Below are positions 1 to 64,000 of a stretch of 64,000 bases of DNA, one piece after another (the first letter of the stretch is position 1; every line of letters starts with the position of its first letter). The stretch comes from an uncultured Mollicutes bacterium (GTDB lineage: Bacteria > Bacillota_I > Bacilli_A > Acholeplasmatales > Anaeroplasmataceae): the NCBI GenBank assembly GCA_945923475.1, contig CAMELE010000005.1, positions 1 to 64,000 on the forward strand. The letters are read 5' to 3'. The notes beneath the pieces were generated by a model that made no database searches, was not told the origin of the DNA, and saw nothing but the letters and a program-made list of their open reading frames with translations. The position numbers and the translations under genes were made by a program.

Positions 1-5
1 TCTCA

Positions 6-50
6 CCTGCATAGCAGGCGGTTTTTATGTGAGGCATTCGCCTAACATAA
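6..50 (+). terminator. Left-edge hairpins, probable + strand terminator
   Basis: A CCTGC-ATA-GCAGG stem at 6-18 is followed by CGGTTTTT, the form of a rho-independent terminator for a + strand gene left of the window. It is followed at 25-50 by a second hairpin (TTATGT.AGGC with loop ATTC) that has no T-run of its own. The gene it would serve lies outside the window. Confidence 0.5.
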
Positions 51-79
51 TAAAAGGTATGATTATATTCAATCATACC
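47..79 (-). terminator. rpoC terminator
   Basis: On the minus strand a 9-bp stem (GGTATGATT / AATCATACC, 56-79) is followed by TTTTATTATG. It lies 12 bases past the rpoC stop codon, so it ends the rpoBC transcript. Confidence 0.75.
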
Positions 80-91
80 AATTTATTTATT

Positions 92-3000
92 TTAGATGTT
101 TTCTGTTTCTTCTTCAGAATCAAAATCTTCTTCAGATTCTAAATTATTGTCTAATTCAACATCATCTAATTCGGCTTCATCAATTTCTTGATTAACATCA
201 TTAGTTAAATCATCATCTAAATTTGCATTGTCAGATCCAAGTTCTGCTTCTCCATTTTCGTCTAAATTATCCTCAGGCTCCTCAGGACGATGCTGACATT
301 CAAATGATTTTTCTCTAAGAATACCAGTTCCTGCTGGAATTAAGCCACCGATGATAACATTTTCCTTTAGACCTAACAAGTTGTCCTTCTTACCCTTGAT
401 AGCTGCATCTGTAAGAATACGAGTTGTTTCCTGGAATGAACATGCTGATAGGAATGAATCACAACCAAGTGCAGCCTTTGTAATACCTAAAATTAAAGGC
501 TTTGCAATAGGTAATGAGCCCTTATTTTCAAGAGCCTCCTTACATGCATCTCTAAACTCATTTACAGATACCTCAAGACCAGGAAGTAAGTGTGTACTAC
601 CTTCTTGAACAACAGATAGCTTACGCATCATTTGGTGAACGATAATTTCAATATGCTTATCGGCAATTTCAACACCTTGAGAACGATAAACCTTTTGAAC
701 CTCTTCAATAATATACTTTTGAGTAGTATATGCATCAGTAATACGTAATAGCTCTTTTGGATGAATAGAACCCTTCATTAGTTTTTGACCACGGCTTACA
801 TGGTCACCCTTCTTAACGATAAGTTCTGCTGTAGCTTCAACAGTATAGTTTTGAATCTTTGACTCATCCTCTGGATCTGTATCATCAATAATTGAAATAA
901 CAACTCCAGCTTTAGTCTTTTGAATATCTTTAACAACACCATTGATTTCAGATAAAGTAGCTTTTCCCTTTGGCTTACGTGCCTCAAATAATTCTTGGAC
1001 ACGAGGAAGACCTTGAGTAATATCTCCACCAGAAGCAACTCCACCATTGTGGAAGGTTCTCATGGTTAACTGTGTACCTGGTTCACCAATTGATTGAGCA
1101 GCAATTGTACCAACAGCCTCTCCAACCTCAACAATTTCATTTGTTGCAAGGTTACGTCCATAACACTTCATACAAACACCTGTCTTGGCATTACATGTTA
1201 AATTTGTACGAACAAATGCTGTCTTGATACCAGCTTCAGCAATCTTTGCGCCTAATGCTTCATCAATAAATTCGTTACGATGAGCAATTATTTCACCAGA
1301 ATTTTCATCAATAATATCCTTTGCAAGATATCTACCAATCAAACGGTCTGCTAATGATAATACAACCTTTCCTTCCTCAGAAACGATATCCTCCATCTTG
1401 AAGCCCTTTTCAGTTCCACAATCCTCAGATGTTACAATAATATCCTGTGAAACGTCTACAAGACGACGAGTTAGGTATCCTGATTCAGCTGTCTTTAACG
1501 CAGTATCGGTAGATCCCTTACGAGAACCGTGTGATGAAATAAAGAATTCTGATACATTTAATCCTTGGAAGAAGTTTGCCTTTACTGGAACTTCGATTGC
1601 TTGACCATTAGTGTTAGCCATTAGTCCACGCATACCAGCTAATTGGGCAAAGTTAGACTTAGAACCACGTGATCCTGAGTCAGCCATCATGAAGATAGGG
1701 TTATCCTTCTTCTTTTTTAGGTTTTCCCATAGACCTGATTCAATACTATCACGAGTCTTACCCCAAACAGAACATACCTTTTGATAACGTTCTTTTTCTG
1801 TTAAAAGACCCATATCACACATTTCATGGATTTGGTCAACCTTAGCTTCTGCAGCCTTGATTTCCTCATCCTTACGGTCATATACTTCAATATCAGCGAT
1901 AGAAATTGAAATACCAGAAATTGTAGAGTATTTAAATCCTTGATCTTTTAAACGGTCAAGCATAATTGATGTTTCTGTTGTTTTGAAACGATCAAATACT
2001 TCCGCAATAATCATAGATAAAGTTTTCTTAATGAAAGGAGCAGTCTCAGGACGTGCAAGCATTTCCTCAACTGTATTTTTCTTAATATCTAAGAAGTAAC
2101 AATCTGGAAGTTCGTTTTGTAGATTGTACTTTGTAGGTTCGTTAATATAAGGGAACTCATCAGGTAAAATTGTATTGAAAATCATCTTACCTACTGTAGT
2201 TAATAGATATTTTCCAGTTAAATCCTTACCTGCAAATTTTTGAGCAGGGTATGATTTTGGATCAACAAATACACGTGTATGAAGAGTAATTTCATTATTC
2301 TTATAAGCAATGTATGCTTCTTCAAAATCACGATAGAAATGTCCTTCATTCTTCTCACCAGCACGTTCAAGTGATAGATAGTAGTTTCCTAGAATCATAT
2401 CCTGTGAAGGAGTAACGACTGGCTTACCATCCTTAGGGTTAAGGATATTGTTAGAAGCTATCATCAATAATCTAGCTTCAGCTTGAGCCTCTTGTGACAA
2501 AGGAACGTGAACAGCCATTTGGTCACCATCGAAGTCGGCGTTGAATGCTGTACATACAAGTGGGTGAAGACGAATAGCCTTTCCTTCAATTAAGATTGGC
2601 TCGAATGCTTGAATACCAAGTCTGTGTAAAGTTGGTGCACGGTTAAGTAAAATTGGGTGCTCACGAATTACACTTTCAAGAATTGGCCATACAACGTCAT
2701 CTTGACGCTCGCATAGACGTTTTGCAGCTCCAATAGCATAACCTTTTTCAGTTAACTGACGAATAACGAATGGCTTAAATAATGTTAAAGCCATTTCTTT
2801 AGGAAGACCGCATTGGTACATCTTAAGATTTGGACCAACGACGATAACTGAACGTCCTGAATAGTCGACACGTTTTCCTAGTAGGTTTTGACGGAAGCGT
2901 CCTTGCTTACCACGAAGTAAGTCAGATAAGCTCTTAAGATGATGATTCTTCTCAACAGCAGCCTTCTTACCACGCTTAGAGTTATCTATTAAAGCGTCTA

Positions 3001-3874
3001 CTGCTTCTTGAAGCATACGCTTTTCATTTTTAACAATTAAGTGAGGAGCATTTTGCTCATATTGTCTTTTTAAACGGTTATTACGGTTTAAAATACGACG
3101 GTATAAATCATTTAAATCTGTAGTTGCAAATCTACCACCATCTAATTGTACCATTGGACGTAAATCAGGTGGAATAACTGGAAGTACCTCAAGTACCATC
3201 CATTCTGGCTTATTGTCAGAATTATTAAATGATTCTACAACCTCAAGACGCTTAATAATTCGATCACGTTTTTGCTTTGTAGAAGCGCTTCTAAGTTTCT
3301 TACGTAGCACCTCAACCTCGTGAACTAAATCAAGCTCTTGAAGAAGCTTCTTAACAGCTTCAGCACCTGTTAATGCTTCAAATTGCTTAGGATATCTTTC
3401 AGTATAATCTGAATATTCACCCTCTGTAAGAATTTGCTTCTTAACTAATCCAGGTACATGACCAGGATTAATTACAATATAAGATGCTAAATATACAACC
3501 TCTTCTAGATCCTTAGCCTTTATATCTAATAAAATGGCTAATCTTGAAGGGCTATTTCTTAAAAACCAAGTATGAACTACTGGACTTGCAAGCTTAATGT
3601 GACCCATACGCTCACGACGTACCTTTGATGAAGTAATTTCTACTCCACACTTTTCACATACCTTACCCTTAACATCATTACGCTTTTGCTTACCACAAGA
3701 GCATTGATAATCCTTTGTAGGTCCGAAAATCTTTTCACAGAATAGACCACCAGGTTCAGGCTTTAATGTACGATAGTTAATTGTTTCATGAGTCTTTACT
3801 TCACCATGGCTCCATGAAAGGATTTCCTCTGGAGATGCAAGTCTAATACGCATATATTTATATTTATTACTCAT
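92..3874 (-). CDS. rpoC: DNA-directed RNA polymerase subunit beta'
   Basis: This is the largest core subunit of RNA polymerase, and forms the active site and downstream DNA clamp with beta. The catalytic NADFDGD motif lies near residues 445-452. The N-terminal zinc site is visible as CSCGK...CEKCG near residues 58-78, and a second Cys cluster ([11 protein letters not shown]) lies near residue 890. At 1260 residues it is slightly long for the family because of an acidic tail of about 60 Asp/Glu-rich residues after the conserved C terminus. The start has an excellent AAGGAGGAG site, and the gene begins 14 bases after the rpoB stop, so the two are one operon. Identification is certain. The tail is the only unusual part. 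Confidence 0.98.
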
Positions 3875-3888
3875 ATATTAGCTCCTCC

Positions 3889-6800
3889 TTACATACCAAA
3901 TTTTGAAATGAAGTCATCATCATTTTCATCAACGATTGATTTATTAATTTCATTTGTTCCGTCTTCAGAGATTAACTCTACATGAAGACCTAAAGCTTGA
4001 AGTTCACGACCAAGTACTCTAAATGACTCAGGAATACTTGCATCTGGAATAGGACGTCCATCGACGATTGCATGGAATACCTTATTACGACCAACAAGGT
4101 CATCTGATTTAACTGTTAGCATTTCTTGTAATGTATGAGCTGCACCATAAGCTTCTAGTGCCCAAACTTCCATTTCTCCGAAACGCTGTCCACCATTTTG
4201 GGCTTTACCACCCATTGGCTGTTGAGTAACTAAAGTATAAGGTCCTACTGAACGAGCATGTAGCTTATCATCAACCATGTGGTCAAGCTTAATAAAGTAC
4301 ATAATACCAACATTAACCTTATTCTCAAATGGTTCTCCGCTTCGTCCATCATATAATGTAATCTTTCCATCTGTTGGAACGTCAGCTTCATTCATAATAT
4401 CAAGTAAGTCTTGATATGAAAGTCCATCGAATACTGGAGTTGCGACCTTAACACCAAGCTTCTTTGCAGCTAAACCTAAGTGAAGTTCAAGAACCTGACC
4501 AATGTTCATACGAGATGGAACACCTTGTGGGTTAAGAATGATGTCAAGTGGTTGACCATCAGCAGAGAATGGCATATCCTCTTGTGGTAATACATTTGAG
4601 ATAACACCCTTGTTACCATGACGTCCTGACATCTTATCTCCAACACCAATCTTACGCTTTTGAATGATGTAAACTCTAACAACATCATTTACACCTGGAT
4701 TTAAATCATCTCCATTAGCCTTAGAGAAATGTTGAACTGATTGAACAACACCAGAACCACCGTGAGGAACCTTTAATGAAGTATCACGGCTTTCACGTGA
4801 TTTATCACCGAAGATAGCAAGTAATAATCTTTCCTCAGGATTTGGATCAGTTTGACCCTTAGGAGTAATCTTACCTACAAGAATATCTCCCTCTTTAACT
4901 TCAGTACCAGGGATGATAATACCATTTTCATCTAGATACTTAGTCATTTCCTCTCCAACACCTGGAATATCACGAGTAATTTCTTCTTTACCTAATTTTG
5001 TATCACGTGATTCAATTGTATATTCTTCAATATGAACAGATGTATAAATATCATTTATTACAAGCTGCTCATTCATAATTACGGCATCCTCGTAGTTGTA
5101 ACCTTCCCAAGTCATGAAACCAACACGAACGTTACGACCAAGAGCTAATTCACCATTTTGCATAGATTGACCATCAGCAATTACATCTCCACGGTCAACT
5201 CTTTCACCTGGTTTAACAATAGGACGTTGCCAAATTGTTGTAGAAGAGTTTGAACGTAGGAATTGATACATCTTATATGTATGTAGATTTCCATCATCTT
5301 CACGAACAACAATCTTTTTAGCATCAACATATTCAACAATACCACCCATTGTAGCAACACATGCTGAACCAGAATCCTTAGCAGCATAATATTCCATACC
5401 AGTACCAACGATTGGAGCCTCTGGCGCAATAATTGGAACTGCTTGACGTTGCATGTTCGCACCCATTAGTGCACGAGTAGCATCGTCGTGCTCAAGGAAT
5501 GGAATACAAGATGCAGCAACTGAAACAACCTGCTTAGGTGAAACGTCCATGTAATCTACCTCTTCAGGAGTTACCATTTCAGTTTCTCCATCACGACGTC
5601 CAATTACCTTTTCATCAATAATATGACCTTGATCATCCAATTGTGTAGATGCAGATGCAATAACTACACCATTTTCACGATCAGCTGATAAATACTCAAT
5701 TTCCTCAGAAATATATTTCTTTCCATCATCGCCAACCTTAGCAACTAAATATGGAGTCTCAATGAATCCGAATTCATTTACCTTTGCATATGTTGCAAGA
5801 GATGTGATAAGACCACATGATGGACCTTCTGGTGTCTCAATAGGACACATTCTACCATAGTGTGAATTGTGAACGTCACGCACTTCTACACCGGCACGAT
5901 CACGAGCGATACCACCAGTACCTAATGCGGATACACGACGCTTTTGTGTAATTTCTGCAAGAGGATTAATTTGATCCATGAATTGTGATAATTGAGATGA
6001 ACCAAAGAACTCCTTAAGTGCGGAGGTTAATGGTTTAAAATTAACTAGATTTTCAGGACGTGCTTCATTAATATCAACTGTTGACATACGTTCAACAATA
6101 TTCTTTTCAAGATGTGCAAAGCCAATTCTGAATTGGTTCTTTAATAATTCACCGATTAAACGTAGACGACGGTTTCCTAAATGGTCAATATCATCTAAGT
6201 GACCAACGCCATCATATAGGTTGAAATAATAACCTGTTGCAGCTAAAATATCAGATAATGTAATATGTAATGAAGTTTCTCTTTGATCATTACCAATGAT
6301 TTTAACGTTACTAGTCTTATCTCCGATTGTAACCTTTACATCTAGGATTTCACATACTGGATCATCCTCACCAAGAGTTCTACCTAAATCTACAACCTGA
6401 CGGAAAGCATCACGGCCCTTCTTCAAGGCTTCAAGTACTTCACCCTCAATAATTGCACCCTTCTTAGCAATAACGTCGCCCTTAGAGTATGCAAATTCAC
6501 CAGTTACATCATCAAAAATATCATCAGAAGCTACAACGTCTTTTGCAAGGACATAGCCCTTAGCACGCTCAAGAACGTCAAGCTTTATATTATATTTATA
6601 ACGTCCAACCTTTTGAAGATCATAACGACGGTCTTCAAATAGTCTTGTTGCAATGAAGTTACGAGCTCCATCAACTGGAACCTTTTCACCTTGACGTAAT
6701 TTAGCATATACCTCAATAGCCGCATCTTCGCTATTTGTAGATGTATCCTTCTCAAATGTGGCTGTCATATATGGAGATTCACCATATAAATCAGTGATTT

Positions 6801-7422
6801 GCTTATTACTAGATAAACCAAATGCTCTTAAAAGAGTAGTAATAGGGATTTTCTTAGAACGGTCTAATTTACCATACCAAACATCTCTAGATCCAGTTTC
6901 ATATTCAATCCAAGCACCACGAGTAGGGATTACCTGTCCTGTATATTTAATCTGGCCACTCTTTTTATCGATTTCGTTAGCATAATATACACCTGCAGAA
7001 CGAACAATTTGGGAAATAACAACACGTTCAGCACCATTAATAATAAAAGTACCAACTGGAGTCATGTATGGAACTTCTCCCATAAATAACTCTTTTTCAA
7101 ATTGTTCACCAGTTGCGTTATTATTCAAACGAACCTTAACCTTTAAAGGACGTGCATAATTGATGTCACGTAGCTTGCAATCTACGACATCAAATTTTGG
7201 ATCCTCAAAACGGAAATCTCCGAAATATAATTCAAGATTATTTCCATCAAAAGATCTTATTGGAGATACATCTTCAAATAATTCTTTCAATCCTTCTGTT
7301 ACGAACCAATCAAAAGACTTTGTTTGAATCTCAATTAGATTAGGAAGCGCAACATCTGTACGAACCTTTGAGTAATTTCTTCTTACAGATTTCTTTCCAT
7401 AGTTTACGTTTTTGTAACTCAT
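3889..7422 (-). CDS. rpoB: DNA-directed RNA polymerase subunit beta
   Basis: This is the second core catalytic subunit of RNA polymerase. The conserved Rif region ([13 protein letters not shown]...) and the [13 protein letters not shown] block are present. I place the start at ATG 7422 (MSYKNVNYG), 1177 residues. A GTG three codons upstream at 7431 lies inside the AAGGGG ribosome binding site and is an unlikely start. The Rif cluster reads [13 protein letters not shown], with Gln at about residue 493 where E. coli has His526, plus Ile for Asn518 and Ala for Ser522. The gene has its own strong promoter in the end of rsmC and is followed directly by rpoC. Confidence 0.98.
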
Positions 7423-7491
7423 TAAAGTCACCCCTTGTGTATTTATTTTTGCAAAAATTTAAGCACAAAACGCTATTATAAGCATTTTAAC

Positions 7492-7520
7492 ATTATAAGG
7501 TGTTTTTGTCTATTTGTCAA
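7492..7520 (-). promoter_or_regulatory. Sigma-A promoter for rpoBC
   Basis: On the minus strand, TTGACA (7515-7520) and TATAAT (7492-7497) are separated by exactly 17 bases, a perfect consensus. The -35 box overlaps the last codons of the upstream rsmC gene, so rpoBC can be transcribed apart from rplJL-rsmC. Confidence 0.9.
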
Positions 7521-8130
7521 TACCTTTCCAGGTAGATTTTAATATAAAATAACCTTTTTCCTTTAAAACTACCTCACAGTTGCCAAATATTGACTCCAAG
7601 TGAGTCATTGTTGATGGAGCGCCTTGTTTCTTCTGAATAACAACCCAAAGCTCCCCATTTTCATTTAAATGCTTAATTGCACCGTCATATATTTCATATA
7701 TAACTTTTTTGCCAGCCCTTATTGGAGGGTTGGTTAAAATGTAATCATATTTTTCATTTTCTAAAACATTTTGATAGATATTACTTTTGAAAACGTTGAC
7801 ATTTTGTGCTTTATTTTGTTCAATATTTTTCTTTGCAAGAGACACAGCTCTTTCGTTAATATCTATCATTGTGACATCTAAATTTGAATATAAAATTCCA
7901 AGAGTAATACCAATTGGACCATATCCACAGCCTACATCTAATAGTTTCTTACCATTTTCATTTGGACTAAATGCTTGTAGCAAGGTATATGAACCAAAAT
8001 CAATGTATTTTTTTGAAAAAACACCACTATCAGATGTATATTTAAATTTATGTTCTTTAAAATAAAATGTATATGTTGTAGGATCACTTTTTAAATTTTC
8101 CTGTGTTTCGCTATAGTAATGATTTGTCAT
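7510..8130 (-). CDS. rsmC: Class I methyltransferase, RsmC/YbxB type
   Basis: This is a SAM-dependent methyltransferase of the RsmC family (16S rRNA guanine N2 methylation in E. coli). The SAM-binding loop DVGCGYGP lies at residues 65-72, the acidic MIDINERA strand follows, and the catalytic NPPI motif is at 134-137. At 206 residues it is the single-domain form, as in B. subtilis YbxB, which holds the same place between rplL and rpoB. The exact target base in this organism is inferred. The 3' end also carries the -35 box of the rpoB promoter. Confidence 0.85.
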   Translation of the reverse strand: MTNHYYSETQENLKSDPTTYTFYFKEHKFKYTSDSGVFSKKYIDFGSYTLLQAFSPNENGKKLLDVGCGYGPIGITLGILYSNLDVTMIDINERAVSLAKKNIEQNKAQNVNVFKSNIYQNVLENEKYDYILTNPPIRAGKKVIYEIYDGAIKHLNENGELWVVIQKKQGAPSTMTHLESIFGNCEVVLKEKGYFILKSTWKGIDK

Positions 8131-8157
8131 CTTCTATATTCCTTTAAAATAAACTAA

Positions 8158-8192
8158 AACCCGAGCTCATAATTTTAAACTCGGGTTATAAT
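8158..8192 (-). terminator. Attenuator-like hairpin after rplL
   Basis: An 8-bp GC-rich stem (AACCCGAG / CTCGGGTT, 8158-8187) follows the rplL stop on the minus strand and is succeeded by TTAGTTTATTTT. The interrupted T-run suggests a leaky terminator that lowers transcription from rplJL into rsmC-rpoBC. Confidence 0.65.
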
Positions 8193-8207
8193 TTTGTCTT
8201 TTAATTA

Positions 8208-8579
8208 TTACTTAATTTCAACAGCAGCACCAGCAGCTTCTAACTTAGCCTTAAGATCTTCAGCTTCAGCCTTTGATACCTTTTCTTTTACAGCCTTAGG
8301 AGCGCCTTCAACGATTGCCTTAGCTTCCATTAGTCCAAGACCAGTGATTTCCTTAACAACCTTGATAACAGCGATCTTTTGAGCACCTGCATTAGCAAGT
8401 ATAACGTCGAACTCAGTTTGTTCAGCAGCAGCAGCTGGACCAGCAGCAGCAGGAGCAGCAGCAACTGCAGTTGGGTCGATACCGAATTCTTCCTTCATAG
8501 CGTCTACTAATTCTTTGATTTCAAGAATAGTCATTTCTTTTAATGATTCAATAAATGTAACTTTGTCTAACTTAGCCAT
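8208..8579 (-). CDS. rplL: 50S ribosomal protein L7/L12
   Basis: This is the acidic stalk protein that recruits translation GTPases. At 123 residues it has the normal length: an N-terminal dimerisation helix (to about residue 35), an Ala-rich hinge ([15 protein letters not shown]), and a C-terminal domain ending [12 protein letters not shown]. It lies 43 bases after rplJ with a good GGAGG site, and shares the L10-controlled transcript. Confidence 0.97.
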
Positions 8580-8622
8580 TTTAATTTTCCTCCGTATTAT
8601 AATTTATATTTTTTTTGTTTAA

Positions 8623-9117
8623 TTAGGCTTCTTCTTTTTCTGTTAACATGTTAAGACCAATTGATAATTGAGTTAATGTTCCTAACATACCAGCAGCAAG
8701 TTGAGTTAATAATGTTTCGTATGATGGTAATGTTGATAAAATCTCTAATTGATCATATCCCATTTCCTTACCAGCTACAACACCACTAGCAACTTTAACT
8801 TGAGTATTTTCTTTTGCGAAATTGAATAATTCCTTAGCAGGAGCTACTTCATCATCATATGAGAAGCAAATAGCCTTAGGTCCTACTAATGATTCAGCAA
8901 AAGCAGGATATCCAGCTTCTGTTGCAGCACGACGGCTGATATTATTCTTAATAACGCAGATTTCGCAACCACTCTTTAATAGATTACGTCTCAATTGCAT
9001 AAATGAAGCAACTGTTAATCCTTGATAATCAAATGCAATAATTGTCTTTGCCTTATTGATTTTTTCTAAAGTTTGATTAACGGCTTCTTGCTTTTGAAGA
9101 ATAACTTCTTTTGCCAT
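8623..9117 (-). CDS. rplJ: 50S ribosomal protein L10
   Basis: L10 is the stalk base protein that binds 23S rRNA and anchors L7/L12 dimers. I set the start at ATG 9117 (MAKEVILQKQ), 164 residues, because a good GGAGG site lies just before it. A longer frame that opens at 9144 would place its first codons inside the leader. The Gly/Leu-rich C terminus ending LTEKEEA is the usual L7/L12 docking helix. The long untranslated leader upstream is the expected site of autoregulation. Confidence 0.95.
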   Translation of the reverse strand: MAKEVILQKQEAVNQTLEKINKAKTIIAFDYQGLTVASFMQLRRNLLKSGCEICVIKNNISRRAATEAGYPAFAESLVGPKAICFSYDDEVAPAKELFNFAKENTQVKVASGVVAGKEMGYDQLEILSTLPSYETLLTQLAAGMLGTLTQLSIGLNMLTEKEEA

Positions 9118-9286
9118 AGTATTTACCTCCGTTAAAATTTTCATAATAATTAAAAGTCTCTTCTACAGGCATAGAAAAGACTTATATTTCTTTTGCTATA
9201 CCTCGGTAGAAATTAAGTGCCAAATGCACGCCTACTTTCTTCGGCATATATTTGATTTTTATCTAAATAATACTTATTAAATATTA
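9118..9286 (-). ncRNA. L10 leader with attenuator hairpin
   Basis: A 169-base non-coding stretch separates rplA from rplJ. It contains a 12-bp hairpin at 9154-9183 (AAGTCTTTTCTA / TAGAAGAGACTT) followed by TTTAATTATT, and an upstream structured part with the CCGAGGTATAGC segment seen in Firmicutes L10 leaders. Binding of L10(L12)4 in such leaders controls rplJL. The match to the Rfam L10 leader is from memory and was not computed. Confidence 0.7.
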
Positions 9287-9976
9287 TTATAGAGCAGTGT
9301 CTTCGTTAACCTTAACACCAGGTCCCATAGTTGTAGAGACAGCGATGTTCTTAACGTATGTACCCTTAACAGTTGTAGGGCGGCTCTTTACTAACACTGA
9401 GTAAACAGCCTTAAAGTTTTCAGCAAGCTTTTCTGCACCGAAAGAAGTCTTACCAATTAAGCATTGAATTTGACCATTTTTATCGCAACGGTATTCAACC
9501 TTACCAGCCTTGATTTCCTTAACAGCATTTGCAACGTTCATTGTTACAGTACCAGTCTTAGGGTTTGGCATTAAACCTTTAGGTCCTAGTACACGTCCAA
9601 GACGTCCAAGTTCACCCATCATGTCTGGTGTAGCAACGATTACATCGAAATCAAACCAACCTTGGTTGATTTTGTTGATATAATCAGAATCACCAACATA
9701 ATCAGCACCTGCAGCAGTTGCTTCTTGAGCCTTAGCACCACGGCAAAGAACTAAAACCTTACGAGTTTTTCCTGTACCATTTGGTAAAACGATAGCTCCA
9801 CGTAGATTTTGTTCAGCCTTACGAGGGTCTAGGTTTAGACGGAATGCAACTTCAACAGTAGCGTCGAACTTAGTTGTAGATGTTTTGATAGCAAGATCTA
9901 ATGCTTCAACTAGATCATACTTCTTTGTAGAATCTACAAGCTTTGCAGCTTCAACGTATTTTTTTCCTCTCTTCAT
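9287..9976 (-). CDS. rplA: 50S ribosomal protein L1
   Basis: L1 forms the mobile L1 stalk that helps release E-site tRNA. It also represses its own operon by binding the mRNA. The 229-residue length and the [17 protein letters not shown] signature near residues 127-143 are typical. An AGGAGG site precedes ATG 9976. A 23S-like L1 binding motif sits directly upstream, and a second one precedes rplK. Confidence 0.97.
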
Positions 9977-9992
9977 ATGTATCCTCCTAAAA

Positions 9993-10020
9993 ATGTGGTA
10001 TAAACGGGATTTCCTCCCAC
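9993..10020 (-). promoter_or_regulatory. L1-type mRNA binding motif before rplA
   Basis: On the minus strand GTGGGAGG, a short hairpin (AAATCCCGTTT), and ATACCACA lie just before the rplA ribosome binding site. The GTGGGAGG...ACCAC pairing resembles the 23S rRNA site of L1, so it is a likely translational repression site. Confidence 0.6.
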
Positions 10021-10052
10021 AAGCTTTTAGATCGTCTTAATAGATCCTAAAC

Positions 10053-10478
10053 TTAGTCTTCAACGACAATTCCCATGTTTCTAGCTGTACCAGCGATAAT
10101 GCGCATAGCAGCCTCAACATCGTTTGCGTTTAAGTCTGGCATCTTCATTTCAGCAATTTCCTTTAATTTTGCTTGAGAAATAGTACCAACTTTTGTAGTC
10201 TTAGCATTTCCAGAACCCTTTTGAATTCCTGCAGCTTTCAATAATAAATCTGAAGCAGGTGGTGTCTTAACGACGAAACTGAATGAACGATCGTCAAATA
10301 CTGAGATTACTACTGGTAAAATGTATCCAATCTTATCCTTAGTTTGCTCATTGAATTGAGTACAGAAACCAGGGATATTTACTCCGGCTTGACCAAGAGC
10401 TGGTCCTACTGGAGGTGCTGGATTTGCCTTACCGGCTTGGATTTGTAACTTTACAACTTTTACAAGTTTCTTAGCCAC
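10053..10478 (-). CDS. rplK: 50S ribosomal protein L11
   Basis: L11 is a GTPase-centre protein and the target region of thiostrepton. I place the start at GTG 10478 ([20 protein letters not shown]), which gives the family-typical 141 residues. An AGGAGG site lies 7 bases upstream. The frame continues upstream to 10556, but that part is the structured leader. Conserved [14 protein letters not shown] is present near residues 22-35. It is the first gene of the rplK-rplA transcript. secE and nusG, the usual upstream neighbours, are not here. Confidence 0.96.
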
Positions 10479-10503
10479 GATAATTCCTCCTAACTTTTTA
10501 AAA

Positions 10504-10540
10504 TGTGGTATATAGTGGACTTTCAATCCTCCCACTATGA
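10504..10540 (-). promoter_or_regulatory. L1-type mRNA binding motif before rplK
   Basis: The rplK leader contains GTGGGAGG, a hairpin (ATTGAAAGTCCACTAT) and ATACCACA, the same layout as the motif before rplA. A further 6-bp hairpin (ACGTGT / ACACGT, 10541-10560) lies next to it, near the transcript start. It is probably the operon-level L1 repression site. Confidence 0.6.
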
Positions 10541-10568
10541 ACGTGTTATTACGCACACGTGCTTATAC

Positions 10569-10597
10569 ATTATAACAATACCTATTGACATTGTCAA
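10569..10597 (-). promoter_or_regulatory. Sigma-A promoter for rplK-rplA
   Basis: On the minus strand, TTGACA (10592-10597) and TATAAT (10569-10574) have a 17-base spacer. The leader to the rplK GTG is about 85 bases and holds the L1 motif. Confidence 0.9.
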
Positions 10598-10758
10598 CAT
10601 TTTTTTAAAAAAATTTTTGTAGTTTTCGGGTAGCTTTGTAAAAACATTCCAGAAATATCCTCATATCTAAATCGGACTAACTTTTTTTATTTATATATCC
10701 TTTTTAAATACATATGTGTTATAATTAGGTTATAAGTATATTATTTGGAGATGATAGT
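10598..10758 (+). promoter_or_regulatory. Divergent region with corA promoter
   Basis: This AT-rich spacer separates the ribosomal operon from corA. A TATAAT at 10729-10734 is the probable -10 box for corA, with no clear -35. A GGAG at about 10747 is the corA ribosome binding site. I see no riboswitch-like structure here. Confidence 0.45.
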
Positions 10759-11709
10759 ATGATTAAGGTTTTTAAAGAAATTAACAACAAATTTAATGTA
10801 ATTTATGAGGGTACATTTGAGGAATCAGCAATTGAAGAAAATTCTTGGATTCATATTACTAAACCAACACTTGATGATGTTCAAAAAATATGTAATAAAA
10901 CTGGTCTATATGTTGATATGCTAACAGGTGCATTGGACTCTGAAGAATCAGCCCACCTTGATATAGATGATGATAATACATTAATTACCCTAGATATTCC
11001 CGTAATTGAGGAACAACAATATGAAACAATTCCCTTTTCAATTATGTATAATTCAAAGTACATTGTAACAATGTGCTCAAAGGAAACAAATTTAGTTGCT
11101 AACATCTTGCAAAAATTTAAAAAAATTGAGCCTCATAAGCATGTTAGGCTTTCTCTTCAAATAATGTATAGAATTGCAACCTTATATATCATAGCTCTTA
11201 CTCAAATTGATAAAAAAACAAAAGAGGTTGAAGGTGTACTTCACTCATCAATGAAAAACAAAGAATTATTTCAGTTAATGAGTATTAATAAGTCCTTAGT
11301 ATACTTATCAACTTCACTAAATGCAAATAAGGTGGTATTAACAAAGGTTGCAAGGTTACCAGAATATAAGAAATATGAAGCTGATTTTGATTTGCTTGAG
11401 GATGTTGAAATTGAAAACAACCAAGCAATCGAAATGTGTTCCATTTATCGTGACATTTTATCAGGTTCAATGGATGCATACGCTTCTATCATTTCCAATA
11501 ACTTGAACATAGTAATGAAGATACTAGCAATTATTACTTTAATTATATCAATCCCTACCTTAATCGCTTCGCTATTTGGTATGAATGTTGATGTTCCATT
11601 AAATAATAATAAAGGAGGCTTCTGGATTATTATTGCAATAAGCTTCTGCTTATCAGTTATAGGAGCTGTAGCTCTTTGGTACTTGTCAAGTAAAAGAAAA
11701 ATTAAATAA
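10759..11709 (+). CDS. corA: CorA-family divalent metal ion transporter
   Basis: This is a magnesium/cobalt channel of the CorA superfamily in the cytoplasmic membrane. The protein has 316 residues. A soluble N-terminal alpha/beta domain and long helices run to about residue 250, followed by two C-terminal membrane segments. The signature GMN motif (LFGMNVDVP) is at the end of TM1, as the family requires. It is 11 bases ahead of the next gene, so the two are probably co-transcribed. The ion (Mg, Co or Zn) cannot be told from sequence. Confidence 0.88.
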   Translation: MIKVFKEINNKFNVIYEGTFEESAIEENSWIHITKPTLDDVQKICNKTGLYVDMLTGALDSEESAHLDIDDDNTLITLDIPVIEEQQYETIPFSIMYNSKYIVTMCSKETNLVANILQKFKKIEPHKHVRLSLQIMYRIATLYIIALTQIDKKTKEVEGVLHSSMKNKELFQLMSINKSLVYLSTSLNANKVVLTKVARLPEYKKYEADFDLLEDVEIENNQAIEMCSIYRDILSGSMDAYASIISNNLNIVMKILAIITLIISIPTLIASLFGMNVDVPLNNNKGGFWIIIAISFCLSVIGAVALWYLSSKRKIK

Positions 11710-11720
11710 GGAGGGTTTTA

Positions 11721-12338
11721 ATGTTTTTAGGATTTTGGGAGCACATTTTCCCAAATACTCTTTTAGGATGGATATCAACGATATTTTCCACACTTGCCAT
11801 TTTAATTTTTATTATTTCATCTTCATTTAAAAGCAAAAAAAATATGTTGTTCATTCAGGTTGCTGGGCATGTTTTACTAGCAATTGGTGAATTTATATCT
11901 AATGCTTGGGCAAGCATTGTTCAAGAAATAATAAGCATAACAAGAAATGGTCTCGTATATTTTAACAAAAATACTAAAATTGTTAATTATGTATTGATAA
12001 TTTTAGGTGTAGCGGTAGGATTATATTGCGGTATTATGGGTAAAAACACTTTCACACCTTGGAAAGGAACCGATCCAGCCAAATGGTATGGATATTTACC
12101 TATTATAGCCAATTTAGAATATTCGATTGTAGTTTGTGATAATAGATTAGATGCTAAATGGTTAAAATTATCCTTCTCTATTTCTTCGCTTCTATGGGCT
12201 TTAAGCTTCATGCTACAAGGATCAGGATTATTCTTATCTGGAATGCTTAATGCTATTTTAGGATGTGTAGCCGCTTCAGCATTTGTGAAAATGTGTATCA
12301 AAGATAAAGAAGAAAGCTCATCACTTTCTTCTAATTAA
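11721..12338 (+). CDS. YgjV-like inner membrane protein
   Basis: This is a 205-residue integral membrane protein with about six hydrophobic segments. The arrangement (GWISTIFSTLAILIFIISSSFKSKKNML..., a central Trp/Tyr loop, then a C-terminal pair of helices) resembles the YgjV family. The function of that family is not established. It follows corA by 11 bases with a GGAGG site, suggesting co-transcription. A second member of the same type lies at 21492-22103 on the other strand. Confidence 0.6.
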   Translation: MFLGFWEHIFPNTLLGWISTIFSTLAILIFIISSSFKSKKNMLFIQVAGHVLLAIGEFISNAWASIVQEIISITRNGLVYFNKNTKIVNYVLIILGVAVGLYCGIMGKNTFTPWKGTDPAKWYGYLPIIANLEYSIVVCDNRLDAKWLKLSFSISSLLWALSFMLQGSGLFLSGMLNAILGCVAASAFVKMCIKDKEESSSLSSN

Positions 12339-12349
12339 AAATGATTATT

Positions 12350-12381
12350 AAGAATAGCACTCATTATGCTATTCTTTTTTT
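12350..12381 (+). terminator. Terminator after the corA operon
   Basis: A 10-bp stem (AAGAATAGCA / TGCTATTCTT) with a 7-base loop is followed by a T-run. rsmI converges from the other side and ends inside the hairpin, so the element may serve both directions. Confidence 0.85.
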
Positions 12382-13234
12382 AATTGTTATTTTTGCTTCT
12401 AACATATAAATCATATAATTCTTTTTTATCTAATTTATATTCATTCGCAACCTCTTTAATTGCTTCTTTAGATTTGTAGCCTATAGATATAAGCTCATTT
12501 ATCTTCTCGATAGGATTAATGTTTTCTTCTACCTCTTTGTCCTCATACCCATCTACAATTACAACCATTTCACCCTTAAATGTATCGCACACCTCTAAAA
12601 CCTCAGTTATAGAGCCATGAATAAACTCTTCAAATTTTTTTGTAAGTTCTCTACCAATACAAATGTTTCTATCTCCAAAAACAGAATTTAAATCCTCAAG
12701 CATCGCTTTAATACGATGAGGTGCCTCATAAAATATAATTGTAAATGGCAATCTTTTTAAATCCTCAAGTTCATTTTTTCGATGAGTTGTTTTAGAATCT
12801 AAAAAGCCATAAAACATAAAAGGTTTAGGATTCATACCAGATGCAATAAGTGCACTTATTCCGGCTGATGCACCAGGAATAGGTGTTACAGGAATATCCT
12901 CTTCAATACAACGTCTTGCAATATCAAACCCTGGATCTGAAATAACCGGAAGTCCTGCATCAGATATAATCGCAACGCTATGTCCTTCCTTTATATAGGA
13001 TACTATTTCATCTTCCTTTAATTCTTTATTATATTCATGATAAGAATGTAAGGGAGTATTAATATTATAGTGCTCTAGTAATACTCGCGAATTCCTTGTA
13101 TCCTCTGCATATATTCTATCCACACTATTTAGTGTTTTTATTGCTCTAAATGTAATATCATCTAAATTCCCAATAGGCGTAGCAACTAAATATAAAATAT
13201 TTTCTTGATTATTATAGCTATATATTCGCTTCAT
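12380..13234 (-). CDS. rsmI: 16S rRNA (cytidine1402-2'-O)-methyltransferase
   Basis: RsmI methylates the 2'-OH of C1402 in the decoding centre using SAM. It belongs to the tetrapyrrole methylase fold, shown by LYLVATPIGNLDDITFRA near the N terminus, EDTRNSRVLL, and the glycine loop PIPGASAGISALIASG. I prefer ATG 13234, one base after the stop of the upstream gene. A GTG at 13252 is possible but gives an unusual N-terminal extension. It is the last gene of the tmk operon, as in B. subtilis (yabC). Confidence 0.93.
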   Translation of the reverse strand: MKRIYSYNNQENILYLVATPIGNLDDITFRAIKTLNSVDRIYAEDTRNSRVLLEHYNINTPLHSYHEYNKELKEDEIVSYIKEGHSVAIISDAGLPVISDPGFDIARRCIEEDIPVTPIPGASAGISALIASGMNPKPFMFYGFLDSKTTHRKNELEDLKRLPFTIIFYEAPHRIKAMLEDLNSVFGDRNICIGRELTKKFEEFIHGSITEVLEVCDTFKGEMVVIVDGYEDKEVEENINPIEKINELISIGYKSKEAIKEVANEYKLDKKELYDLYVRSKNNN

Positions 13235-13235
13235 A

Positions 13236-13655
13236 TTAATACTTAATAACACGCATAGCCTTTTCTCTTACATCACGCTCATCATAAACGATTTGCATTA
13301 GCTCCTTACGCTTTTCAGTAGAGATATTTAATTCCTTTTCAACTCTTTCTAAGAATAAATGCTCAAGCGTATTATATAAATCATCCTCCATTGAGATTTG
13401 AACCAAATTTAAAAACACGATATTTTTAACTGCTTGATTACACTCCTTAAAAAAGTCGATTGTATCATCAATAGAATCAGATTTTGAGAATGTATATTCC
13501 TCTACAATCTCTCTTCCTAACTCGCCATAAATACGACTAATTAATTTCTTTTCAACCTCTGTTGGCTTTCCATCAATATCAATCATATAGACAGCGATAT
13601 CTAAAAATTTTAATTTTTCTTTCTTTGTTAATAAGCTTAAAAACATATTAATCAC
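13236..13655 (-). CDS. TerB-like small helical protein
   Basis: This is a 139-residue, mostly helical protein with no signal peptide or membrane segment. The DIAVYMIDIDGKPTEVEKKLISRIYGEL stretch resembles the metal-binding helix-loop of TerB-like (tellurite-resistance-type) domains. The assignment is tentative and no function follows from it. It sits between trmN6 and rsmI, where B. subtilis has the short yazA gene, with 20 bases to trmN6 and a 1-base gap to rsmI. Confidence 0.5.
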   Translation of the reverse strand: MINMFLSLLTKKEKLKFLDIAVYMIDIDGKPTEVEKKLISRIYGELGREIVEEYTFSKSDSIDDTIDFFKECNQAVKNIVFLNLVQISMEDDLYNTLEHLFLERVEKELNISTEKRKELMQIVYDERDVREKAMRVIKY

Positions 13656-13675
13656 TCCTTATCCTTGAAAGCTAT

Positions 13676-14413
13676 TTATTTTTCATTATTATAGATTTTA
13701 ATTACCTCTTCTGTATGAGCATTATCCTCAGTATGAATAATAAGAGGTGGCAAAATCTTCAATCCACCAGGAAGTCCATCCTTGCGACATTCAATTAAAA
13801 TATGATTACATTCTTGATTATTCTTTGGATAGACAAAGCGTAATCTTTTAGGCTCAAGCCGGTACTTCTTACATCCAGTTATGATGTCTAATAGCCTATC
13901 TGGTCTATGAACCATTGCAAACGTGCCACCATTTTTTAACAAATCTGATGCTTCCTGTAAAATCTCATCTAAGGTAATTAATACCTCATGACGAGCAATT
14001 GTTTTTTCATCATTTTTATTAATATGAGACTTCCCCTCATTATACTTAAAAAATGGGGGATTTGAGGTTACAACATCCGCTTTATACTTACCTAAAATTT
14101 TAGAAGCGTTTTTGATGTCATCATTGATTATTTTAATTTGGTCTTCCCTACTATTAATTTTAACACTTTTAATTGCTAAATCATAGGACTTTTTTTGAAT
14201 TTCAAAGCCATAAATACTCGCATCCGTATTAAGTGATATATATAAAGGAATAGGTGCATTACCTGTACCTAAATCAACTATCATCTTATCATTCTTTTTT
14301 ATTGTAACAAAATTTGCTAGTAAAATCGAATCAAGTGAAAAATTAAACATCTCATAGTCTTGATATATCTTAAGCCCAGGCTTACCAAGTAAATCATTAA
14401 TTACCTCAGCCAT
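13676..14413 (-). CDS. trmN6: tRNA1(Val) (adenine37-N6)-methyltransferase-like
   Basis: This is a class I SAM methyltransferase of the TrmN6/YfiC/YabB group. The SAM loop VDLGTGNAPIPLYIS lies at residues 46-60 and the N6-adenine catalytic motif NPPF at 118-121 (TSNPPFFKY). The 245-residue length fits. Its place between ricT and rsmI matches B. subtilis yabB. The start overlaps the end of ricT by one base, so translation is coupled. The tRNA target is inferred from the family. Confidence 0.85.
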   Translation of the reverse strand: MAEVINDLLGKPGLKIYQDYEMFNFSLDSILLANFVTIKKNDKMIVDLGTGNAPIPLYISLNTDASIYGFEIQKKSYDLAIKSVKINSREDQIKIINDDIKNASKILGKYKADVVTSNPPFFKYNEGKSHINKNDEKTIARHEVLITLDEILQEASDLLKNGGTFAMVHRPDRLLDIITGCKKYRLEPKRLRFVYPKNNQECNHILIECRKDGLPGGLKILPPLIIHTEDNAHTEEVIKIYNNEK

Positions 14414-15273
14414 TATTCTAAACCTCTTAATGAATCATCACTATGATTATCATTATTCTTTTTATCCTTTTTACTTCTAATAACCTTTACATCTTCAAAT
14501 TTTAAGAATCCAAAGCCTTCATCCGGTAAATATTTAACCTTAAGTGATTTATTAATAACATCACAGGTCAACACCTTGGCCTCACCTTTTTCAGTAGACA
14601 CGATATCTCCAACATCTGGAGCATTTCTTCTAAGCTCAGTATAAACATCATTTTCATAATTTATACAGCATAAAAGTTTCCCACAATTACCGCTGATTTT
14701 AACAGGGTTTAAGCTTAAATTTTGATTCTTAGCCATTTTAACAGATACATTAGCAAAATCAGTTAAGAATGTTTGACAACAAACCACAAGTCCACAAGGA
14801 CCAATACCACCAAAAACCTTAGCTCCATCTCTTGAGCCTACCTGACGTAGTTCAATTCTAGTGCGGTATATTTCTGCTAAATCCTTAACAAGGTCTCTAA
14901 AATCTACTCTTCCTTCTGATTCAAAGTGAATAATTAGCTTTTGTCTATCTAAAGTGTATTCAGCTCCTAATACCTTCATATCCAAGGAATTCTTCTTAAC
15001 TAAATCCTTAGTTTTTTGAATTATATCCTCTTCTAAGCATTTATTTGCATTATACTCTTCAATATCACGTGGACTAGCTTTTCTTAGAATATCTTTAAGT
15101 TCACCAGTAATATCTTCCTTTTTAAGATCAAAGGCTTCACCAACTACTTCACCCAACTCAAGACCTCTAATTGTAGATACAACAACTCGATCCCCCGATT
15201 TAACATTTATTTTTTCACACCCAAAAAAATATCTTTTCCCTAAGTGTTTAAATTGTACTCTACAGGCTTTCAC
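14413..15273 (-). CDS. ricT: PSP1-domain regulator RicT
   Basis: RicT (YaaT) is a PSP1-domain protein. In B. subtilis it forms the Fe-S-containing RicAFT complex, which promotes RNase Y maturation of mRNAs. The central GGIGPCGLVVCCQTFL and the GNCGKLLCCINYE segment carry the conserved Cys residues near 160-206. I set the start at GTG 15273 (MKACRVQFKHLGKRY), preceded by GGAGG. A TTG at 15291 would start upstream of that site and overlap holB. The partner genes ricA and ricF are not in the window. Confidence 0.88.
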   Translation of the reverse strand: MKACRVQFKHLGKRYFFGCEKINVKSGDRVVVSTIRGLELGEVVGEAFDLKKEDITGELKDILRKASPRDIEEYNANKCLEEDIIQKTKDLVKKNSLDMKVLGAEYTLDRQKLIIHFESEGRVDFRDLVKDLAEIYRTRIELRQVGSRDGAKVFGGIGPCGLVVCCQTFLTDFANVSVKMAKNQNLSLNPVKISGNCGKLLCCINYENDVYTELRRNAPDVGDIVSTEKGEAKVLTCDVINKSLKVKYLPDEGFGFLKFEDVKVIRSKKDKKNNDNHSDDSLRGLE

Positions 15274-15287
15274 CTTAAAACCTCCAA

Positions 15288-16244
15288 TCAAAATAAGTTT
15301 ACAAACAAGTTTGTTAATACGTTTTTTGGTATTACATTGCTTTGAAGCTTCTTTATCAATGAATATACAAATTCCATATTCCTTTTAGCAGCTTCATAAG
15401 TAACAATGTTTTTATATTTTGCTATTTCATTAATGTATCCCTTTAAATGGATATCAAGTGATCCATTATACAAAGCAATTATATCCTCATATAGAACAAC
15501 CAAAATGTTCAAAAATCTCAATAAATTATCATAATTATCAAAAAATGACTGATTCTTCATTTGGTAAACAATAGCCTCTGATGCCTTGTTAATTCTTAAA
15601 AAATCATCAAATAACTCTGCTATTTTAAGCATATTTACATCTGATGATAAAGCCATCGCATCATCATAATTATTTGTTAGCTTTGATAATATTGATGCCA
15701 TCTTACTATCTAACCCTTTTTCCTCAAGTAAAGAGTCTAGGTATCTATCATCTAATGCTTTAAAATTAAATATTTGACATCTTGAAATTATGGTAGGCAA
15801 TATTTTGCTTATATTTGTTGTACATAAAATACCATAAATTCCTTCCTCTGGCTCCTCAATAAACTTAAGTAAGCTATTTTGGCTTTGAGGATTCATTTTA
15901 TCCGCATCTAATATTATGTATATTCTTGGCCCTGGAACATTACTTGTTTTTGAAAATTCCTCTTGTAAATCTACAATTTGTTCCTTCTTTATTGTTTTCG
16001 TATCTGATGATATTACAAATACATTTAGATGCTCATTATTAAGAATTTGATGACAATTTTGACATGTCATACAAGGCTCCTCATTCTGACAATACTGCAT
16101 CATTGCAAAATAGTAGGCCATTTCTTTTTTACCGACTCCACTTGGGCCGCTAAAAATATATGCATGACTTAATCTATTTTTACTTTTAGTGTTAAGTAAT
16201 ATTCGTTTAATATCTGCTTGCTGGCTTACTAAATTAAAGTTCAT
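15288..16244 (-). CDS. holB: DNA polymerase III subunit delta'
   Basis: Delta' is a clamp-loader subunit of the replicative polymerase. The 318-residue protein has the P-loop GPSGVGKKEMA near residues 34-44, the four-Cys zinc module (C..C in QYCQNEEPCMTCQNC, about 51-65), and the LLKFIEEPEEG box. The second P-loop Thr/Ser is replaced by Glu, as is usual for a subunit that does not hydrolyse ATP. It lies 3 bases from tmk and ends in TGA, which shows that TGA is read as stop. Confidence 0.92.
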   Translation of the reverse strand: MNFNLVSQQADIKRILLNTKSKNRLSHAYIFSGPSGVGKKEMAYYFAMMQYCQNEEPCMTCQNCHQILNNEHLNVFVISSDTKTIKKEQIVDLQEEFSKTSNVPGPRIYIILDADKMNPQSQNSLLKFIEEPEEGIYGILCTTNISKILPTIISRCQIFNFKALDDRYLDSLLEEKGLDSKMASILSKLTNNYDDAMALSSDVNMLKIAELFDDFLRINKASEAIVYQMKNQSFFDNYDNLLRFLNILVVLYEDIIALYNGSLDIHLKGYINEIAKYKNIVTYEAAKRNMEFVYSLIKKLQSNVIPKNVLTNLFVNLF

Positions 16245-16247
16245 CCT

Positions 16248-16868
16248 CTACCTCTTTAATACCTTCTTAATTTCTTCTATTACATCCGCAATAACTTCTT
16301 CTTTATCTCTTTGTCCATCAATTCTTTTGATTCTATCTGGATATTGTTCTGATAATTTAACATATCCATCATATACACGTTGATGGAATGATAGGCTTTC
16401 CTTATCTAATCTATCAATTTTATCTCTTCCGGATATTCTTTGAAGTCCAACCTCTGGTGTTACATCAATAAAGAAGGTCACATCTGGCATATGATCAAGA
16501 GCGAAGCAATTAGCATTTAAAACATTATCAATACCAATTCCTCTAGCATAACCCTGATATACAAGTGATGAATCTAAATATCTATCACAAATAACAACCT
16601 TACCTTCGTTTAACGCTGGAATAACCTTTTCATGAAGATGCTGCATACGAGATGCTGCATAAAGTAATGTTTCTGTTTCATTACACATTTTTGTATTATT
16701 AACATCTAAAATGACATTTCTAATTTGTTCTGCAATAGGAACACCACCAGGCTCTCTTGTTGTGACAACATCATAGCCATTTTCCTTTAGATACTTTTCA
16801 ATACTTAAAATTATTGTAGTTTTTCCACTACCTTCTCCACCCTCTAGGGTAATAAAAATTCCTGGCAT
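16248..16868 (-). CDS. tmk: Thymidylate kinase
   Basis: Tmk phosphorylates dTMP to dTDP in DNA precursor synthesis. The P-loop is TLEGGEGSGKTT, followed by the DR(Y) motif in VICDRYLDSSLVYQG and a LID-type Arg segment. I set the start at ATG 16868 (MPGIFITLEGGEG), which has AGAGGT 9 bases upstream and gives about 206 residues. The ATG at 16886 lacks such a site. It is the first gene of the operon tmk-holB-ricT-trmN6-terB-like-rsmI. yaaQ, yaaR and yabA of B. subtilis are absent. Confidence 0.94.
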   Translation of the reverse strand: MPGIFITLEGGEGSGKTTIILSIEKYLKENGYDVVTTREPGGVPIAEQIRNVILDVNNTKMCNETETLLYAASRMQHLHEKVIPALNEGKVVICDRYLDSSLVYQGYARGIGIDNVLNANCFALDHMPDVTFFIDVTPEVGLQRISGRDKIDRLDKESLSFHQRVYDGYVKLSEQYPDRIKRIDGQRDKEEVIADVIEEIKKVLKR

Positions 16869-17019
16869 ACTACCATTACCTCTCATTTTAAATCATTACT
16901 ATTACTTTACCACAAAATGAGTAAAAAAAAAACAAGAAAGCATAAATATTTGTATATCTAAAATAAGCTTATGGAGGATTTACCTGAGTATTTAGAAAGA
17001 AGATTAAATGAAAACAAAT

Positions 17020-17046
17020 ATATGCAGCACCTAAAATGCTGCATAC
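17020..17046 (-). terminator. Terminator after truA
   Basis: An 8-bp stem (ATGCAGCA / TGCTGCAT) follows the truA stop on the minus strand and is succeeded by ATATTTGTTTTC. It separates the ecf-truA operon from tmk. Confidence 0.65.
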
Positions 17047-17051
17047 ATTAC

Positions 17052-17810
17052 TTAATAATTAACTTTATATAAGAAAAGACCATTGCCAGGAGCTATCGGA
17101 AAACGCATTTGTTTAGACTTTGACTCAAATAATTCAAGTATTCTTTTTTTGTCTTCTTTTCCCCTACCAATCGCAATAATCGTCCCCATCATTCTTCTTA
17201 TTTGATATTTTAAAAAACCAGTACCTTCAAAAACAAATTCTAAATTATCACCAATTACATTTAACTCTGCTTTAGTGATAGTTTTTACACAACTTTTCCT
17301 TTCATCAACCTCTGCACTACAAAAAGCACTAAAATCATGAGTCCCAACAAATAAAGCTAACGCATCCTTCATCCTCTCAACATCTAGATTGGGAATATAC
17401 ACACTATATCTTGATTCAAAAACGTCATAATTCTTTGTCTTAATATAATAACGATATTCCTTTGATTTAGCACTAAATCTTGCATGAAAATCATTATCTA
17501 CATACTTCAAATCTAAAATTCTAATATCATGAGGTAATGTTCTATTAAACGCATATTTAAATTTGCACTCATCAATTTTCATTTTAGTATAAAAATTAAT
17601 TACCTGGCCTCTTGCATGAACGCCCTTATCAGTTCTTCCTGAAGCATATATCTTAACATCTTCATTAAATAAAATGCTAAGTGCTTTTTTAAGCTCTAAT
17701 TCTATTGTTGGCTCATCATGTTGAATTTGAAAGCCTTGATAATCATAACCGTCATATGCAACTATACACTTAACATTATAAATAGATTCTTGCAAATACA
17801 ACACCCGCAA
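17052..17810 (-). CDS. truA: tRNA pseudouridine(38-40) synthase
   Basis: TruA converts U38-U40 in the anticodon stem-loop to pseudouridine. The catalytic Asp is in YASGRTDKGVHARGQ, and the IRRMMGTII segment is conserved near the C terminus. The start is uncertain. There is no ATG before the conserved VKCIVAYDGYDYQGFQ, and candidates are TTG 17810, GTG 17804, TTG 17801 or TTG 17795, all inside the end of ecfT. I keep the longest and regard 17795 as equally possible. Overlap with ecfT implies coupled translation. Confidence 0.92.
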   Translation of the reverse strand: MRVLYLQESIYNVKCIVAYDGYDYQGFQIQHDEPTIELELKKALSILFNEDVKIYASGRTDKGVHARGQVINFYTKMKIDECKFKYAFNRTLPHDIRILDLKYVDNDFHARFSAKSKEYRYYIKTKNYDVFESRYSVYIPNLDVERMKDALALFVGTHDFSAFCSAEVDERKSCVKTITKAELNVIGDNLEFVFEGTGFLKYQIRRMMGTIIAIGRGKEDKKRILELFESKSKQMRFPIAPGNGLFLYKVNY

Positions 17811-18741
17811 TCATTAAGCAAAATACTACCATGGATACATAATCGACTAAATGGAATTTAAGCAAATCTAATTTCGTTCTTTTAGCACCAACAACATAGC
17901 CTCTGGCTTCCATCGCATTAGCTAAATCATCAGCCTTTTTAAATGATGTTACAAACATCGGCACAAGTAATGAAACAATTTGCGAAATCTTTTGTTTTAA
18001 GCTACCTTCATTAAAATCTACACCACGAGATGCCTGTGCTTTCATTATTTTCCTTGTTTCATCTACAAGTGTAGGAATAAAACGCAAAGTTAATGAAAAC
18101 ATCATTGAAATCATTCCAACAGGAACCTTTATATACTTAAGTGGATTAAGCAGCCATTCAAGGCCATTATTAATATCTGTATTCATTGTAGTAAATGTAA
18201 GTAATGATGTTATTCCTAGCATCAATACTATTCTTATAAAGAAGAATGATCCCTTTAAAATTCCATCTTCATAAATCTTATAGTTATAATCTGCCCAAAC
18301 AAAGCTTTCAAATTTTATCAATTGAACTGCAAAGCACGATACAAACGCAATTAATAAATATATAAACTTAAGTGGTATGTATTTCTTGGTAAAGAAATAT
18401 AATAGTACAATTCCTACAATCATTAATGTTTGATATAAGCCAATTTGAAAATTAAAAGTATATAATAGTCTACCAGTTTGATTATATATTGTTTGTAGAA
18501 TAAAGGTAAATGTAACCAAAAACAAAATTGGCTTCATTCCTTTTAAAAATTTTAAAATTGGAACACCTGTTGTTAAATACATTACTGCAAATAAAGCTAA
18601 TGCCCCTAACATGACATAAATGTTTGGAATTAAAAATAATAATACCATAAGACCAATAACCAAAAATATTTTAATTCTTGGGTCCATTCGATATATCCAA
18701 GAAGTACCTGGCACATATTGACCAATAGTAATATTGTTCAT
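17776..18741 (-). CDS. ecfT: ECF transporter transmembrane component EcfT
   Basis: EcfT is the shared membrane scaffold of group II energy-coupling factor vitamin and metal transporters. It couples the two ATPases to exchangeable S components. The 321-residue protein has several membrane helices and the coupling motif AQASRGVDFNEGS near residue 245, followed by a second Ala-Arg-Gly motif (NAMEARGYVVGAKRT). The TAATG junction with ecfA2 shows tight coupling. Confidence 0.92.
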   Translation of the reverse strand: MNNITIGQYVPGTSWIYRMDPRIKIFLVIGLMVLLFLIPNIYVMLGALALFAVMYLTTGVPILKFLKGMKPILFLVTFTFILQTIYNQTGRLLYTFNFQIGLYQTLMIVGIVLLYFFTKKYIPLKFIYLLIAFVSCFAVQLIKFESFVWADYNYKIYEDGILKGSFFFIRIVLMLGITSLLTFTTMNTDINNGLEWLLNPLKYIKVPVGMISMMFSLTLRFIPTLVDETRKIMKAQASRGVDFNEGSLKQKISQIVSLLVPMFVTSFKKADDLANAMEARGYVVGAKRTKLDLLKFHLVDYVSMVVFCLMIAGVVFARIYL

Positions 18742-19598
18742 TATGCCACCTCCTTAAGTGATTTTAATAAATCCTCTAAGTCATAATTGTTATATGATAA
18801 ATCATATCCCATTTCTTGATTGATATAGTCAATTGCCGAAAGAACATGTGGTTTATCTAAATCAAATTCTTTGTATCTTCCACTTTTAAACAATTCTTCC
18901 TTCAAGCCATCATATAATAATTTTCCATCCTTTAGTGCAACTATTCTTGTTGCATACTTATACACAACATTCATATCATGACTTATAAGAATAATCGTTT
19001 TATGCATATTCTTATGAATCTTATAAAATATCTCCATAATTTCCTTAGCGCCCTCAGGATCTAACCCCCTTGTAGGCTCGTCTAAGATTAATACATCTGG
19101 ATTATATGATAAAATCCCTGCAATAGCGACCTTCCTCATCTGACCACCACTTAAATTAAATGGGCTCTTTTTTAGTAAAGACTCATTAATTCCAAGAAGC
19201 TTACAAACCTCAAAAGCAGCTTTTTTAGCTTCTTCTTCAGATTGCCCAAAATTCTTTGGGGCAAACATTATATCTTTCAATACAGTTTCTTCAAATAGCT
19301 GATATTCAGGGAACTGAAATACAAAGCCTACTCTTTTTCTAATTGGTGTAAGCTTAGGGTTCTTTCTTTTCTTAGGTGTTAAAACACTACCTAAGATATC
19401 AATTGAACCACTACTTGGTAAAAGTAGACCATTCATATGCTGAATCATTGTTGATTTACCAGAACCAGTTTTACCACATACTGCAACAAATTCATCTTTA
19501 TCACTAATTGTTAGATTTACATCCTTAATCGCTCCAACAAGATCATTTTTAGTTAAGCCCTCATATGTATGCGATAAATTTAAAAGTTTAATTTCCAT
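18741..19598 (-). CDS. ecfA2: ECF transporter ATPase EcfA2
   Basis: This is an ABC ATPase of the energy-coupling factor module. Walker A is CGKTGSGKST near residues 41-50, the signature LSGGQMRKVAIAG near 150, and Walker B LILDEPTRGLDPEG. The residue pattern and 285-residue length match EcfA2 (CbiO2 type). It overlaps ecfA1 by 19 bases and ecfT by one base, as in the conserved ecfA1-A2-T order. Confidence 0.93.
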   Translation of the reverse strand: MEIKLLNLSHTYEGLTKNDLVGAIKDVNLTISDKDEFVAVCGKTGSGKSTMIQHMNGLLLPSSGSIDILGSVLTPKKRKNPKLTPIRKRVGFVFQFPEYQLFEETVLKDIMFAPKNFGQSEEEAKKAAFEVCKLLGINESLLKKSPFNLSGGQMRKVAIAGILSYNPDVLILDEPTRGLDPEGAKEIMEIFYKIHKNMHKTIILISHDMNVVYKYATRIVALKDGKLLYDGLKEELFKSGRYKEFDLDKPHVLSAIDYINQEMGYDLSYNNYDLEDLLKSLKEVA

Positions 19599-20383
19599 AA
19601 TACATCAACTAGCCTTTCATTCTTACTTAGCATCTCATCCTCTTTTACTTCCTTATAAAGACGAAGATTGAATGGAATGTCTAGATTTGAGCTTTTAAGC
19701 ATTTCATCTTGCTCAAAAATTTTGGATGGTACATCATTTGCAATGATATTTCCTTCCTTCATTACAATGATTCTATCTGATAATTTTGCTAAATCTAGGT
19801 CATGTGTGATAGTAATAATTGTTTTATGATAAGTATCCTTTAACTCTTTGATTAAATTGATAATATCTCTTGTACCCTGAGGGTCAAGCATAGATGTAGC
19901 TTCATCTAAGATGATAATATCGCAATCAAGCGCTAGTATTCCTGCAATAGCAACTCTTTGTTTCTGACCACCAGATAAAGTTTGAGGCTCACGCTCTAAG
20001 TACTCATGCATTCCAACCTTTTCTGAATATTCATCGATTAATTTTATCATTTTTTCTCTTGGAACTTTTCTATTTTCAAGCCCAAACGCAATATCATATT
20101 TAACATTTACTCCAACAAATTGATTGTCAGGATTTTGAAAAACAATTCCAATATGCTTACGAACCTCATCAACACTATCTTCATCAAGAAGCTGACCATT
20201 GATTTCAATTGTTCCCTTATCTGGAGCAAGTATTCCTACTAACAGCTTAGATATTGTAGATTTTCCGCTACCATTATGACCAAGTATTGATAGCCATTCT
20301 TGGTCTTTAACCTCAAAAGATACTCCTTTTAACGCATGATCTTCTTTTGTATAGCTATAATCTAAATCTTTAACCTTTATCAT
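19580..20383 (-). CDS. ecfA1: ECF transporter ATPase EcfA1
   Basis: This is the partner ATPase of EcfA2. Walker A is GHNGSGKST, the signature LSGGQKQRVAIAG, and Walker B IIILDEATSMLDPQG. I place the start at ATG 20383 (MIKVKDLDYSY), with AGGTGG upstream. A TTG at 20401 lies before the ribosome binding site. It is the first gene of ecfA1-ecfA2-ecfT-truA. No recognised S component lies in this operon. In group II systems the S components are encoded elsewhere. Confidence 0.93.
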   Translation of the reverse strand: MIKVKDLDYSYTKEDHALKGVSFEVKDQEWLSILGHNGSGKSTISKLLVGILAPDKGTIEINGQLLDEDSVDEVRKHIGIVFQNPDNQFVGVNVKYDIAFGLENRKVPREKMIKLIDEYSEKVGMHEYLEREPQTLSGGQKQRVAIAGILALDCDIIILDEATSMLDPQGTRDIINLIKELKDTYHKTIITITHDLDLAKLSDRIIVMKEGNIIANDVPSKIFEQDEMLKSSNLDIPFNLRLYKEVKEDEMLSKNERLVDVLWKLNF

Positions 20384-20451
20384 AAAACCACCTATTTTCA
20401 ACTAATTATATCATAGTTTGTTTTCATATTCTAGAAATATATAATTACGTA

Positions 20452-21354
20452 TTATTTACTAGTTTTTACTTTACCTAACTTAACCTGATTCCCTAGAGTA
20501 TCTGATACATCCAAAATAGATACAAAGGCTTTAGAATCCTTCATCAGCAAAACTTTCTTAAGCTTTGCAACTTCAAATCTATTAACAACAACATAAAGAA
20601 CATGCTTTTCTGTATTAGAATAATACCCCTTCGCATCCATTATAGTTACACCACGCTTAAATTCTTCACTTAATGTTTTAGCAACATCTTCCATATTATC
20701 AGTTATTATAAGAGCTGCCTTTGCTTTATCTAGACCATCTACAATAAAATCAACCGTCTTAATACCTACAAAATATGCGATAACTGAATATAAAGGTATT
20801 TCCCATGACTTAAAATAAACAGCACATATAACATATAACAATACGTTATATGCCATTACAAAGCTTCCTACTGTCATACCAAGCCTTTTAGCAAATAAAA
20901 CAGCCATAACCTCAACACCATCTAATGCTCCACCAAATCTTATTGTCATTCCAGACCCAATACCTGACAATAATCCTCCAAATAATGCACCTAGTAGCAT
21001 ATCATGTCCTACTATTGGAGATCCGTTTATCTCATAATTATAATTAACTACATCCTTTAAAATATACGCAATAGCAGAATATATAGCTATCGCATATAAA
21101 GAATAAATTATAAATGTTTTACCTATTTTCTTATGTGCTAGCAAATAAAAAGGAAAGTTTAGAATAATCAAGAAATAAGATAAAACTAAATATGCTGGAG
21201 TTATTTTATCTAAAAATATAGATGTACCTGATAGCCCTCCATCTATTAAACCAAGTGGGCTTAAAAATAAAGTCACACCAACGGCATTAATTATACCTGC
21301 AATTGTAAGTCCAATAAAATTTTTTACTGATAAGCCATTAAATAATTTCTTCAT
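20452..21354 (-). CDS. YitT family membrane protein (DUF2179 C-terminal domain)
   Basis: This is a predicted integral membrane protein with five to six N-terminal helices and a soluble C-terminal domain of about 80 residues (TDNMEDVAKTLSEEFKRGVTIMDAKGYYS...) of the DUF2179 type. This family is widespread in Firmicutes, and its substrate is not established. The start is ATG 21354 (MKKLFNGLS), with GGAAGGGG upstream. A GTG at 21372 overlaps that site. It stands alone between the ecf operon and the next terminator. Confidence 0.85.
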   Translation of the reverse strand: MKKLFNGLSVKNFIGLTIAGIINAVGVTLFLSPLGLIDGGLSGTSIFLDKITPAYLVLSYFLIILNFPFYLLAHKKIGKTFIIYSLYAIAIYSAIAYILKDVVNYNYEINGSPIVGHDMLLGALFGGLLSGIGSGMTIRFGGALDGVEVMAVLFAKRLGMTVGSFVMAYNVLLYVICAVYFKSWEIPLYSVIAYFVGIKTVDFIVDGLDKAKAALIITDNMEDVAKTLSEEFKRGVTIMDAKGYYSNTEKHVLYVVVNRFEVAKLKKVLLMKDSKAFVSILDVSDTLGNQVKLGKVKTSK

Positions 21355-21426
21355 AATATTAACCCCTTCCACAAAACTATTTTATACTATTTTCGTAAAA
21401 AATAAAGGCATTAATTCCATATTTTA

Positions 21427-21473
21427 ATAGAAAAAAGTCTTGCAAAGAAAAATTGCAAAACTCTTGTTTAAAC
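21427..21473 (-). terminator. Terminator after the second YgjV-like gene
   Basis: On the minus strand GAGTTTTGCAA pairs with TTGCAAGACTT around a short loop, followed by TTTTTTCTATT. It lies 19 bases past the stop of the 21492-22103 gene. Confidence 0.8.
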
Positions 21474-21491
21474 TAGCTGTTAATATTGTAT

Positions 21492-22103
21492 TTATTCTTC
21501 GTATTCAATACTTTTTTTACGAAGTCTTATATCCTTTATTATTAAAACAATAATACTAAAAATAACGGATGAAACTAGTATTATTTGTCTAAAAATCGAA
21601 AATGGAAATCCACATATTATAAACAGTGCTAATGCTCCGCTTTCTTGAATTAAAATTCCAAGCTTAACAACATAGTAATTTTTATTATTTTGTAAAATTG
21701 TAAGTATTGTGGCTGTAACTGGTGTAAAGTAGCTCGTTAATTCCAAGAAGCTATTAGTTATACTCATATATATGATTTGACCAATCCACATTAAACCAAG
21801 TAAAATCCAAATAAATTTTTTATCAAATTCACCTTTACCAGTTTTAAGTCTTACATACATCCATAAATTTCTAATTAATGTCATAACACAAACAGAAAAG
21901 TTAGCCATAGATGCTACCGATGCTGTAGATTCAATAATGAATAAAAACATTGAAAGCCCGGCAAGTAAGCAATATGTTTTTTTCTTACATTGGAAGGAAA
22001 CAAGAATTATTATAAACCCTATCAAGCCTGATATTTGACCAATCCATCCCCATATACTTAGTCCTTCAAACATAGTCTTAATAGCCTCAAATAATTTATC
22101 CAT
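21492..22103 (-). CDS. YgjV-like membrane protein
   Basis: This is a 203-residue integral membrane protein with about six hydrophobic segments. It shares its layout with the 11721-12338 protein: GWIGQISGLIGFIIILVSFQCKKKTYCL near the N terminus, a central MTLIRNLWMYVRLKTGKGEFDKKF loop, and the C-terminal helices. A YgjV-like assignment is reasonable but not certain, and no function is known. An AGGAGG site precedes ATG 22103. Confidence 0.55.
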   Translation of the reverse strand: MDKLFEAIKTMFEGLSIWGWIGQISGLIGFIIILVSFQCKKKTYCLLAGLSMFLFIIESTASVASMANFSVCVMTLIRNLWMYVRLKTGKGEFDKKFIWILLGLMWIGQIIYMSITNSFLELTSYFTPVTATILTILQNNKNYYVVKLGILIQESGALALFIICGFPFSIFRQIILVSSVIFSIIVLIIKDIRLRKKSIEYEE

Positions 22104-22286
22104 AACGTTTCCTCCTAATCCTTACGATAATCTAACATAAGAAAATGCCATGCATAGCTGCAATGGCAATATATGTAAAATAATCTTCAATTGACGTGTA
22201 TTATTATACACCATAATATAATAGTAATCTATATCATTTTTTATAAATATAGTATTGTTTTTTATAGTTTTAATTGCTAAGGCATT

Positions 22287-22390
22287 TTATTTTTTCATTT
22301 TACCAAGACGATATTTAAAATCATTATAGCCAAAATCAGTTAGCTTTTCCACTATAATCCAATCATTGCAATTGGGCAATAATATACATC
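22287..22390 (-). pseudogene. Possible C-terminal gene remnant
   Basis: A minus-strand frame of about 33 codons reads NDWIIVEKLTDFGYNDFKYR before LGKMKK and a TAA stop. An in-frame TGA lies just upstream, and there is no good start or ribosome binding site. The residue mix looks coding, so it may be the end of a lost gene. The family is not recognised. Confidence 0.25.
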
Positions 22391-22504
22391 CTCATTACTC
22401 CTACTACTTTATATTATATAACAACAATTGGAATTATCGACTATTTCGGTATTACATTCCGTAAATAGCGAAAAATGTTAAAACAAAGTTATTAAAAGTA
22501 AAAT

Positions 22505-22535
22505 ACAAAGCAGGGTGAAAGTCCTGCTTTAAACC
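22505..22535 (-). terminator. Terminator after the GH88 gene
   Basis: On the minus strand AAAGCAGG pairs with CCTGCTTT around an 8-base loop, followed by GTATTTTACTTTT. It lies directly after the stop of the 22538-23752 gene. Confidence 0.75.
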
Positions 22536-22537
22536 AC

Positions 22538-23752
22538 TTACCAAAACTGCACTGTCTTATCATTATATAATTTCATTAATAATTCAATATAATAGTAATC
22601 TCCCCATAAGCAAAATTCATTTATTCCCTCATTATAAACGCTTTTTACACTATGTCGAACAAATCCATCATCCCATGGCGCATTTTCAAAGGCTATGTAA
22701 TTGTTTTTTATTAGCACTTGCAATATATTATGAGCAATTAATTCATAATCTTGAATTTCATCTTCAGTAAAATATTCTTTATACTTTATCATTTCTAAAA
22801 TACCCAAGGCTACAATAGGCATTGTACCAGCATCCTTCAATACTCCGTCATAGCATTCATAGTCATAATCCCACGGACAAACTAAATCATCAGGCAAACG
22901 ATTTAAGAAAGCATTGAGTATATTCTTTGCTAGAGGAATTAAATCCTTTCTTTCTTGATTATATTTATAAATAAGAGGATATCCATAAATACCCCATGAA
23001 AGGCCTCTAGTCCAAATAGAGTAATCATTTTTTCCTTGATGAGTACTCGGGCGTAAAGGATTCCCATTATCATCATAGTGGAATGTGTGATAGGTTGTTC
23101 CATCCTCTCTTATTAAACATGGAATAGTTTTATTTAAATGTGAGGTAGCAATATCACTATATTTTGAGTCATTAATTTCATCAGCAATAAAATATAGAAT
23201 AGGCAGATTCATATTTGTATCAATTATAACTCTATTCTTATTAACACCATCTTCGCCAATTTTACCCCAAGCTTGAATAACTCCAACATTAGGTAAAAAG
23301 CGTTCAGCTAATACTTTAGTTGCCTTTAAAGCAACATCTAATGCATATTTATCACCAGTTATTTTGTAATCTGCAACAGCTGATAAAGAATATAAAAAGC
23401 CTACATCATGGTTTGTAAGTCCATCATGTCCTTTACTAGCTCTTTGGTCAAAAAGTTTAGTATGAATTTTTCCAATATTAAAATACTTTTCATTCTTAGT
23501 ATATAGATACATTTGCCAAATAATGCCAGTCCAAAAGCCATTAGTCCATTGATCATTTAATGCTTTAGGATAAAGCCCATTTCTACTATTTGTGTGTAAA
23601 AATCCATCATTACCAACCTTTTCGATTAATCGATTAACCTTTACAATTGCATCATCTAAATAATGCCTTATTTCTTCTTTTGTAAGCTTTCCATATTTCA
23701 TTAATCTTTTCTTATTATTTAATTCTATTTTTTCCATTTTAAACCTCTTCAT
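22538..23752 (-). CDS. GH88 family unsaturated glucuronyl hydrolase
   Basis: This enzyme removes the unsaturated 4-deoxy-hexenuronate left at the non-reducing end by polysaccharide lyases, by hydrating the C4-C5 double bond. GH88 hallmarks are NGFWTG (71-76), Asp116 in NHDVGF and Asp178 in IDTNMN, corresponding to the two catalytic Asp residues of Bacillus UGL. The later IWTRGLSWGIYGY is the usual aromatic motif. There is no signal peptide, so it acts in the cytoplasm. It is the last gene of the minus-strand uronate cluster, with hairpins on both sides. Confidence 0.88.
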   Translation of the reverse strand: MKRFKMEKIELNNKKRLMKYGKLTKEEIRHYLDDAIVKVNRLIEKVGNDGFLHTNSRNGLYPKALNDQWTNGFWTGIIWQMYLYTKNEKYFNIGKIHTKLFDQRASKGHDGLTNHDVGFLYSLSAVADYKITGDKYALDVALKATKVLAERFLPNVGVIQAWGKIGEDGVNKNRVIIDTNMNLPILYFIADEINDSKYSDIATSHLNKTIPCLIREDGTTYHTFHYDDNGNPLRPSTHQGKNDYSIWTRGLSWGIYGYPLIYKYNQERKDLIPLAKNILNAFLNRLPDDLVCPWDYDYECYDGVLKDAGTMPIVALGILEMIKYKEYFTEDEIQDYELIAHNILQVLIKNNYIAFENAPWDDGFVRHSVKSVYNEGINEFCLWGDYYYIELLMKLYNDKTVQFW

Positions 23753-23762
23753 GCTATTAATA

Positions 23763-23795
23763 CGAAAAAAGCAGATTTTAATCCGCTCTTTTTCA
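23763..23795 (-). terminator. Hairpin between lyase and GH88 genes
   Basis: On the minus strand AGCGGATT pairs with AATCTGCT, followed by TTTTTT. It lies just past the stop of the 23804-24958 gene and may be a full or partial terminator before the GH88 gene. Confidence 0.65.
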
Positions 23796-23803
23796 TAATA
23801 ATA

Positions 23804-24958
23804 TTAACAAGACAATGCTTTTCCAACTAGTGAAATAACATCATCAATAACATCATCCTCCGGATATTTAATATCCTTCCATTGACTAAATCTTATCTTT
23901 GCCTCAGATATTAGAGGGACTAAGGTTGCCTTATCAAAGGTTACAACTTGAGAATGTTTCCAGTCATCATTTATAGCTAAGTGCTTAATCAAAAAATCAA
24001 ATCCTTTTTTTATTTCAAAATTAACCTTCTTATAATACCAGCTTAAATCATACAAATCAAAATCATCCAATAAATGAGCAAAATCATATATTCCTTTGAA
24101 TCCCATTAACGAATATGATTTAGATTTTGTTCTTGCTAGCTCAAGTGGCATTGAGCCATCTTCTGCAAACGAGTTTTGTAGCCGCAGATCAATAAAGGAA
24201 TATACTAAAGATTTGATATCCTTCTTTCTGTTAAATATTCGATATAATACTAACTTTAAGAAATCATACATTATACCATGATTGTTTTTTGCATCTCGCT
24301 CTTGTAAAGCTATATCACTATATTCAAGCCAATCCAAATATGCTGATAACCAATGCTTAAATTGGTTATAAAATTTGCCATCTATTTTATTCATTTGATA
24401 AAGGGAATGTAAAAGGATAAGCGTATAGCTGAAATTAGCTGAAAAGTCGATAATTCCGATTCCTCTACCCATATTAACACCTCTTATCATTTGAGCATGA
24501 TTCATATTAGGTAACATCTTAGTTTTTGAGTCTATAAAGAAAGTCAAAATTCTTTTCTTTGCATCATCATAGTATTTAACATTATCAGTTAAATAATATA
24601 GTAATAATTCATAGTAACATATATATGCAGTTTTTCTTAATTTATCCTTATCGAATTTCTCACCCTCTGGATTTGAAAAACCATCCTTTTGAATATATGG
24701 TAATCCATTTTCCGTATTTGGGTTAGGGTGGTAATATGTGGCTAAAGATACATAATTATGACGATTTATATCTCTAACTAATCCTCTTGGCTTCATCATT
24801 ACGTTATAATATGGTTCATCTAATAAGTAATTTAGTTTCTTTTCAAGGATAGATAAATCCTTATCAGAAATTGAAGATTTAATTTTTATTAAATCAGCCT
24901 CTTTTAAAACGATATAATGATTTACAGGGTCAAGCTTTATAACATCAAAGTAATCCAT
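23804..24958 (-). CDS. Alginate-lyase-fold polysaccharide lyase (PL5/PL38-like)
   Basis: This is a predicted alpha/alpha-toroid lyase of the alginate lyase superfamily. The N-terminal SLATYYHPNPNTENGLPYI followed by DGFSNPE matches the conserved tunnel-forming segment of that family, and NNHGIMYDF (about 223-231) carries the Asn-His and Tyr of the active site. A further conserved block is MPLELARTKSKSYSLMG. At 384 residues it is full length. No signal peptide is seen, so it would cleave imported oligosaccharides in the cytoplasm. The substrate (alginate, glucuronan or another polyuronate) cannot be told from sequence. Confidence 0.72.
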   Translation of the reverse strand: MDYFDVIKLDPVNHYIVLKEADLIKIKSSISDKDLSILEKKLNYLLDEPYYNVMMKPRGLVRDINRHNYVSLATYYHPNPNTENGLPYIQKDGFSNPEGEKFDKDKLRKTAYICYYELLLYYLTDNVKYYDDAKKRILTFFIDSKTKMLPNMNHAQMIRGVNMGRGIGIIDFSANFSYTLILLHSLYQMNKIDGKFYNQFKHWLSAYLDWLEYSDIALQERDAKNNHGIMYDFLKLVLYRIFNRKKDIKSLVYSFIDLRLQNSFAEDGSMPLELARTKSKSYSLMGFKGIYDFAHLLDDFDLYDLSWYYKKVNFEIKKGFDFLIKHLAINDDWKHSQVVTFDKATLVPLISEAKIRFSQWKDIKYPEDDVIDDVISLVGKALSC

Positions 24959-25707
24959 TATAGGAAATCTTGGCCTCCATTAACCTGAATAATTTCTCCT
25001 GTAATAAATGATGCAGCATCAGAAATTAAGAAATCAATAACACTAGCAACCTCTGAAGCTTGTCCTAATCTTTTCATTAAAATATTATTTTTAAATGATT
25101 CAAACAATGCAGGATTTGCATCCTTTGTTGCTTGATGGAATGGTGTGTCAATTGTACCAGGTGCAACACCATTAACACGAATGTTATATTTTACTAATTC
25201 CTTAGCCAACGCACGTGTTAAAGTGATAATTGCACCTTTTGCAGTCGCATAAACACCTGCACCAGGTCCACCGGCATTCCAACCAGCGTTTGATGAGAAA
25301 TTAATAATTGATGCATTTGATCCATTCTTTAGTAAAGGGATAGCTGATCTTGTAACATAGAATACGCTATCAAGATTTAATGCTAACACCTTACGATAAA
25401 ATTCAGTTGGCATATCCTCAAATGTATGTCTACCGCCTAGACCTCCGGCATTATTTACTAAAACATCAATATGATCATATTTATTGCAAATTTCAGCAAA
25501 TGCAGCTTTAACCTCTTCTTCATTTGTAACATCAAAATGATAATACTCACTTTGAATTCCTAATTCATGCAACTCAGCTTCTGCCTTTTTAGCAGCCTCA
25601 TCATCAATTCCATTTATAATCAATTTATATCCTGATTGCCCAAGTCTTTTAGCTGTTGCTAAACCAATTCCTCCGGTAGCACCGGTAATTAAAGCTATTT
25701 TTTCCAT
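24958..25707 (-). CDS. SDR dehydrogenase, KduD/DhuD-like
   Basis: This is a short-chain dehydrogenase with the NAD(P) loop TGATGGIG (8-15), NNAG (85-88), catalytic Ser139 region, Tyr153 and Lys157 (YATAK). In uronate loci such enzymes reduce the diketo sugar from KdgF/KduI action to 2-keto-3-deoxygluconate, and that role is inferred from its neighbours. General SDR roles such as ketoacyl reduction are possible from sequence alone. The stop overlaps the start of the lyase gene by one base. Confidence 0.75.
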   Translation of the reverse strand: MEKIALITGATGGIGLATAKRLGQSGYKLIINGIDDEAAKKAEAELHELGIQSEYYHFDVTNEEEVKAAFAEICNKYDHIDVLVNNAGGLGGRHTFEDMPTEFYRKVLALNLDSVFYVTRSAIPLLKNGSNASIINFSSNAGWNAGGPGAGVYATAKGAIITLTRALAKELVKYNIRVNGVAPGTIDTPFHQATKDANPALFESFKNNILMKRLGQASEVASVIDFLISDAASFITGEIIQVNGGQDFL

Positions 25708-25726
25708 AGTATTTATCCTCCTCTTA

Positions 25727-26062
25727 TTATTTTAAAAAATCTTTTCTTTCAGGTGTAAATATATCTACAAGCTTACCATGCTCAAGACATACAGCACCAT
25801 GCACAACATTAGGCTGCTTATAGGTAGTATCTCCAGCAACTAATATTTTTTTAACACCATTAATTTCAAATTCAAATTTTCCTGAAATAATATATGTAAT
25901 TTGCTCATGTGGATGGGAATGAAGTTTTCCAATCGCTCCCGTTTGAAACTCTAGCTCACAAATCATCAAATTATCATTATGGGCTAGAACCTTTCTAAAT
26001 ACACCAGGATCAACTTCCTTACCTTCAATTTCAGAATTAATAAAATAGTTTTGTAAATCCAT
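25727..26062 (-). CDS. kdgF: KdgF-like cupin, unsaturated uronate linearising
   Basis: This is a single-domain cupin of 111 residues. The metal-binding motif HSHPHEQ lies at 48-54 and a later His at 88 (VVHGA). KdgF proteins speed the opening of 4,5-unsaturated monouronates to linear keto sugars, downstream of GH88/GH105 or exolyases. The gene lies between the heparinase-like lyase and the SDR dehydrogenase, exactly where that step fits. It is one base from the lyase gene start. Confidence 0.78.
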   Translation of the reverse strand: MDLQNYFINSEIEGKEVDPGVFRKVLAHNDNLMICELEFQTGAIGKLHSHPHEQITYIISGKFEFEINGVKKILVAGDTTYKQPNVVHGAVCLEHGKLVDIFTPERKDFLK

Positions 26063-26063
26063 A

Positions 26064-27944
26064 TTATTTTACCTCCATCTTTAATTTAAACTTCGTATTT
26101 GTATCATACTTACGAACTATAATTGTTGTTCTAACATGATCAATTGGATTATCATAACTTTTCATTATATAAACATCCTTATCCTTTGAATCAATCGTAA
26201 AAACAAATAATTCATTATTTCTCTTAAAGACTAATTTTCCATCAAATTTATTTATCTTATTAACATCCTGGAAAAATTGATATCCATTATCATCATAGCC
26301 AATATCCGTATTTTCCAATTTCAAATTTGATATTAATTCAAATTCCTTCTCAATATGGAAAACATAATCATAATTATGTTCTTCTGATGATGTAACAACG
26401 AATTCATCCTCGAATCCATCATCATTTAAAATGATTTTTCTTTGATAATCAACACCAGCATAAACATCTTGTGACTTGGCCATAATCATATTTGAAGAGT
26501 AATCGTTTTCTTCAGCTCTAGATGTCTTAGTAATATTTTTATAATCCGTAACCACTGTATTATGACTAACGGTTTTTTTAAACCACTCTTTATAAAGCCT
26601 TGACTGATATCCTGGATTAGACATATCTCTTGTAATTAAATACGATTTATAAGTAATTTCAACATTCATAATATCTGGATGTGCATGACTAGGTCCGTTC
26701 AATCCATATTTCATAAAAATATTAAAATTATTATTTCTTAGCATACCAAATTGGGATATTGGATAATTTCTTGTAGATTGTGGGACCTTTTTATAATTAA
26801 CATAATCAAAATCAGTATTTAGAACAAGATGCTCATATGAAACATCATTATCAAAATAATATGGTTTAGATAAAGGTAATGTTGTCCTTGGATTTGGGTC
26901 ATTCAAGATATTCTTCAAAATATTTCCAACAGGAGAATCATATCCGAAACACTTTACAGCCATTTGATATATATAGCTATATGTTTTTAAATTAATTGAT
27001 GGCCATCCATCATTTGGATTTGGGAAGTATTGATTTGAGAAAGCATAATTATAGGCTTCTATAAACATATGCTCGATAATACTTTCTGTTTTAAATTCAT
27101 GATTGTACAATTTTGCAAAAATCAATAAATTAGTGACACCCTCAAGGGTAAAGAAATTATAATGAATAGATCCTTCATACCAAAAATAATCCTTTGTTAC
27201 ACCTACTTCTAATTGACGATTAATGTTGTACTCACCTTCAAAAGCGAAATCAATCATCTCTTTATCATTAAAGAATAAGCCTATCACACCAATAGCACTA
27301 TTGTTCCAGCATCTAATGTTATGAATCTGATTTACCTGTGGTCTTAAAAGTCTATACATTTCCTTAAACATATGTTCATAAACATAATCAAGGAATTCTT
27401 GTCCAATGTCATTCTTTACAATTTCTAAGGCATTAATCATTCGAATTGCAATTATTGACTCATTCAAGCCTTGTGGCAGAATTCTTCCACATCCCCATGT
27501 CATTTCCTCATATGAATCAAATACCTGACGCTCTTTATTATGGATTTTAAAGGAAAGATAATTTTTAGCATAAAAGCCTAAAATGTTTTTAATAATATCT
27601 AGATATTTATCATCCTTATAATACGCATATAATACCGCAGATTTAAGAGCAGTTAATACAGCTTCATTACGATAAAAGTATGTCCAAACTCCATCATATA
27701 CTTCATTTTTGAAGTCCTTTTTGCAGATAGTACAAACATGACTCTTTGGATTATTTATATCAAAAATCAGTCTACCCCCATCATCATTACAAAAATAATA
27801 GTGGCCCCATTCACTAATAATGCTAGGATCATCATGAAAGCTTCCATAAAAACTATTAACTTCAGTTTTCATATTTTCTATCATTGCTTTAAACTTACTA
27901 TTGACATTAACCGCTTGTTCAAAATTTTCATTTAAATATCTCAT
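26064..27944 (-). CDS. Heparinase II/III family polysaccharide lyase (PL15/PL21-like)
   Basis: This 626-residue lyase has an N-terminal toroid and C-terminal beta-sheet domain. A Cys pair in CTICKKDF near residue 72 is like the small N-terminal motif of this family. Candidate active-site blocks are IHNIRCWNNSAIG (about 206-218), YEGSIHYNFF (about 256-265), SHAHPDIMNVE (about 418) and SHNTVV (about 459). It has no signal peptide, so it probably acts as a cytoplasmic oligo-lyase. The substrate could be alginate, heparin-like or glucuronan oligosaccharide. It overlaps the next upstream lyase gene by 4 bases. Confidence 0.75.
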   Translation of the reverse strand: MRYLNENFEQAVNVNSKFKAMIENMKTEVNSFYGSFHDDPSIISEWGHYYFCNDDGGRLIFDINNPKSHVCTICKKDFKNEVYDGVWTYFYRNEAVLTALKSAVLYAYYKDDKYLDIIKNILGFYAKNYLSFKIHNKERQVFDSYEEMTWGCGRILPQGLNESIIAIRMINALEIVKNDIGQEFLDYVYEHMFKEMYRLLRPQVNQIHNIRCWNNSAIGVIGLFFNDKEMIDFAFEGEYNINRQLEVGVTKDYFWYEGSIHYNFFTLEGVTNLLIFAKLYNHEFKTESIIEHMFIEAYNYAFSNQYFPNPNDGWPSINLKTYSYIYQMAVKCFGYDSPVGNILKNILNDPNPRTTLPLSKPYYFDNDVSYEHLVLNTDFDYVNYKKVPQSTRNYPISQFGMLRNNNFNIFMKYGLNGPSHAHPDIMNVEITYKSYLITRDMSNPGYQSRLYKEWFKKTVSHNTVVTDYKNITKTSRAEENDYSSNMIMAKSQDVYAGVDYQRKIILNDDGFEDEFVVTSSEEHNYDYVFHIEKEFELISNLKLENTDIGYDDNGYQFFQDVNKINKFDGKLVFKRNNELFVFTIDSKDKDVYIMKSYDNPIDHVRTTIIVRKYDTNTKFKLKMEVK

Positions 27945-29905
27945 AACCTTACAATGTAATTGCTTACAATCTCCTTCCTTAAAATTTCTTTATTTGTAAT
28001 TAAGTAGCTACCATTAATTACAACCGCATATTTCTTATTATCATATTCAAAAACATATAATGCCTTCGCATCTGTTTTATACTTTTCACAGCTACCTAAA
28101 TATAAAGCATTGTTATTAATCTTATATCCATATTTTGTTTTCTTTATATTTAGTTCTTTAAAGCTTAAAATTTCAATTATAACTGCATCTGATGCAGTAG
28201 TCGTGTAAGATGTACCATTGAGCTTTACCATACAATAATTATCTGGCTCTTGAGTTGTCATTACACTCTTTACTATTCGTTCATATGAACGTCTTTCATA
28301 TTCGTTATTTAACACATAATGATATAGACTATTCTGATGACCATTATATAAATCACCATTCTCAATTTCTATAGCCTTGTAATCACTATTTAAAATAACC
28401 TCATACTTATGTTCCTTTTTGCTTTTTAAAATATCAATATAAATTAAATAGTCTAAATTTGGCGTGATTATTGTTCTAGAGACTTCCTCCATATCAGCTT
28501 TTATCGGATAAAGAGTTGTATTTTCCATAGTTACAGCATAAATATCATCTAACGTTACAAATCCATTAACATTCCCATGATAATTATCAATATCAAGCCC
28601 CTGCGAGATACGGTATTTCATATTTTCAATATAGCAATCACTTTTATTCATTACATCAAGTAATTTGCCATCAACTAAAATTGAATTATGATCATACTCC
28701 TCTATATTCCTGTTATATCCATCATCTATCACAAAATAATCATTTCCCTTAGTTAAAATATAAGATAAATTATCCGGATGCTGATGAGCTAAAGCCATAT
28801 GATTCAAGCTCATTTTCGAGGTTTCAAATTGTAAACGTCCTCCCGGATATGAGCACTTTACTGCATATGTTGTGGCATCTGCATCAAAAGAACTTCTAAT
28901 AGCCAGTAAGCCTAAATCCTCAAAATAATGATATTTTGGCATTGTATTAACATTTTTTATTGGTCCTTCATTATAAAATAAGTAACACAACCATAATTCT
29001 GGTAAAATACCAGGTTTTATTTTAGAACGATACTGTTCTTCAAATAAATAATTATCAAAAATATAATTTGCATACCATCTTGCATAAGGATCATCATAAA
29101 TATCAGAAATCATATAATACAAAAATACAGGATGAGAACTATATTTATCATGACAATCACCAAAATTTAATTGTCTATACATTTTTGAATCACTCAAATA
29201 TAGCCTAAAATAAAATGTATTTCTAAAATACGGAACAATATCAAAATAATTAATATTCAACTGCTCCTTGATCAAATATGCACTTATAAATAACCAAATT
29301 CCACCATAACGCCAATAGCTTACGCCTTCATAATTTGAACCATCAGCTGGTAAATGGCGATAAATATAATCAAAATTCTTAAGTGCATCTTCTTGCCACT
29401 TTTTGCTTTCAACAGTATCAACTACAAAACTAGCCATTAATAAGCTGGTATGATTAATCCAATTATGATTTTGCCAATAGTTAGTACTCCACCCACTACC
29501 GACGGTCTTAACTTTATATTCATACATTATCCTTGCTTGTAGCTGTATTTTATTTAAATACTTTTTCTTTAAGTTCTCGTCCAAGTATTCACCTAGCCAA
29601 TTAATTGCCAGACTCATACCAAATAAGATAAATGAGGCTGATAAATCAACATTAACCAAATGATTTGCACCCCATACTTCGTAGCCCGTAACACAATCTA
29701 AAAACCTAATGCATTCATTTAAGTACTTAGAATCCTTAGTAATTAAATAGCTCAATGCTAAATTGCATATTGCCATCCCCATATATGTTGTAGAGCCATT
29801 TGGATGTATTTTGGGAGTTGGCATTTCAAAATATGAATCAGCCTGATTTAAAAGCTGGTATAATACTTTATTGTCGCGAATTTTAGGATTAAATATTTTG
29901 TTCAT
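27941..29905 (-). CDS. Heparinase II/III-like lyase
   Basis: This is a second toroid/beta-sandwich lyase of 654 residues, distant from its neighbour. Conserved-type blocks are NHNWINHTSLLM (about 144), DGSNYEGVSYWRYGG (about 187), LAHQHPDNLSYIL (about 369) and an EYDHNSILVDGK block (about 403), which together match the heparinase II/III layout. There is no signal peptide or membrane segment. Two related lyases in tandem suggest stepwise cleavage of a mixed-linkage polymer. The start overlaps the small membrane protein gene by 17 bases. Confidence 0.7.
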   Translation of the reverse strand: MNKIFNPKIRDNKVLYQLLNQADSYFEMPTPKIHPNGSTTYMGMAICNLALSYLITKDSKYLNECIRFLDCVTGYEVWGANHLVNVDLSASFILFGMSLAINWLGEYLDENLKKKYLNKIQLQARIMYEYKVKTVGSGWSTNYWQNHNWINHTSLLMASFVVDTVESKKWQEDALKNFDYIYRHLPADGSNYEGVSYWRYGGIWLFISAYLIKEQLNINYFDIVPYFRNTFYFRLYLSDSKMYRQLNFGDCHDKYSSHPVFLYYMISDIYDDPYARWYANYIFDNYLFEEQYRSKIKPGILPELWLCYLFYNEGPIKNVNTMPKYHYFEDLGLLAIRSSFDADATTYAVKCSYPGGRLQFETSKMSLNHMALAHQHPDNLSYILTKGNDYFVIDDGYNRNIEEYDHNSILVDGKLLDVMNKSDCYIENMKYRISQGLDIDNYHGNVNGFVTLDDIYAVTMENTTLYPIKADMEEVSRTIITPNLDYLIYIDILKSKKEHKYEVILNSDYKAIEIENGDLYNGHQNSLYHYVLNNEYERRSYERIVKSVMTTQEPDNYCMVKLNGTSYTTTASDAVIIEILSFKELNIKKTKYGYKINNNALYLGSCEKYKTDAKALYVFEYDNKKYAVVINGSYLITNKEILRKEIVSNYIVRL

Positions 29906-30428
29906 TTTCCCTATCCTTGCCTTTTTTAAAAATCTTTGAAGCTAATATTACTAGCAAATCCCAAATATGACCAAGTAATTGATAAACAATTGTAAAGAAA
30001 ATTCCAAAGCAAATTGGCTCAAGTGCAAATCCAATATGATCATCTGGATAATTACCAATTAAATTAATTAAAACATTAATTCCTTGATATATCCACGATA
30101 CAATATAAACTGCAATCATACTCTTCAAAATTTCTGAAAGCATATACCATACACCCTCAATTATCGAACGCTCACTCATTTTTTTATTAGCTATCTTACC
30201 TCTACGTTCGATATCAAATACACTTGATATGATGGAATTAAATAACAATAAATTAGCTACTCCTATTCCGAGCCCTAATCCAAATACTAATTCAAAAGTT
30301 GATCCTTGATTACCAAATTGTAATCCCATAGCAATGAAGAAACAAACCGCTGCACTAAACCACCAACGGAAAAGCAATATTTTATAAGAATCCTTCATAT
30401 TCCTTATTTTTTCCAGGATTTTCTTCAT
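29889..30428 (-). CDS. Small multi-pass membrane protein in the uronate operon
   Basis: I do not recognise this 179-residue protein. It has four to five hydrophobic segments, a basic N terminus (MKKILEKIRNMKDSYK) and a basic tail. It is placed between a coiled-coil membrane protein gene and a lyase gene, overlapping the latter by 17 bases, so it belongs to the operon. A similar small membrane protein lies at 33782-34339 next to another coiled-coil protein. This suggests two copies of a two-gene module. Confidence 0.6.
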   Translation of the reverse strand: MKKILEKIRNMKDSYKILLFRWWFSAAVCFFIAMGLQFGNQGSTFELVFGLGLGIGVANLLLFNSIISSVFDIERRGKIANKKMSERSIIEGVWYMLSEILKSMIAVYIVSWIYQGINVLINLIGNYPDDHIGFALEPICFGIFFTIVYQLLGHIWDLLVILASKIFKKGKDRENEQNI

Positions 30429-30446
30429 TATATCAACTCCAAAACT

Positions 30447-31508
30447 TTATTTTTTTGCTGCTTTAATCTCACGTATTCTAGCAATAATTATTAAGGCTAA
30501 AGCAAAAATGTATCCTGCAATTACAACAAAGCTTGTAATAACACCTGTATATATTAGATCAATTTTAACTCCAGATTGAATACCAGTTAAGCATAGGACA
30601 CTCATTCCTAAGCCACAGGCTATCGTAAGAAGCAGCATTGCTGATGTAAAATAAAACTTCTTAGAATATGCTTGATGCATTCTTGTGACATTAAATATTG
30701 ATACAATACCTAACAATACAAATGCAAACATTAAAGGTGCTGTTATGCTATTTGTAACCTGCTTAATAGCTCTAATATAATTCAAGGAAAGAGCCAAACT
30801 AATACATGCAAATATAATAACAATATCTCTTCCTAAAAGTAAAATATCCTTTTTAAATCGATTAATTAGCCATTCTCTGAATATATATAAATACTTCCAG
30901 AATGTTTTTTCTTTTCTTAATAAAGCCTTATCTTCAACCTTATCAACTAATCGTTTATATGATTCATTGAATTCTCTTTTTATATCAAGATAATCAAGCT
31001 TAAGTAAATTATACTTTTGCTCATCCAAGACAGCTTCTTTTTTTAAGTACTGAACTAAATGTGCCTCTTTAGTTCGCTCTATTTGCTTAAGATTATGTTT
31101 GCTATTTTTCTTTTTACGCGATAGCATAAGAACATTCTCATAGCTAAAATCATTATTTGATCCAATATAGCCAATATTAAATAGTCCTGCATATTCATCA
31201 GATGATTTGTCAAGAGCTGCTAATGTTTCGTTATGGCATTTTAAATATTCTTTTTCTTTGACATTATACTCTTTTTTAGAATTATTCAATCTTGTCTTAG
31301 TATCATTTATTTTTAATAAATATTGTGATTTTACCTCACGTATTTTATTTCCTACTTGTTGCGTTTTTTCGCTTTCCTTGATGGTTAAGATTTTATACTT
31401 TAAATCGTATTTTAGGCTTATTAATTCTTTTTTTAGTGAAATTAATTCTTGTCTTTCCTTCTCAAGCTCACTACGCAGTGCTTTAATTTCATCTATTGTT
31501 TTTACCAT
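30447..31508 (-). CDS. Coiled-coil membrane protein, unknown function
   Basis: This 353-residue protein has a charged helical N-terminal part, heptad-like from residue 5 to about 115 and again to about 200 (rich in Lys, Glu and Leu), followed by four membrane helices from about 225 to 345. The N terminus would be cytoplasmic. The start overlaps the stop of the ATPase gene by one base. The layout equals that of the 32629-33792 protein, which lies on the other side of the ATPase. I do not recognise the family. An accessory role in the transporter is inference only. Confidence 0.6.
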   Translation of the reverse strand: MVKTIDEIKALRSELEKERQELISLKKELISLKYDLKYKILTIKESEKTQQVGNKIREVKSQYLLKINDTKTRLNNSKKEYNVKEKEYLKCHNETLAALDKSSDEYAGLFNIGYIGSNNDFSYENVLMLSRKKKNSKHNLKQIERTKEAHLVQYLKKEAVLDEQKYNLLKLDYLDIKREFNESYKRLVDKVEDKALLRKEKTFWKYLYIFREWLINRFKKDILLLGRDIVIIFACISLALSLNYIRAIKQVTNSITAPLMFAFVLLGIVSIFNVTRMHQAYSKKFYFTSAMLLLTIACGLGMSVLCLTGIQSGVKIDLIYTGVITSFVVIAGYIFALALIIIARIREIKAAKK

Positions 31509-32617
31509 TATAAATCACCATCAACTCTCTTTGTCGTATCGACATCAAAGAAATGAACCATTTCTTCCATAATTGCAAATTTTAACTTATCATCTGGGAC
31601 ATCATCTCTAACATCAATCTTTGAGATAAAGCTTACTCCATTTGCATCTAGTTCAACGCTGTATTCTTTTCCTAAAAATTCGTAATGAATAATTGGTAAC
31701 TCGCAAACACTATCCTTATTTTGCAAAAGAATAATATTTTCTCTTGAAGTATTTTCAGGCCTTACACCTAAAATGATTTCCTTCCCTTCAACATCTTTGT
31801 AATATTTTTTTAGATCCTCCATCTTGTTTGGACGAATTTTAACTTTTATTGCATCTGAAACAAACATATCACCTTGAATTTTTCCCTTAACGAAATTCAT
31901 TGCAGGTGAACCAATAAATTGACCAACGAATACATTAGCAGGATTATGATATACCTCATAAGGAGTTCCTACTTGATAAATATATCCATCCTTCATAACT
32001 ACAATTCTATCCGCCATTGTCATAGCCTCTATTTGGTCATGAGTAACGTATACCGTTGTAACCTTCAATTTTTTTTGTAATGCAACAATTTCACTTCTAG
32101 TTTTTGCTCTAAGCTTAGCATCTAGATTAGAAAGAGGCTCATCCATCAAAAAGACCTTTGGCTGTCTTACTACAGCTCTTCCTAATGATACTCTTTGCCT
32201 TTGACCTCCAGATAATTGAGCGGGTAATCTTGTTAAATAACTCTCCAAATCAAGCATATCTGCCGTTTTTTCAACATTTTCATAGATTGTTGTTTTGTTT
32301 TTATGCTTAAGCTTCAAGCTAATTCCTAGATTATCATATACAGACATATTTCCATATAATGCGTAATTTTGAAAGCACATCGCCATATCACGATCTCCGG
32401 GAGCATATTTATTTATTTTTACTCCATCTAGTAATAATTCGCCTGTAGTAATTTCTTCAAGTCCAGCGATCATACGTAGCGTTGTTGATTTACCACAACC
32501 AGAAGGTCCTACTAAAACAATAAACTCACCATCTTTAATATCTAGATTAAAATCGAAAACTGCTTGAGTTCCATTTGGATATATTTTATTTATTCCATTT
32601 AAAGTTAACTGAGCCAC
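31508..32617 (-). CDS. Sugar ABC transporter ATPase, MsmK/UgpC type
   Basis: This is the ATPase of a CUT1-type carbohydrate importer. Walker A is GPSGCGKST (about 37-45), the signature LSGGQRQR, Walker B VFLMDEPLSNLD and the switch His in VTHDQ. A C-terminal OB-type domain (residues 240-369) is the usual regulatory part. LplB/YtcP importers usually depend on a distant shared ATPase. A dedicated one inside the operon is less common. It is flanked by two unrecognised coiled-coil membrane proteins. Confidence 0.92.
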   Translation of the reverse strand: MAQLTLNGINKIYPNGTQAVFDFNLDIKDGEFIVLVGPSGCGKSTTLRMIAGLEEITTGELLLDGVKINKYAPGDRDMAMCFQNYALYGNMSVYDNLGISLKLKHKNKTTIYENVEKTADMLDLESYLTRLPAQLSGGQRQRVSLGRAVVRQPKVFLMDEPLSNLDAKLRAKTRSEIVALQKKLKVTTVYVTHDQIEAMTMADRIVVMKDGYIYQVGTPYEVYHNPANVFVGQFIGSPAMNFVKGKIQGDMFVSDAIKVKIRPNKMEDLKKYYKDVEGKEIILGVRPENTSRENIILLQNKDSVCELPIIHYEFLGKEYSVELDANGVSFISKIDVRDDVPDDKLKFAIMEEMVHFFDVDTTKRVDGDL

Positions 32618-32628
32618 AGTACTCCCTC

Positions 32629-33792
32629 CTAACTCATGAATTTTTCTCGAAGACTAATTCTTTTTATTGAAATAATTGACGAAATTAAAATTAATCCTAG
32701 CATTATCGCAGAAATAACTATTAATACCGTTCTTAAGCTGCTATAGGATATCGCTTGGGTGATTACTTCACCAGCTTCGTCTAAAACTTCATCATAATCA
32801 TGTGCAATTAAAGGAATTATTGCAAAAATTCTAACAATTAGATATCCTGAAAAGCCAAAATTTACATAAGTCCATTTTTTATTATGAACCTTTACCTTCA
32901 TTGCCGATAAGAATAATATTAATGTGATTACAAGATTAATAATTAATACTGGGAATTCCAAATAATTGATTTTCATATCATTTAAAAAAACTATTATGTA
33001 TACAATCTGTAACACAATAACCAATAGCATCAACCAATAAGATACTGTACTATACTGATATTTTAATGATTTTCCATATTTCTCAACATATTTGTTTAAA
33101 AGAGCTTCCCTTTCAGATGAATAATTTTGATTGTTTTTATCCAAAGAAAGGATTTGCTTTTTCTCATCTGCCATATTGTTAAAATGATACTTCTTTACAA
33201 GTTCGTGCTTCAAAATTCTATTTTGCCAACTAAAATTCTTATTTAATTCTTTAATCTTGTTTTGGATTTCCTTCTTGTTAGCTACTAATTTGTTGATTCC
33301 ATCGTAATCAATATTTTTTTGAGCCTCTTTGCTTTTCTTTAAAATGTCATTTTTCTTATTAATTAAATATTTAACTGATTCCAAATCATTCACTGCTTTT
33401 TTAGCTTTGATTTGATTTAAAACCTCTTCCAGTTCATCTGAAAGATAATGTTTTTTTATCCAATATTCTTTCTTTAGAGCTTTAATTTCCTTAGAAATTT
33501 GCTTACGCTTTTGATTAATCACATATTCTGGAAATTCAGTACTTTTCTTTAAGGCTTTTCTTGTAGACTTTTTTTGATTAATGTTCATTTTAACATTCAA
33601 AAGCTCTTGTTTTTTATCTACAGATAAATTTGCCTTTTTTCTAGATATCTCTTCGTTGATTCTCTTTATTTCTAATTTAAGATCAATAACGTTGCTCTTA
33701 TTAGTTAGCAATTCGTTTAATGTTTGATCATATGTATATAGCTTAACCTTTTCTAAAAAATCTTTTCTTGTTTCCATACGCCTATTCCTCAT
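32629..33792 (-). CDS. Coiled-coil membrane protein, unknown function
   Basis: This 387-residue protein has a long, Lys/Glu-rich N-terminal coiled-coil region (about 25-235) and four to five membrane helices in the C-terminal 140 residues. It has no recognised domain. It overlaps the end of the 33782-34339 gene by 11 bases and lies 11 bases before the ATPase gene, so it is part of the transporter operon. Its layout repeats in the 30447-31508 protein. Sequence similarity between the two is low by eye. Confidence 0.6.
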   Translation of the reverse strand: MRNRRMETRKDFLEKVKLYTYDQTLNELLTNKSNVIDLKLEIKRINEEISRKKANLSVDKKQELLNVKMNINQKKSTRKALKKSTEFPEYVINQKRKQISKEIKALKKEYWIKKHYLSDELEEVLNQIKAKKAVNDLESVKYLINKKNDILKKSKEAQKNIDYDGINKLVANKKEIQNKIKELNKNFSWQNRILKHELVKKYHFNNMADEKKQILSLDKNNQNYSSEREALLNKYVEKYGKSLKYQYSTVSYWLMLLVIVLQIVYIIVFLNDMKINYLEFPVLIINLVITLILFLSAMKVKVHNKKWTYVNFGFSGYLIVRIFAIIPLIAHDYDEVLDEAGEVITQAISYSSLRTVLIVISAIMLGLILISSIISIKRISLREKFMS

Positions 33793-34339
33793 CTACCAAT
33801 TCATTATGAACTTCAATTTGACTTTTAATACTTAAAACGCAATTAGTTATAATAACTGCAATATATATAATCATCATCACTAATACGATAATTGATAGTA
33901 CCATTCCAAAATCAAAAGCAAATGTTGATGGATTATATACATTATATGTTTCTGCTTCAACATTACTAAAATCAAAGGAATTGTATTGTTTTTTTATTCC
34001 TGGAAGCTTAACGATAGAATATATACAGCTTATTATTGTAGGAATTGTTATAACTGTACCTAAGCTTGCTTGCCAAATTTTTGGAATTTGCTTATTTATC
34101 TTACAAATAAATAGGCAAATAATTGTAATAATAGATACAATTGCTAAATTAAATACTACGTTATTATACGGAATTAATGTATTATGATGAAAATCATAAA
34201 GAACCTTATTTTCACGATATGCTAAATATTGAAAATCACTATATGAAGTCATAAAGCCAAGCGAATAAATCAATATAAGTATCATTGAAATAATGTATAC
34301 TACAAACATAATTTTTTGTATAGAAAGTAATTTTTTCAT
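33782..34339 (-). CDS. Small multi-pass membrane protein in the transporter operon
   Basis: This is an unrecognised 185-residue protein with four predicted helices: two near residues 10-32 and 60-82, one near 92-112, and one near 140-170. An AGGAGG site precedes ATG 34339. It follows the binding-protein gene after a long mRNA hairpin and overlaps the next coiled-coil protein gene, so the pair is probably made together. Confidence 0.55.
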   Translation of the reverse strand: MKKLLSIQKIMFVVYIISMILILIYSLGFMTSYSDFQYLAYRENKVLYDFHHNTLIPYNNVVFNLAIVSIITIICLFICKINKQIPKIWQASLGTVITIPTIISCIYSIVKLPGIKKQYNSFDFSNVEAETYNVYNPSTFAFDFGMVLSIIVLVMMIIYIAVIITNCVLSIKSQIEVHNELVDEE

Positions 34340-34358
34340 ATTAAATCCTCCTCATTTA

Positions 34359-34421
34359 TCTCTTACTAAAAGACTTTAAGAGACCTTAAAATCCTTTAGT
34401 AAGAGAAGAGGCATAGCCTCT
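34359..34421 (-). other. Large mRNA hairpins after the binding-protein gene
   Basis: After the binding-protein stop, the minus strand has AGAGGCTATGCCTCT (34407-34421), then a 12-bp stem (TCTCTTACTAAA / TTTAGTAAGAGA, 34359-34406) that encloses a smaller stem. No T-run follows. The next ribosome binding site begins a few bases later. Such structures often protect the abundant binding-protein mRNA from 3' decay. Confidence 0.65.
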
Positions 34422-34427
34422 AACTCT

Positions 34428-36422
34428 TTATTTTTTTTGCATTGCAGCATATGCGTCTTGATATACCTTTTGATATGCATCAAGTCCAGCGTCTTTAAAA
34501 TACTTTAAATATTCATTATAATTCTGTGGTGCAGTTACCTTGTTAGGATCAAGACCACGAATAATATTGAACATTACTTCATTAAATCCTGTATCTGTTG
34601 CTATACCTAATTGAGATACCTGAGCATTTTGATTACGATTAAGTGAGAATGATGCTGGTGCTAAACGATAATAATTTGGATTAGAACCAGCTACTGTAGA
34701 TCCTGTACCAGCATATGTTGGACATCCAACATGCTCATCAGTATAAAGCTTTGTTGCAGCTAAGCCACGCTCAGAAGTATATTGATATTCAAATCCAATT
34801 TCCTTTTGATATCCTATTGGCATTTGACAACCAATTACCTGACGTAAGAAGTTAGAATAATCACCCTTATTGAAGATTGCAGATTGCTCTTTAATAAAGT
34901 TTGTATATGCAGGATATACCTTTCCATCTGGTCCGGTAAATGTTTTTGAAGTATCAATCATATCAGGAAGACCATAATTTGTTAATTGATGTCCTTCGTT
35001 TGTAAAGAAGTAATCAAATAGCTTATAAGCTAATGCTTTTTCACCAGAAGACGCTTGATTAGAAATAGACCATCCATCTGGTTTAATAACACGGCTATTA
35101 TCAACATATTGTTGCCATACACCATTTACATTAGCAACAGGAGGTAAAATTGCTACAACATCACTATTTAATTTATCAGCTGTTGTTGATGCAGTGAAAT
35201 CATAGCACATAAATCCAAATTGCTTTTGCTCAGCTACTGAATCTGAACCATAAAGCTTTGCTCTAATATCTGATTTTGAATTTCCATCTGATAATGAATC
35301 ACCATAGATTAATCCTTCCTTGTTCCATGCTTGGAATTGAAGTAACGTGTTATACACTTCTTGCTTAGAATATGTATATTCAACTTGACCTTGGCTATTC
35401 AAAATGAAACGGCTAGTATATGCATCTGAGCCATGTACCTTAACTCCATCATAATAAGTTCCAAGTCTTAAAATTTCCTCACGATATGCACCTTGACGAG
35501 TAAACCACGCATAAGTTTCTCCATCAGTTTTTCCTGTTAAATATACAGGGTTTGCTTCAACGCAACGGAATAATGCAACTAATTCGTCAATATCATATGC
35601 AGCATCATTTCCAAGATATAATGAGCTTGGATTAGAGTAATCATAATTTCTCTTAATATACTCTCTTAAAGCTTCGGCATATGTCTTACCGTTTTTAACA
35701 GCTAAATTATTCTGAATTTCAATAATGTTTTCAGATGTCTTTTTTGTAGGACGACCAGCAATTTCAAGTGCACGTGGATGAGATTGTGTGTAGAATGGTT
35801 GAACTGCTGTATCACCTACAGCTACAGTGTCAAGTGTAGCATTAGCATCATCTAATAGTTTTGTTACCCAAGTTTTTCTAACATGGAATAAACGAGCATA
35901 GTTTCCAATCTCAGCTACATATGGTAAATGATAAATATGACCATCATATGCAGTAATTGCAGATTTAATATTTGGATTTGCATCTAAATACTTCTTTAAG
36001 TTAGGCATATCATCCAAATGCTCATCAATTTTATCAAATAAGCCTTCTGCTCCTTTTGCCATTAATTGGTCAGCTAATGAGTTTCCACCAAAAACAACTG
36101 CATCCTTAAACTGATTAGCAGCATTAACAGTCATCATTTCTGATGCTTTTTGATTTTGAACTGTTACATCAGTAATATCAATATTTAATTGCTTTTCAAC
36201 GTATTGCCACATTGGCTTTAAATCACCACTTGATACAACAGTTCCATCTGGCATTGTAATAGGGCTTGACATACCATATGTCAAGGTTTTCTTTGCATCT
36301 CCATATGCAAGATTCATCTTTAATTCTTTAGCCTCTGAAGGACCGCTACTATTATTACAAGATGCAAGAGCAAGTCCGGCTACAGCTGCAACTCCTAAAG
36401 TTGCTAATAATTTCTTTTTCAT
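34428..36422 (-). CDS. Oligosaccharide ABC transporter binding lipoprotein
   Basis: This is an extracellular solute-binding protein anchored by lipid. The signal peptide ends in the lipobox LALASC with Cys22. At 664 residues it is larger than most CUT1 binding proteins and fits the LplA/YtcQ-type proteins that accompany LplB/YtcP permeases and bind large or acidic oligosaccharides. It is transcribed directly after the two permease genes, and AAGGAG precedes the start. The ligand is inferred to be an unsaturated or acidic uronic-acid oligosaccharide. Confidence 0.88.
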   Translation of the reverse strand: MKKKLLATLGVAAVAGLALASCNNSSGPSEAKELKMNLAYGDAKKTLTYGMSSPITMPDGTVVSSGDLKPMWQYVEKQLNIDITDVTVQNQKASEMMTVNAANQFKDAVVFGGNSLADQLMAKGAEGLFDKIDEHLDDMPNLKKYLDANPNIKSAITAYDGHIYHLPYVAEIGNYARLFHVRKTWVTKLLDDANATLDTVAVGDTAVQPFYTQSHPRALEIAGRPTKKTSENIIEIQNNLAVKNGKTYAEALREYIKRNYDYSNPSSLYLGNDAAYDIDELVALFRCVEANPVYLTGKTDGETYAWFTRQGAYREEILRLGTYYDGVKVHGSDAYTSRFILNSQGQVEYTYSKQEVYNTLLQFQAWNKEGLIYGDSLSDGNSKSDIRAKLYGSDSVAEQKQFGFMCYDFTASTTADKLNSDVVAILPPVANVNGVWQQYVDNSRVIKPDGWSISNQASSGEKALAYKLFDYFFTNEGHQLTNYGLPDMIDTSKTFTGPDGKVYPAYTNFIKEQSAIFNKGDYSNFLRQVIGCQMPIGYQKEIGFEYQYTSERGLAATKLYTDEHVGCPTYAGTGSTVAGSNPNYYRLAPASFSLNRNQNAQVSQLGIATDTGFNEVMFNIIRGLDPNKVTAPQNYNEYLKYFKDAGLDAYQKVYQDAYAAMQKK

Positions 36423-36496
36423 TATTTCTTTAACTCCTTTTCTTATTTTTTCTTTTTTTACTTTCGTTTTAAATTATTTCCTTCTCTACTTTATCT

Positions 36497-37360
36497 CTAT
36501 CCTTTAACACCACCTAAGTTAACTCCCTTAGCAAAGTACTTTTGAATATAAGGGTAAATAATTAGTACTGGTATTATTGAGCAAATAATAATCGCATATA
36601 TTAAGCTATCAACAGCATAAGGTAAGCTTGTCTGACCTGTATCAACTAATGCTTGGAAATGCTCTATTTGACTTCTTAAATAAACCTGTAATGGTAATTC
36701 TTCACCATTATTTACTAAGAGGTTTGCCCAATAATATCCATTCCATCTACTGATTGCATAGAACAATGTTACTGTAGCTACAGTTGCAGATGACATTGGA
36801 ACATATACTTTACTAAATACTTGAAATTCATTTGCTCCATCTACAATCGCAGCCTCTTCTATTTCAGTTGGAATAGTTTCAAATTGATTTCTTAACAAAA
36901 TTACATTATATGCTTGAACTCCGAATGCTATGATCATTCCCCATCTATTATCAACATGTAACGCTTTATAGTTTAAATATAACGGAATCATTCCCGCACT
37001 GAACCACATAGTAAATACAAGAAGGAAATTCCACTTTCTTCTACCTACAAGTTTTACTTTTGATAATGCATATGCACCAGTTAAAGATATGAACAAGCTC
37101 CATGCTGTACCAAATACAGTGTAAAATAATGTATTTGTATATGAAATCCAGAAGTCCTTATCAAAAACAATATATTCATATGCAGCAAATGTAATATCCT
37201 TTGGTAGTAAAACAATTTGTCCTGTTTCATAAGCACTTCTTCCAGAGATTGAAACACTTAAAGCATATACAATTGGGTATAAAGCCATAAGAGCAAAAAT
37301 ACCAACTAAAGTATACGCAAGTACTTTAAATACAATTTCACTTTTTGATAAACGTCCCAT
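36497..37360 (-). CDS. Oligosaccharide ABC transporter permease, LplC/YtcP type
   Basis: This is an inner-membrane permease with six predicted helices. The EAA loop that docks on the ATPase is EEAAIVDGANEFQVFSKVYVP (about residues 165-185). I set the start at ATG 37360 (MGRLSKSEIVF) because AGGTGA lies just upstream. A GTG at 37369 overlaps that site. The C-terminal YIQKYFAKGVNLGGVKG is characteristic of this permease group. Confidence 0.9.
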   Translation of the reverse strand: MGRLSKSEIVFKVLAYTLVGIFALMALYPIVYALSVSISGRSAYETGQIVLLPKDITFAAYEYIVFDKDFWISYTNTLFYTVFGTAWSLFISLTGAYALSKVKLVGRRKWNFLLVFTMWFSAGMIPLYLNYKALHVDNRWGMIIAFGVQAYNVILLRNQFETIPTEIEEAAIVDGANEFQVFSKVYVPMSSATVATVTLFYAISRWNGYYWANLLVNNGEELPLQVYLRSQIEHFQALVDTGQTSLPYAVDSLIYAIIICSIIPVLIIYPYIQKYFAKGVNLGGVKG

Positions 37361-37369
37361 TTGTATCAC

Positions 37370-38332
37370 CTACCATAATGAAGTCTTAGATACTTGACGG
37401 CTTATTGTATTCGCACCAATAACCAAGGCAAATCCAATTAAACTATTGAATATTCCCGATGCAGCACCTATACTATATTGTCCATTCAGTAGTCCTATTC
37501 TTTGCTCATAGGTCGACAGAACATCCGCCGTAACATATGTGTTTTTATTGTATAACAAGATTACTCTTTCATATCCTACCGATAGCATCTTACCAATTCT
37601 CATTATTACCATAATAATTAAGGTTGGAGCCATACCTGGAAGAGTAACATACTTTATCTCTTGCCATTTATTTCCGCCATCGACTCGGATTGCTTCATAA
37701 AGGGCAGGAGAAATTCCCATTATCGCAGCAAAATAAACAATTGAATTGTACCCGCTTTCCTTCCATATACCCGTAACAATGTATATTGGTCTGAAAAAGG
37801 CTGGGGTTTCCAAAATTCTCATGCCCGAGTCGTCAGCTATACCCATACTAATTAAAATCCTTGCAAGCACACCTGTTGTAGAAGCACCATTATATACAAG
37901 TAATATTACTATACCTGTTATAGTTACCTCAGATAGGAAGTGTGGTAAATATGTAATTGTTTGAGTTACTTTTCTAAACCAATTACTATTTATTTCACTA
38001 AAGAATAAGGCTAAAATGATGGGTATTGGAAATCCAAATAATAATCCATAAGCACTTATAATAAATGTATTTCTAAATGCTTGCCAGAAATTTACTGATT
38101 GATATCCAACAATCAAATTTGCAAAATTTTTAAAGCCGACAAAATCAGATCCCATAATTCCCTTTGTCGATTCATAATCCTTAAATGCAATTATTAAGCC
38201 TGTCATTGGTTTATATGCCCATATACCAAACCACAAAACTATTGGTAATAATAAAACATATAATTGCCAATTATGCTTTATTTTATATAATGTTTGCCTT
38301 GCTGTATTAATTTTAATCTTTTCTTTTTCCAT
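37370..38332 (-). CDS. lplB: Oligosaccharide ABC transporter permease, LplB type
   Basis: This is the partner permease of 320 residues with six helices. The EAA loop reads LYEAIRVDGGNKWQEIKYVTLP (about 220-241). The N-terminal YVLLLPIVLWFGIWAYKPM and the conserved YLPHFLSEV are typical LplB features. It is preceded 3 bases upstream by an unrecognised membrane protein gene and followed 9 bases later by the second permease. Confidence 0.92.
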   Translation of the reverse strand: MEKEKIKINTARQTLYKIKHNWQLYVLLLPIVLWFGIWAYKPMTGLIIAFKDYESTKGIMGSDFVGFKNFANLIVGYQSVNFWQAFRNTFIISAYGLLFGFPIPIILALFFSEINSNWFRKVTQTITYLPHFLSEVTITGIVILLVYNGASTTGVLARILISMGIADDSGMRILETPAFFRPIYIVTGIWKESGYNSIVYFAAIMGISPALYEAIRVDGGNKWQEIKYVTLPGMAPTLIIMVIMRIGKMLSVGYERVILLYNKNTYVTADVLSTYEQRIGLLNGQYSIGAASGIFNSLIGFALVIGANTISRQVSKTSLW

Positions 38333-38335
38333 AAA

Positions 38336-38905
38336 TTAATCCTCCTCTTGAACATGCTTGATATAGTCATCCATATTAACAACCAAGTCAGTCTTACTTT
38401 TAAACAGTAAAAGTAATATTAAACTAATAACCAATGTAAGAATTGTGCTTGTAAAGTAAGATAAAAATCCATCTAACGCTCCATTGATAATGAAGATCAT
38501 CAAACCCTTACCCAAAGCGATGAAAACAAATGATAAAACTATAAAAATTACAAAATTACTTTTTTTGTTCATTGCATCCTTCCAATTCTTATGAAAAAAC
38601 GGAATTGCTAAAATCACAAAGCAATTTGCAACGACATAATACAATATGCCATGTGGAATAGTCATTGGGGTCTCACTTAGTATTTTAAACTGGTTTAATA
38701 TCAGTGCAACAACTCCACTGACAATTGCAGGAGCAATTCCTGCATATTTCCACCTAACCATCGAAATAATTATAATCATTACTGAAAATGACATATAAAA
38801 CCCGGAACTAAAAATCTTAAACATAAAAATACTTAAGAATTCAGCAATGCCTGCTAAAATGGAAAAAATTAATAAATCGAGAAACATAAACTTTGATTTT
38901 TCCAT
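38336..38905 (-). CDS. Multi-pass membrane protein heading the uronate operon
   Basis: This is a 189-residue protein with five or six membrane helices, and the first gene behind the LacI-type operator. The pattern of short helices with small residues and a loop such as MVRWKYAGIAPAIVSG recalls ECF S components, but no family-defining motif is visible, so I leave it unnamed. AGGAGG precedes ATG 38905. Its place at the operon head suggests a role in uptake or sensing of the substrate. Confidence 0.6.
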   Translation of the reverse strand: MEKSKFMFLDLLIFSILAGIAEFLSIFMFKIFSSGFYMSFSVMIIIISMVRWKYAGIAPAIVSGVVALILNQFKILSETPMTIPHGILYYVVANCFVILAIPFFHKNWKDAMNKKSNFVIFIVLSFVFIALGKGLMIFIINGALDGFLSYFTSTILTLVISLILLLLFKSKTDLVVNMDDYIKHVQEED

Positions 38906-38951
38906 AAAATGCTCCTCCTAATGCTTTTCAAGGATTACCTTATCCACTATT

Positions 38952-38980
38952 ATGATAGCGTTTACTGAAACCGATGTCAA
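38952..38980 (-). promoter_or_regulatory. Promoter and LacI-type operator for the uronate operon
   Basis: On the minus strand TTGACA (38975-38980) and TATCAT (38952-38957) are 17 bases apart. The + strand sequence GAAACCGATGTC (38967-38978) lies in the spacer and overlaps the -35 box. It differs at one base from the perfect-form palindrome upstream of the GH105 gene. A LacI protein bound here would block the polymerase. Confidence 0.75.
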
Positions 38981-39028
38981 TAGATAATTTAAAAAAAATT
39001 TTTTTTATGTTTTTTTACGCCTTATGCC

Positions 39029-39056
39029 TTGACATCCAGTGAATTTTATGTAGAAT
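39029..39056 (+). promoter_or_regulatory. Promoter for the SGNH hydrolase gene
   Basis: TTGACA (39029-39034) and TAGAAT (39051-39056) are 16 bases apart, followed by AGAGGTGAG before ATG 39075. It is divergent from the uronate operon promoter and about 50 bases from its operator, so shared control is possible. Confidence 0.7.
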
Positions 39057-39074
39057 GAAATTAGAGGTGAGCTT

Positions 39075-40034
39075 ATGTTTAAAATAATTAATGGAAGCCT
39101 AATTAATAATAGACTTGCAAGATTCGATGACAGTCTAATACCAAAATTAGGATACGAAAATCATATAGGAGGTCAAGAAAAGGCATTATGTGCTACGGGA
39201 ATAGAAATAAGAATCGTTTTAAATAAGCCAGAATTAAATTTTAAATTCCATAGTAATGCTCCGGGTAAGCTTGTATTATATATTGGATCATACTCAATCG
39301 AGGAAAAAAATGTTAACGTAGGATTAAACGAATTCAAAATATGTCTTCATGATAGATACGTTTCTTATAATCCTAAGCCCTCAAGTGATTATCCAAATAA
39401 TATGTTTAGAATTATTTTTGGGAAAGGATACCAGGTCACAGATTTTGAAATAGATGATAGAGATTCTATAGATTTTTCCTTAGATAAGCCAAAAATGGTA
39501 GCTTATGGTTCTTCTTTTACAGAGGGAGTTGGAGCTTTTAGTTATGAATATTCATATATAAACATTCTTAAAAATATCTTAAATATAGATATTTTAAATA
39601 AGGCTCTTTCTGGTAATTGCTTATGTGAACTCGAAATGGCAGAATACCTTAAAGGCATTGATACTGATTGTTATTTACTTGAGTTAGGAATGAATATGCG
39701 GGGAATGATGGATGAAAAAGAGTTTTCAAAAAGAGTTTCTGCTTTTTTAAACGTGTTAGTTTCTACAAATAAAAAAATATTTATCATTTCATCAGTTGAT
39801 TTTTTCAAAGAAAAATACCAAATATATAAGGAACAAGATCCTTATTACGAAAGAAACATTCTATATTCAAACGTTCTTCATGATATTGCTAAAAAGTACA
39901 ATATACCATTAATCCCTTTAAGTGATTTACTTGATAGCTATAGTGATATCTCATCAGATATGCTACATCCTAGTGCATATGGACATCTAAAACTCGGATT
40001 AAATTTAGCAAAAATTCTAAAAGATTTTATTTAA
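39075..40034 (+). CDS. SGNH/GDSL-type carbohydrate esterase
   Basis: This is a predicted hydrolase of the SGNH fold, probably a deacetylase of polysaccharide fragments. The N-terminal 135 residues look like a beta-sandwich. The nucleophile block is YGSSFTEG with Ser147, block II is ALSGN, block III ELGMN, and the catalytic pair is Asp295/His298 in DMLHP. There is no signal peptide, so it acts in the cytoplasm. Its position opposite the uronate operon and before the GH105 gene suggests that the imported oligosaccharide carries acyl groups. Confidence 0.78.
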   Translation: MFKIINGSLINNRLARFDDSLIPKLGYENHIGGQEKALCATGIEIRIVLNKPELNFKFHSNAPGKLVLYIGSYSIEEKNVNVGLNEFKICLHDRYVSYNPKPSSDYPNNMFRIIFGKGYQVTDFEIDDRDSIDFSLDKPKMVAYGSSFTEGVGAFSYEYSYINILKNILNIDILNKALSGNCLCELEMAEYLKGIDTDCYLLELGMNMRGMMDEKEFSKRVSAFLNVLVSTNKKIFIISSVDFFKEKYQIYKEQDPYYERNILYSNVLHDIAKKYNIPLIPLSDLLDSYSDISSDMLHPSAYGHLKLGLNLAKILKDFI

Positions 40035-40125
40035 TTACTTTACAGTTTGGTTGCTAATTTAAGCTTTTTTTTAAGCATAATGCAGAAACCGATTTCACAA
40101 AAAATATTTTATAGCGAGGTACAAA
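40035..40125 (+). promoter_or_regulatory. GH105 upstream region with LacI-type operator
   Basis: The palindrome GAAACCGATTTC at 40085-40096 (reverse complement GAAATCGGTTTC) lies 30 bases before ATG 40126. A GAGGT ribosome binding site follows. The -10 and -35 boxes are not clear. The operator shares 11 of 12 bases with the one before the 38905 gene. Confidence 0.65.
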
Positions 40126-41304
40126 ATGAAACAAGAAATAAAAAACAAAATTGATAATTATATCGAATATTTACTAAAGAATTCCACAATTGAAAAGCCA
40201 ATTTGGAATCAAGAGGTTCTAATTGGATTAAAGAAACCAGGCTGGACTTATATTGATGGTTGTATGATGGTAGCTCTTGATAAGTTATACCAGCATAATA
40301 AAGATGAAAATTTATTTAACTATATTGAAAGCTTCTTTTCTCCACTTGTTAAAGATGATGGCAGAGTTGATTTATACTTTTATAACAACTATAACACTTA
40401 TACAACAACAGGATACGATTCTGATACCTGTAATATGGCTAAGGTGTTATTCACTTTATATGAAAAAACAAATAATGAAAAATACCGTCGTAGCATTGAT
40501 TTCTTTATGAATGAGCAATTGAGAAAAATTCCACGTATTAGAGGTAATTTTTGGCATAAAATTAAATATTACAATCAAATTTGGCTTGATGGTCTATATA
40601 TGATTCTTCCATTTTATGCTATGTATACAAAAAAATACGAAGACTCAATGGGCTTCTATGACATTGTATATCAGCTTGAAAATGCTGGCGATTTAACATG
40701 GGATGAAACAAGATCCTTAAACGTTCACGGCTATGATGGACAATATATCGATAAAGACAAAATTATGCCATGGGCTAATCCAACTAATGGTCAATCGTCT
40801 GTTGTATGGCTTAGAGCAAATGGATGGTATATTATGGCTTTAGTAGATGTTTATGAAATAATTGATGATTTAATATTAAAAAACATAATAAAAAATAGAA
40901 TTATCAAAGTGGTAGATGGCTTGCTTAAGTACATTGATAATGATTCTCATATGTTTTATCAGGTTGTAGATGAAGGATCTCGTGATGGAAATTATTTAGA
41001 AACATCAGGTAGCTTAATGATAGCATATAGTATTTTAAAAGCTTGTAGATTAAATGCACTTGACTCCTCATATAAACAAACTGGACTTGATATCTTCTAT
41101 GGCACAATAGATAAATATTTCTATTACAATGATGGACACTATAATCTTGGAGGTATTTGCTTAGGTGCAGGACTTTCGGCTAATCGTGATGACAAAAACG
41201 CTGGTTCTTATCAAATGTATATTGATAGAGCTGTTGTAGAAAATGATGGAAAAGGTATTTCACCATTGATTTTAGCATATGTTGAGGCATTAAAAGCTGA
41301 ATAA
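40126..41304 (+). CDS. GH105 family unsaturated uronyl hydrolase
   Basis: This enzyme removes an unsaturated hexenuronate from oligosaccharides, as in B. subtilis YteR. Asp155 in IWLDGLYM corresponds to the YteR catalytic Asp. Conserved GYDSDTCNMA and the C-terminal GSYQMYIDRAVVENDGKG are typical. At 392 residues it is full length and lacks a signal peptide. GH105 members act on rhamnogalacturonan, ulvan or glucuronan-type fragments, while the GH88 gene of this locus prefers glycosaminoglycan-like links. The two together imply more than one linkage type. Confidence 0.88.
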   Translation: MKQEIKNKIDNYIEYLLKNSTIEKPIWNQEVLIGLKKPGWTYIDGCMMVALDKLYQHNKDENLFNYIESFFSPLVKDDGRVDLYFYNNYNTYTTTGYDSDTCNMAKVLFTLYEKTNNEKYRRSIDFFMNEQLRKIPRIRGNFWHKIKYYNQIWLDGLYMILPFYAMYTKKYEDSMGFYDIVYQLENAGDLTWDETRSLNVHGYDGQYIDKDKIMPWANPTNGQSSVVWLRANGWYIMALVDVYEIIDDLILKNIIKNRIIKVVDGLLKYIDNDSHMFYQVVDEGSRDGNYLETSGSLMIAYSILKACRLNALDSSYKQTGLDIFYGTIDKYFYYNDGHYNLGGICLGAGLSANRDDKNAGSYQMYIDRAVVENDGKGISPLILAYVEALKAE

Positions 41305-41334
41305 CAATTTTTACCAAAAATATTTCACTATGTA

Positions 41335-41374
41335 TTTACCGTTTTTAAAAAAAAGTTTATAATAAATCGGTAGG
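41335..41374 (+). promoter_or_regulatory. Promoter and possible autoregulatory half-operator of lacI
   Basis: TTTACC (41335-41340) and TATAAT (41358-41363) have a 17-base spacer. AAATCGGT (about 41364-41371), at the expected transcript start, equals one half of the GAAATCGGTTTC operator, which suggests weak self-control. Confidence 0.6.
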
Positions 41375-41386
41375 GTTGGTGATAGA

Positions 41387-42370
41387 ATGACAATATATGA
41401 TATCGCAAAGGAAGCTAAAACTTCTCCCGCTTCTGTCTCAAGATATTTAAACAATATCAAAATCAAGGAAGAAACTAGGAAGAGAATAGAGGCTGTTTTA
41501 AAAAAATATAATTTTACACCGAGCGCTGTTGCAAGAGGCCTTGCATCTAATAGCTCGAAAACCATTGGAGTTATATTAATTGATATCCGACTACCCCATT
41601 ATGCTAATACTGCTTATTTCTTAGAAAACGAATTTCGTCAAATAGGATATAATATAATTATATGCAATACCCATGGGAGCATGGAAGAAACAAAAGCATC
41701 TATCAATAACTTACTATCTTATCATGTAGATGGAATTTGCTTTTTCGGTTCTGTTTTTGATAGATTAAACGAAAATTTAGAAATTTTAAATTTACTTAAA
41801 AACATTCCAATTATCACGTTAAACTTTTGCTTAAGTGTTCCAAACTCATATAGTTTAATGATTGCAGATGCATATGGTGTTGAAATTAGTGTTGAGCACT
41901 TATATAACAAGCATAGAAAAAATATATTTTTAATATATGATTCAGACACAACAAGCTCTAATGAAAAGATAAAAGGATTTAAACAGGTTATGCAAAGACT
42001 ATCTCTTAATTGGGAAAATCATATTATTAAAGTAATGCCTGGAGTTGAGGGTGGATACACTGTTTTAGAAAAACTGTTAAATTCGGATCAAGAATTTGAT
42101 GGAATTGTATGTGCCGAGGATACAATAGCCGTAGGAGTAGTTAACTCACTACAGGATGGTGGCTATGTTGTTGGCAAGGATGTTGACGTAATTGGATTTA
42201 ACAATAGTGTTTATGCAAAAATAACTATGCCTAATCTTACAAGTGTTGATACTCAAGCTGAGTATCAAGCACATATGGTAGCCCAAATGCTCCAAAGCTT
42301 AATATCAAGTAGTACTCCTATCTCCTCTATGACATATAAGCCAAATTTAGTCGTAAGAGAAAGCGCATAA
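41387..42370 (+). CDS. LacI family transcriptional regulator
   Basis: This is a DNA-binding repressor of 327 residues. The N-terminal helix-turn-helix (MTIYDIAKEAKTSPASVSRYL) and hinge helix are followed by a periplasmic-binding-protein-type sensor domain. The recognition helix is almost identical to that of the 43852-44835 protein, while the sensor domains differ more. It probably controls the uronate genes through the GAAACCGATTTC sites and responds to an intermediate of the pathway. The terminator at 42375 ends its transcript. Confidence 0.9.
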   Translation: MTIYDIAKEAKTSPASVSRYLNNIKIKEETRKRIEAVLKKYNFTPSAVARGLASNSSKTIGVILIDIRLPHYANTAYFLENEFRQIGYNIIICNTHGSMEETKASINNLLSYHVDGICFFGSVFDRLNENLEILNLLKNIPIITLNFCLSVPNSYSLMIADAYGVEISVEHLYNKHRKNIFLIYDSDTTSSNEKIKGFKQVMQRLSLNWENHIIKVMPGVEGGYTVLEKLLNSDQEFDGIVCAEDTIAVGVVNSLQDGGYVVGKDVDVIGFNNSVYAKITMPNLTSVDTQAEYQAHMVAQMLQSLISSSTPISSMTYKPNLVVRESA

Positions 42371-42374
42371 GTAA

Positions 42375-42408
42375 GGAAAGAGATTAAACATCTCTTTTCT
42401 TTTTTTTA
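42375..42408 (+). terminator. Terminator after lacI
   Basis: AAAGAGAT pairs with ATCTCTTT around a TAAAC loop and is followed by TCTTTTTTTT. Confidence 0.85.
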
Positions 42409-42511
42409 TTTAAGATTTAATCTTTTCTAACCAATTTAATTTAGCAAAATATAAAAAAGTCAGGATTAAATTGAACTAGTCAATAGTTCGTAGACACAAA
42501 AAAAGTAATAT

Positions 42512-43372
42512 TTAATTAAATGAGAGCTCAGTACGATATTGTACTGGGCTTTTATACTGTAATGAGTAAGCTAAACGTTCATTGTTATAGTATTTAATGT
42601 ATTCTTTAACTGTTTTATATACATCATCAGTTTTATATAAATTATAGTCAACCGCCATTTCTTCCTTTATCCAACCATTTAATGCTTCAATTATTGGATT
42701 ATCTGTTGGAGTTCCTACTCGACTCATGGAGCGTTTAATGTTATAATCTTTATGTGTATTAGCGAATACCGCTGTGGAGTATATAACACCTTGATCGGAG
42801 TGGACAATCGTCTCAAGGTCTTTATACCCTCTTTTTATTTTCTCTTTTAGGAGTTTTCTAAGAGCTCTAATATGATTTGCCGGATTAGATCCATGTTTAC
42901 TTTTGGCTAAATCATAAGCTACTATTTCATTATTAAATGTATCTATATACAAAGTTAAATCATACGCTTGATTATGATTATAGAATATAGTTGTATCTGT
43001 AACTATAATTTCAAATGGGCGTGTAGCGTTCCAGTTATTCCATATAATATTAGGATATTTAATACTTTCTTCACCTGCTTTAGGATATGGAAGTTTTCTT
43101 GCTTTAGAATGTATTTTTAGTGTTTTACAACACTTATGGCATAAATTATTGGAGAAACTCCAACCAGTATCCTTTCTTATTTCAGCAGCAATATGTCTGT
43201 ATCCCCAAGATTTATGTTTATTATGATATTCTTTTATCATATTACATAGTAATATTCTATCGTTTTGGTACCTATTTAAGGTGCCTTTTCTTTTTAACCA
43301 TTTATAATATCCTGAACGTGATAATCCCATTGTTATACATAGTGATTCAATATTAAATTCCATGCTTAACAT
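42512..43372 (-). CDS. IS3 family transposase OrfB
   Basis: This is the catalytic half of the IS150-type transposase, 286 residues in this frame. An HTH_21-type N-terminal part (SGYYKWLKRKG...SWGYRHIAAEIRK) precedes an rve integrase core. The DDE triad is visible as Asp in IVTDTTIF, Asp in VHSDQG, and Glu in DNPIIEALNGWIKEE. It is normally made as an OrfAB fusion by -1 frameshifting. The frame stays open upstream (EFEIIEMLSMEFNIES), in agreement with that. The core looks intact. Confidence 0.9.
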   Translation of the reverse strand: MLSMEFNIESLCITMGLSRSGYYKWLKRKGTLNRYQNDRILLCNMIKEYHNKHKSWGYRHIAAEIRKDTGWSFSNNLCHKCCKTLKIHSKARKLPYPKAGEESIKYPNIIWNNWNATRPFEIIVTDTTIFYNHNQAYDLTLYIDTFNNEIVAYDLAKSKHGSNPANHIRALRKLLKEKIKRGYKDLETIVHSDQGVIYSTAVFANTHKDYNIKRSMSRVGTPTDNPIIEALNGWIKEEMAVDYNLYKTDDVYKTVKEYIKYYNNERLAYSLQYKSPVQYRTELSFN

Positions 43373-43377
43373 TTCGA

Positions 43378-43665
43378 TTATTTCGAATTCTTTTTGCTTG
43401 ATTTCTTTTGTTTTGCCTGATCCGCCTCCTTCGATGTATATCCTTTTTTTAATCGTTCATTCTCGATTCTTAATTTCATATTTTCGTATTCTAGTTGCTC
43501 AGTATATGATAACTCTTTTCTTGCTTGATACTTTAGTAATGGATTACCTTGCTTGCGTTTAATCTCTAAAGCTTCAATTCCACCATTATTAAACTTTATA
43601 ACCCAGTTTTTAATCATACCTTGTGATATTCCTAAGTCAGTTGCTCTTTGATTTCCAGAAATCAA
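43378..43665 (-). CDS. IS3 family OrfA (start unclear)
   Basis: This is the helix-turn-helix and leucine-zipper-like half of the transposase. The frame shown begins at a TTG. The coding sequence clearly extends upstream (RGGENRTWTAEEKYEVIKP, to about 43740), where a GGAGG site lies inside it, but no ATG, GTG or TTG occurs between that part and an in-frame TAA. The original start may be mutated. The 3' end contains the A-rich AGCAAAAAG that fits a -1 frameshift into orfB. Confidence 0.75.
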   Translation of the reverse strand: MISGNQRATDLGISQGMIKNWVIKFNNGGIEALEIKRKQGNPLLKYQARKELSYTEQLEYENMKLRIENERLKKGYTSKEADQAKQKKSSKKNSK

Positions 43666-43735
43666 ACCGTCAATAATGGGTTTAATTACCTCATACTTTT
43701 CTTCAGCAGTCCATGTTCTATTTTCACCTCCGCGT

Positions 43736-43751
43736 TTCTTCCTAGGAAGAA
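43736..43751. repeat. 16-bp perfect palindrome in the IS orfA region
   Basis: TTCTTCCTAGGAAGAA is a perfect palindrome near the 5' end of orfA and upstream of its first conserved codons. It may affect translation or transposase binding, but it may equally be chance. Confidence 0.4.
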
Positions 43752-43851
43752 GTATATATTAATTATAAATAGAAAAAAGATGTTTATAAACACAATTGTT
43801 TTTTTGTGTCTACAAACATCTTATCATTTCAATTAAATCCCAACTTATATT

Positions 43852-44835
43852 TTACGCTGATTTTCTTAAAACCAATTCCGGTTTAATTGTTATTGTTTCA
43901 ACACTTTTTGAATTCTTAATGCAATTATCTAGCATTTCAGAAAGTAGTTCTGCTTGTAATTTCGGCTTTGTATCAACTGTAGTTAATGATGGCTGTGTCA
44001 TTGATGAATACAATGTATTATTAAATCCTATAACATCCACATCAACTCCAACGCTGTAACCAAGTGCCTTTAAGCTGTTTATTACCCCAACAGCTAAAAC
44101 ATCTTCAATACATATTATTGCATCAAATTCACAAGCCATTTTTTTTAGCGTTTTAACTGCAGCAGTTCCACCATCTATTCCCGAAAATACTCTAATAATA
44201 TTCTTATCTGAATATATTCCATATCGCGATAAGGCTTCTTTAAAGCCTGCTATTTTATTTAATGCACTATCTGTATAAGAATCAACAACTAAATATATAT
44301 TTCTTCTTCCCTTTTCATATAAATACTTTACAGAAAGCTCACACCCATATTTATCGTCAGATAGTAAGCTATAGGCATTAGGTAAATTTAATTGTCCGTT
44401 TGCACATACAACAGGAATTCGTTTTAGCATATTCATTATTTCGTTATCTTCATTGAATTGATTAAAAATTGATCCGATCAATGCTATACCTGCAACATTG
44501 TATGACAAAAGATTTCTAATGTATTCGGCACTTCTTTCAAAATGATCTGCTATATTAAAAATAATAATTCTATAGCCACGTTTTCTAAATTCTTGTTCAA
44601 AAGTATATGCAGTATTAGCATAGTGATTATTTCTAATGTCAATTGTAATAATCCCAATTGTTCTCATACTTTTAGAAACCAATCCCCTAGCTAAAGGATT
44701 TGGCTTAAAATTATATTTTTTTAAAACAGCCTCTATTCTTTTCTTAGTTTCTTCTTTAATTTTTACATTGTTTAAATATCTTGAAACCGACGAAGGCGAT
44801 GTTTTGGCTTCTTTTGCTATTTCATAAATTGTCAT
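43852..44835 (-). CDS. LacI family transcriptional regulator
   Basis: This is a second LacI-type repressor of 327 residues from ATG 44835 (MTIYEIAKEAKTSPSSVSRYL). GAGGTG precedes this ATG, and a GTG at 44844 lies within that site. Its helix-turn-helix and hinge closely match the 41387-42370 protein, so both may recognise the same operator, while the effector domains have diverged (for example CANGQLNLPNAYSLL against LNFCLSVPNSYSLM). The two genes converge on the IS element. Confidence 0.9.
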   Translation of the reverse strand: MTIYEIAKEAKTSPSSVSRYLNNVKIKEETKKRIEAVLKKYNFKPNPLARGLVSKSMRTIGIITIDIRNNHYANTAYTFEQEFRKRGYRIIIFNIADHFERSAEYIRNLLSYNVAGIALIGSIFNQFNEDNEIMNMLKRIPVVCANGQLNLPNAYSLLSDDKYGCELSVKYLYEKGRRNIYLVVDSYTDSALNKIAGFKEALSRYGIYSDKNIIRVFSGIDGGTAAVKTLKKMACEFDAIICIEDVLAVGVINSLKALGYSVGVDVDVIGFNNTLYSSMTQPSLTTVDTKPKLQAELLSEMLDNCIKNSKSVETITIKPELVLRKSA

Positions 44836-44904
44836 ATCGCTCACCTCGCAATTATAGTTATTCTCTATATAAATATTAGCACATTTTTGAAATAAATAAA
44901 ATAC

Positions 44905-44976
44905 TAAGCCTAGGGAACTAGCTATTTCTTCATCTTTATATTCACCAGCATGACCGCATCTAAAAGTATGTGTATG
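44905..44976 (-). pseudogene. Fragment of a PHP-domain (histidinol-phosphatase type) gene
   Basis: A 24-codon frame on the minus strand begins with HTHTFRCGHA and continues with GEYKDEEIASSLGL. This is the N-terminal metal-binding motif of PHP-family phosphatases. A TAG stop lies directly before the first His, and everything after LGL is unrelated. It is a truncated relic between the MATE gene and the LacI gene. Confidence 0.55.
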
Positions 44977-44980
44977 CTAA

Positions 44981-46330
44981 TTATTCTTGTACTTCACTTG
45001 TAGATACCTCAACATCAAATATATTTATCTTATTTCTTCTTAATAAGAACCAATAAGCAGCAAGTGATACAACTGTATCAAATGCATTACCAATACCAAA
45101 TAATAAGGCTATACCGATTAAAGAAGGTGTCCATACACCTGTTACATATAATATGACTGCTATACCATAATATATTGAATTAGTAACTATTGATTCAAAT
45201 AACATATAATGTGTTTTACCCAAACCATAGAATGTAGCGTCAAATACATTTTGAATTGCATATAAAATATAGAATCCAAATAATACCATTACTAATTCAA
45301 ATAATTTATCTACATCACTGAAATTTAATACATGAGTCATAAATGGCTTATATAGAGGTATTAATATACACCAAGCTAATATTGTTATTGTAGTAATTGT
45401 AAAATAACCAAGTGTATTATTTTTAACTGCATTTTTATTTGATGATGTTTCTTGTTTAATTAATTCTCCTAATTGAGTGATAGGAAGTAACATCCAACCC
45501 CAAATAAAATTATTAGCAACCCAATATGTACCTTGTTCATTTACTACATTTACCATTCTAGCAATCATTACCATATAAGCTAGATTTCTAACAAATGATT
45601 CTAAACCTGATATTCCACCAACTCTAGCAAATTCTTTTGACCAAGTAAATGACATCTTCTCTTTATTAAATACATTTACTCCATTCTTAGCTAATAAGAA
45701 TAATGTAGTACCAAATATAATAAAATTAACAATTATATTTGTTACACCGATACCATTAACACCCAAGTTTGCAGAACATGATAATGTTGAAACTAAGAAT
45801 AAATCTAAGAACACACATAATACTAATTTAACACCAGTTAAAATATAAACTAATTTATCTTTTCCAAGTGTTACTAATCCAACTAATGCAAATTGCGATA
45901 ATATTCCAAATACATTCGCTATTGCTTCTATTCTAATATATGTAGCTGAAGCATCTATAATAGATGGATCAGTTGCCATAGCTTTTAATAATGGATTAGT
46001 ACAAGTCATTATAAATATGGATAATATTATATAAATTCCTAAAGTAATCAATAAACCTGTTTTCATTCTATTTGTTAATTCTTTCTTATCAGACAAAACT
46101 TTACCAACAAAATAGAATAAAGGTAATATAATTGCTTCATTAATTACTTCATATATTAAATTAATCCATGATAATTGACCAGCAATTGAATAAGACCAAT
46201 CACCAGGAAAATTTCCTAACCAAAATACTCTTAATGTAGTATAAATAGTTGGAACTAATCCCATTACTAGAAGTGAAATAAATAATTTGTGATTAATATT
46301 TTTAAAAGATGTTATAAATTTGTTTAGCAT
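44981..46330 (-). CDS. MATE family efflux transporter
   Basis: This is a multidrug and toxic-compound exporter of the MATE/MOP superfamily with about twelve membrane helices, normally driven by Na+ or H+. The start is ATG 46330 (MLNKFITSFKNINHKL), with AAGGAGA upstream, giving 449 residues. An upstream ATG at 46360 lies before this site and overlaps the XRE gene. It is the last gene of an operon led by two large XRE proteins, which makes it the likely output of that system. Confidence 0.82.
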   Translation of the reverse strand: MLNKFITSFKNINHKLFISLLVMGLVPTIYTTLRVFWLGNFPGDWSYSIAGQLSWINLIYEVINEAIILPLFYFVGKVLSDKKELTNRMKTGLLITLGIYIILSIFIMTCTNPLLKAMATDPSIIDASATYIRIEAIANVFGILSQFALVGLVTLGKDKLVYILTGVKLVLCVFLDLFLVSTLSCSANLGVNGIGVTNIIVNFIIFGTTLFLLAKNGVNVFNKEKMSFTWSKEFARVGGISGLESFVRNLAYMVMIARMVNVVNEQGTYWVANNFIWGWMLLPITQLGELIKQETSSNKNAVKNNTLGYFTITTITILAWCILIPLYKPFMTHVLNFSDVDKLFELVMVLFGFYILYAIQNVFDATFYGLGKTHYMLFESIVTNSIYYGIAVILYVTGVWTPSLIGIALLFGIGNAFDTVVSLAAYWFLLRRNKINIFDVEVSTSEVQE

Positions 46331-46349
46331 TTTTTCGTTTTCTCCTTTT

Positions 46350-47498
46350 CTATTTTTCAAATCTAATCATCATATCTTTTAAATATTGAATTGGATTATC
46401 ATTTTTATTATTAACCAAAGATTTTAAATATTTAGTTTCTTCAAAATCTGTCGCTTCCTGATAATCTTTTAAACTATAATATTTCCAATATTTTAATGCA
46501 TGAATGCTTTCATGACCTCCGGCATTCATATAACGATTTAAATATTCTAATTTTTCATTATTTTGTTTTTCATAGAGTATTACATTGCCTTCAAGCATTT
46601 TAAATTCATCAAAATCAATGGAATCTTTGGCATAAATATTTTTATGTCTCAACATACAATTACATCCTCCATTTAACATTACTTTAAAAAATGATATTCT
46701 TTCTATTTCATCATAAGTATAGTCAACAGTTTTTGTATGTGTAGATGTAGTAAATCCATTAAAAGATTCTTCTTGTACTTCATGACTTAAATTAACTGTA
46801 AGCAAAGCATCCTTAAGAGGTTGATTTTCAACGGTAAGAAGAAACTCTAAAAATTTCATGTTTTTGCTTTTAGCTATTTCATCTCTTTTTAAATCAACAG
46901 CAAAATCATAACATTTAGATAATTCCCAATCAAATTCATCAGATGCTAAATGCTTTAATTTTTCAAATTGATTTTGCATATGTTCTTTTTCCATATCACC
47001 AAAAAATATTTCTCTCATTCTGGGATTATTTGTTTTAGTGAATGAAGCATATGCATCATCAAATTTAAAGTACTTTTTTATAAAATCAAACTCTTCTATT
47101 TGGTCTTGATTTAATTCATCATTAGTCCATAGAGGAAGCAATTTATAAAATCTATTTATAACCATATTACAATGTTCAAAAAACTCTTTTACCAATTCTA
47201 TATTATTATTACAAATTAGGGTATGTAAATCATAATTAGTTAGATCATAATTTCTCTTCCAATAATCATAATTAGTTTCTTTTTCTAACCTACCATTTAT
47301 TAGTTCTTCAACGGTAATATCAAAGTATTTTGCAATTTTATATAACAACTCTGTTTTAATTCCACTACCACTTTCCCATTGCGATACTGCAGCCTTAGTA
47401 ACACCTAACACTTTAGCCAAATCAGGTTGCTTCATATTTTTTTCCAATCGTAATTGTTTTATTAAATTTCCTACTATATCAAAATCAATATTATTCAT
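46350..47498 (-). CDS. XRE-type regulator with large unknown C-terminal domain
   Basis: This is a 382-residue protein from ATG 47498, with GAGGT upstream. Residues 8-62 form a helix-turn-helix (KQPDLAKVLGVTKAAVSQWESG). The remaining 310 residues are helical and charged with no recognised domain, and include a Cys pair GGCNCMLRHKN and NAGGHESIHALKYWKYYS. The start overlaps the stop of the upstream XRE gene in ATGAATAA, so translation is coupled. It lies 19 bases before the MATE gene. Confidence 0.7.
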   Translation of the reverse strand: MNNIDFDIVGNLIKQLRLEKNMKQPDLAKVLGVTKAAVSQWESGSGIKTELLYKIAKYFDITVEELINGRLEKETNYDYWKRNYDLTNYDLHTLICNNNIELVKEFFEHCNMVINRFYKLLPLWTNDELNQDQIEEFDFIKKYFKFDDAYASFTKTNNPRMREIFFGDMEKEHMQNQFEKLKHLASDEFDWELSKCYDFAVDLKRDEIAKSKNMKFLEFLLTVENQPLKDALLTVNLSHEVQEESFNGFTTSTHTKTVDYTYDEIERISFFKVMLNGGCNCMLRHKNIYAKDSIDFDEFKMLEGNVILYEKQNNEKLEYLNRYMNAGGHESIHALKYWKYYSLKDYQEATDFEETKYLKSLVNNKNDNPIQYLKDMMIRFEK

Positions 47499-49011
47499 AT
47501 CTAACCTCTGGTGCAAAATACTTGTTTCGAATTTCATCTAATGACAATAAATCAATTTCTTTTAATAGTTCTTCAGTCTTAGGATTCTTTCTAAGTCTAA
47601 TCAACTCGTCTCTTGTGGTGAATTGATTCCAAAAATAGCAATAATCTATTAAATCATCACAATTTTTACCACCACAAAACTCATCAACTGTCACAGGTTC
47701 ATAAATCTCTCCTGCATTTAATTTAGCAAGAAGTTTGTCATACTCATCTAATCCCTCAGCGATTTCTTTTTCCTTTGTTTTATATTCATCGAATTTTTCT
47801 TTAGCATATCTAATACGCCAACTTAAATCACTAAAAATATATTTATCCTCTCGATTGATATCAATATTATCTTTTTTAGCAGCATTAATTAACATATCTC
47901 TAGTAAACTCATCATTATTAGAAACCAACTCATATAATTCTTCTAATGAATAATCAAACGTAGTGATTAAATCATAGTAACAATTATGGATGAACCTATT
48001 TTTAGAATTATTTTCAGCACTATACTTTAAAGGTTCAGACGGATTATCTTCATTATAAACCTCCCCCTTAATAGGCTCTTTACATAAATGATATAACTCT
48101 TCCACACGATCAATAATCCTTCTTTGAACTGTTTTTCTTTTTATAAAATTTAAATAGTGGTTATTTAATCTAGCTCCATTTTTGATCATATATTTCAAAA
48201 TATCTTTAGTAATTTGTTCTTTATTAAATTCATGACCTGTTCTTTCCTCATATTCTTTTAAGTGATTAGAACCATATGAAGCTTCATCAACAGTTACAAA
48301 GTCATAGACTTGAAAACACATTAATAAAATATCTTTTTGCCAAAATTCTAATTTTTTAAATTTCTTATCAGTATCTCCCTCTAGTTTGGGACATTGATTT
48401 GAAATCGTATTGATGTTAAATAATAATTCTTTTTTTGGCATAATAAGTTTCTTTAATTCCCATATTTTTTCTTCATCATCCATATTCGTAATTTGGAATA
48501 AGACTTTTTTAATTACATTTTTCAAAAATAAATATTCATCTTTCTTATCATATTTAAATTCTGATACACAATACTCTGATAAATTATAAAAATTCTCAAA
48601 CAAAAATCTAAATTCGCGCTCCTCATTAATCGTAAAATCATTTTTAACCCTATAATGTAATAGCTTATTAAAAGTATCAATTACAAGATTAATTTGTTCT
48701 TGATTTGCAATATAAGTGTTTCCAATATAATTCGATATCCAATGTTCATCAGTTATGAAATATTTCTTCGAAAAATCAATATCCTGTTTTCTTTCCCCAT
48801 CTAATATTTCATCAATACTAACATTATATACTTCAGCAATTTCCCTTAAATTTTCAATTTCAGGAATAGTTTTACCATTTTCCCAATCACTTATGGCTTT
48901 TGATGATATAGTTAAATACTTTGATTTTAAAATATTAGCCAAGTCTTGCTGAGTCATCTTTTTTTCATCTCTTAGGCTCTTCAAAAAAGAGCCCATTTTA
49001 TTTTTATTCAT
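47491..49011 (-). CDS. XRE-type regulator with large unknown C-terminal domain
   Basis: This is a 506-residue protein with a helix-turn-helix at about 8-65 (MTQQDLANILKSKYLTISSK...SDWENGKTIPEI), followed by about 440 residues of unknown type rich in charged and aromatic residues. It is far larger than usual XRE repressors, so the C-terminal part may sense a ligand or bind a partner. The start overlaps the upstream gene in ATGAATAA, the same overlap as at its own 3' end. Confidence 0.7.
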   Translation of the reverse strand: MNKNKMGSFLKSLRDEKKMTQQDLANILKSKYLTISSKAISDWENGKTIPEIENLREIAEVYNVSIDEILDGERKQDIDFSKKYFITDEHWISNYIGNTYIANQEQINLVIDTFNKLLHYRVKNDFTINEEREFRFLFENFYNLSEYCVSEFKYDKKDEYLFLKNVIKKVLFQITNMDDEEKIWELKKLIMPKKELLFNINTISNQCPKLEGDTDKKFKKLEFWQKDILLMCFQVYDFVTVDEASYGSNHLKEYEERTGHEFNKEQITKDILKYMIKNGARLNNHYLNFIKRKTVQRRIIDRVEELYHLCKEPIKGEVYNEDNPSEPLKYSAENNSKNRFIHNCYYDLITTFDYSLEELYELVSNNDEFTRDMLINAAKKDNIDINREDKYIFSDLSWRIRYAKEKFDEYKTKEKEIAEGLDEYDKLLAKLNAGEIYEPVTVDEFCGGKNCDDLIDYCYFWNQFTTRDELIRLRKNPKTEELLKEIDLLSLDEIRNKYFAPEVRYE

Positions 49012-49402
49012 TGAAAGCCTCCCAAATTTGCTTTTTTGTTTCTATTAATAATTCATAATATTTTATTCTTTGACCATTTCTTCTCTTTTTATATCTCTTT
49101 TCCTTTTCAGGCTCCCTCATAATATCTTTAGGATTTACAGCTTTTAAAATGATTTGTTCCTGCTTACTATGAGCTTTGAAATAAGAGTCTTCAGCCATCA
49201 TTTTGCATCCAACCGAATAATCTTCTAACGAAATCTTCTCAACCGATTTAATGGCAAATTTTTGATTATGTTTAACTCTACCTTTATTTCTTACATCTCT
49301 AGCAGCTTCTCGACCATCTTCAGCTTTTACATAGAATGCTTTAAGGATGAAGTTATTTCTGCCAACATGGCCGCATTTAGCTAAAACTTTATAATAGTTC
49401 AT
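49004..49402 (-). CDS. Small basic protein with CGHVGR motif
   Basis: This is an unrecognised 132-residue protein. I choose ATG 49402 (MNYYKVLAKCGHVGRNN), 9 bases after AAAGGAGA. A frame opening at 49468 would run through the promoter. Residues 8-70 form a compact region (YKVLAKCGHVGRNNFI, KAEDGREAARDVRNKGRVKH, FAIKSVEKISLEDY) of a conserved-hypothetical type, and the C-terminal 45 residues are strongly basic. It is the first gene of the XRE-XRE-MATE operon. Confidence 0.65.
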   Translation of the reverse strand: MNYYKVLAKCGHVGRNNFILKAFYVKAEDGREAARDVRNKGRVKHNQKFAIKSVEKISLEDYSVGCKMMAEDSYFKAHSKQEQIILKAVNPKDIMREPEKEKRYKKRRNGQRIKYYELLIETKKQIWEAFNE

Positions 49403-49429
49403 ATGTCGTTCTCCTTTCTTACAATTTTG

Positions 49430-49458
49430 ATTATAATTTCCAACGCAAGAAAAGTGAA
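49430..49458 (-). promoter_or_regulatory. Promoter of the XRE-MATE operon
   Basis: On the minus strand TTCACT (49453-49458) and TATAAT (49430-49435) have a 17-base spacer, followed 27 bases later by the start of the CGHVGR gene. Confidence 0.6.
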
Positions 49459-49837
49459 CGTCTATCAATTTTACTTATTTTTTAATCATTATAATTTAGT
49501 TAAATTTTACTTCATTTTTATTAAAAATTCAATTATTAAACTATACACAATGCAAATCAAAATAAAAATCAAGGCGTAAAAAAATAAATTCGGATTCCGC
49601 ATTTGGGAATTTTTAACGAAATCCCACTGTAAAATTTTTGACGCCACTAATAGCGGGTGAAACAGCGTTACTATATACAACATTGGTTAGCATGATTATT
49701 ATTGTTTGCTGTATGTGCAGCATTGTTGTCTTTTTAATTTATTTAAATACAAATCAATTTTTCTTTTTAATATACTATCACCAGCTATTCATTATAATAC
49801 TTTCACAAAATTCCGTTTTAAGGAAAATAGGCGACAA
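49459..49837. other. AT-rich spacer with a folded element
   Basis: No convincing gene is present. At 49573-49645 GGCGT and ACGCC, each next to a run of A or T, enclose about 60 bases with two alternative inner stems (ATTCC / GGGAAT and GGGA / TCCC). A TTG-started + strand frame (49638-49856) encodes a hydrophobic peptide but runs into the terminator repeat and has no ribosome binding site. Confidence 0.5.
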
Positions 49838-49932
49838 AAAAAAGACCCAAGGTTGAGAAGTCCTTGAGTCTTTTTGAATAAATCCAAATGAATATTTGTT
49901 TGTAAATAACTGTAAATTAACGCTTAGAGAAT
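49838..49932. repeat. 95-bp direct repeat, copy A (rpsI 3' end and terminator)
   Basis: This segment equals 51311-51405 except for one base. It contains the last codons of rpsI (FSKR and stop on the minus strand) and its terminator hairpin, but no rpsI body follows. It is most simply read as the distal attachment site left by an element that integrated at the 3' end of rpsI. Confidence 0.9.
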
Positions 49933-50259
49933 ATACCTTAACTTAAATACAATTAATTAATGTCTAAAAAAACGACTTGAATACAAGATGTTTTTACTAT
50001 TTTATTTATTGATGCTATCAGAATAATTAGGCAACTATTAGGCAACCAATTCTTTCTTTATTTATTTTTCTTATATTCATTTACTATATTATTGAAAATC
50101 ACTCTAAGTATATAATGATTTCATTACTCAGCATTCATTATATTGAATTATAGAATGAACAAATTAAATACAACTTAATATAACCAAAAAATAATAGCAA
50201 ATTATTATTTGATTTGGAATAAGATGTACGTTTAAAACATACTAAATTTTAAACAAAAA
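49933..50259. other. AT-rich non-coding stretch inside the repeat-bounded segment
   Basis: No gene is seen. Two direct copies of TTAGGCAAC/TAGGCAACC lie 11 bases apart at about 50026-50045. Short direct repeats of that kind can be arm sites of integrases, but two copies prove nothing. Confidence 0.4.
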
Positions 50260-50433
50260 CTAATATAGTTCTCCATCTGAAGAAAGCTCTAAAGTTCCTT
50301 TTAGATAGTTTTCTATATCTTCATCCACTAAAGCAATAGTATCATTACTTAAAATATAACTTCTATTTTCGCTATGAAACACTTCTTCTACCGACATAAC
50401 ATCAATAACTATATCCGTTGATAAATCAACCAA
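50260..50433 (-). pseudogene. Short coding remnant, 57 codons
   Basis: A minus-strand frame ends in TIALVDEDIENYLKGTLELS plus a few residues and a TAG stop. Residue use looks coding (VDLSTDIVIDVMSVEEVFHS). Two in-frame TGA codons precede it, and neither the TTG at 50433 nor the ATG at 50397 has a ribosome binding site. It is probably the 3' end of a truncated gene. The family is not recognised. Confidence 0.35.
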
Positions 50434-50463
50434 GTATCATCATAAACATTATTAAATTTTTTT

Positions 50464-51018
50464 TCATACTATTTCAACATATTTTAATTTTAATCTAGAA
50501 GGAAAAGAGTATTCTTTTATAGCAACATCATTTATTGTAAATTTTTTTAACGATATAAATATTTGATCAGCTTCGAAATCACATTTATCTTCAGAATAGT
50601 AATTAGAATTAGAAATTTCTAAAACCATTATAACAAAAGAATTCTCACATTTTATCAAATTTGAAACATCTAACTTAATGTAGTATCTATCAATTTGATC
50701 ACCAACTTTTTTTTGAGATTCAAAAGTACAATAAACGCCTTCTTCTTTTTCGTTTTCAATAAAAAAATCGACATAATAAGATTCATTATTTTTTCTATTG
50801 GTTAGTAAATTGGTATCTTTATTTTCGATATTTTCTTTACTAAAATCTAAAGATATATATTTAATGTCAATATCATTATAGAAATTAAAGCTTTCTCCCG
50901 AATACTCGTATTTTCCTTCTGTAAAAGTGAATCTTTCTTGTTTAAAACAAGAAGCTAATATGAGGCAAAAAAGAAATGCAACCAATACTAAAAATAGTTT
51001 ATTAAATCTCCTTAACAT
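50464..51018 (-). CDS. Predicted lipoprotein, unknown function
   Basis: This is a 184-residue protein with a lipoprotein signal: basic MLRRFNKLF, hydrophobic core and lipobox LILASC with Cys24. The mature part (about 160 residues) is predicted to be mostly beta-strand and has no recognised domain. It would be anchored to the outer face of the membrane. AAGGAG lies 11 bases before ATG 51018, and a promoter is seen at 51136-51165. It is the only intact gene between the two rpsI-end repeats, so it was probably acquired. Confidence 0.7.
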   Translation of the reverse strand: MLRRFNKLFLVLVAFLFCLILASCFKQERFTFTEGKYEYSGESFNFYNDIDIKYISLDFSKENIENKDTNLLTNRKNNESYYVDFFIENEKEEGVYCTFESQKKVGDQIDRYYIKLDVSNLIKCENSFVIMVLEISNSNYYSEDKCDFEADQIFISLKKFTINDVAIKEYSFPSRLKLKYVEIV

Positions 51019-51135
51019 CCATATCAGTTCTCCTTACATTTGATTTTAAAATAGGATTCTTTAATTACATCCTTACAATACTCAACTTTTGTTGATATAT
51101 TAAATACCATTTTCACACATAATTAATTTACAAAT

Positions 51136-51165
51136 ATTATAACAAAAAATAATAATCAAAATCAA
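51136..51165 (-). promoter_or_regulatory. Promoter of the lipoprotein gene
   Basis: On the minus strand TTGATT (51160-51165) and TATAAT (51136-51141) have an 18-base spacer. The leader to ATG 51018 is about 110 bases. Confidence 0.5.
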
Positions 51166-51310
51166 TATTTAAAAGTAAAACGTCTAACAAAGGTGTAAAT
51201 GTCAACATTAAAATCAGTCTAAAATGCCCACATACTCAAAACTGATACTGATGAATTAATGATAAATAGCTTATTTTTTTTAATAATCTTATCTGTTTGC
51301 CATTTGATGT

Positions 51311-51405
51311 AAAAAAGACCCAAGGTTGAGAAGTCCTTGAGCCTTTTTGAATAAATCCAAATGAATATTTGTTTGTAAATAACTGTAAATTAACGCTTAG
51401 AGAAT
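51311..51405. repeat. 95-bp direct repeat, copy B (genuine rpsI 3' end)
   Basis: This is the functional copy. It holds the last codons of rpsI and the terminator (AAAGGCTCAAGG / CCTTGGGTCTTT on the minus strand, with TTTTTT, 51311-51346). One C/T difference separates it from copy A, 1473 bases away. Confidence 0.9.
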
Positions 51406-51785
51406 TGAGGTGCACGACGAGCTTTCTTAAGACCGTATTTCTTACGCTCTTTTTGACGTGGATCACGAGTACATAAACCAGCTGGTTTTAATGTAGTACG
51501 ATAATCAGGGTTAACTAACATTAAAGCACGAGTAATACCTAAACGGATAGCTCCTGCTTGACCAGTTAGACCACCACCACAAACATTAACAGAAATATCG
51601 AACTTTTCAGTTGTTTCAGTTAATTCAAGTGGTTGAAGAACATCTAAACGAACTGATGCAGAAGGAATATATTCCTCAAAATTACGTCCATTGATAGTGA
51701 TTGTTCCTTTACCTGCTTCTAAAACAACGCGAGCAACTGCACTCTTACGACGACCTGTTGCTAAATATTGAACTTTCTTAGCCAT
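51390..51785 (-). CDS. rpsI: 30S ribosomal protein S9
   Basis: S9 has a C-terminal tail that reaches the P-site tRNA. The 131-residue protein ends in [12 protein letters not shown], the conserved basic tail with terminal Arg, and begins with [14 protein letters not shown]. It lies 15 bases after rplM with a good AAGGAGG site. The 3' end is duplicated at 49838-49932. Confidence 0.97.
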
Positions 51786-51800
51786 GTTTTATATTCCTCC

Positions 51801-52235
51801 TTATGCCTTTACCTTAAATTCAACTGGTTTTTGAGCTGCATGTGGATGTTCGCTACCAGCATATACATATAGATGACCTCTTTGAACATCACCTAATTTA
51901 GTATGAGGTAACATACCCTTTATTGCATATTCAACCATTCTAGTTGGGAACTTAGCCATAACTTCTTCTGCAGTTAATGTAGTTAAACCACCATTGTACT
52001 CAGAGTGATGATGATATAGCTTATCGCTCCACTTTTTTCCAGTTAATTTAATTTTGTCAGCGTTGATAACGATTACGTTATCTCCACAGTCACAGTTAGG
52101 AGTATAAATAGCCTTGTGCTTTCCTCTTAAAAGTGTTGCTACTTGAGTAGCTAAACGACCTAATGTTAAACCATTAGCGTCAACAACATACCAATTATGT
52201 TGTACAGTTTCTTTACTTGCCATATAAGTATTCAT
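51801..52235 (-). CDS. rplM: 50S ribosomal protein L13
   Basis: L13 is an early-assembly large subunit protein. The 144-residue sequence has WYVVDANGLTLGRLAT near the N terminus, the LTGKKWSDKLYHHHSEYNGG block and RMVEYAIKGMLPHTKLG. AAGGAGG precedes ATG 52235. It is in the usual rplM-rpsI operon. Confidence 0.97.
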   Translation of the reverse strand: MNTYMASKETVQHNWYVVDANGLTLGRLATQVATLLRGKHKAIYTPNCDCGDNVIVINADKIKLTGKKWSDKLYHHHSEYNGGLTTLTAEEVMAKFPTRMVEYAIKGMLPHTKLGDVQRGHLYVYAGSEHPHAAQKPVEFKVKA

Positions 52236-52345
52236 TGTTTTTCCTCCTTAATATTGTCTTAATAATTTATTTATTAAGGGCAAATGTGGATTTAAATTAA
52301 AAATGTACCTTATATACTATACTATACCGAATAGTTATTTGTCAA
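52236..52345 (-). promoter_or_regulatory. Promoter and leader of rplM-rpsI
   Basis: On the minus strand TTGACA (52340-52345) and TATAGT (52316-52321) are 18 bases apart. The leader of about 75 bases up to ATG 52235 is AT-rich and might include an L13-type autoregulatory structure, which I cannot confirm by eye. Confidence 0.65.
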
Positions 52346-52368
52346 CATTTTTTTAAAAAATGTATATT

Positions 52369-53025
52369 TTATTCTTTATTATTTTTTGTGCTCTTAGAGC
52401 TTGTTTTTTTAGCCTTAGCTGCTGGTTTAGCAAGGAATCCATCCACAAACACTATAATTCCAACAACAATCATTAAGATTGAGAAAATCCATACAATTGT
52501 TGTATTTGTGAAGAATGGCTTCACAAACATCCATGTACCAGCTGTTACGAAGAAAATTGATACAGCTAGCCACCATACAGGATATCTATAATTGTTACCA
52601 CGTTGATGATAATATGCTCTAAATATTTCAACAACTCCACGACACCAAAGAGCCAATCCTAATATTTTGCAAGCTTCTTTAATATTAATTACTTCAAATT
52701 GACTCAATAAGCAACCAAGCGCAATTAAAGCCATTATTACAAATTCAATAATTGTTAATACCTTAATAACACCATTTGAACGGCTCTTGATTTTTTTAAA
52801 TAAGAATAAGCCAAGATATAGGACAATGCAAGCACAAATAATTAAATCAACACAATTATATCCCCATGTACGCCAAAATACCCAACTAGGAGCACCAGAC
52901 CATACGGGCATAAGCATAATACCTAGAAGTACTAGCAATACACCACATACAAAGTAAAGCCAGAATAGACTTGTTTTCTTAGGACGAAACAATATGTCAC
53001 AAATCTTATCAATAAATTTTTTCAT
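52369..53025 (-). CDS. DUF308/HdeD-like membrane protein
   Basis: This is a 218-residue protein with six membrane segments in three pairs, the layout of the DUF308 (HdeD-like) family. Paired helices such as FVCGVLLVLLGIMLMPVWSG and WIFSILMIVVGIIVFVDGFL each follow the repeat pattern of that family. The C-terminal 20 residues are Lys/Ser-rich. The function is unknown. HdeD in E. coli relates to acid stress, but this cannot be extended here. It is a single gene between rplM and a divergent regulator. Confidence 0.6.
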   Translation of the reverse strand: MKKFIDKICDILFRPKKTSLFWLYFVCGVLLVLLGIMLMPVWSGAPSWVFWRTWGYNCVDLIICACIVLYLGLFLFKKIKSRSNGVIKVLTIIEFVIMALIALGCLLSQFEVINIKEACKILGLALWCRGVVEIFRAYYHQRGNNYRYPVWWLAVSIFFVTAGTWMFVKPFFTNTTIVWIFSILMIVVGIIVFVDGFLAKPAAKAKKTSSKSTKNNKE

Positions 53026-53108
53026 CTTTCTTCCACCTCTTCAATATTCTATGACTATTATATATCATTATTTTACAATTTTAAAGGAATTTCGACACAA
53101 AATTGAAT

Positions 53109-53146
53109 TTGAATCTGTATAGCTTTTGTGATATACTATAAGCACT
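53109..53146 (+). promoter_or_regulatory. Promoter giving a leaderless or near-leaderless transcript
   Basis: TTGAAT (53109-53114) and TATACT (53132-53137) have a 17-base spacer. ATG 53147 begins only 9 bases after the -10 box, where transcription should start, and no GGAGG-like site precedes it. Confidence 0.7.
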
Positions 53147-53791
53147 ATGGAAGATATAAGACAAATACTTGCAGACAATTTAACAAAGCTTAGAAAGGCA
53201 AACAATTATACCCAAATTGAACTAGGCAAAAAATTAGGTTTTACTGATAAAGCAGTATCCAAGTGGGAACAAGGGGATACAGTTCCAGATATAGAAACAC
53301 TAAAAAAATTATCTGATTTATATCATGTATCTATTGATTCCTTACTTGATGAATCCCCTATTGAAACTAAGATTAATACTAAGGAAAAAAATAAAATTAT
53401 CACAAATAAAATTATTATTACCCTTATGTCCATAACATTAGTTTGGGCAACAGCACTAATTCTATTTACCCTGGGTGTTTTAGGGGCTGAGCCTACATAT
53501 GAATGGAAACTATTCATATGGGCATTACCAATTACCTTCATAGTAATTTTGATTTTTAATTCCGTTTGGGGAAGAGCTAGATATAATTATGCTATATCAT
53601 CTGGTTTGATGTGGATGGTATTACTTGCGTTTCATCTACAGCTTCAAAGAGATTATATGTGGATGATTTATCTTTTAGGAATTCCAGGTCAAATCGCAAT
53701 CATTCTTGCTAGTCAGCTAACTGTAACTAGAAAGAGCGAAAAACAGCCAAAAGAAAAGAAACGTGAACAAAAAGACAATAAAGGAGAATAA
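53147..53791 (+). CDS. XRE-type regulator with C-terminal membrane domain
   Basis: This is a 214-residue protein with a helix-turn-helix at about 10-65 (YTQIELGKKLGFTDKAVSKWE, ending in VSIDSLLDE), then a hydrophobic domain of four helices (about 90-195) and a basic tail. Membrane-tethered XRE proteins of this build are common in Firmicutes, and their signals are mostly unknown. No ribosome binding site is seen and the promoter abuts the start codon. It may control the divergent 52369-53025 gene or itself. Confidence 0.82.
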   Translation: MEDIRQILADNLTKLRKANNYTQIELGKKLGFTDKAVSKWEQGDTVPDIETLKKLSDLYHVSIDSLLDESPIETKINTKEKNKIITNKIIITLMSITLVWATALILFTLGVLGAEPTYEWKLFIWALPITFIVILIFNSVWGRARYNYAISSGLMWMVLLAFHLQLQRDYMWMIYLLGIPGQIAIILASQLTVTRKSEKQPKEKKREQKDNKGE

Positions 53792-53843
53792 AGACATCTT
53801 TAATTAGAGGCTTATAAGTCAATAACAAAAGATGTCTTTTTTT
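53790..53843 (+). terminator. Terminator between convergent genes
   Basis: AAAGACATCTTT (53790-53801) pairs with AAAGATGTCTTT (53828-53839), followed by TTTT. It ends the XRE gene and may also act on the VWA gene arriving from the other strand. Confidence 0.8.
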
Positions 53844-53858
53844 ATATTCCTATATAGA

Positions 53859-55760
53859 TTAATACTTGTCAATTTCCGTACTTATAACCTGCAGTAATTT
53901 ACCAGTTAATTTTGTAATATCATTACATTCAATAACATTATCATATATTTGAGTTAAATCATTATAACAACCATCTAGAGCAACTGCTATTACTGTATAG
54001 CCTAGTGATTCTAGTTTGATTCTAACATTTCTTGTATCTAAAATAGATTTAGGTGCATCATAAATATCTGTTTGCGAATAATGATATGGTGCCCCATCAG
54101 AAATCATAACAATTATCTTATGCTCAGAATATATTTTCTCAAAATATTTATTAACCCATAATAAGGACAATCCTTCCCGAGTATTTTCCAATTCTAGAGG
54201 TTTAATAATATTGTATTCTTGTCCATTTTTAGCATTAAAAGGTAAAAGGATATAATGATCAACCTCATTAGTTTCATACAATGCCTGATGTAAAACAATA
54301 CTGTGTTTAATATTAAAAGTTTTTAACGTTTCGTGAACCATAACTAAAGAGCACTTCGCATCATCAATGATATTTTTCATTGATCCAGAGCCATCAATCA
54401 TAAATACAATACTTAAATCTGGAGTTTTGGTTTCCTCTTCCTTCAGTTTCCAAAATCTTTTTTTAGGATCAGCAAAATTTTTGGATGATAAAATAGCGCC
54501 TATTACTTTTTTATCTCCATAATATTCATAACGCTCCTTTAAAAGCTTTGTAAATTGGCGGTTATAGCTATTAATGTTTATTTTATAATTATTTTTTATT
54601 CTTTCGTATGCAAACTTTAATTTGTTATCTACTGGTAAAAGTATTTCTTTTACTAACATTCCTTTATGAAGTCTATCCTTAGATAAGCTTCCCTCTTTAT
54701 ATGTGTGTGCGTAGCCAATCACATATTCACTTTGCTTATTTTGCGATTCTATCAGACTATTTAAAGCCTGGATTACGTCGCTTGAAGCCTCGTTTAACAT
54801 TCTACTAAGTTCTTCTATAGAAACAACTTTTACTTCTTTTATTGAAGATGTTACTAGTCCATTATGAGAATTATTATTATAATTAAAAGTTCCAAGACCA
54901 ATCTCAAAATCAACAAGTAAGTCCTTAAGCTTATCAATAATATCATTGATTTTCTTTTGTTCTTCTTCACTTTCCTTCTCGTCACTATCTTTATCTTTAC
55001 CTAGTATTTCTTTGTATAAATACTCCGTAATTTCTATAGATGTTTGATCTCGAAGGCAAGGATCTCCATTTCTAGTAGCAGCAGAAAACAAAGGTGATAA
55101 ATAGTCGATTTCTTTTTCTAAATATTTTGGTACATCGACTTCAAACATTGGATATATATGCTTTACCGAAAAATAATGTAGAATATCCGAAAGAGCATCC
55201 TTTTCTTCATTTTCAATTTGTACATCCCTAAGATTATCATCAATTGTTGAATCATCAAAAAAGCGAGATCTAAACATTGATAAAATCCGGAATAAGTACA
55301 CATATGCATAGGCATTTGAATAGTTTTCTATAGTTTTAGCATCAATAAAAGCATCCTCTATAATATTGCTAACTGTAGCTAAAATCATTGTATAGGTCTT
55401 ACTGTGTTTTCCTTTGGTAGCGATGGATGGAAAATTTGTATAAAGAACATGACTAGATTCGTGAATATTTAAGGCTTTAGTTATCCACGATAAAGTTAAT
55501 TGTCTATTAGTAAAATCAAGAGAAAAGCCAGTATCTTTTAATATATGAATAGTTTTTATCCAAGCACTATCATCACAGAAAAGCTCTTGTGTATGAGGAT
55601 CTATTACAATACTTTTACCATCAGTATAGCTATTATTTTCGAGAATAAAGAACAACTCTATCATCGAGTTTCCTGAAAATGTAGCAGCAAAGTCTTGTTC
55701 TTCTATTCTCCTTTGTTCTGTAACAAAAGCATTTAATTCATTTCTATCTTTTTTATTCAT
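53859..55760 (-). CDS. VWA domain protein, CobT-like, partner of MoxR ATPase
   Basis: This is a 633-residue soluble protein. The C-terminal von Willebrand A domain has the MIDAS motif DGSGSM (about 455-460), the distal Thr, and ISDGAPYHY. The N-terminal half has a zinc-protease-like HESSH motif (about 99-103, NIHESSHVLYTNF), which CobT-type VWA proteins share, and an acidic stretch (SDEKESEEEQKK). It lies 4 bases after the MoxR gene. MoxR-VWA pairs act as metal-insertion or protein-remodelling machines. The client here is unknown. Confidence 0.82.
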   Translation of the reverse strand: MNKKDRNELNAFVTEQRRIEEQDFAATFSGNSMIELFFILENNSYTDGKSIVIDPHTQELFCDDSAWIKTIHILKDTGFSLDFTNRQLTLSWITKALNIHESSHVLYTNFPSIATKGKHSKTYTMILATVSNIIEDAFIDAKTIENYSNAYAYVYLFRILSMFRSRFFDDSTIDDNLRDVQIENEEKDALSDILHYFSVKHIYPMFEVDVPKYLEKEIDYLSPLFSAATRNGDPCLRDQTSIEITEYLYKEILGKDKDSDEKESEEEQKKINDIIDKLKDLLVDFEIGLGTFNYNNNSHNGLVTSSIKEVKVVSIEELSRMLNEASSDVIQALNSLIESQNKQSEYVIGYAHTYKEGSLSKDRLHKGMLVKEILLPVDNKLKFAYERIKNNYKININSYNRQFTKLLKERYEYYGDKKVIGAILSSKNFADPKKRFWKLKEEETKTPDLSIVFMIDGSGSMKNIIDDAKCSLVMVHETLKTFNIKHSIVLHQALYETNEVDHYILLPFNAKNGQEYNIIKPLELENTREGLSLLWVNKYFEKIYSEHKIIVMISDGAPYHYSQTDIYDAPKSILDTRNVRIKLESLGYTVIAVALDGCYNDLTQIYDNVIECNDITKLTGKLLQVISTEIDKY

Positions 55761-55763
55761 AAA

Positions 55764-57272
55764 CTACCACTTGTATAATTTGATAATAGACATCATTGTA
55801 TTTTCTAACACTTTATCCGTTTTACAAATAGGAAGAATTGTTTTATCTGCCGCTTTAATATATCCTTCATATTTTGCCATTTTAGCCCAAGCCTCAAGAT
55901 TACGCGGTGAAATGACTATATCTAGTTCTTCTTTCATAATTTTGTTTTGGATTTGATGATAAACCTTAAGCATATTAGGGATAAATGTTCTACATTCTGG
56001 AACTCTAGCACATAGCATTCTAGTAATGGCCTCATCGGATAGCTTTTCAAGCTCACAAATAACATTGAATCTATTATATAACGCTTGATTTAGCTCGCGT
56101 GTTCCATAATAACCGTAATTCATAGTCGCAAAAAAGCGGAAATCCTTATGCCTTAATACCTTTTCACCATTATCTAATCTTACAAATCCATTATCATCTA
56201 ATAATGAATTTAAAAAGGCTAAATACTGAGGCTTTGCCATATTTATTTCCTCAAATACAACTGCTCCACCTTCGCGTATCGCTTTAGTAACCTCAGATTC
56301 CTTAAATATTATTTTGCCATCAATAGGTATATATTTACCTAGAATAAACTCGTCTAGATTTTCAGTACAATTTATTGTAGCTAAAATAGGTAGCTTCGTA
56401 TCTCTTGCGATTATTTTACAGCTCATAGTTTTACCTGTACCAGCAGGACCATAAAATAATGTCGCAAGTGAATCCCCAGAAACAATAGCGTTAGCTACTG
56501 AACGAAGTTGATTAGGAATAACAAATTCATCACCAAGTGTTGGAATTAAATCTACATCATGATTAAAGCTAAATGTGTTAATTGGCATAGCATTATTTTC
56601 TTTTTGCCTTTCTTCATTAGCTTTTATTATAGCAAGCTTATCTCCCAAAGATATATAATTATAAAATTGCTTTAAATCAATGTCCTCATAAACAAATTCA
56701 TCTGATTCGTCATATTTGTGCCTTTGATAAAAATCTTCACAAACATGAACAAAGGTTTTAGCATTTGAATCAGCAATAAACTTTAACACTACATCCTGAA
56801 TATCCTCATAAAATACATAGTCAAATATAAGCTGACCTACAAAATACAAAAATAGATGACCATGAACTAAATCTTCGCTAACTATTACTCCACTTTTATC
56901 ATAAAATGCAAGTCTAGGTGAAAAACCATCAGTTACAAGTCTTATAGAATCAGCAGTAATACCATATAGTTTTTTAAAATCTGGATCAAGATGCGAGATT
57001 AAAACTATCTGCCTATCCTCCTCTTGCTCATATAAAACATCGTCCATTTCATTATCATTCTTGACACAGATTTTTTTTAAAATATCTGTTGCCATAATGA
57101 CAGCTTCACCAATTTGTTGGCATAGCGTTGTTTTTCCTGTATATGATTGATTATTAACATGTACATAAAAATTTGTTACATCTGATAAATGCTTAAATCC
57201 AAATCCTCTATGTATTTCTTCATCGTTTTCTCTTACCTTTTTAAAGGCTAGCTTAAAATAGTTTATTGACAT
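55764..57272 (-). CDS. MoxR-type AAA+ ATPase with N-terminal extension
   Basis: This is a 502-residue protein. The C-terminal 260 residues form a AAA+ module of the MoxR/CbbQ-like group: Walker A GPAGTGKT (about 274-281), Walker B VVFEEINMA (about 337), sensor 1 FFATMNYG and arginine finger region ALYNRFNVICELE. The N-terminal 240 residues are unrecognised and contain HRGFGFKH and an unusual NNQSYTGKTTLCQQIGEAV that resembles a second P-loop. Four bases separate it from the VWA gene. Confidence 0.82.
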   Translation of the reverse strand: MSINYFKLAFKKVRENDEEIHRGFGFKHLSDVTNFYVHVNNQSYTGKTTLCQQIGEAVIMATDILKKICVKNDNEMDDVLYEQEEDRQIVLISHLDPDFKKLYGITADSIRLVTDGFSPRLAFYDKSGVIVSEDLVHGHLFLYFVGQLIFDYVFYEDIQDVVLKFIADSNAKTFVHVCEDFYQRHKYDESDEFVYEDIDLKQFYNYISLGDKLAIIKANEERQKENNAMPINTFSFNHDVDLIPTLGDEFVIPNQLRSVANAIVSGDSLATLFYGPAGTGKTMSCKIIARDTKLPILATINCTENLDEFILGKYIPIDGKIIFKESEVTKAIREGGAVVFEEINMAKPQYLAFLNSLLDDNGFVRLDNGEKVLRHKDFRFFATMNYGYYGTRELNQALYNRFNVICELEKLSDEAITRMLCARVPECRTFIPNMLKVYHQIQNKIMKEELDIVISPRNLEAWAKMAKYEGYIKAADKTILPICKTDKVLENTMMSIIKLYKW

Positions 57273-57340
57273 AATTCATACCTCTTTATATCGTTTCTTT
57301 TTTCTTTAATTATATCATCATTGTAGGCATATTTAAACAT

Positions 57341-57382
57341 AAAAAGCCTTCTATAACTCATTATTGAGTATATAGAAAGCTT
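57341..57382 (-). terminator. Terminator between SipW-type peptidase and MoxR genes
   Basis: On the minus strand GCTTTCTATATACTCA pairs with TGAGTTATAGAAGGC, followed by TTTTT. It divides the seven-gene minus-strand block into two transcripts, or attenuates the second. Confidence 0.8.
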
Positions 57383-57387
57383 CGTTA

Positions 57388-58023
57388 TTATTTATTATTT
57401 TCTTCCATAAGCTCTGCTTTAATCTCTTCAAGCAGCTCCGCTTTAATATCATCCATACTTTTAGTATTATTTAAGGCTTTTAATTTTTCCTCGTTCTTAG
57501 CTTTTATCCTTTTAGCAATTGATATACCCTCACTAACCACCGCAATTAAATATATCAAAATACAAATAGGTAAAATAAAGCTTTTATTCTTTACTAAGCT
57601 TTTAAGATTTAAGAAATTGACTGTCCTTACGTATTTACCATAATAATTATCTTTTGTAATAATTACATTATCTTCAGATGGGTTTGTATATTCATTATCA
57701 CCTTTAACCCTAAGCGTTCCATCTTCTAAAATCCTTGTAACACGATGAATTATATATTTATTCTCTTCATTGTTTTTGTAAACAATAATATCTCCAACTT
57801 GAGTTTTTTCAAACCCACCCTTTTTTATTAATACTGTTTCTCCCGCTCTTATTGTAGGCTCCATTGATTCAGTTGGAACATAAGAAATAGTATAACCAAA
57901 GAAGGAACTTAGTTGGTTTTTACTTAATGCAACTGTGTTTGTAATCAAAACGCCTATAAGTAATACTAATATACCAACAAGTAATACCGTAACACTACGT
58001 TTTATAATTTTAGCAGCTTTCAT
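57388..58023 (-). CDS. ER/SipW-type signal peptidase I
   Basis: This is a membrane-bound signal peptidase of the S26B type, 211 residues. An N-terminal helix (12-33) precedes the catalytic Ser53 in PTESMEP. His93 in IIHRVTR replaces the Lys used by ordinary bacterial signal peptidases, which defines the SipW/archaeal/ER group. A second helix lies near 147-165, followed by a charged helical tail. SipW enzymes in Bacillus process a small set of biofilm or spore proteins. The substrates here are probably in the adjacent exported-protein gene(s). Confidence 0.88.
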   Translation of the reverse strand: MKAAKIIKRSVTVLLVGILVLLIGVLITNTVALSKNQLSSFFGYTISYVPTESMEPTIRAGETVLIKKGGFEKTQVGDIIVYKNNEENKYIIHRVTRILEDGTLRVKGDNEYTNPSEDNVIITKDNYYGKYVRTVNFLNLKSLVKNKSFILPICILIYLIAVVSEGISIAKRIKAKNEEKLKALNNTKSMDDIKAELLEEIKAELMEENNK

Positions 58024-60008
58024 TTCTTTTGAGCCTTCTTTGCAGCTTTAGATTTTGAAGTATTAGCATTTGAATTATCCATAGTTCTTCCTACTACTTT
58101 AACCCATCTTGGAGGTCTTTGGCTCTTAGGCACAAGCTTTACACCAGTAAACTGCCTGCCAGTAGGTGATGGCATTATAACCTCTGCTTTAGACTTGGTA
58201 TTCGATTTCTTTGGTAAGGATTTTCTTACCTGAGTCTTTGGATCTTTAGGTTTTGTATCTACTAAAGTTTCATTCTTAGATTCAACAGGATTATTAGAAA
58301 TTTGACTAGAAAATTCTTCTTGCGGATTTACTGTATTCTTTGACTCTTCCTTAGAAGAAGATTCATCTATAGTTTCTAAAGAATTATCCTCTTTTATCTG
58401 AGAAGGAGTTTCGTTCATAGCCTCTTCCTTAATCTCTACAGCCTCAGGCGCTAGCTCTTTTATCTTTTTCTCCTGTTCCTTAAGTTCTTTCTCGCGTTCT
58501 CTTTCTTCTCTTCTTAATCTGGCTTCTTCTTCCTTCTTTGCTCTAAGCTCACGAGCAAGTTCCATTTTACGAAGTCTTTCTTGACGCTCTTGCTCCTTTT
58601 TCTCTCTTGCTTTTCTTCTCTCCTCATCCTTCTTAATCTTTGCATCAAGAGCTTTGATTTGATTTTCAAGGCGAAGCTGTTCACGATCCATTTTGTTTAA
58701 GTCAATTTGCTTCTGTTCTTTAATTAACTTTAATACTTTATGCTTTTTCTTTAAAACATCTAGCTTTTCCTGATTATTTGGCATATCCTCCTCAGATACA
58801 TCAAACATTTGAGGATAAATGCTATTTAAGCTATTTAGCATTTCACGGTATACTTTTTTAACAGACATTTCATAGCTTAAGCCTTGTTCTTTTGCTTCTT
58901 TATATACGTCATTAAAATATTCAGCGGTTTTTTGTAACAAATATTCAGATACTTCCTGATGCTCTAAAGGGATATTATCAGGAGTCAATGAATATTCTAC
59001 ATTTTCATCCTTCTGTGGACGATTTCGCATATTCTTTTTAAATTTTCTACCATCAGAAAAATCATAACCAGATACACCACGACGATAAAGGAGATCATTG
59101 ATTAAAAGAACTCCAAGCCTATCATAATCCTCAATGATTACATCATCATCGTTATGATTTCTTTGTTCAGTCTCTACATCATATCCAATATTCCTGCTGT
59201 GCTCTAAAAATATCCACAAATTATAAGCAATTTTGAAATCAGCATTATGTAAAATAACATTAGTTTTCATTATTGGTGGCAAAATATCACTCATTAATGC
59301 TGTTGCTTTATATAGCTCTGAGGATTTTAATCCACGATATTTATCCGAAATCTCTTTAATTTCATTATATAATTCTTTTGCATTTTTTGTTTCTTCAAGT
59401 AGCTGTTTAGAAATACGTAGATTGATTTCTAAATCAATACTTGTTTTATCTAATTTTAAATTATTCTTATATCTAACCTCATCAGCCTCAATTGATTCAA
59501 GGTTATCCTCTAATATTTTAAGTCTTTTATCTAAGAAAATATTTACTCTATTAATTAATGTTTTAATAAATCTATTTTCATAAACTCCCAAGTATTCATC
59601 AGCATAAGTTGTAAGGATTTTAGATGGAATAACCTCTTCATCCTTAATTGATTTTATATACTGAGTATGACTAGCTAAGTGTCTAATCGAATCTGAATTG
59701 ACCTTCTTAGCCTTTTCCATGGGTACAACCTCTTGGTCATATACTAAAGATTTACGAGGATCCTTACATATTTTAAAAAGACTAGGATATGCAGTTTTTA
59801 GCACTTCAACGAAGCTATGGTCAAATCTTTTTGTCTCTTTTATTGATTTATTAAATAATGTTTTTATACCAGTTTGTAATTCTTTAAAAAGAAAATCACC
59901 GTATGGTGATTTAACTTCTTCGTAGCAAGAATAAAATGCTTCATAGAATTGCTTTACGGCCTCATCATTTAACTCATCTTCTGTTGGATTTAAAACTTCA
60001 TTAGCCAT
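58020..60008 (-). CDS. DUF2357-like protein with coiled coil and basic tail
   Basis: This 662-residue protein has three parts. Residues 1-330 are helical and include SIRHLASHTQYIKSIKDEEV and the YENRFIKTLINRV box, like DUF2357 proteins that accompany McrB-type ATPases. Residues 395-535 form a highly charged coiled coil (Glu/Lys/Arg repeats). Residues 535-662 are low-complexity and Lys/Ser-rich. No PD-(D/E)XK nuclease domain, usual for restriction partners, is visible. It overlaps the SipW-type gene by 4 bases and follows the McrB-like gene by 16 bases. The domain call is tentative. Confidence 0.6.
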   Translation of the reverse strand: MANEVLNPTEDELNDEAVKQFYEAFYSCYEEVKSPYGDFLFKELQTGIKTLFNKSIKETKRFDHSFVEVLKTAYPSLFKICKDPRKSLVYDQEVVPMEKAKKVNSDSIRHLASHTQYIKSIKDEEVIPSKILTTYADEYLGVYENRFIKTLINRVNIFLDKRLKILEDNLESIEADEVRYKNNLKLDKTSIDLEINLRISKQLLEETKNAKELYNEIKEISDKYRGLKSSELYKATALMSDILPPIMKTNVILHNADFKIAYNLWIFLEHSRNIGYDVETEQRNHNDDDVIIEDYDRLGVLLINDLLYRRGVSGYDFSDGRKFKKNMRNRPQKDENVEYSLTPDNIPLEHQEVSEYLLQKTAEYFNDVYKEAKEQGLSYEMSVKKVYREMLNSLNSIYPQMFDVSEEDMPNNQEKLDVLKKKHKVLKLIKEQKQIDLNKMDREQLRLENQIKALDAKIKKDEERRKAREKKEQERQERLRKMELARELRAKKEEEARLRREEREREKELKEQEKKIKELAPEAVEIKEEAMNETPSQIKEDNSLETIDESSSKEESKNTVNPQEEFSSQISNNPVESKNETLVDTKPKDPKTQVRKSLPKKSNTKSKAEVIMPSPTGRQFTGVKLVPKSQRPPRWVKVVGRTMDNSNANTSKSKAAKKAQKK

Positions 60009-60024
60009 ATATTCACATCCTATC

Positions 60025-61605
60025 TTAAATCATTTTCTTCAAATCTTCGATATATTCAATTGATACCTTGAAGGCATTCTTACCAAATAATTTATTAAGT
60101 AATTCCACTAGACCATCTAGTTCATTATGTAGGAATGATAAATTTAGTGATTCAAATTTACGTAGGATTTTATTTGCAAGCATATAATCAAGTCCTTGTG
60201 CTTCACTAAATCCACACGCAACATATACTGGAACAAACAGCTTAATTTGTTTCATAATACGGTTACCAAACGCAATCTTGAAATGCTTTTGGATATATTC
60301 ATCTACAACACTAAACGAATCCATAACCTTAGATGAAATTGTAATTTCTGATTGAGCTTTCTTAAATAATTCATCTAAGTAATCAAATGACATTTGGACA
60401 CTATTTGTATAATCACAGTCAATCAATTCTGCTTTATTATTAATTGCAATTGGAACAGCACGGTCATATACCTTATCTGTAATGGTAAATGTTGAATCAT
60501 CCTTATTTGCTGTACCAATAAACCATGTATTTTGCTTAATCAATATCTTTCCGTTAATTAAATATTTTGGATCATTAGGATCACTACCAGGTACTAGGTC
60601 AATTTTCCATTGATTAATGTCTGGCATTTCCATTACTGATAAGAATTCAGCAAAATAATACTCAATACGGGCTAGATTCATTTCATCTAGTACAATTATA
60701 TTTGGTTTATCTGAATATGATGCCTCATATACAGCCTTTAAGAAATCTGTTTCATTAAACTTTTTGGTAAATTCATTTAAATAACCTAATAGTTCTGCAC
60801 GGTCGCGCCATGAAGGTTGAACTGATATAATTGAAGCTTCTTTATTAAAGAATTTTCCCATTGCATATGGTAAAGATGTCTTACCTGTACCAGAAATACC
60901 CTCAAGAATCATAACCTTTGATGTAGCCATACCAGCAAAAAATCTAGATACAATTTCTTTTGTATAGTACAAATGAAGTTGAGAGGCACTAAATTTGATA
61001 AATCTATCAACTAATTGTGGTAGGCTTATCATATCTGATGCTGGCATAATTGTAAATTCTGAATTTAATTCATATTGTTGGTCAACCTGAGTCAACTTTG
61101 TAAATCTTGATAGGCTTGGATCACGCTCTTGCTTACGATTTCCACGTAAACTTGAAGAAGTGGAACGTGGCATCATGCCATTATCTCCAGGCCTTAACAC
61201 CGCTTGAGACCCACCAATTTGATTAATTCTTAACGCAAGAATCTTATTCTTTTCCTCAATAAGATCTAGCACCTTATCATTTAATGTTGCAATTTCATCC
61301 AGTAATTCTTCCTTATCAACCTCACGGCGACGGAAACTAAAGTATTTCCTTAAAAATTGGAAGATAATTACAAGAAGTAAAACGATAAATACTATATTTA
61401 CTAACGATACTGTTACAAGTGCTACCCAATCTAATACTCCAAAATCAGGATTGTTAACACATTGTTGACCTATATTTTTAAAATACTCTTTAGGATAGTA
61501 ATAAAAGATTTTAGAGAACAAGCTAAATAGCGTTAAGAACCATTCCTTAATGTTTTCTAAAACTGTTTTTAAAAAATTTATATAATATTCCGAAAACTGT
61601 GCCAT
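60025..61605 (-). CDS. Membrane-anchored McrB-like AAA+ ATPase
   Basis: This is a 526-residue protein. One or two membrane helices lie near residues 55-85 (VALVTVSLVNIVFIVLLLVI), followed by a short coiled coil. The AAA+ module has Walker A EGISGTGKTSL (about 232-242), Walker B IIVLDEMNLARIEYYFAEF (about 303-321) and GTANKDDSTFTITDKVYDRA, the McrB-type sensor and arginine segment. No DNA-binding N-terminal domain is seen, and the membrane anchor is unlike restriction McrB. It is more likely a remodelling motor for envelope proteins. Confidence 0.8.
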   Translation of the reverse strand: MAQFSEYYINFLKTVLENIKEWFLTLFSLFSKIFYYYPKEYFKNIGQQCVNNPDFGVLDWVALVTVSLVNIVFIVLLLVIIFQFLRKYFSFRRREVDKEELLDEIATLNDKVLDLIEEKNKILALRINQIGGSQAVLRPGDNGMMPRSTSSSLRGNRKQERDPSLSRFTKLTQVDQQYELNSEFTIMPASDMISLPQLVDRFIKFSASQLHLYYTKEIVSRFFAGMATSKVMILEGISGTGKTSLPYAMGKFFNKEASIISVQPSWRDRAELLGYLNEFTKKFNETDFLKAVYEASYSDKPNIIVLDEMNLARIEYYFAEFLSVMEMPDINQWKIDLVPGSDPNDPKYLINGKILIKQNTWFIGTANKDDSTFTITDKVYDRAVPIAINNKAELIDCDYTNSVQMSFDYLDELFKKAQSEITISSKVMDSFSVVDEYIQKHFKIAFGNRIMKQIKLFVPVYVACGFSEAQGLDYMLANKILRKFESLNLSFLHNELDGLVELLNKLFGKNAFKVSIEYIEDLKKMI

Positions 61606-61649
61606 GCTTTGTCCTCCCTTCTTTTATATATTTTATGTAAATTGACTAA

Positions 61650-63023
61650 TTATTCAGCCTTTGTACTTTTTTTAGTAGTACTCTTTGGACTGGCAGCCTT
61701 TTTTGTAGCAGTTGAAGTAGATGGTTTCTTAGCAGCTGTTGTAGATTTGCTAGTAGTTTTCTTAGCAGCTGTATCAGACGTTTTCTTTGTTGTAGATGTA
61801 GAAGCCTTTTTTGTAGTAGTTGTAGTCTTCTTTGCCGTAGAAGTTGGGCTCTTTTTAGCTGTTGTTGTAGCTTTCTTTGCAGGAGCCTTCTTAGGCTTTG
61901 CGTCAGATTTTTCTTCATTTGCAGGAGTTTCTTCTTTAACCTCTGCAGGAGCTTCTTCTTTTACTGATTTCTCTACTACATTTTGAGTTTTTTCTTCAGT
62001 CTGAGGTTCCTCAACTTGAACTTCTTCAACTGGAATTTCTTCTACAGGTGCAGCTTCTTCCGTAACTTCCTCTACAGGAGCAATTTCTTCTACAGATTGC
62101 TCTTCAGGAGCATTATCCAAAGCACTAGTATCTTCTGCTGCCTCATCCTTAGTCTCTTCAGAAGCTTCTTTGGTTGGCTTTTCTAAAGACTCTTCACTAG
62201 ATTCGTTTGCAGCAGGTGCAGCTACACCCATTTCTGCAAGTAATTGTGCTCTAAGCTCAGCCTTTAGCTTCTCTTTGTCATCATCAGTCATAACTAAATC
62301 AGCTTCAGGCTGTAAATTTTTCTTTATTTTTTCTTCTCTTACCTTCATTATATTATAAATTAGGTAAGCAATTTCTAATAACAATAATGCTGCAATTGGA
62401 AGAATTATAATAGAAACAAAATGGTTATTAATTGTTTGAATAACCTTACCAAATCCCTCCCATTTAGTAGAATAAATTCCTCTAATCTCGATAGATCCAA
62501 AGGCTTGGAAGCCCTCTGAGCCAAACGTTTGTTGTAATATATTTAAACAATTATCATTTGTCAAAATTGATATATCAAAACCATTACTTTCCTTCATAGC
62601 CTTATCGCCAACTGTATAGAAAAGGTTAGCTTCCTTATCAATATATACGATTCTATGGGTATTTAATGCAGTACTTACACCAGTGTTAGCAGCTAAATTA
62701 TTGTCATAGAAGGTTACAATATCTCCAACCTTAAGATTAGCAATTCTATCCTCTGACGCAGTTTTTACAATAATCATATCTCCAGCCTTAAAAGAATCTT
62801 CATAATTACCTTCCATTGAGTCAGACAATACGTTTAAATATCCAATACCAAAAATGTTTGGTATTCTATCCTTTTCATTTTTCGCACGAATATTTGAGAT
62901 TGAGAATAATAAAACTAATAAAATAATAGCATAAAAAATAACATTAAAAGCTATCCTAACGCCTAACCATACCTTTTGTTTAGGTGTTCTTTTAGTTTTT
63001 TCTTCCTTTATTTCGTTTTGCAT
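61650..63023 (-). CDS. SipW-type signal peptidase with histone-like tail
   Basis: This is a 457-residue protein. An N-terminal membrane helix (about 22-45) precedes catalytic Ser69 in LSDSMEG, and His123 in NTHRIVYID gives the Ser-His pair of ER/SipW-type peptidases. A second helix lies at about 205-230. Residues 240-375 are acidic (Glu/Pro/Val repeats such as VEEIPVEEVQVEEP), and 375-457 are Lys/Thr/Ser/Ala repeats like histone H1. The tail is in the cytoplasm if the catalytic domain is outside. AGAGAGGTG precedes ATG 63023. Confidence 0.85.
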   Translation of the reverse strand: MQNEIKEEKTKRTPKQKVWLGVRIAFNVIFYAIILLVLLFSISNIRAKNEKDRIPNIFGIGYLNVLSDSMEGNYEDSFKAGDMIIVKTASEDRIANLKVGDIVTFYDNNLAANTGVSTALNTHRIVYIDKEANLFYTVGDKAMKESNGFDISILTNDNCLNILQQTFGSEGFQAFGSIEIRGIYSTKWEGFGKVIQTINNHFVSIIILPIAALLLLEIAYLIYNIMKVREEKIKKNLQPEADLVMTDDDKEKLKAELRAQLLAEMGVAAPAANESSEESLEKPTKEASEETKDEAAEDTSALDNAPEEQSVEEIAPVEEVTEEAAPVEEIPVEEVQVEEPQTEEKTQNVVEKSVKEEAPAEVKEETPANEEKSDAKPKKAPAKKATTTAKKSPTSTAKKTTTTTKKASTSTTKKTSDTAAKKTTSKSTTAAKKPSTSTATKKAASPKSTTKKSTKAE

Positions 63024-63040
63024 ACTAGCACCTCTCTTTT

Positions 63041-63119
63041 TATCTTATGTTAATATTCTATCACAAACAAAAATAAAATAAAATATTAACATAAGATAGC
63101 GTTTTTAAAAAAACGCTAT
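63041..63119 (-). other. Inverted repeat and hairpin upstream of the peptidase gene
   Basis: TATCTTATGTTAATATT at 63041-63057 is perfectly inverted at 63082-63098, with a 24-base loop. A second stem (ATAGCGTTTTT / AAAAACGCTAT, 63096-63119) includes the stop codon of the upstream gene. No T-run follows, so an mRNA-processing or operator role is as likely as termination. Confidence 0.6.
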
Positions 63120-64000
63120 TGTTTTATAATTGTTTCCATTTCTAAGCCAAAGCTAAATGTACTTCCTGAAAGCTCTGTAACGCAATCGGCATCCCAACCC
63201 TCAAGCCACAAATATGCAGTAAATTTTTTCATTTTACCACTTGTGAAGCCTTCAGTTTCCGAAATAATTGTATTTGAATCCAAAAAAACATCATTTCGAT
63301 CATTTTCAGGAAGTGTAAGAGGCTTATCCATCATTCTATTATACACATCAAGTGCCATATTATATGAAGCATTTATTCCACCAAAATTATATAAGCCATC
63401 ATTAACATTAGGAGCGCTACCACCAAAGTCATAAATAGTCGATATGGGAGTAGTTTTTGAAGATTTAGCTCCAATATCTGTTACATCATAGCTTTCTAAT
63501 CCCAATCTCATCGCATTTTTTGCGTTAATACGAATATTTGAAGACATACTTTCCTTTTCAAATGGAAATTGGGAATTATTAAAATCTAGTATTGATGTAG
63601 AAATGTATGAATCACTTGAATCTAATGTAATACTATTTGTAAAATTTACAGATAAACTTCCATCAGCTGTTGCTAAAGTGTTAGTCGCAAGATAAAAATC
63701 AAATGATATGTATTCATAATCATTTACGAATGTTCCTTCGATTCCTTCAAACCCTGAGGATAATACATTATAATCCTTTGGAGTAATAGGCTTTAAATTG
63801 ATATTAAATAATTTATCAATGCTTTTTTCATCTAAACCTGATGCACTAATACCTCTTTTATTTAGAACAGCCTTTTTTACATCTAAGTCACTTAAGCTAT
63901 CATAAAAATGAATACCATCGGTGGAGATTTTTAAGGATGCTCCACCGTTGATATTAAATGAAAACTCTTCAACATTATTAGTTCTATGCATCGCATACCA
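63116..64000 (-). CDS. Predicted exported protein, 5' end outside the window
   Basis: At least 294 codons are visible and the frame stays open to the right edge (WYAMHRTNNVEEFSF), so the true start is further right. The visible part is rich in Ser, Asn, Thr, Asp and aromatic residues, almost without Cys, and looks like a beta-rich surface protein. The YAWY-like segment just before the mature-looking sequence resembles the cleavage region of SipW-dependent secreted proteins. It is directly upstream of the SipW-type peptidase gene, which suggests that it is a substrate. Confidence 0.6.
   Translation of the reverse strand, partial: WYAMHRTNNVEEFSFNINGGASLKISTDGIHFYDSLSDLDVKKAVLNKRGISASGLDEKSIDKLFNINLKPITPKDYNVLSSGFEGIEGTFVNDYEYISFDFYLATNTLATADGSLSVNFTNSITLDSSDSYISTSILDFNNSQFPFEKESMSSNIRINAKNAMRLGLESYDVTDIGAKSSKTTPISTIYDFGGSAPNVNDGLYNFGGINASYNMALDVYNRMMDKPLTLPENDRNDVFLDSNTIISETEGFTSGKMKKFTAYLWLEGWDADCVTELSGSTFSFGLEMETIIKQ

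Follow-up and report, generated by a model that had tools for sequence, protein, structure and literature searches.

A conserved three-gene XRE regulator cassette with a candidate operator ahead of a MATE exporter gene in an uncultured Mollicutes bacterium

Regulated efflux operons are common. What distinguishes the operon studied here, which lies in a 64,000-nt stretch of DNA (the window) from a gut bacterium, is a conserved three-gene regulator with two large unclassified XRE proteins, XREa and XREb, together with a candidate dyad operator and an unannotated partner, CGHVGR, that is also found beside ribonucleotide reductase genes, in one case in a phage. A MATE exporter gene follows the three regulator genes. 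Do the four genes form one self-contained sensing and export system, as a preliminary description of the sequence had proposed, or are the first three a unit of their own with an output gene that can change? Our preferred reading, to which we give roughly even chances, is that CGHVGR, XREa and XREb make up a sensor-regulator cassette that controls its own expression and has at its 3' end an output gene that can be exchanged, here the MATE. Searching the literature we found no account of this locus; the defence-island and regulator topics yielded general works.

Gene order and junctions of the cassette

All four operon genes are co-directional on the minus strand. CGHVGR (132 aa; 49402-49004) comes first, followed by XREa (506 aa; 49011-47491), XREb (382 aa; 47498-46350) and the MATE exporter (449 aa from its ATG; 46330-44981). 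The listed MATE ORF starts earlier, at TTG 46360. As had been described, the same 8-nt overlap, ATGAATAA, joins CGHVGR to XREa (49004..49011) and XREa to XREb (47491..47498), and among the 29 listed co-directional junctions of the window an 8-nt overlap is possible at these two only. The octamer by itself is not rare, since it occurs 11 times in the window with both strands counted. A GGAGG-like, Shine-Dalgarno-like sequence precedes each downstream start of the cassette, and the junction between XREb and MATE is a 19-nt gap without overlap, the MATE having its own AAGGAG. The fixed stoichiometry that had been read from the overlaps is therefore not implied, because every gene has its own Shine-Dalgarno-like site. 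Given the gap and its own ribosome site, the MATE could conceivably be transcribed from another promoter.

We found five copies of the cassette, two in this genome and three elsewhere (C5, which is the window copy, C89, L079, G007 and G044), with identical gene order and orientation. Their XRE proteins share 38-61% identity (46.7% between XREa of the window copy and that of G044). The XREa/XREb overlap is 8 nt in all five copies and the CGHVGR/XREa overlap in four, a 1-nt gap replacing the latter in G007. A search with an XREb model at E 1e-12 retained 74 genomes out of 395, and four rows from three genomes covered the model, the remaining rows being in the HTH range apart from one C-terminal fragment in G245; a further search gave 16 passing genomes out of 392, with four full-length rows, and a search for relatives kept 80 of 245, of which three cover the protein. 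A single-sequence query against genome contigs, the first search, gave no match. XRE matches were confined to the HTH range in viral contig scans, and were partial and N-terminal in plasmid and phage records. Three more distant CGHVGR-XRE-XRE loci exist.

A dyad element upstream of the first gene

A 31-bp element, AAGTAAAANTTAAC-N12-RTTAA, with the dyad TTAAC-N12-RTTAA, lies 107-115 nt ahead of the first gene in all five cassettes. The window copy reads AAGTAAAATTTAAC-N12-ATTAA (49482..49512, minus strand) and begins 110 nt ahead of the start codon of CGHVGR; its dyad is imperfect because the second half-site is ATTAA and not GTTAA. The conservation rests on five sequences, which are few; upon shuffling, none of 1000 sets had any 6N4 word common to all five, and a second half-site stood at a common offset in 0 of 20000. 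Exact copies of the left part of the element were found at six sites in ten genomes, namely the five cassettes and one position inside an ORF, and none in the six genomes that lack a close cassette. The reversed pattern, used as a control, was found 1-4 times in each genome when both strands were counted together. The element was not found at the other loci examined, among them CGHVGR genes that stand apart from this pair of XRE genes, and the three more distant CGHVGR-XRE-XRE loci do not have it either.

We read this nearly cassette-exclusive element as the cassette's own candidate operator; it could instead be a promoter or an RNA signal. The predicted leader RNA hairpin is weak (-1.1 kcal/mol), Rfam gave no match in 44500-50500, and a sigma-70 pattern scan was uninformative (41 observed versus 38.9 expected). 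The three genes form a conserved unit, and this dedicated element stands ahead of its first member. The dyad lies outside the stretch covered by the preliminary description (44981-49402).

In the autoregulated cassette that we favour, dimers of XREa and/or XREb would bind the dyad and hold a single promoter repressed. Their large helical C-terminal parts would sense a protein, a peptide or a small molecule, and this signal would free the repressors, leading to the expression of the whole operon including the MATE, which would export a toxic agent. Such a regulator-plus-exporter operon is plausible because of the conserved three-gene unit, the dedicated element and the MATE of the same family in four of the five cassettes. 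The predicted operator opens the main claim to a single binding assay. We counted against this reading the one cassette in five without a MATE, the possible separate promoter of the MATE, the imperfect dyad of the window copy, the distant loci without the element and the small number of sequences; binding, ligand and transport are all inferred.

The XRE proteins and the exporter gene

Both XRE proteins resemble XRE/Cro-C1 regulators in having one N-terminal HTH_3 domain each (PF01381; residues 10-69 of XREa and 13-66 of XREb), with scores of 51.3 and 52.9 bits against a gathering score of 23 (E 1.2e-13 and 3.8e-14). They are unlike curated XRE families in their C-terminal parts, one of ~310 and one of ~430 aa, which have no convincing family match. 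Beyond the HTH, neither protein had a trustworthy match in Pfam, NCBIfam, PHROGs or PADLOC, and no ankyrin or TPR family stood among the Pfam matches listed for the C-terminal parts; the description of 382- and 506-residue proteins with long, unrecognised C-terminal domains thus holds. The C-terminal part of XREa is large and has an ankyrin-like stretch, where designed ankyrins match the profile at columns ~258-289 (4hqd being the best, E 3.8e-4), although no single stretch passes by itself. Two isolated matches were treated as chance: Dehydratase_hem, which one XREa member out of four hit at E 1.4e-4, and a homing endonuclease in the PDB profiles, at E 0.0085.

In the predicted model of XREb, the HTH is followed by a C-terminal part that is mainly helical. 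Residues 2-83 of the model align with domains of repressors (71 aligned, rmsd 2.0, Z up to 10.3) in a structural comparison (VIA) in which HTH matches filled the list and the C-terminal part was hardly probed. A Foldseek comparison, which had been suggested for the C-terminal domains of the XRE proteins, was run on the XREb model and returned weak rows only: the top full-length rows were ComR, PrgX and PlcR, which we take to be RRNPP-type peptide sensors and which share the layout of an HTH with a helical sensor part, at E 0.024, TM ~0.15-0.2 and rmsd 17-22, values that do not make a reliable fold match. The alternative offered earlier, that the large domains are enzymes, finds no backing in this mainly helical model or in any convincing catalytic family.

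XREa and XREb are related over approximately residues 9-198 of XREb (hhalign probability 98.6%, 170 columns). A duplication probably gave rise to the pair and could also account for the matching junctions. The XREa recognition helix is of the KAIS type in the window copy and in G044 and of the NAIAE or NGINE type in the other three cassettes, and this type covaries with a variable operator base (T versus G). The covariation is only suggestive, and it may reflect a single event because the window copy and G044 are closely related.

The XRE HTH parts resemble phage repressors, serine-recombinase-like and replication-like genes (labels by eye) lie near the G044 cassettes, and the window has an IS3 family transposase at 42512-43372. 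These features would suit two XREs that repress a decayed integrative element in its immunity or maintenance, the rest being residual cargo. We consider this very improbable, as neither an integrase nor structural genes were seen beside the window copy, the dyad is almost restricted to cassette promoters, and the long C-terminal parts are retained at 38-61% identity in proteins of 375-530 aa, which argues for a retained function.

The window MATE matches NF045539 (MATE_efflux1, Na+-driven efflux family) with 523.3 bits against a cut-off of 350, over model positions 1-410 of 411; the MATEs of C89 and L079 score 534 and 361 bits. Whether the MATE is always present had been posed as a check: a NF045539 MATE follows four of the five cassettes, and these MATEs fall into two lineages that share 32-38% identity, but in G044 an RNase III-like gene stands in its place. 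A self-contained system that senses and exports a single specific peptide or toxin, and of which the MATE is an obligate part, would fit the four cassettes and the scarcity of such genes elsewhere in the family, whose 55 genomes hold five at E<=1e-30, three of them following cassettes. However, the replacement in G044, members of the MATE clade without a cassette in G024, G268 and others, and an operon in which neither a peptide gene nor a biosynthetic gene was seen make this quite improbable. MATE_efflux1 genes thus occur with and without the XRE cassette, unlike a fixed member. Of the preliminary description's sensing and export system, the conserved unit and its frequent MATE stand, whereas the MATE is replaced in one copy, and CGHVGR occurs in other operons.

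Judged by their sequences, cassette and MATE have had separate histories, because their identities disagree: between the window copy and G007 the MATEs are 96.9% identical and the XREs 38.3%, and between C89 and L079 XREa is 61.1% identical and the MATE 37.0%. The edge of the MATE homology block falls at 46348..46349 (minus strand), 2 nt past the XREb stop codon, with 91.5% DNA identity to G007 beginning at 46348. If the output gene is truly swappable, the cassette would be a plug-in switch that occurs naturally in gut Bacilli, a little-studied group.

The CGHVGR family and its neighbourhoods

The CGHVGR family lacks annotation and was found in 28 of 395 genomes of the class. A family search gave 16 rows, of which 14 were counted as intact genes, leaving out the copy in G022, which has a stop codon in frame, and a 33-residue fragment in G041. 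The proposed genome-context search showed that the family recurs in many operons outside the cassette, including beside nrdG-nrdD. One of 50,697 phage records has a copy, ahead of that phage's anaerobic ribonucleotide reductase genes; there was none in 72,556 plasmid records and no match in viral contig scans. It is possible, though doubtful, that CGHVGR is an undescribed family of small regulatory domains opening switch-like operons in the class and in a phage, and that CGHVGR with tandem XREs is a new three-part plug-in sensor with its own operator, varied outputs (two MATE lineages, RNase III-like) and lineage-variable C-terminal sensor parts.

The phage copy also bears on another explanation, in which the cassette belongs to a mobile module for anti-phage defence or stress response, with the XREs as sensors or effectors, CGHVGR as an effector that binds nucleic acid or polymerase, and the MATE as an island passenger. 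Restriction or candidate defence genes, looked at around the cassette and relic loci alone, lie close to the cassettes of G044 (GmrSD_N, HsdR and HsdM) and G007 (PDC-M26A-like AAA). They also lie close to the distant cassette of G003, as GmrSD_N and a C5 methylase, and to the XREb relic of G245, as a type II REase and another C5 methylase. We regard this explanation as unlikely, since none of these genes was seen by eye beside the window copy or L079, and PADLOC matched the XREs in the HTH range only, and CGHVGR and MATE not at all.

CGHVGR had no Pfam match and no convincing PDB sequence match. Its AlphaFold2 model (pLDDT 87.4) has a predicted beta-beta-alpha-beta core. Over residues 1-71 the model can be aligned with chains of the eL20 type (63 aligned, rmsd 2.3, Z up to 6.0), and it also weakly resembles RpoY (YkzG, 4njc; Z 4.7, rmsd 3.2, 57 aligned), both scores being below Z 8, a level the tool calls common. 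Because the predicted core weakly resembles eL20/LX and RpoY, CGHVGR may serve as a small auxiliary regulator that perhaps binds RNA, the ribosome or RNA polymerase. Unlike these proteins, to which it has no convincing sequence match, CGHVGR adds a long C-terminal helix.

Operon anatomy and relatives of the cassette

Four genes lie in a row on the minus strand: CGHVGR (49402-49004, 132 aa), XREa (49011-47491, 506 aa), XREb (47498-46350, 382 aa) and a gene for a MATE exporter (46330-44981, counted from its ATG). The same overlap, ATGAATAA, joins CGHVGR to XREa and XREa to XREb, and of the window's 29 listed co-directional junctions no other can be read as an 8-nt overlap. We found a second copy of the CGHVGR-XREa-XREb cassette in the same genome, on contig C89. 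Of 55 family genomes, three had full-length XREb relatives (the window's own genome, G007 and G044), and an order-wide search of 160 genomes returned the same three. A genome-contig scan recovered the G044 copy (JAIDZC, Anaeroplasmataceae) and the G007 copy (JAEELJ, Acholeplasmatales) and added one relative, L079, from an uncultured Bacilli genome. All five cassettes have the same gene order; between pairs of them CGHVGR is 47-55% identical, XREa 38-61% and XREb 38-52%. Four of the five have the 8-nt overlap at the CGHVGR/XREa junction, and all five have it at the XREa/XREb junction.

The anatomy and the conserved overlaps bear out the coupled operon, running into an exporter, of the preliminary description. 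The fixed stoichiometry that it read from the overlaps is not supported: at the inner junctions a GGAGG-like sequence inside the upstream gene precedes each downstream start, so that separate initiation of each gene is possible. Because XREa and XREb are related (BLASTP, 31% over 143 columns; hhalign, probability 98.6% over 170 columns), tandem duplication could explain why the junctions are alike.

The cassettes of G044 and G007, a distant G003 locus and a relic in G245, in which an XREb C-terminus adjoins an IS30-like transposase (labelled by eye) and a C5 methylase, have restriction genes or candidate defence genes nearby; no such genes were seen beside the window copy or L079. Contig C38 of G044 carries two CGHVGR-XRE-XRE cassettes (L197, 4910-7501, and L014, 6857-9933), one close and one more distant, with starts ~10 kb apart and unrelated XRE C-termini. 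The stretch between the two holds a GmrSD_N gene and a serine-recombinase-like one (by eye), and type I restriction genes follow. Elsewhere in the window, two LacI-family regulator genes (41387-42370 and 43852-44844) face each other across an IS3 family transposase (42512-43372), and an additional XRE-type regulator of 214 aa (53147-53791) lies near ribosomal protein genes (labelled by eye).

A conserved element upstream of CGHVGR

In all five cassettes AAGTAAAANTTAAC begins 107-115 nt ahead of the CGHVGR start codon and is followed, exactly 12 nt later, by a second half-site, GTTAA (ATTAA in the window). It is the source of the sole 6N4 word that all five upstream stretches share. A shared word of this kind arose in 0 of 1000 Markov-shuffled sets, and in 0 of 20000 shuffled leader sets did the second half-site fall at one and the same offset; both tests were devised after the motif had been seen, though the 6N4 test takes in all words of that form. 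Across ten genomes the exact element occurs at six sites, namely the five cassettes and one within an ORF ~3 kb upstream in the L079 genome, and it is absent from the six genomes that lack a close cassette; a reversed control pattern turns up 1-4 times in each genome when both strands are counted together. The element was likewise not found in the other loci compared, among them CGHVGR genes that lack this XRE pair. In four of the five cassettes a TATAAT-like, TAAAAT-like or TATAAA-like word stands just ahead of it (by eye), and we read the element as a putative operator near the transcription start. It might act in the RNA instead, but the predicted fold of the leader RNA is weak.

Linkage and separate history of the MATE gene

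The window MATE scores 523 bits against NF045539 (NCBIfam MATE_efflux1; cut-off 350). A MATE gene follows XREb in four of the five cassettes, those of C89 and L079 also exceeding the cut-off and that of G007 being cut by the contig end, while in G044 an RNase III-like gene takes its place. Over 224 aa the window MATE and the G007 piece are 96.9% identical, whereas XREa and XREb are each just 38.3% identical between these two cassettes; conversely, C89 and L079 share 61.1% identity in XREa and 37.0% in MATE. Moreover, a DNA block 91.5% identical between the window and G007 begins at 46348, 2 nt past the XREb stop. This mismatch and the block edge show that the MATE gene has a history separate from that of the cassette. 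This history and the replacement in G044 do not support the self-contained system proposed earlier.

Even so, only five such MATE genes occur in the 55 family genomes (E<=1e-30), three behind cassettes, one behind other genes (G024) and one at a contig start. A class search matched 9 of 296 genomes at E<=1e-100, seven of them outside Anaeroplasmataceae; the cassette was seen in none of the six readable upstream flanks of these seven, the other (G347) being cut at the contig end. The XRE-before-MATE arrangement recurs in a different form in one of these six, G227 (L239, 3101-6172), where a single XRE-type gene (486 aa) and a short ORF precede an NF045539-like MATE and CGHVGR is lacking. In other genomes MATEs of this clade often sit among helicase-, nuclease- or methylase-like genes (L236, L238 and L199; by eye), as though they were a frequent cargo of islands.

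The observed anatomy, conservation, cis element and separate MATE history are best read as a sensor cassette that represses itself and whose output, in most cases a MATE, can be exchanged. The XRE proteins would bind DNA and the cassette would sense a signal, leading to derepression of the operon and export by the MATE.

Domains and distribution of the cassette proteins

XREa and XREb each have an N-terminal HTH and, as the preliminary description had supposed of their C-terminal parts, match no trusted family beyond it. The XREb model (built from 4 sequences; pLDDT 78.2, pTM 0.76) shows the HTH and, after it, a part made up mainly of helices, with a single beta hairpin; confidence is low over 285-331. 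Its HTH aligns with those of repressors (Z up to 10.3, rmsd 2.0, 71 aligned); the full-length Foldseek rows for ComR and PrgX (E 0.024, TM ~0.15) are not convincing. A match of XREa profile columns 258-289 to designed ankyrins (best E 3.8e-4) is a hint of ankyrin-like repeats.

CGHVGR has no Pfam family match and no convincing PDB sequence match. Its model (pLDDT 87.4, pTM 0.69) combines a beta-beta-alpha-beta core with a long helix, with eL20/LX (Z up to 6.0, rmsd 2.3, 63 aligned) as nearest solved relatives and YkzG (Z 4.7) also among them, all below the tool's trust level. Profile matches occur in 28 of 395 class genomes and 13 of 55 family genomes. Seven of the 14 intact family genes are followed by two XRE genes: four belong to the close cassettes, and in the other three (the second G044 copy, G004 and G003) the XRE C-terminal parts show no similarity to those of XREa/XREb. 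Four others precede nrdG-nrdD-like genes and three precede vWA-like, restriction-like or PIN-like genes (all by eye). CGHVGR is fused to LRR_5 repeats in 6 of 25 members scanned, forming the C-terminus of BspA-type LRR_5 proteins (L182, L183 and L186-L189). Among 50,697 phages it occurs in one, NatCom_17901 from human feces (L247; PV036423.1, 49679-50086), directly ahead of genes annotated as anaerobic ribonucleotide reductase and of a thymidylate kinase gene. That the bacterial locus L216 has the same gene order (by eye) is a hint that some CGHVGR copies in bacteria, including several with nrdG-nrdD neighbours, may be prophage genes.

Follow-up and report, generated by a model that had tools for sequence, protein, structure and literature searches.

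A candidate CoCoPALM locus of Anaeroplasmataceae: a membrane McrB-like GTPase beside two tailed SipW peptidases and exported proteins

Closest described systems

The name CoCoPALM comes from a single paragraph of Bell et al. (2024, eLife, PMC11090510), which treats this type beside the CoCoNuT systems, predicts a link to pilus assembly and gives no tested function. Common to the passages on CoCoPALM and to the locus analysed here are a McrB-type GTPase with a transmembrane (TM) segment and a coiled coil, a nuclease-less coiled-coil DUF2357 partner and signal peptidase neighbours. Beyond what those passages describe, the present locus has a cassette of exported substrates, two SipW-type signal peptidases, c-di-GMP genes and a helix in the SipW tails. 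Literature searches returned no later paper on CoCoPALM and no test of its function, and nothing relevant on SipW together with McrB or with Acholeplasma.

SipW-dependent fibres are known from two Bacillus systems, SipW-TasA/TapA of B. subtilis (PMC9674648) and CapP-TasA-CalY of B. cereus (PMC13082335), in which the TasA fibre forms by means of an N-terminal donor strand; the CalY/TasA system is sortase-independent (PMC13082335). In Clostridium perfringens, SipW is required for secretion and polymerisation of the beta-rich filament protein BsaA, and sortase is dispensable (PMC7395162). TasA and BsaA are thereby established SipW-dependent polymers, and as no NTPase is described in the relevant passages of these papers (PMC9674648, PMC13082335, PMC7395162), an NTPase is not needed in principle. 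The two Bacillus systems resemble the present locus in that a SipW-type signal peptidase adjoins beta-rich exported proteins, but the passages on them describe no McrB or DUF2357 protein, and the present locus has two SipWs with long tails. The BsaA operon likewise differs, having no GTPase as described in the passages concerned (PMC7395162).

The type IV restriction system McrBC of E. coli shares with the locus a McrB-type AAA+ core (hhalign probability 95%, E=3e-8 between the two McrB proteins) followed by a DUF2357-class partner. It differs in that the present locus has a predicted membrane anchor and a partner that cannot be aligned to McrC; neither of the features expected of McrBC restriction, a nuclease in the partner and a DNA-binding domain on McrB, was found.

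Gene content and order in relatives

The window, i.e., the whole 64,000-nucleotide stretch analysed, corresponds to bases 1-64000 of contig C5, which is 79,103 bases long. Seven consecutive minus-strand open reading frames were confirmed at its right end, and profile searches agreed with the domains that a sequence-only reading had assigned to them: a CobT-like VWA protein, a CobS/MoxR-like AAA_5 ATPase, SipW-a, a DUF2357 protein, a McrB-like AAA+ protein, SipW-b and an exported protein. The last of these genes crosses the window edge (full gene C5:63116-64084, 322 aa, signal '...TSTYAWY'). That reading had also proposed that more SipW-dependent exported proteins be sought to the right, where Tas2, Tas3, Tas4 and two GGDEF/EAL genes were found on the same strand, 'Tas' being a working label coined here for the exported proteins. 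The genes for SipW-a and DUF2357 share 4 bases. A promoter and terminator scan performed at chance level and did not flag the hairpin listed below, which was seen by eye.

53797..57356, minus strand: inserted segment outside the conserved system, with a MoxR/CobS-like ATPase (55764-57272) and a CobT-like VWA protein (53859-55760)
57341..57382, minus strand: imperfect hairpin with a T-run 3' of SipW-a, a possible terminator
57388..58023, minus strand: SipW-a, SipW-type signal peptidase; S53/H93 dyad 100% conserved; cytosolic tail helix
58020..60008, minus strand: DUF2357 protein (McrC-class partner); no nuclease found; C-terminal coiled coil and low-complexity end
60025..61605, minus strand: McrB-like AAA+ GTPase, predicted to be membrane-anchored; TM segment and coiled coil; Walker A/B and N-K-D-D motif invariant among relatives
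61650..63023, minus strand: SipW-b, SipW/ER-type signal peptidase; S69/H123 dyad; long cytosolic tail
63116..64000 in the window, gene continuing to contig position 64084, minus strand: Tas1, exported and beta-rich; signal box STYAWY; W-x-E-G-x-D motif
C5:64120-64980, minus strand: Tas2, exported protein, upstream beyond the window
C5:65003-66259, minus strand: Tas3, exported protein, upstream beyond the window
C5:66262-66996, minus strand: Tas4, upstream beyond the window
C5:67241-68797, minus strand: EAL1, GGDEF/EAL protein, upstream beyond the window
C5:68801-71197, minus strand: EAL2, GGDEF/EAL protein, upstream beyond the window

A scan of GTDB genomes with a McrB profile yielded 421 relatives, and the best 80 of the 421 loci were examined. 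Most of these 80 are labelled Acholeplasmatales, Anaeroplasma, Tenericutes or unclassified Bacilli/Bacillales bins, with Anaeroplasma bactoclasticum, Peloplasma aerotolerans and strains of Paracholeplasma vituli as named carriers. Within this best-matching set, SipW-b lies immediately 5' of McrB in 72/75 loci, DUF2357 immediately 3' of McrB in 74/78, SipW-a at most two positions after DUF2357 in 54/62, and a Tas gene precedes SipW-b in 57/65; median gaps between cassette genes are 33 and 14 bases. The usual order in relatives is EAL2, EAL1, Tas4, Tas3/2/1, SipW-b, McrB, DUF2357, SipW-a, and many loci include a giant exported protein (1000-2300 aa). Because this arrangement recurs in most of the best 80 relatives, it reflects more than chance. 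Distances among the McrB, DUF2357 and SipW-b proteins correlate at r=0.80-0.88 (permutation maximum 0.13), a correlation to which shared vertical descent contributes.

With the DUF2357 protein as query, matches were obtained in 30/41 related genomes. McrB was matched at E<=1e-30 in 74/113 genomes of the order, a count that takes in paralogues, and at 20 loci picked from the best matches in the class's other families, the association is mostly kept with the genes shuffled. Tandem cassettes sharing a contig were seen (L105/L110, L116/L109 and L101/L085), one copy having SipW-b and McrB without DUF2357; such a copy may use the partner encoded by the other.

Among the 41 genomes, the locus occurs both with and without genes for penicillin-binding proteins (PBPs) or sortase, so that neither gene is needed. 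Penicillin-binding transpeptidase matches were found in 12/41 genomes, including that of the window, which has three, together with the one sortase match of the 41 genomes. A 'wall-less host' was therefore rejected as an explanation, and the claim is limited to independence from sortase and PBP genes.

Features of the encoded proteins

The McrB-like protein matches E. coli McrB structures at a profile E=1e-3. A search for a DNA-binding specificity domain found none; in its place hydropathy predicts a TM segment near residues 54-90, in line with the membrane anchor of the sequence-only reading, followed by a heptad-rich stretch at 92-125. The protein thus has the N-terminal TM segment and coiled coil (FtsB-like) of the CoCoPALM GTPase, as judged by hydropathy and heptads. 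The CoCoPALM motif NxD, usually followed by D/E, is present as N367-K-D369-D370, although a gapless alignment to E. coli McrB satisfies NxxD too and the motif class is therefore incompletely separated. No variation was seen across 81 McrB proteins at Walker A, Walker B, N367, D369 or D370 and, by their conserved active-site residues, McrB and both SipWs look active.

The partner belongs to the DUF2357 family (PF09823, E=1e-11, above the cut-off), and its family and profile search returned no nuclease family and no PD-(D/E)XK domain, in keeping with the nuclease-less partner originally read from the sequence. Its C-terminus is of low complexity, and the AF2 model (pLDDT 80) has a long terminal helix (412-479). 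Comparison of this model with the PDB gave no significant match, McrC included, and hhalign found no match between the protein and E. coli McrC; the link to McrC accordingly comes from the Pfam profile and from Bell et al. (2024). With this coiled-coil partner, the GTPase features and the signal peptidase next to McrB, the gene set and protein features lead us to assign the locus to CoCoPALM, so that it is not categorically new. The sequence-only reading had called the system undescribed, a claim that falls, as the paragraph of Bell et al. (PMC11090510) names the same combination.

That paragraph also places CoCoPALM beside CoCoNuT systems (PMC11090510), and a function in defence, although unlikely, is the best placed of the alternatives to the reading set out in the next section. 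The McrB/DUF2357 pair would then be a type IV restriction-like or abortive module whose task is to detect phage at the membrane or to protect the fibre, the SipW and Tas proteins forming the structure under guard. McrB is of a restriction-derived family, and it matches the PADLOC defence family PDC-M26A (E=4e-39), as do its paralogues, but PDC-M26A is itself a candidate family. Against a defence module, domain searches of the proteins and their recurrent neighbours gave no nuclease, HEPN, methyltransferase or DNA-binding domain, gene order is kept across the bacterial order instead of being patchy, and the recurrent neighbours are surface proteins. Restriction in particular had been judged improbable in the sequence-only reading, which is borne out by the lack of a detected nuclease, the membrane McrB, the surface-protein neighbours and a region to the right that is not a restriction system.

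Several sister loci have a different composition. At L050, L051, L052, L054 and L148, where SipW is lacking, the pair of TM-bearing McrB and DUF2357 has as neighbours a GGDEF/EAL protein and a giant protein that bears a TM segment at its C-terminus; the giant protein of L050 has seven cadherin-like stretches, and L148, from another family of the class, is adhesin-type. At L048 (5999-13514) and L049 (5790-15000), a single DUF2357 protein lies between two TM-bearing McrB proteins, and a giant exported protein comes next. A paralogue in the window's own genome (L004, 4534-8735, G000:C22) is a McrB-like ATPase fused to ~12 predicted TM segments; it matches PDC-M26A, and the DUF2357-like protein beside it has an end that resembles a zinc ribbon. 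A tree built from 113 distinct sequences places adhesin-type loci among SipW-linked ones, and the common neighbours of McrB/DUF2357 pairs are surface proteins, not nucleases.

Both peptidases are of the ER type and have Ser-His dyads, as first read, that are 98-100% conserved among relatives; SipW-a exceeds the cut-off of the SipW/ER-type profile TIGR02228 (E=8e-21) and SipW-b falls below it (E=4.5e-11). McrB-linked SipWs carry a cytosolic tail of 50-60 residues (median 58 aa), as compared with a median of 20 aa in a control set of 19 SipW-type peptidases of the same order that do not adjoin McrB, several of which adjoin SipW-type exported proteins of their own. A tail helix of the type E-R-E-K-I-R-Q-Q-I-L-E-E-M-K-K is common to SipW-a and SipW-b, and the motif is specific to linked peptidases (109/134 versus 1/19 unlinked; ~42/134 in shuffled linked tails); it was defined after inspection of the linked tails, whereas the length difference is independent of it. 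Linked and unlinked tails differ at p=2e-11 for length and 8e-11 for motif, values that overstate independence because the sequences are related. The tail is a plausible physical tie between peptidase and proposed motor, and would dock on the McrB or DUF2357 coiled coils.

A separate signal peptidase I is encoded on contig C17 of the same genome; a housekeeping role for the SipWs was therefore rejected, and both appear dedicated. A second SipW cluster, McrB-free and with 2-3 short-tailed SipWs (L173-L177, L183), was also observed, in several cases with SipW-type exported proteins in the same genomes. Elsewhere (L170, 6242-8518, G000:C29), a peptidase of 145 aa that matches the SipW profile weakly stands beside an ABC transporter and a small PqqD-like protein, in what may be a cluster for peptide export.

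Among Tas1-3 homologues, 113/123 carry the signal box [ST]-(x)-[FYW]-A-[WYF]-x, and exported proteins of relatives have the SipW-type signal TTFAWF. A match to this pattern at window position 35502 was discarded as chance, as it lies inside a solute-binding protein. The model of mature Tas1 is beta-rich (pLDDT 88) with a poorly ordered N-terminus, and its top four PDB matches are donor-strand pilins, none of them significant (best E=0.014). Tas1 shares with TasA and camelysin a SipW-type signal and a SipW neighbour, but differs in that no Pfam or PDB sequence match to TasA/camelysin and no significant fold match was found, and its identification as TasA was rejected. The N-terminus of Tas4 is basic, its TM segment is without the usual SipW box, and its ectodomain ends in the W-x-E-G-x-D motif. 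Away from the main locus, two more exported proteins with SipW-like signals, one of them large, were observed at L169 (6958-9667, G000:C32). Inspected by eye, EAL2 retains the EAL active-site motifs and EAL1 looks degenerate (D-G for D-D) and could be a c-di-GMP receptor. The window's genome has 11 GGDEF matches, which indicates that c-di-GMP signalling is not confined to the locus.

Proposed function and its alternatives

The CoCoPALM-type locus is probably an energised, SipW-coupled machine that releases and assembles a membrane-anchored, SipW-dependent, sortase-independent surface fibre. An envelope or export machine for a fibre or coat had been the sequence-only reading; its export part agrees with a conserved unit that includes SipW-type exported proteins, its fibre or coat part we infer, and its inclusion of the MoxR-VWA pair does not hold. 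In the proposed mechanism, Tas1-3 would exit via Sec with their SipW-type signals, which SipW-a and SipW-b would cleave on the outer side, and Tas4, given its TM segment, may remain in the membrane as base or initiator. The C-terminal tail helices, docked on coiled coils of McrB, the DUF2357 protein or both, would hold both SipWs to the cytosolic machine. McrB would assemble into a membrane-associated ring, with the DUF2357 protein stimulating its GTPase in the way that McrC acts on McrB. Nucleotide turnover by McrB, presumably of GTP, would gate or drive subunit release and addition, and the neighbouring GGDEF/EAL proteins may couple the machine to c-di-GMP. A more specific proposal is tentative, namely that a nuclease-less McrBC became a GTP-driven assembly motor for sortase-independent fibres, coupled physically through the cytosolic tails of the two SipWs, for which there is no experimentally known counterpart.

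The same coiled coils on McrB, DUF2357 and the SipW tails would also suit a nucleotide-switched regulatory scaffold, one clustering SipW and responsive to c-di-GMP but generating no force, as would the two upstream GGDEF/EAL genes with their degenerate-looking EAL1. This second alternative is improbable: the invariance of all NTPase motifs suggests that hydrolysis matters, although a switch needs hydrolysis too. AAA+ rings often unfold or extract membrane proteins, and the McrB/DUF2357 pair could be a quality-control or extraction machine that, instead of building the fibre, frees the membrane of SipW precursors, of signal peptides after cleavage or of subunits that have stalled, substrates that the SipW tails could present. 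This third alternative is more doubtful still, as neither a protease partner nor any feature for pulling substrates was seen and an unfoldase role is not known for McrB rings.

The MoxR-VWA pair lies on the same strand as the locus and adjacent to it in the window's genome. In a relative that is 97% identical across the region (G002), the alignment to the window stops at 57,357 and picks up again at 53,796, G002 having ~104 bases where the window has 3.56 kb, and MoxR was found in 1/41 genomes searched, the window's own. The MoxR protein is nearest to phage CobS-like proteins (phrog_249, E=2e-38), and the pair may therefore be of phage origin. The co-occurrence that the sequence-only reading had expected was found for the SipWs, McrB, DUF2357 and exported proteins but not for MoxR-VWA, which is a lineage-specific insertion, a passenger and not a component of the conserved system; nor does a comparison with MoxR-VWA metallo-complex maturation extend to the relatives' loci. 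That McrB and MoxR-VWA are two AAA+ motors of one machine, as had been suggested, is thus very improbable.

The SipW tail helix, the substrate cassette and the exclusion of MoxR-VWA are additions beyond the naming of CoCoPALM. Candidate substrates, a fixed gene order and a peptidase tail helix make CoCoPALM testable, with named cultured carriers. If the proposed fibre-assembly function is true, an immunity-type GTPase would have been re-used for secretion, and SipW fibres, which the passages on Bacillus and Clostridium describe without such a motor, would gain an energy source and a membrane anchor. It would also provide a route to surface fibres in bacteria without sortase and penicillin-binding proteins.
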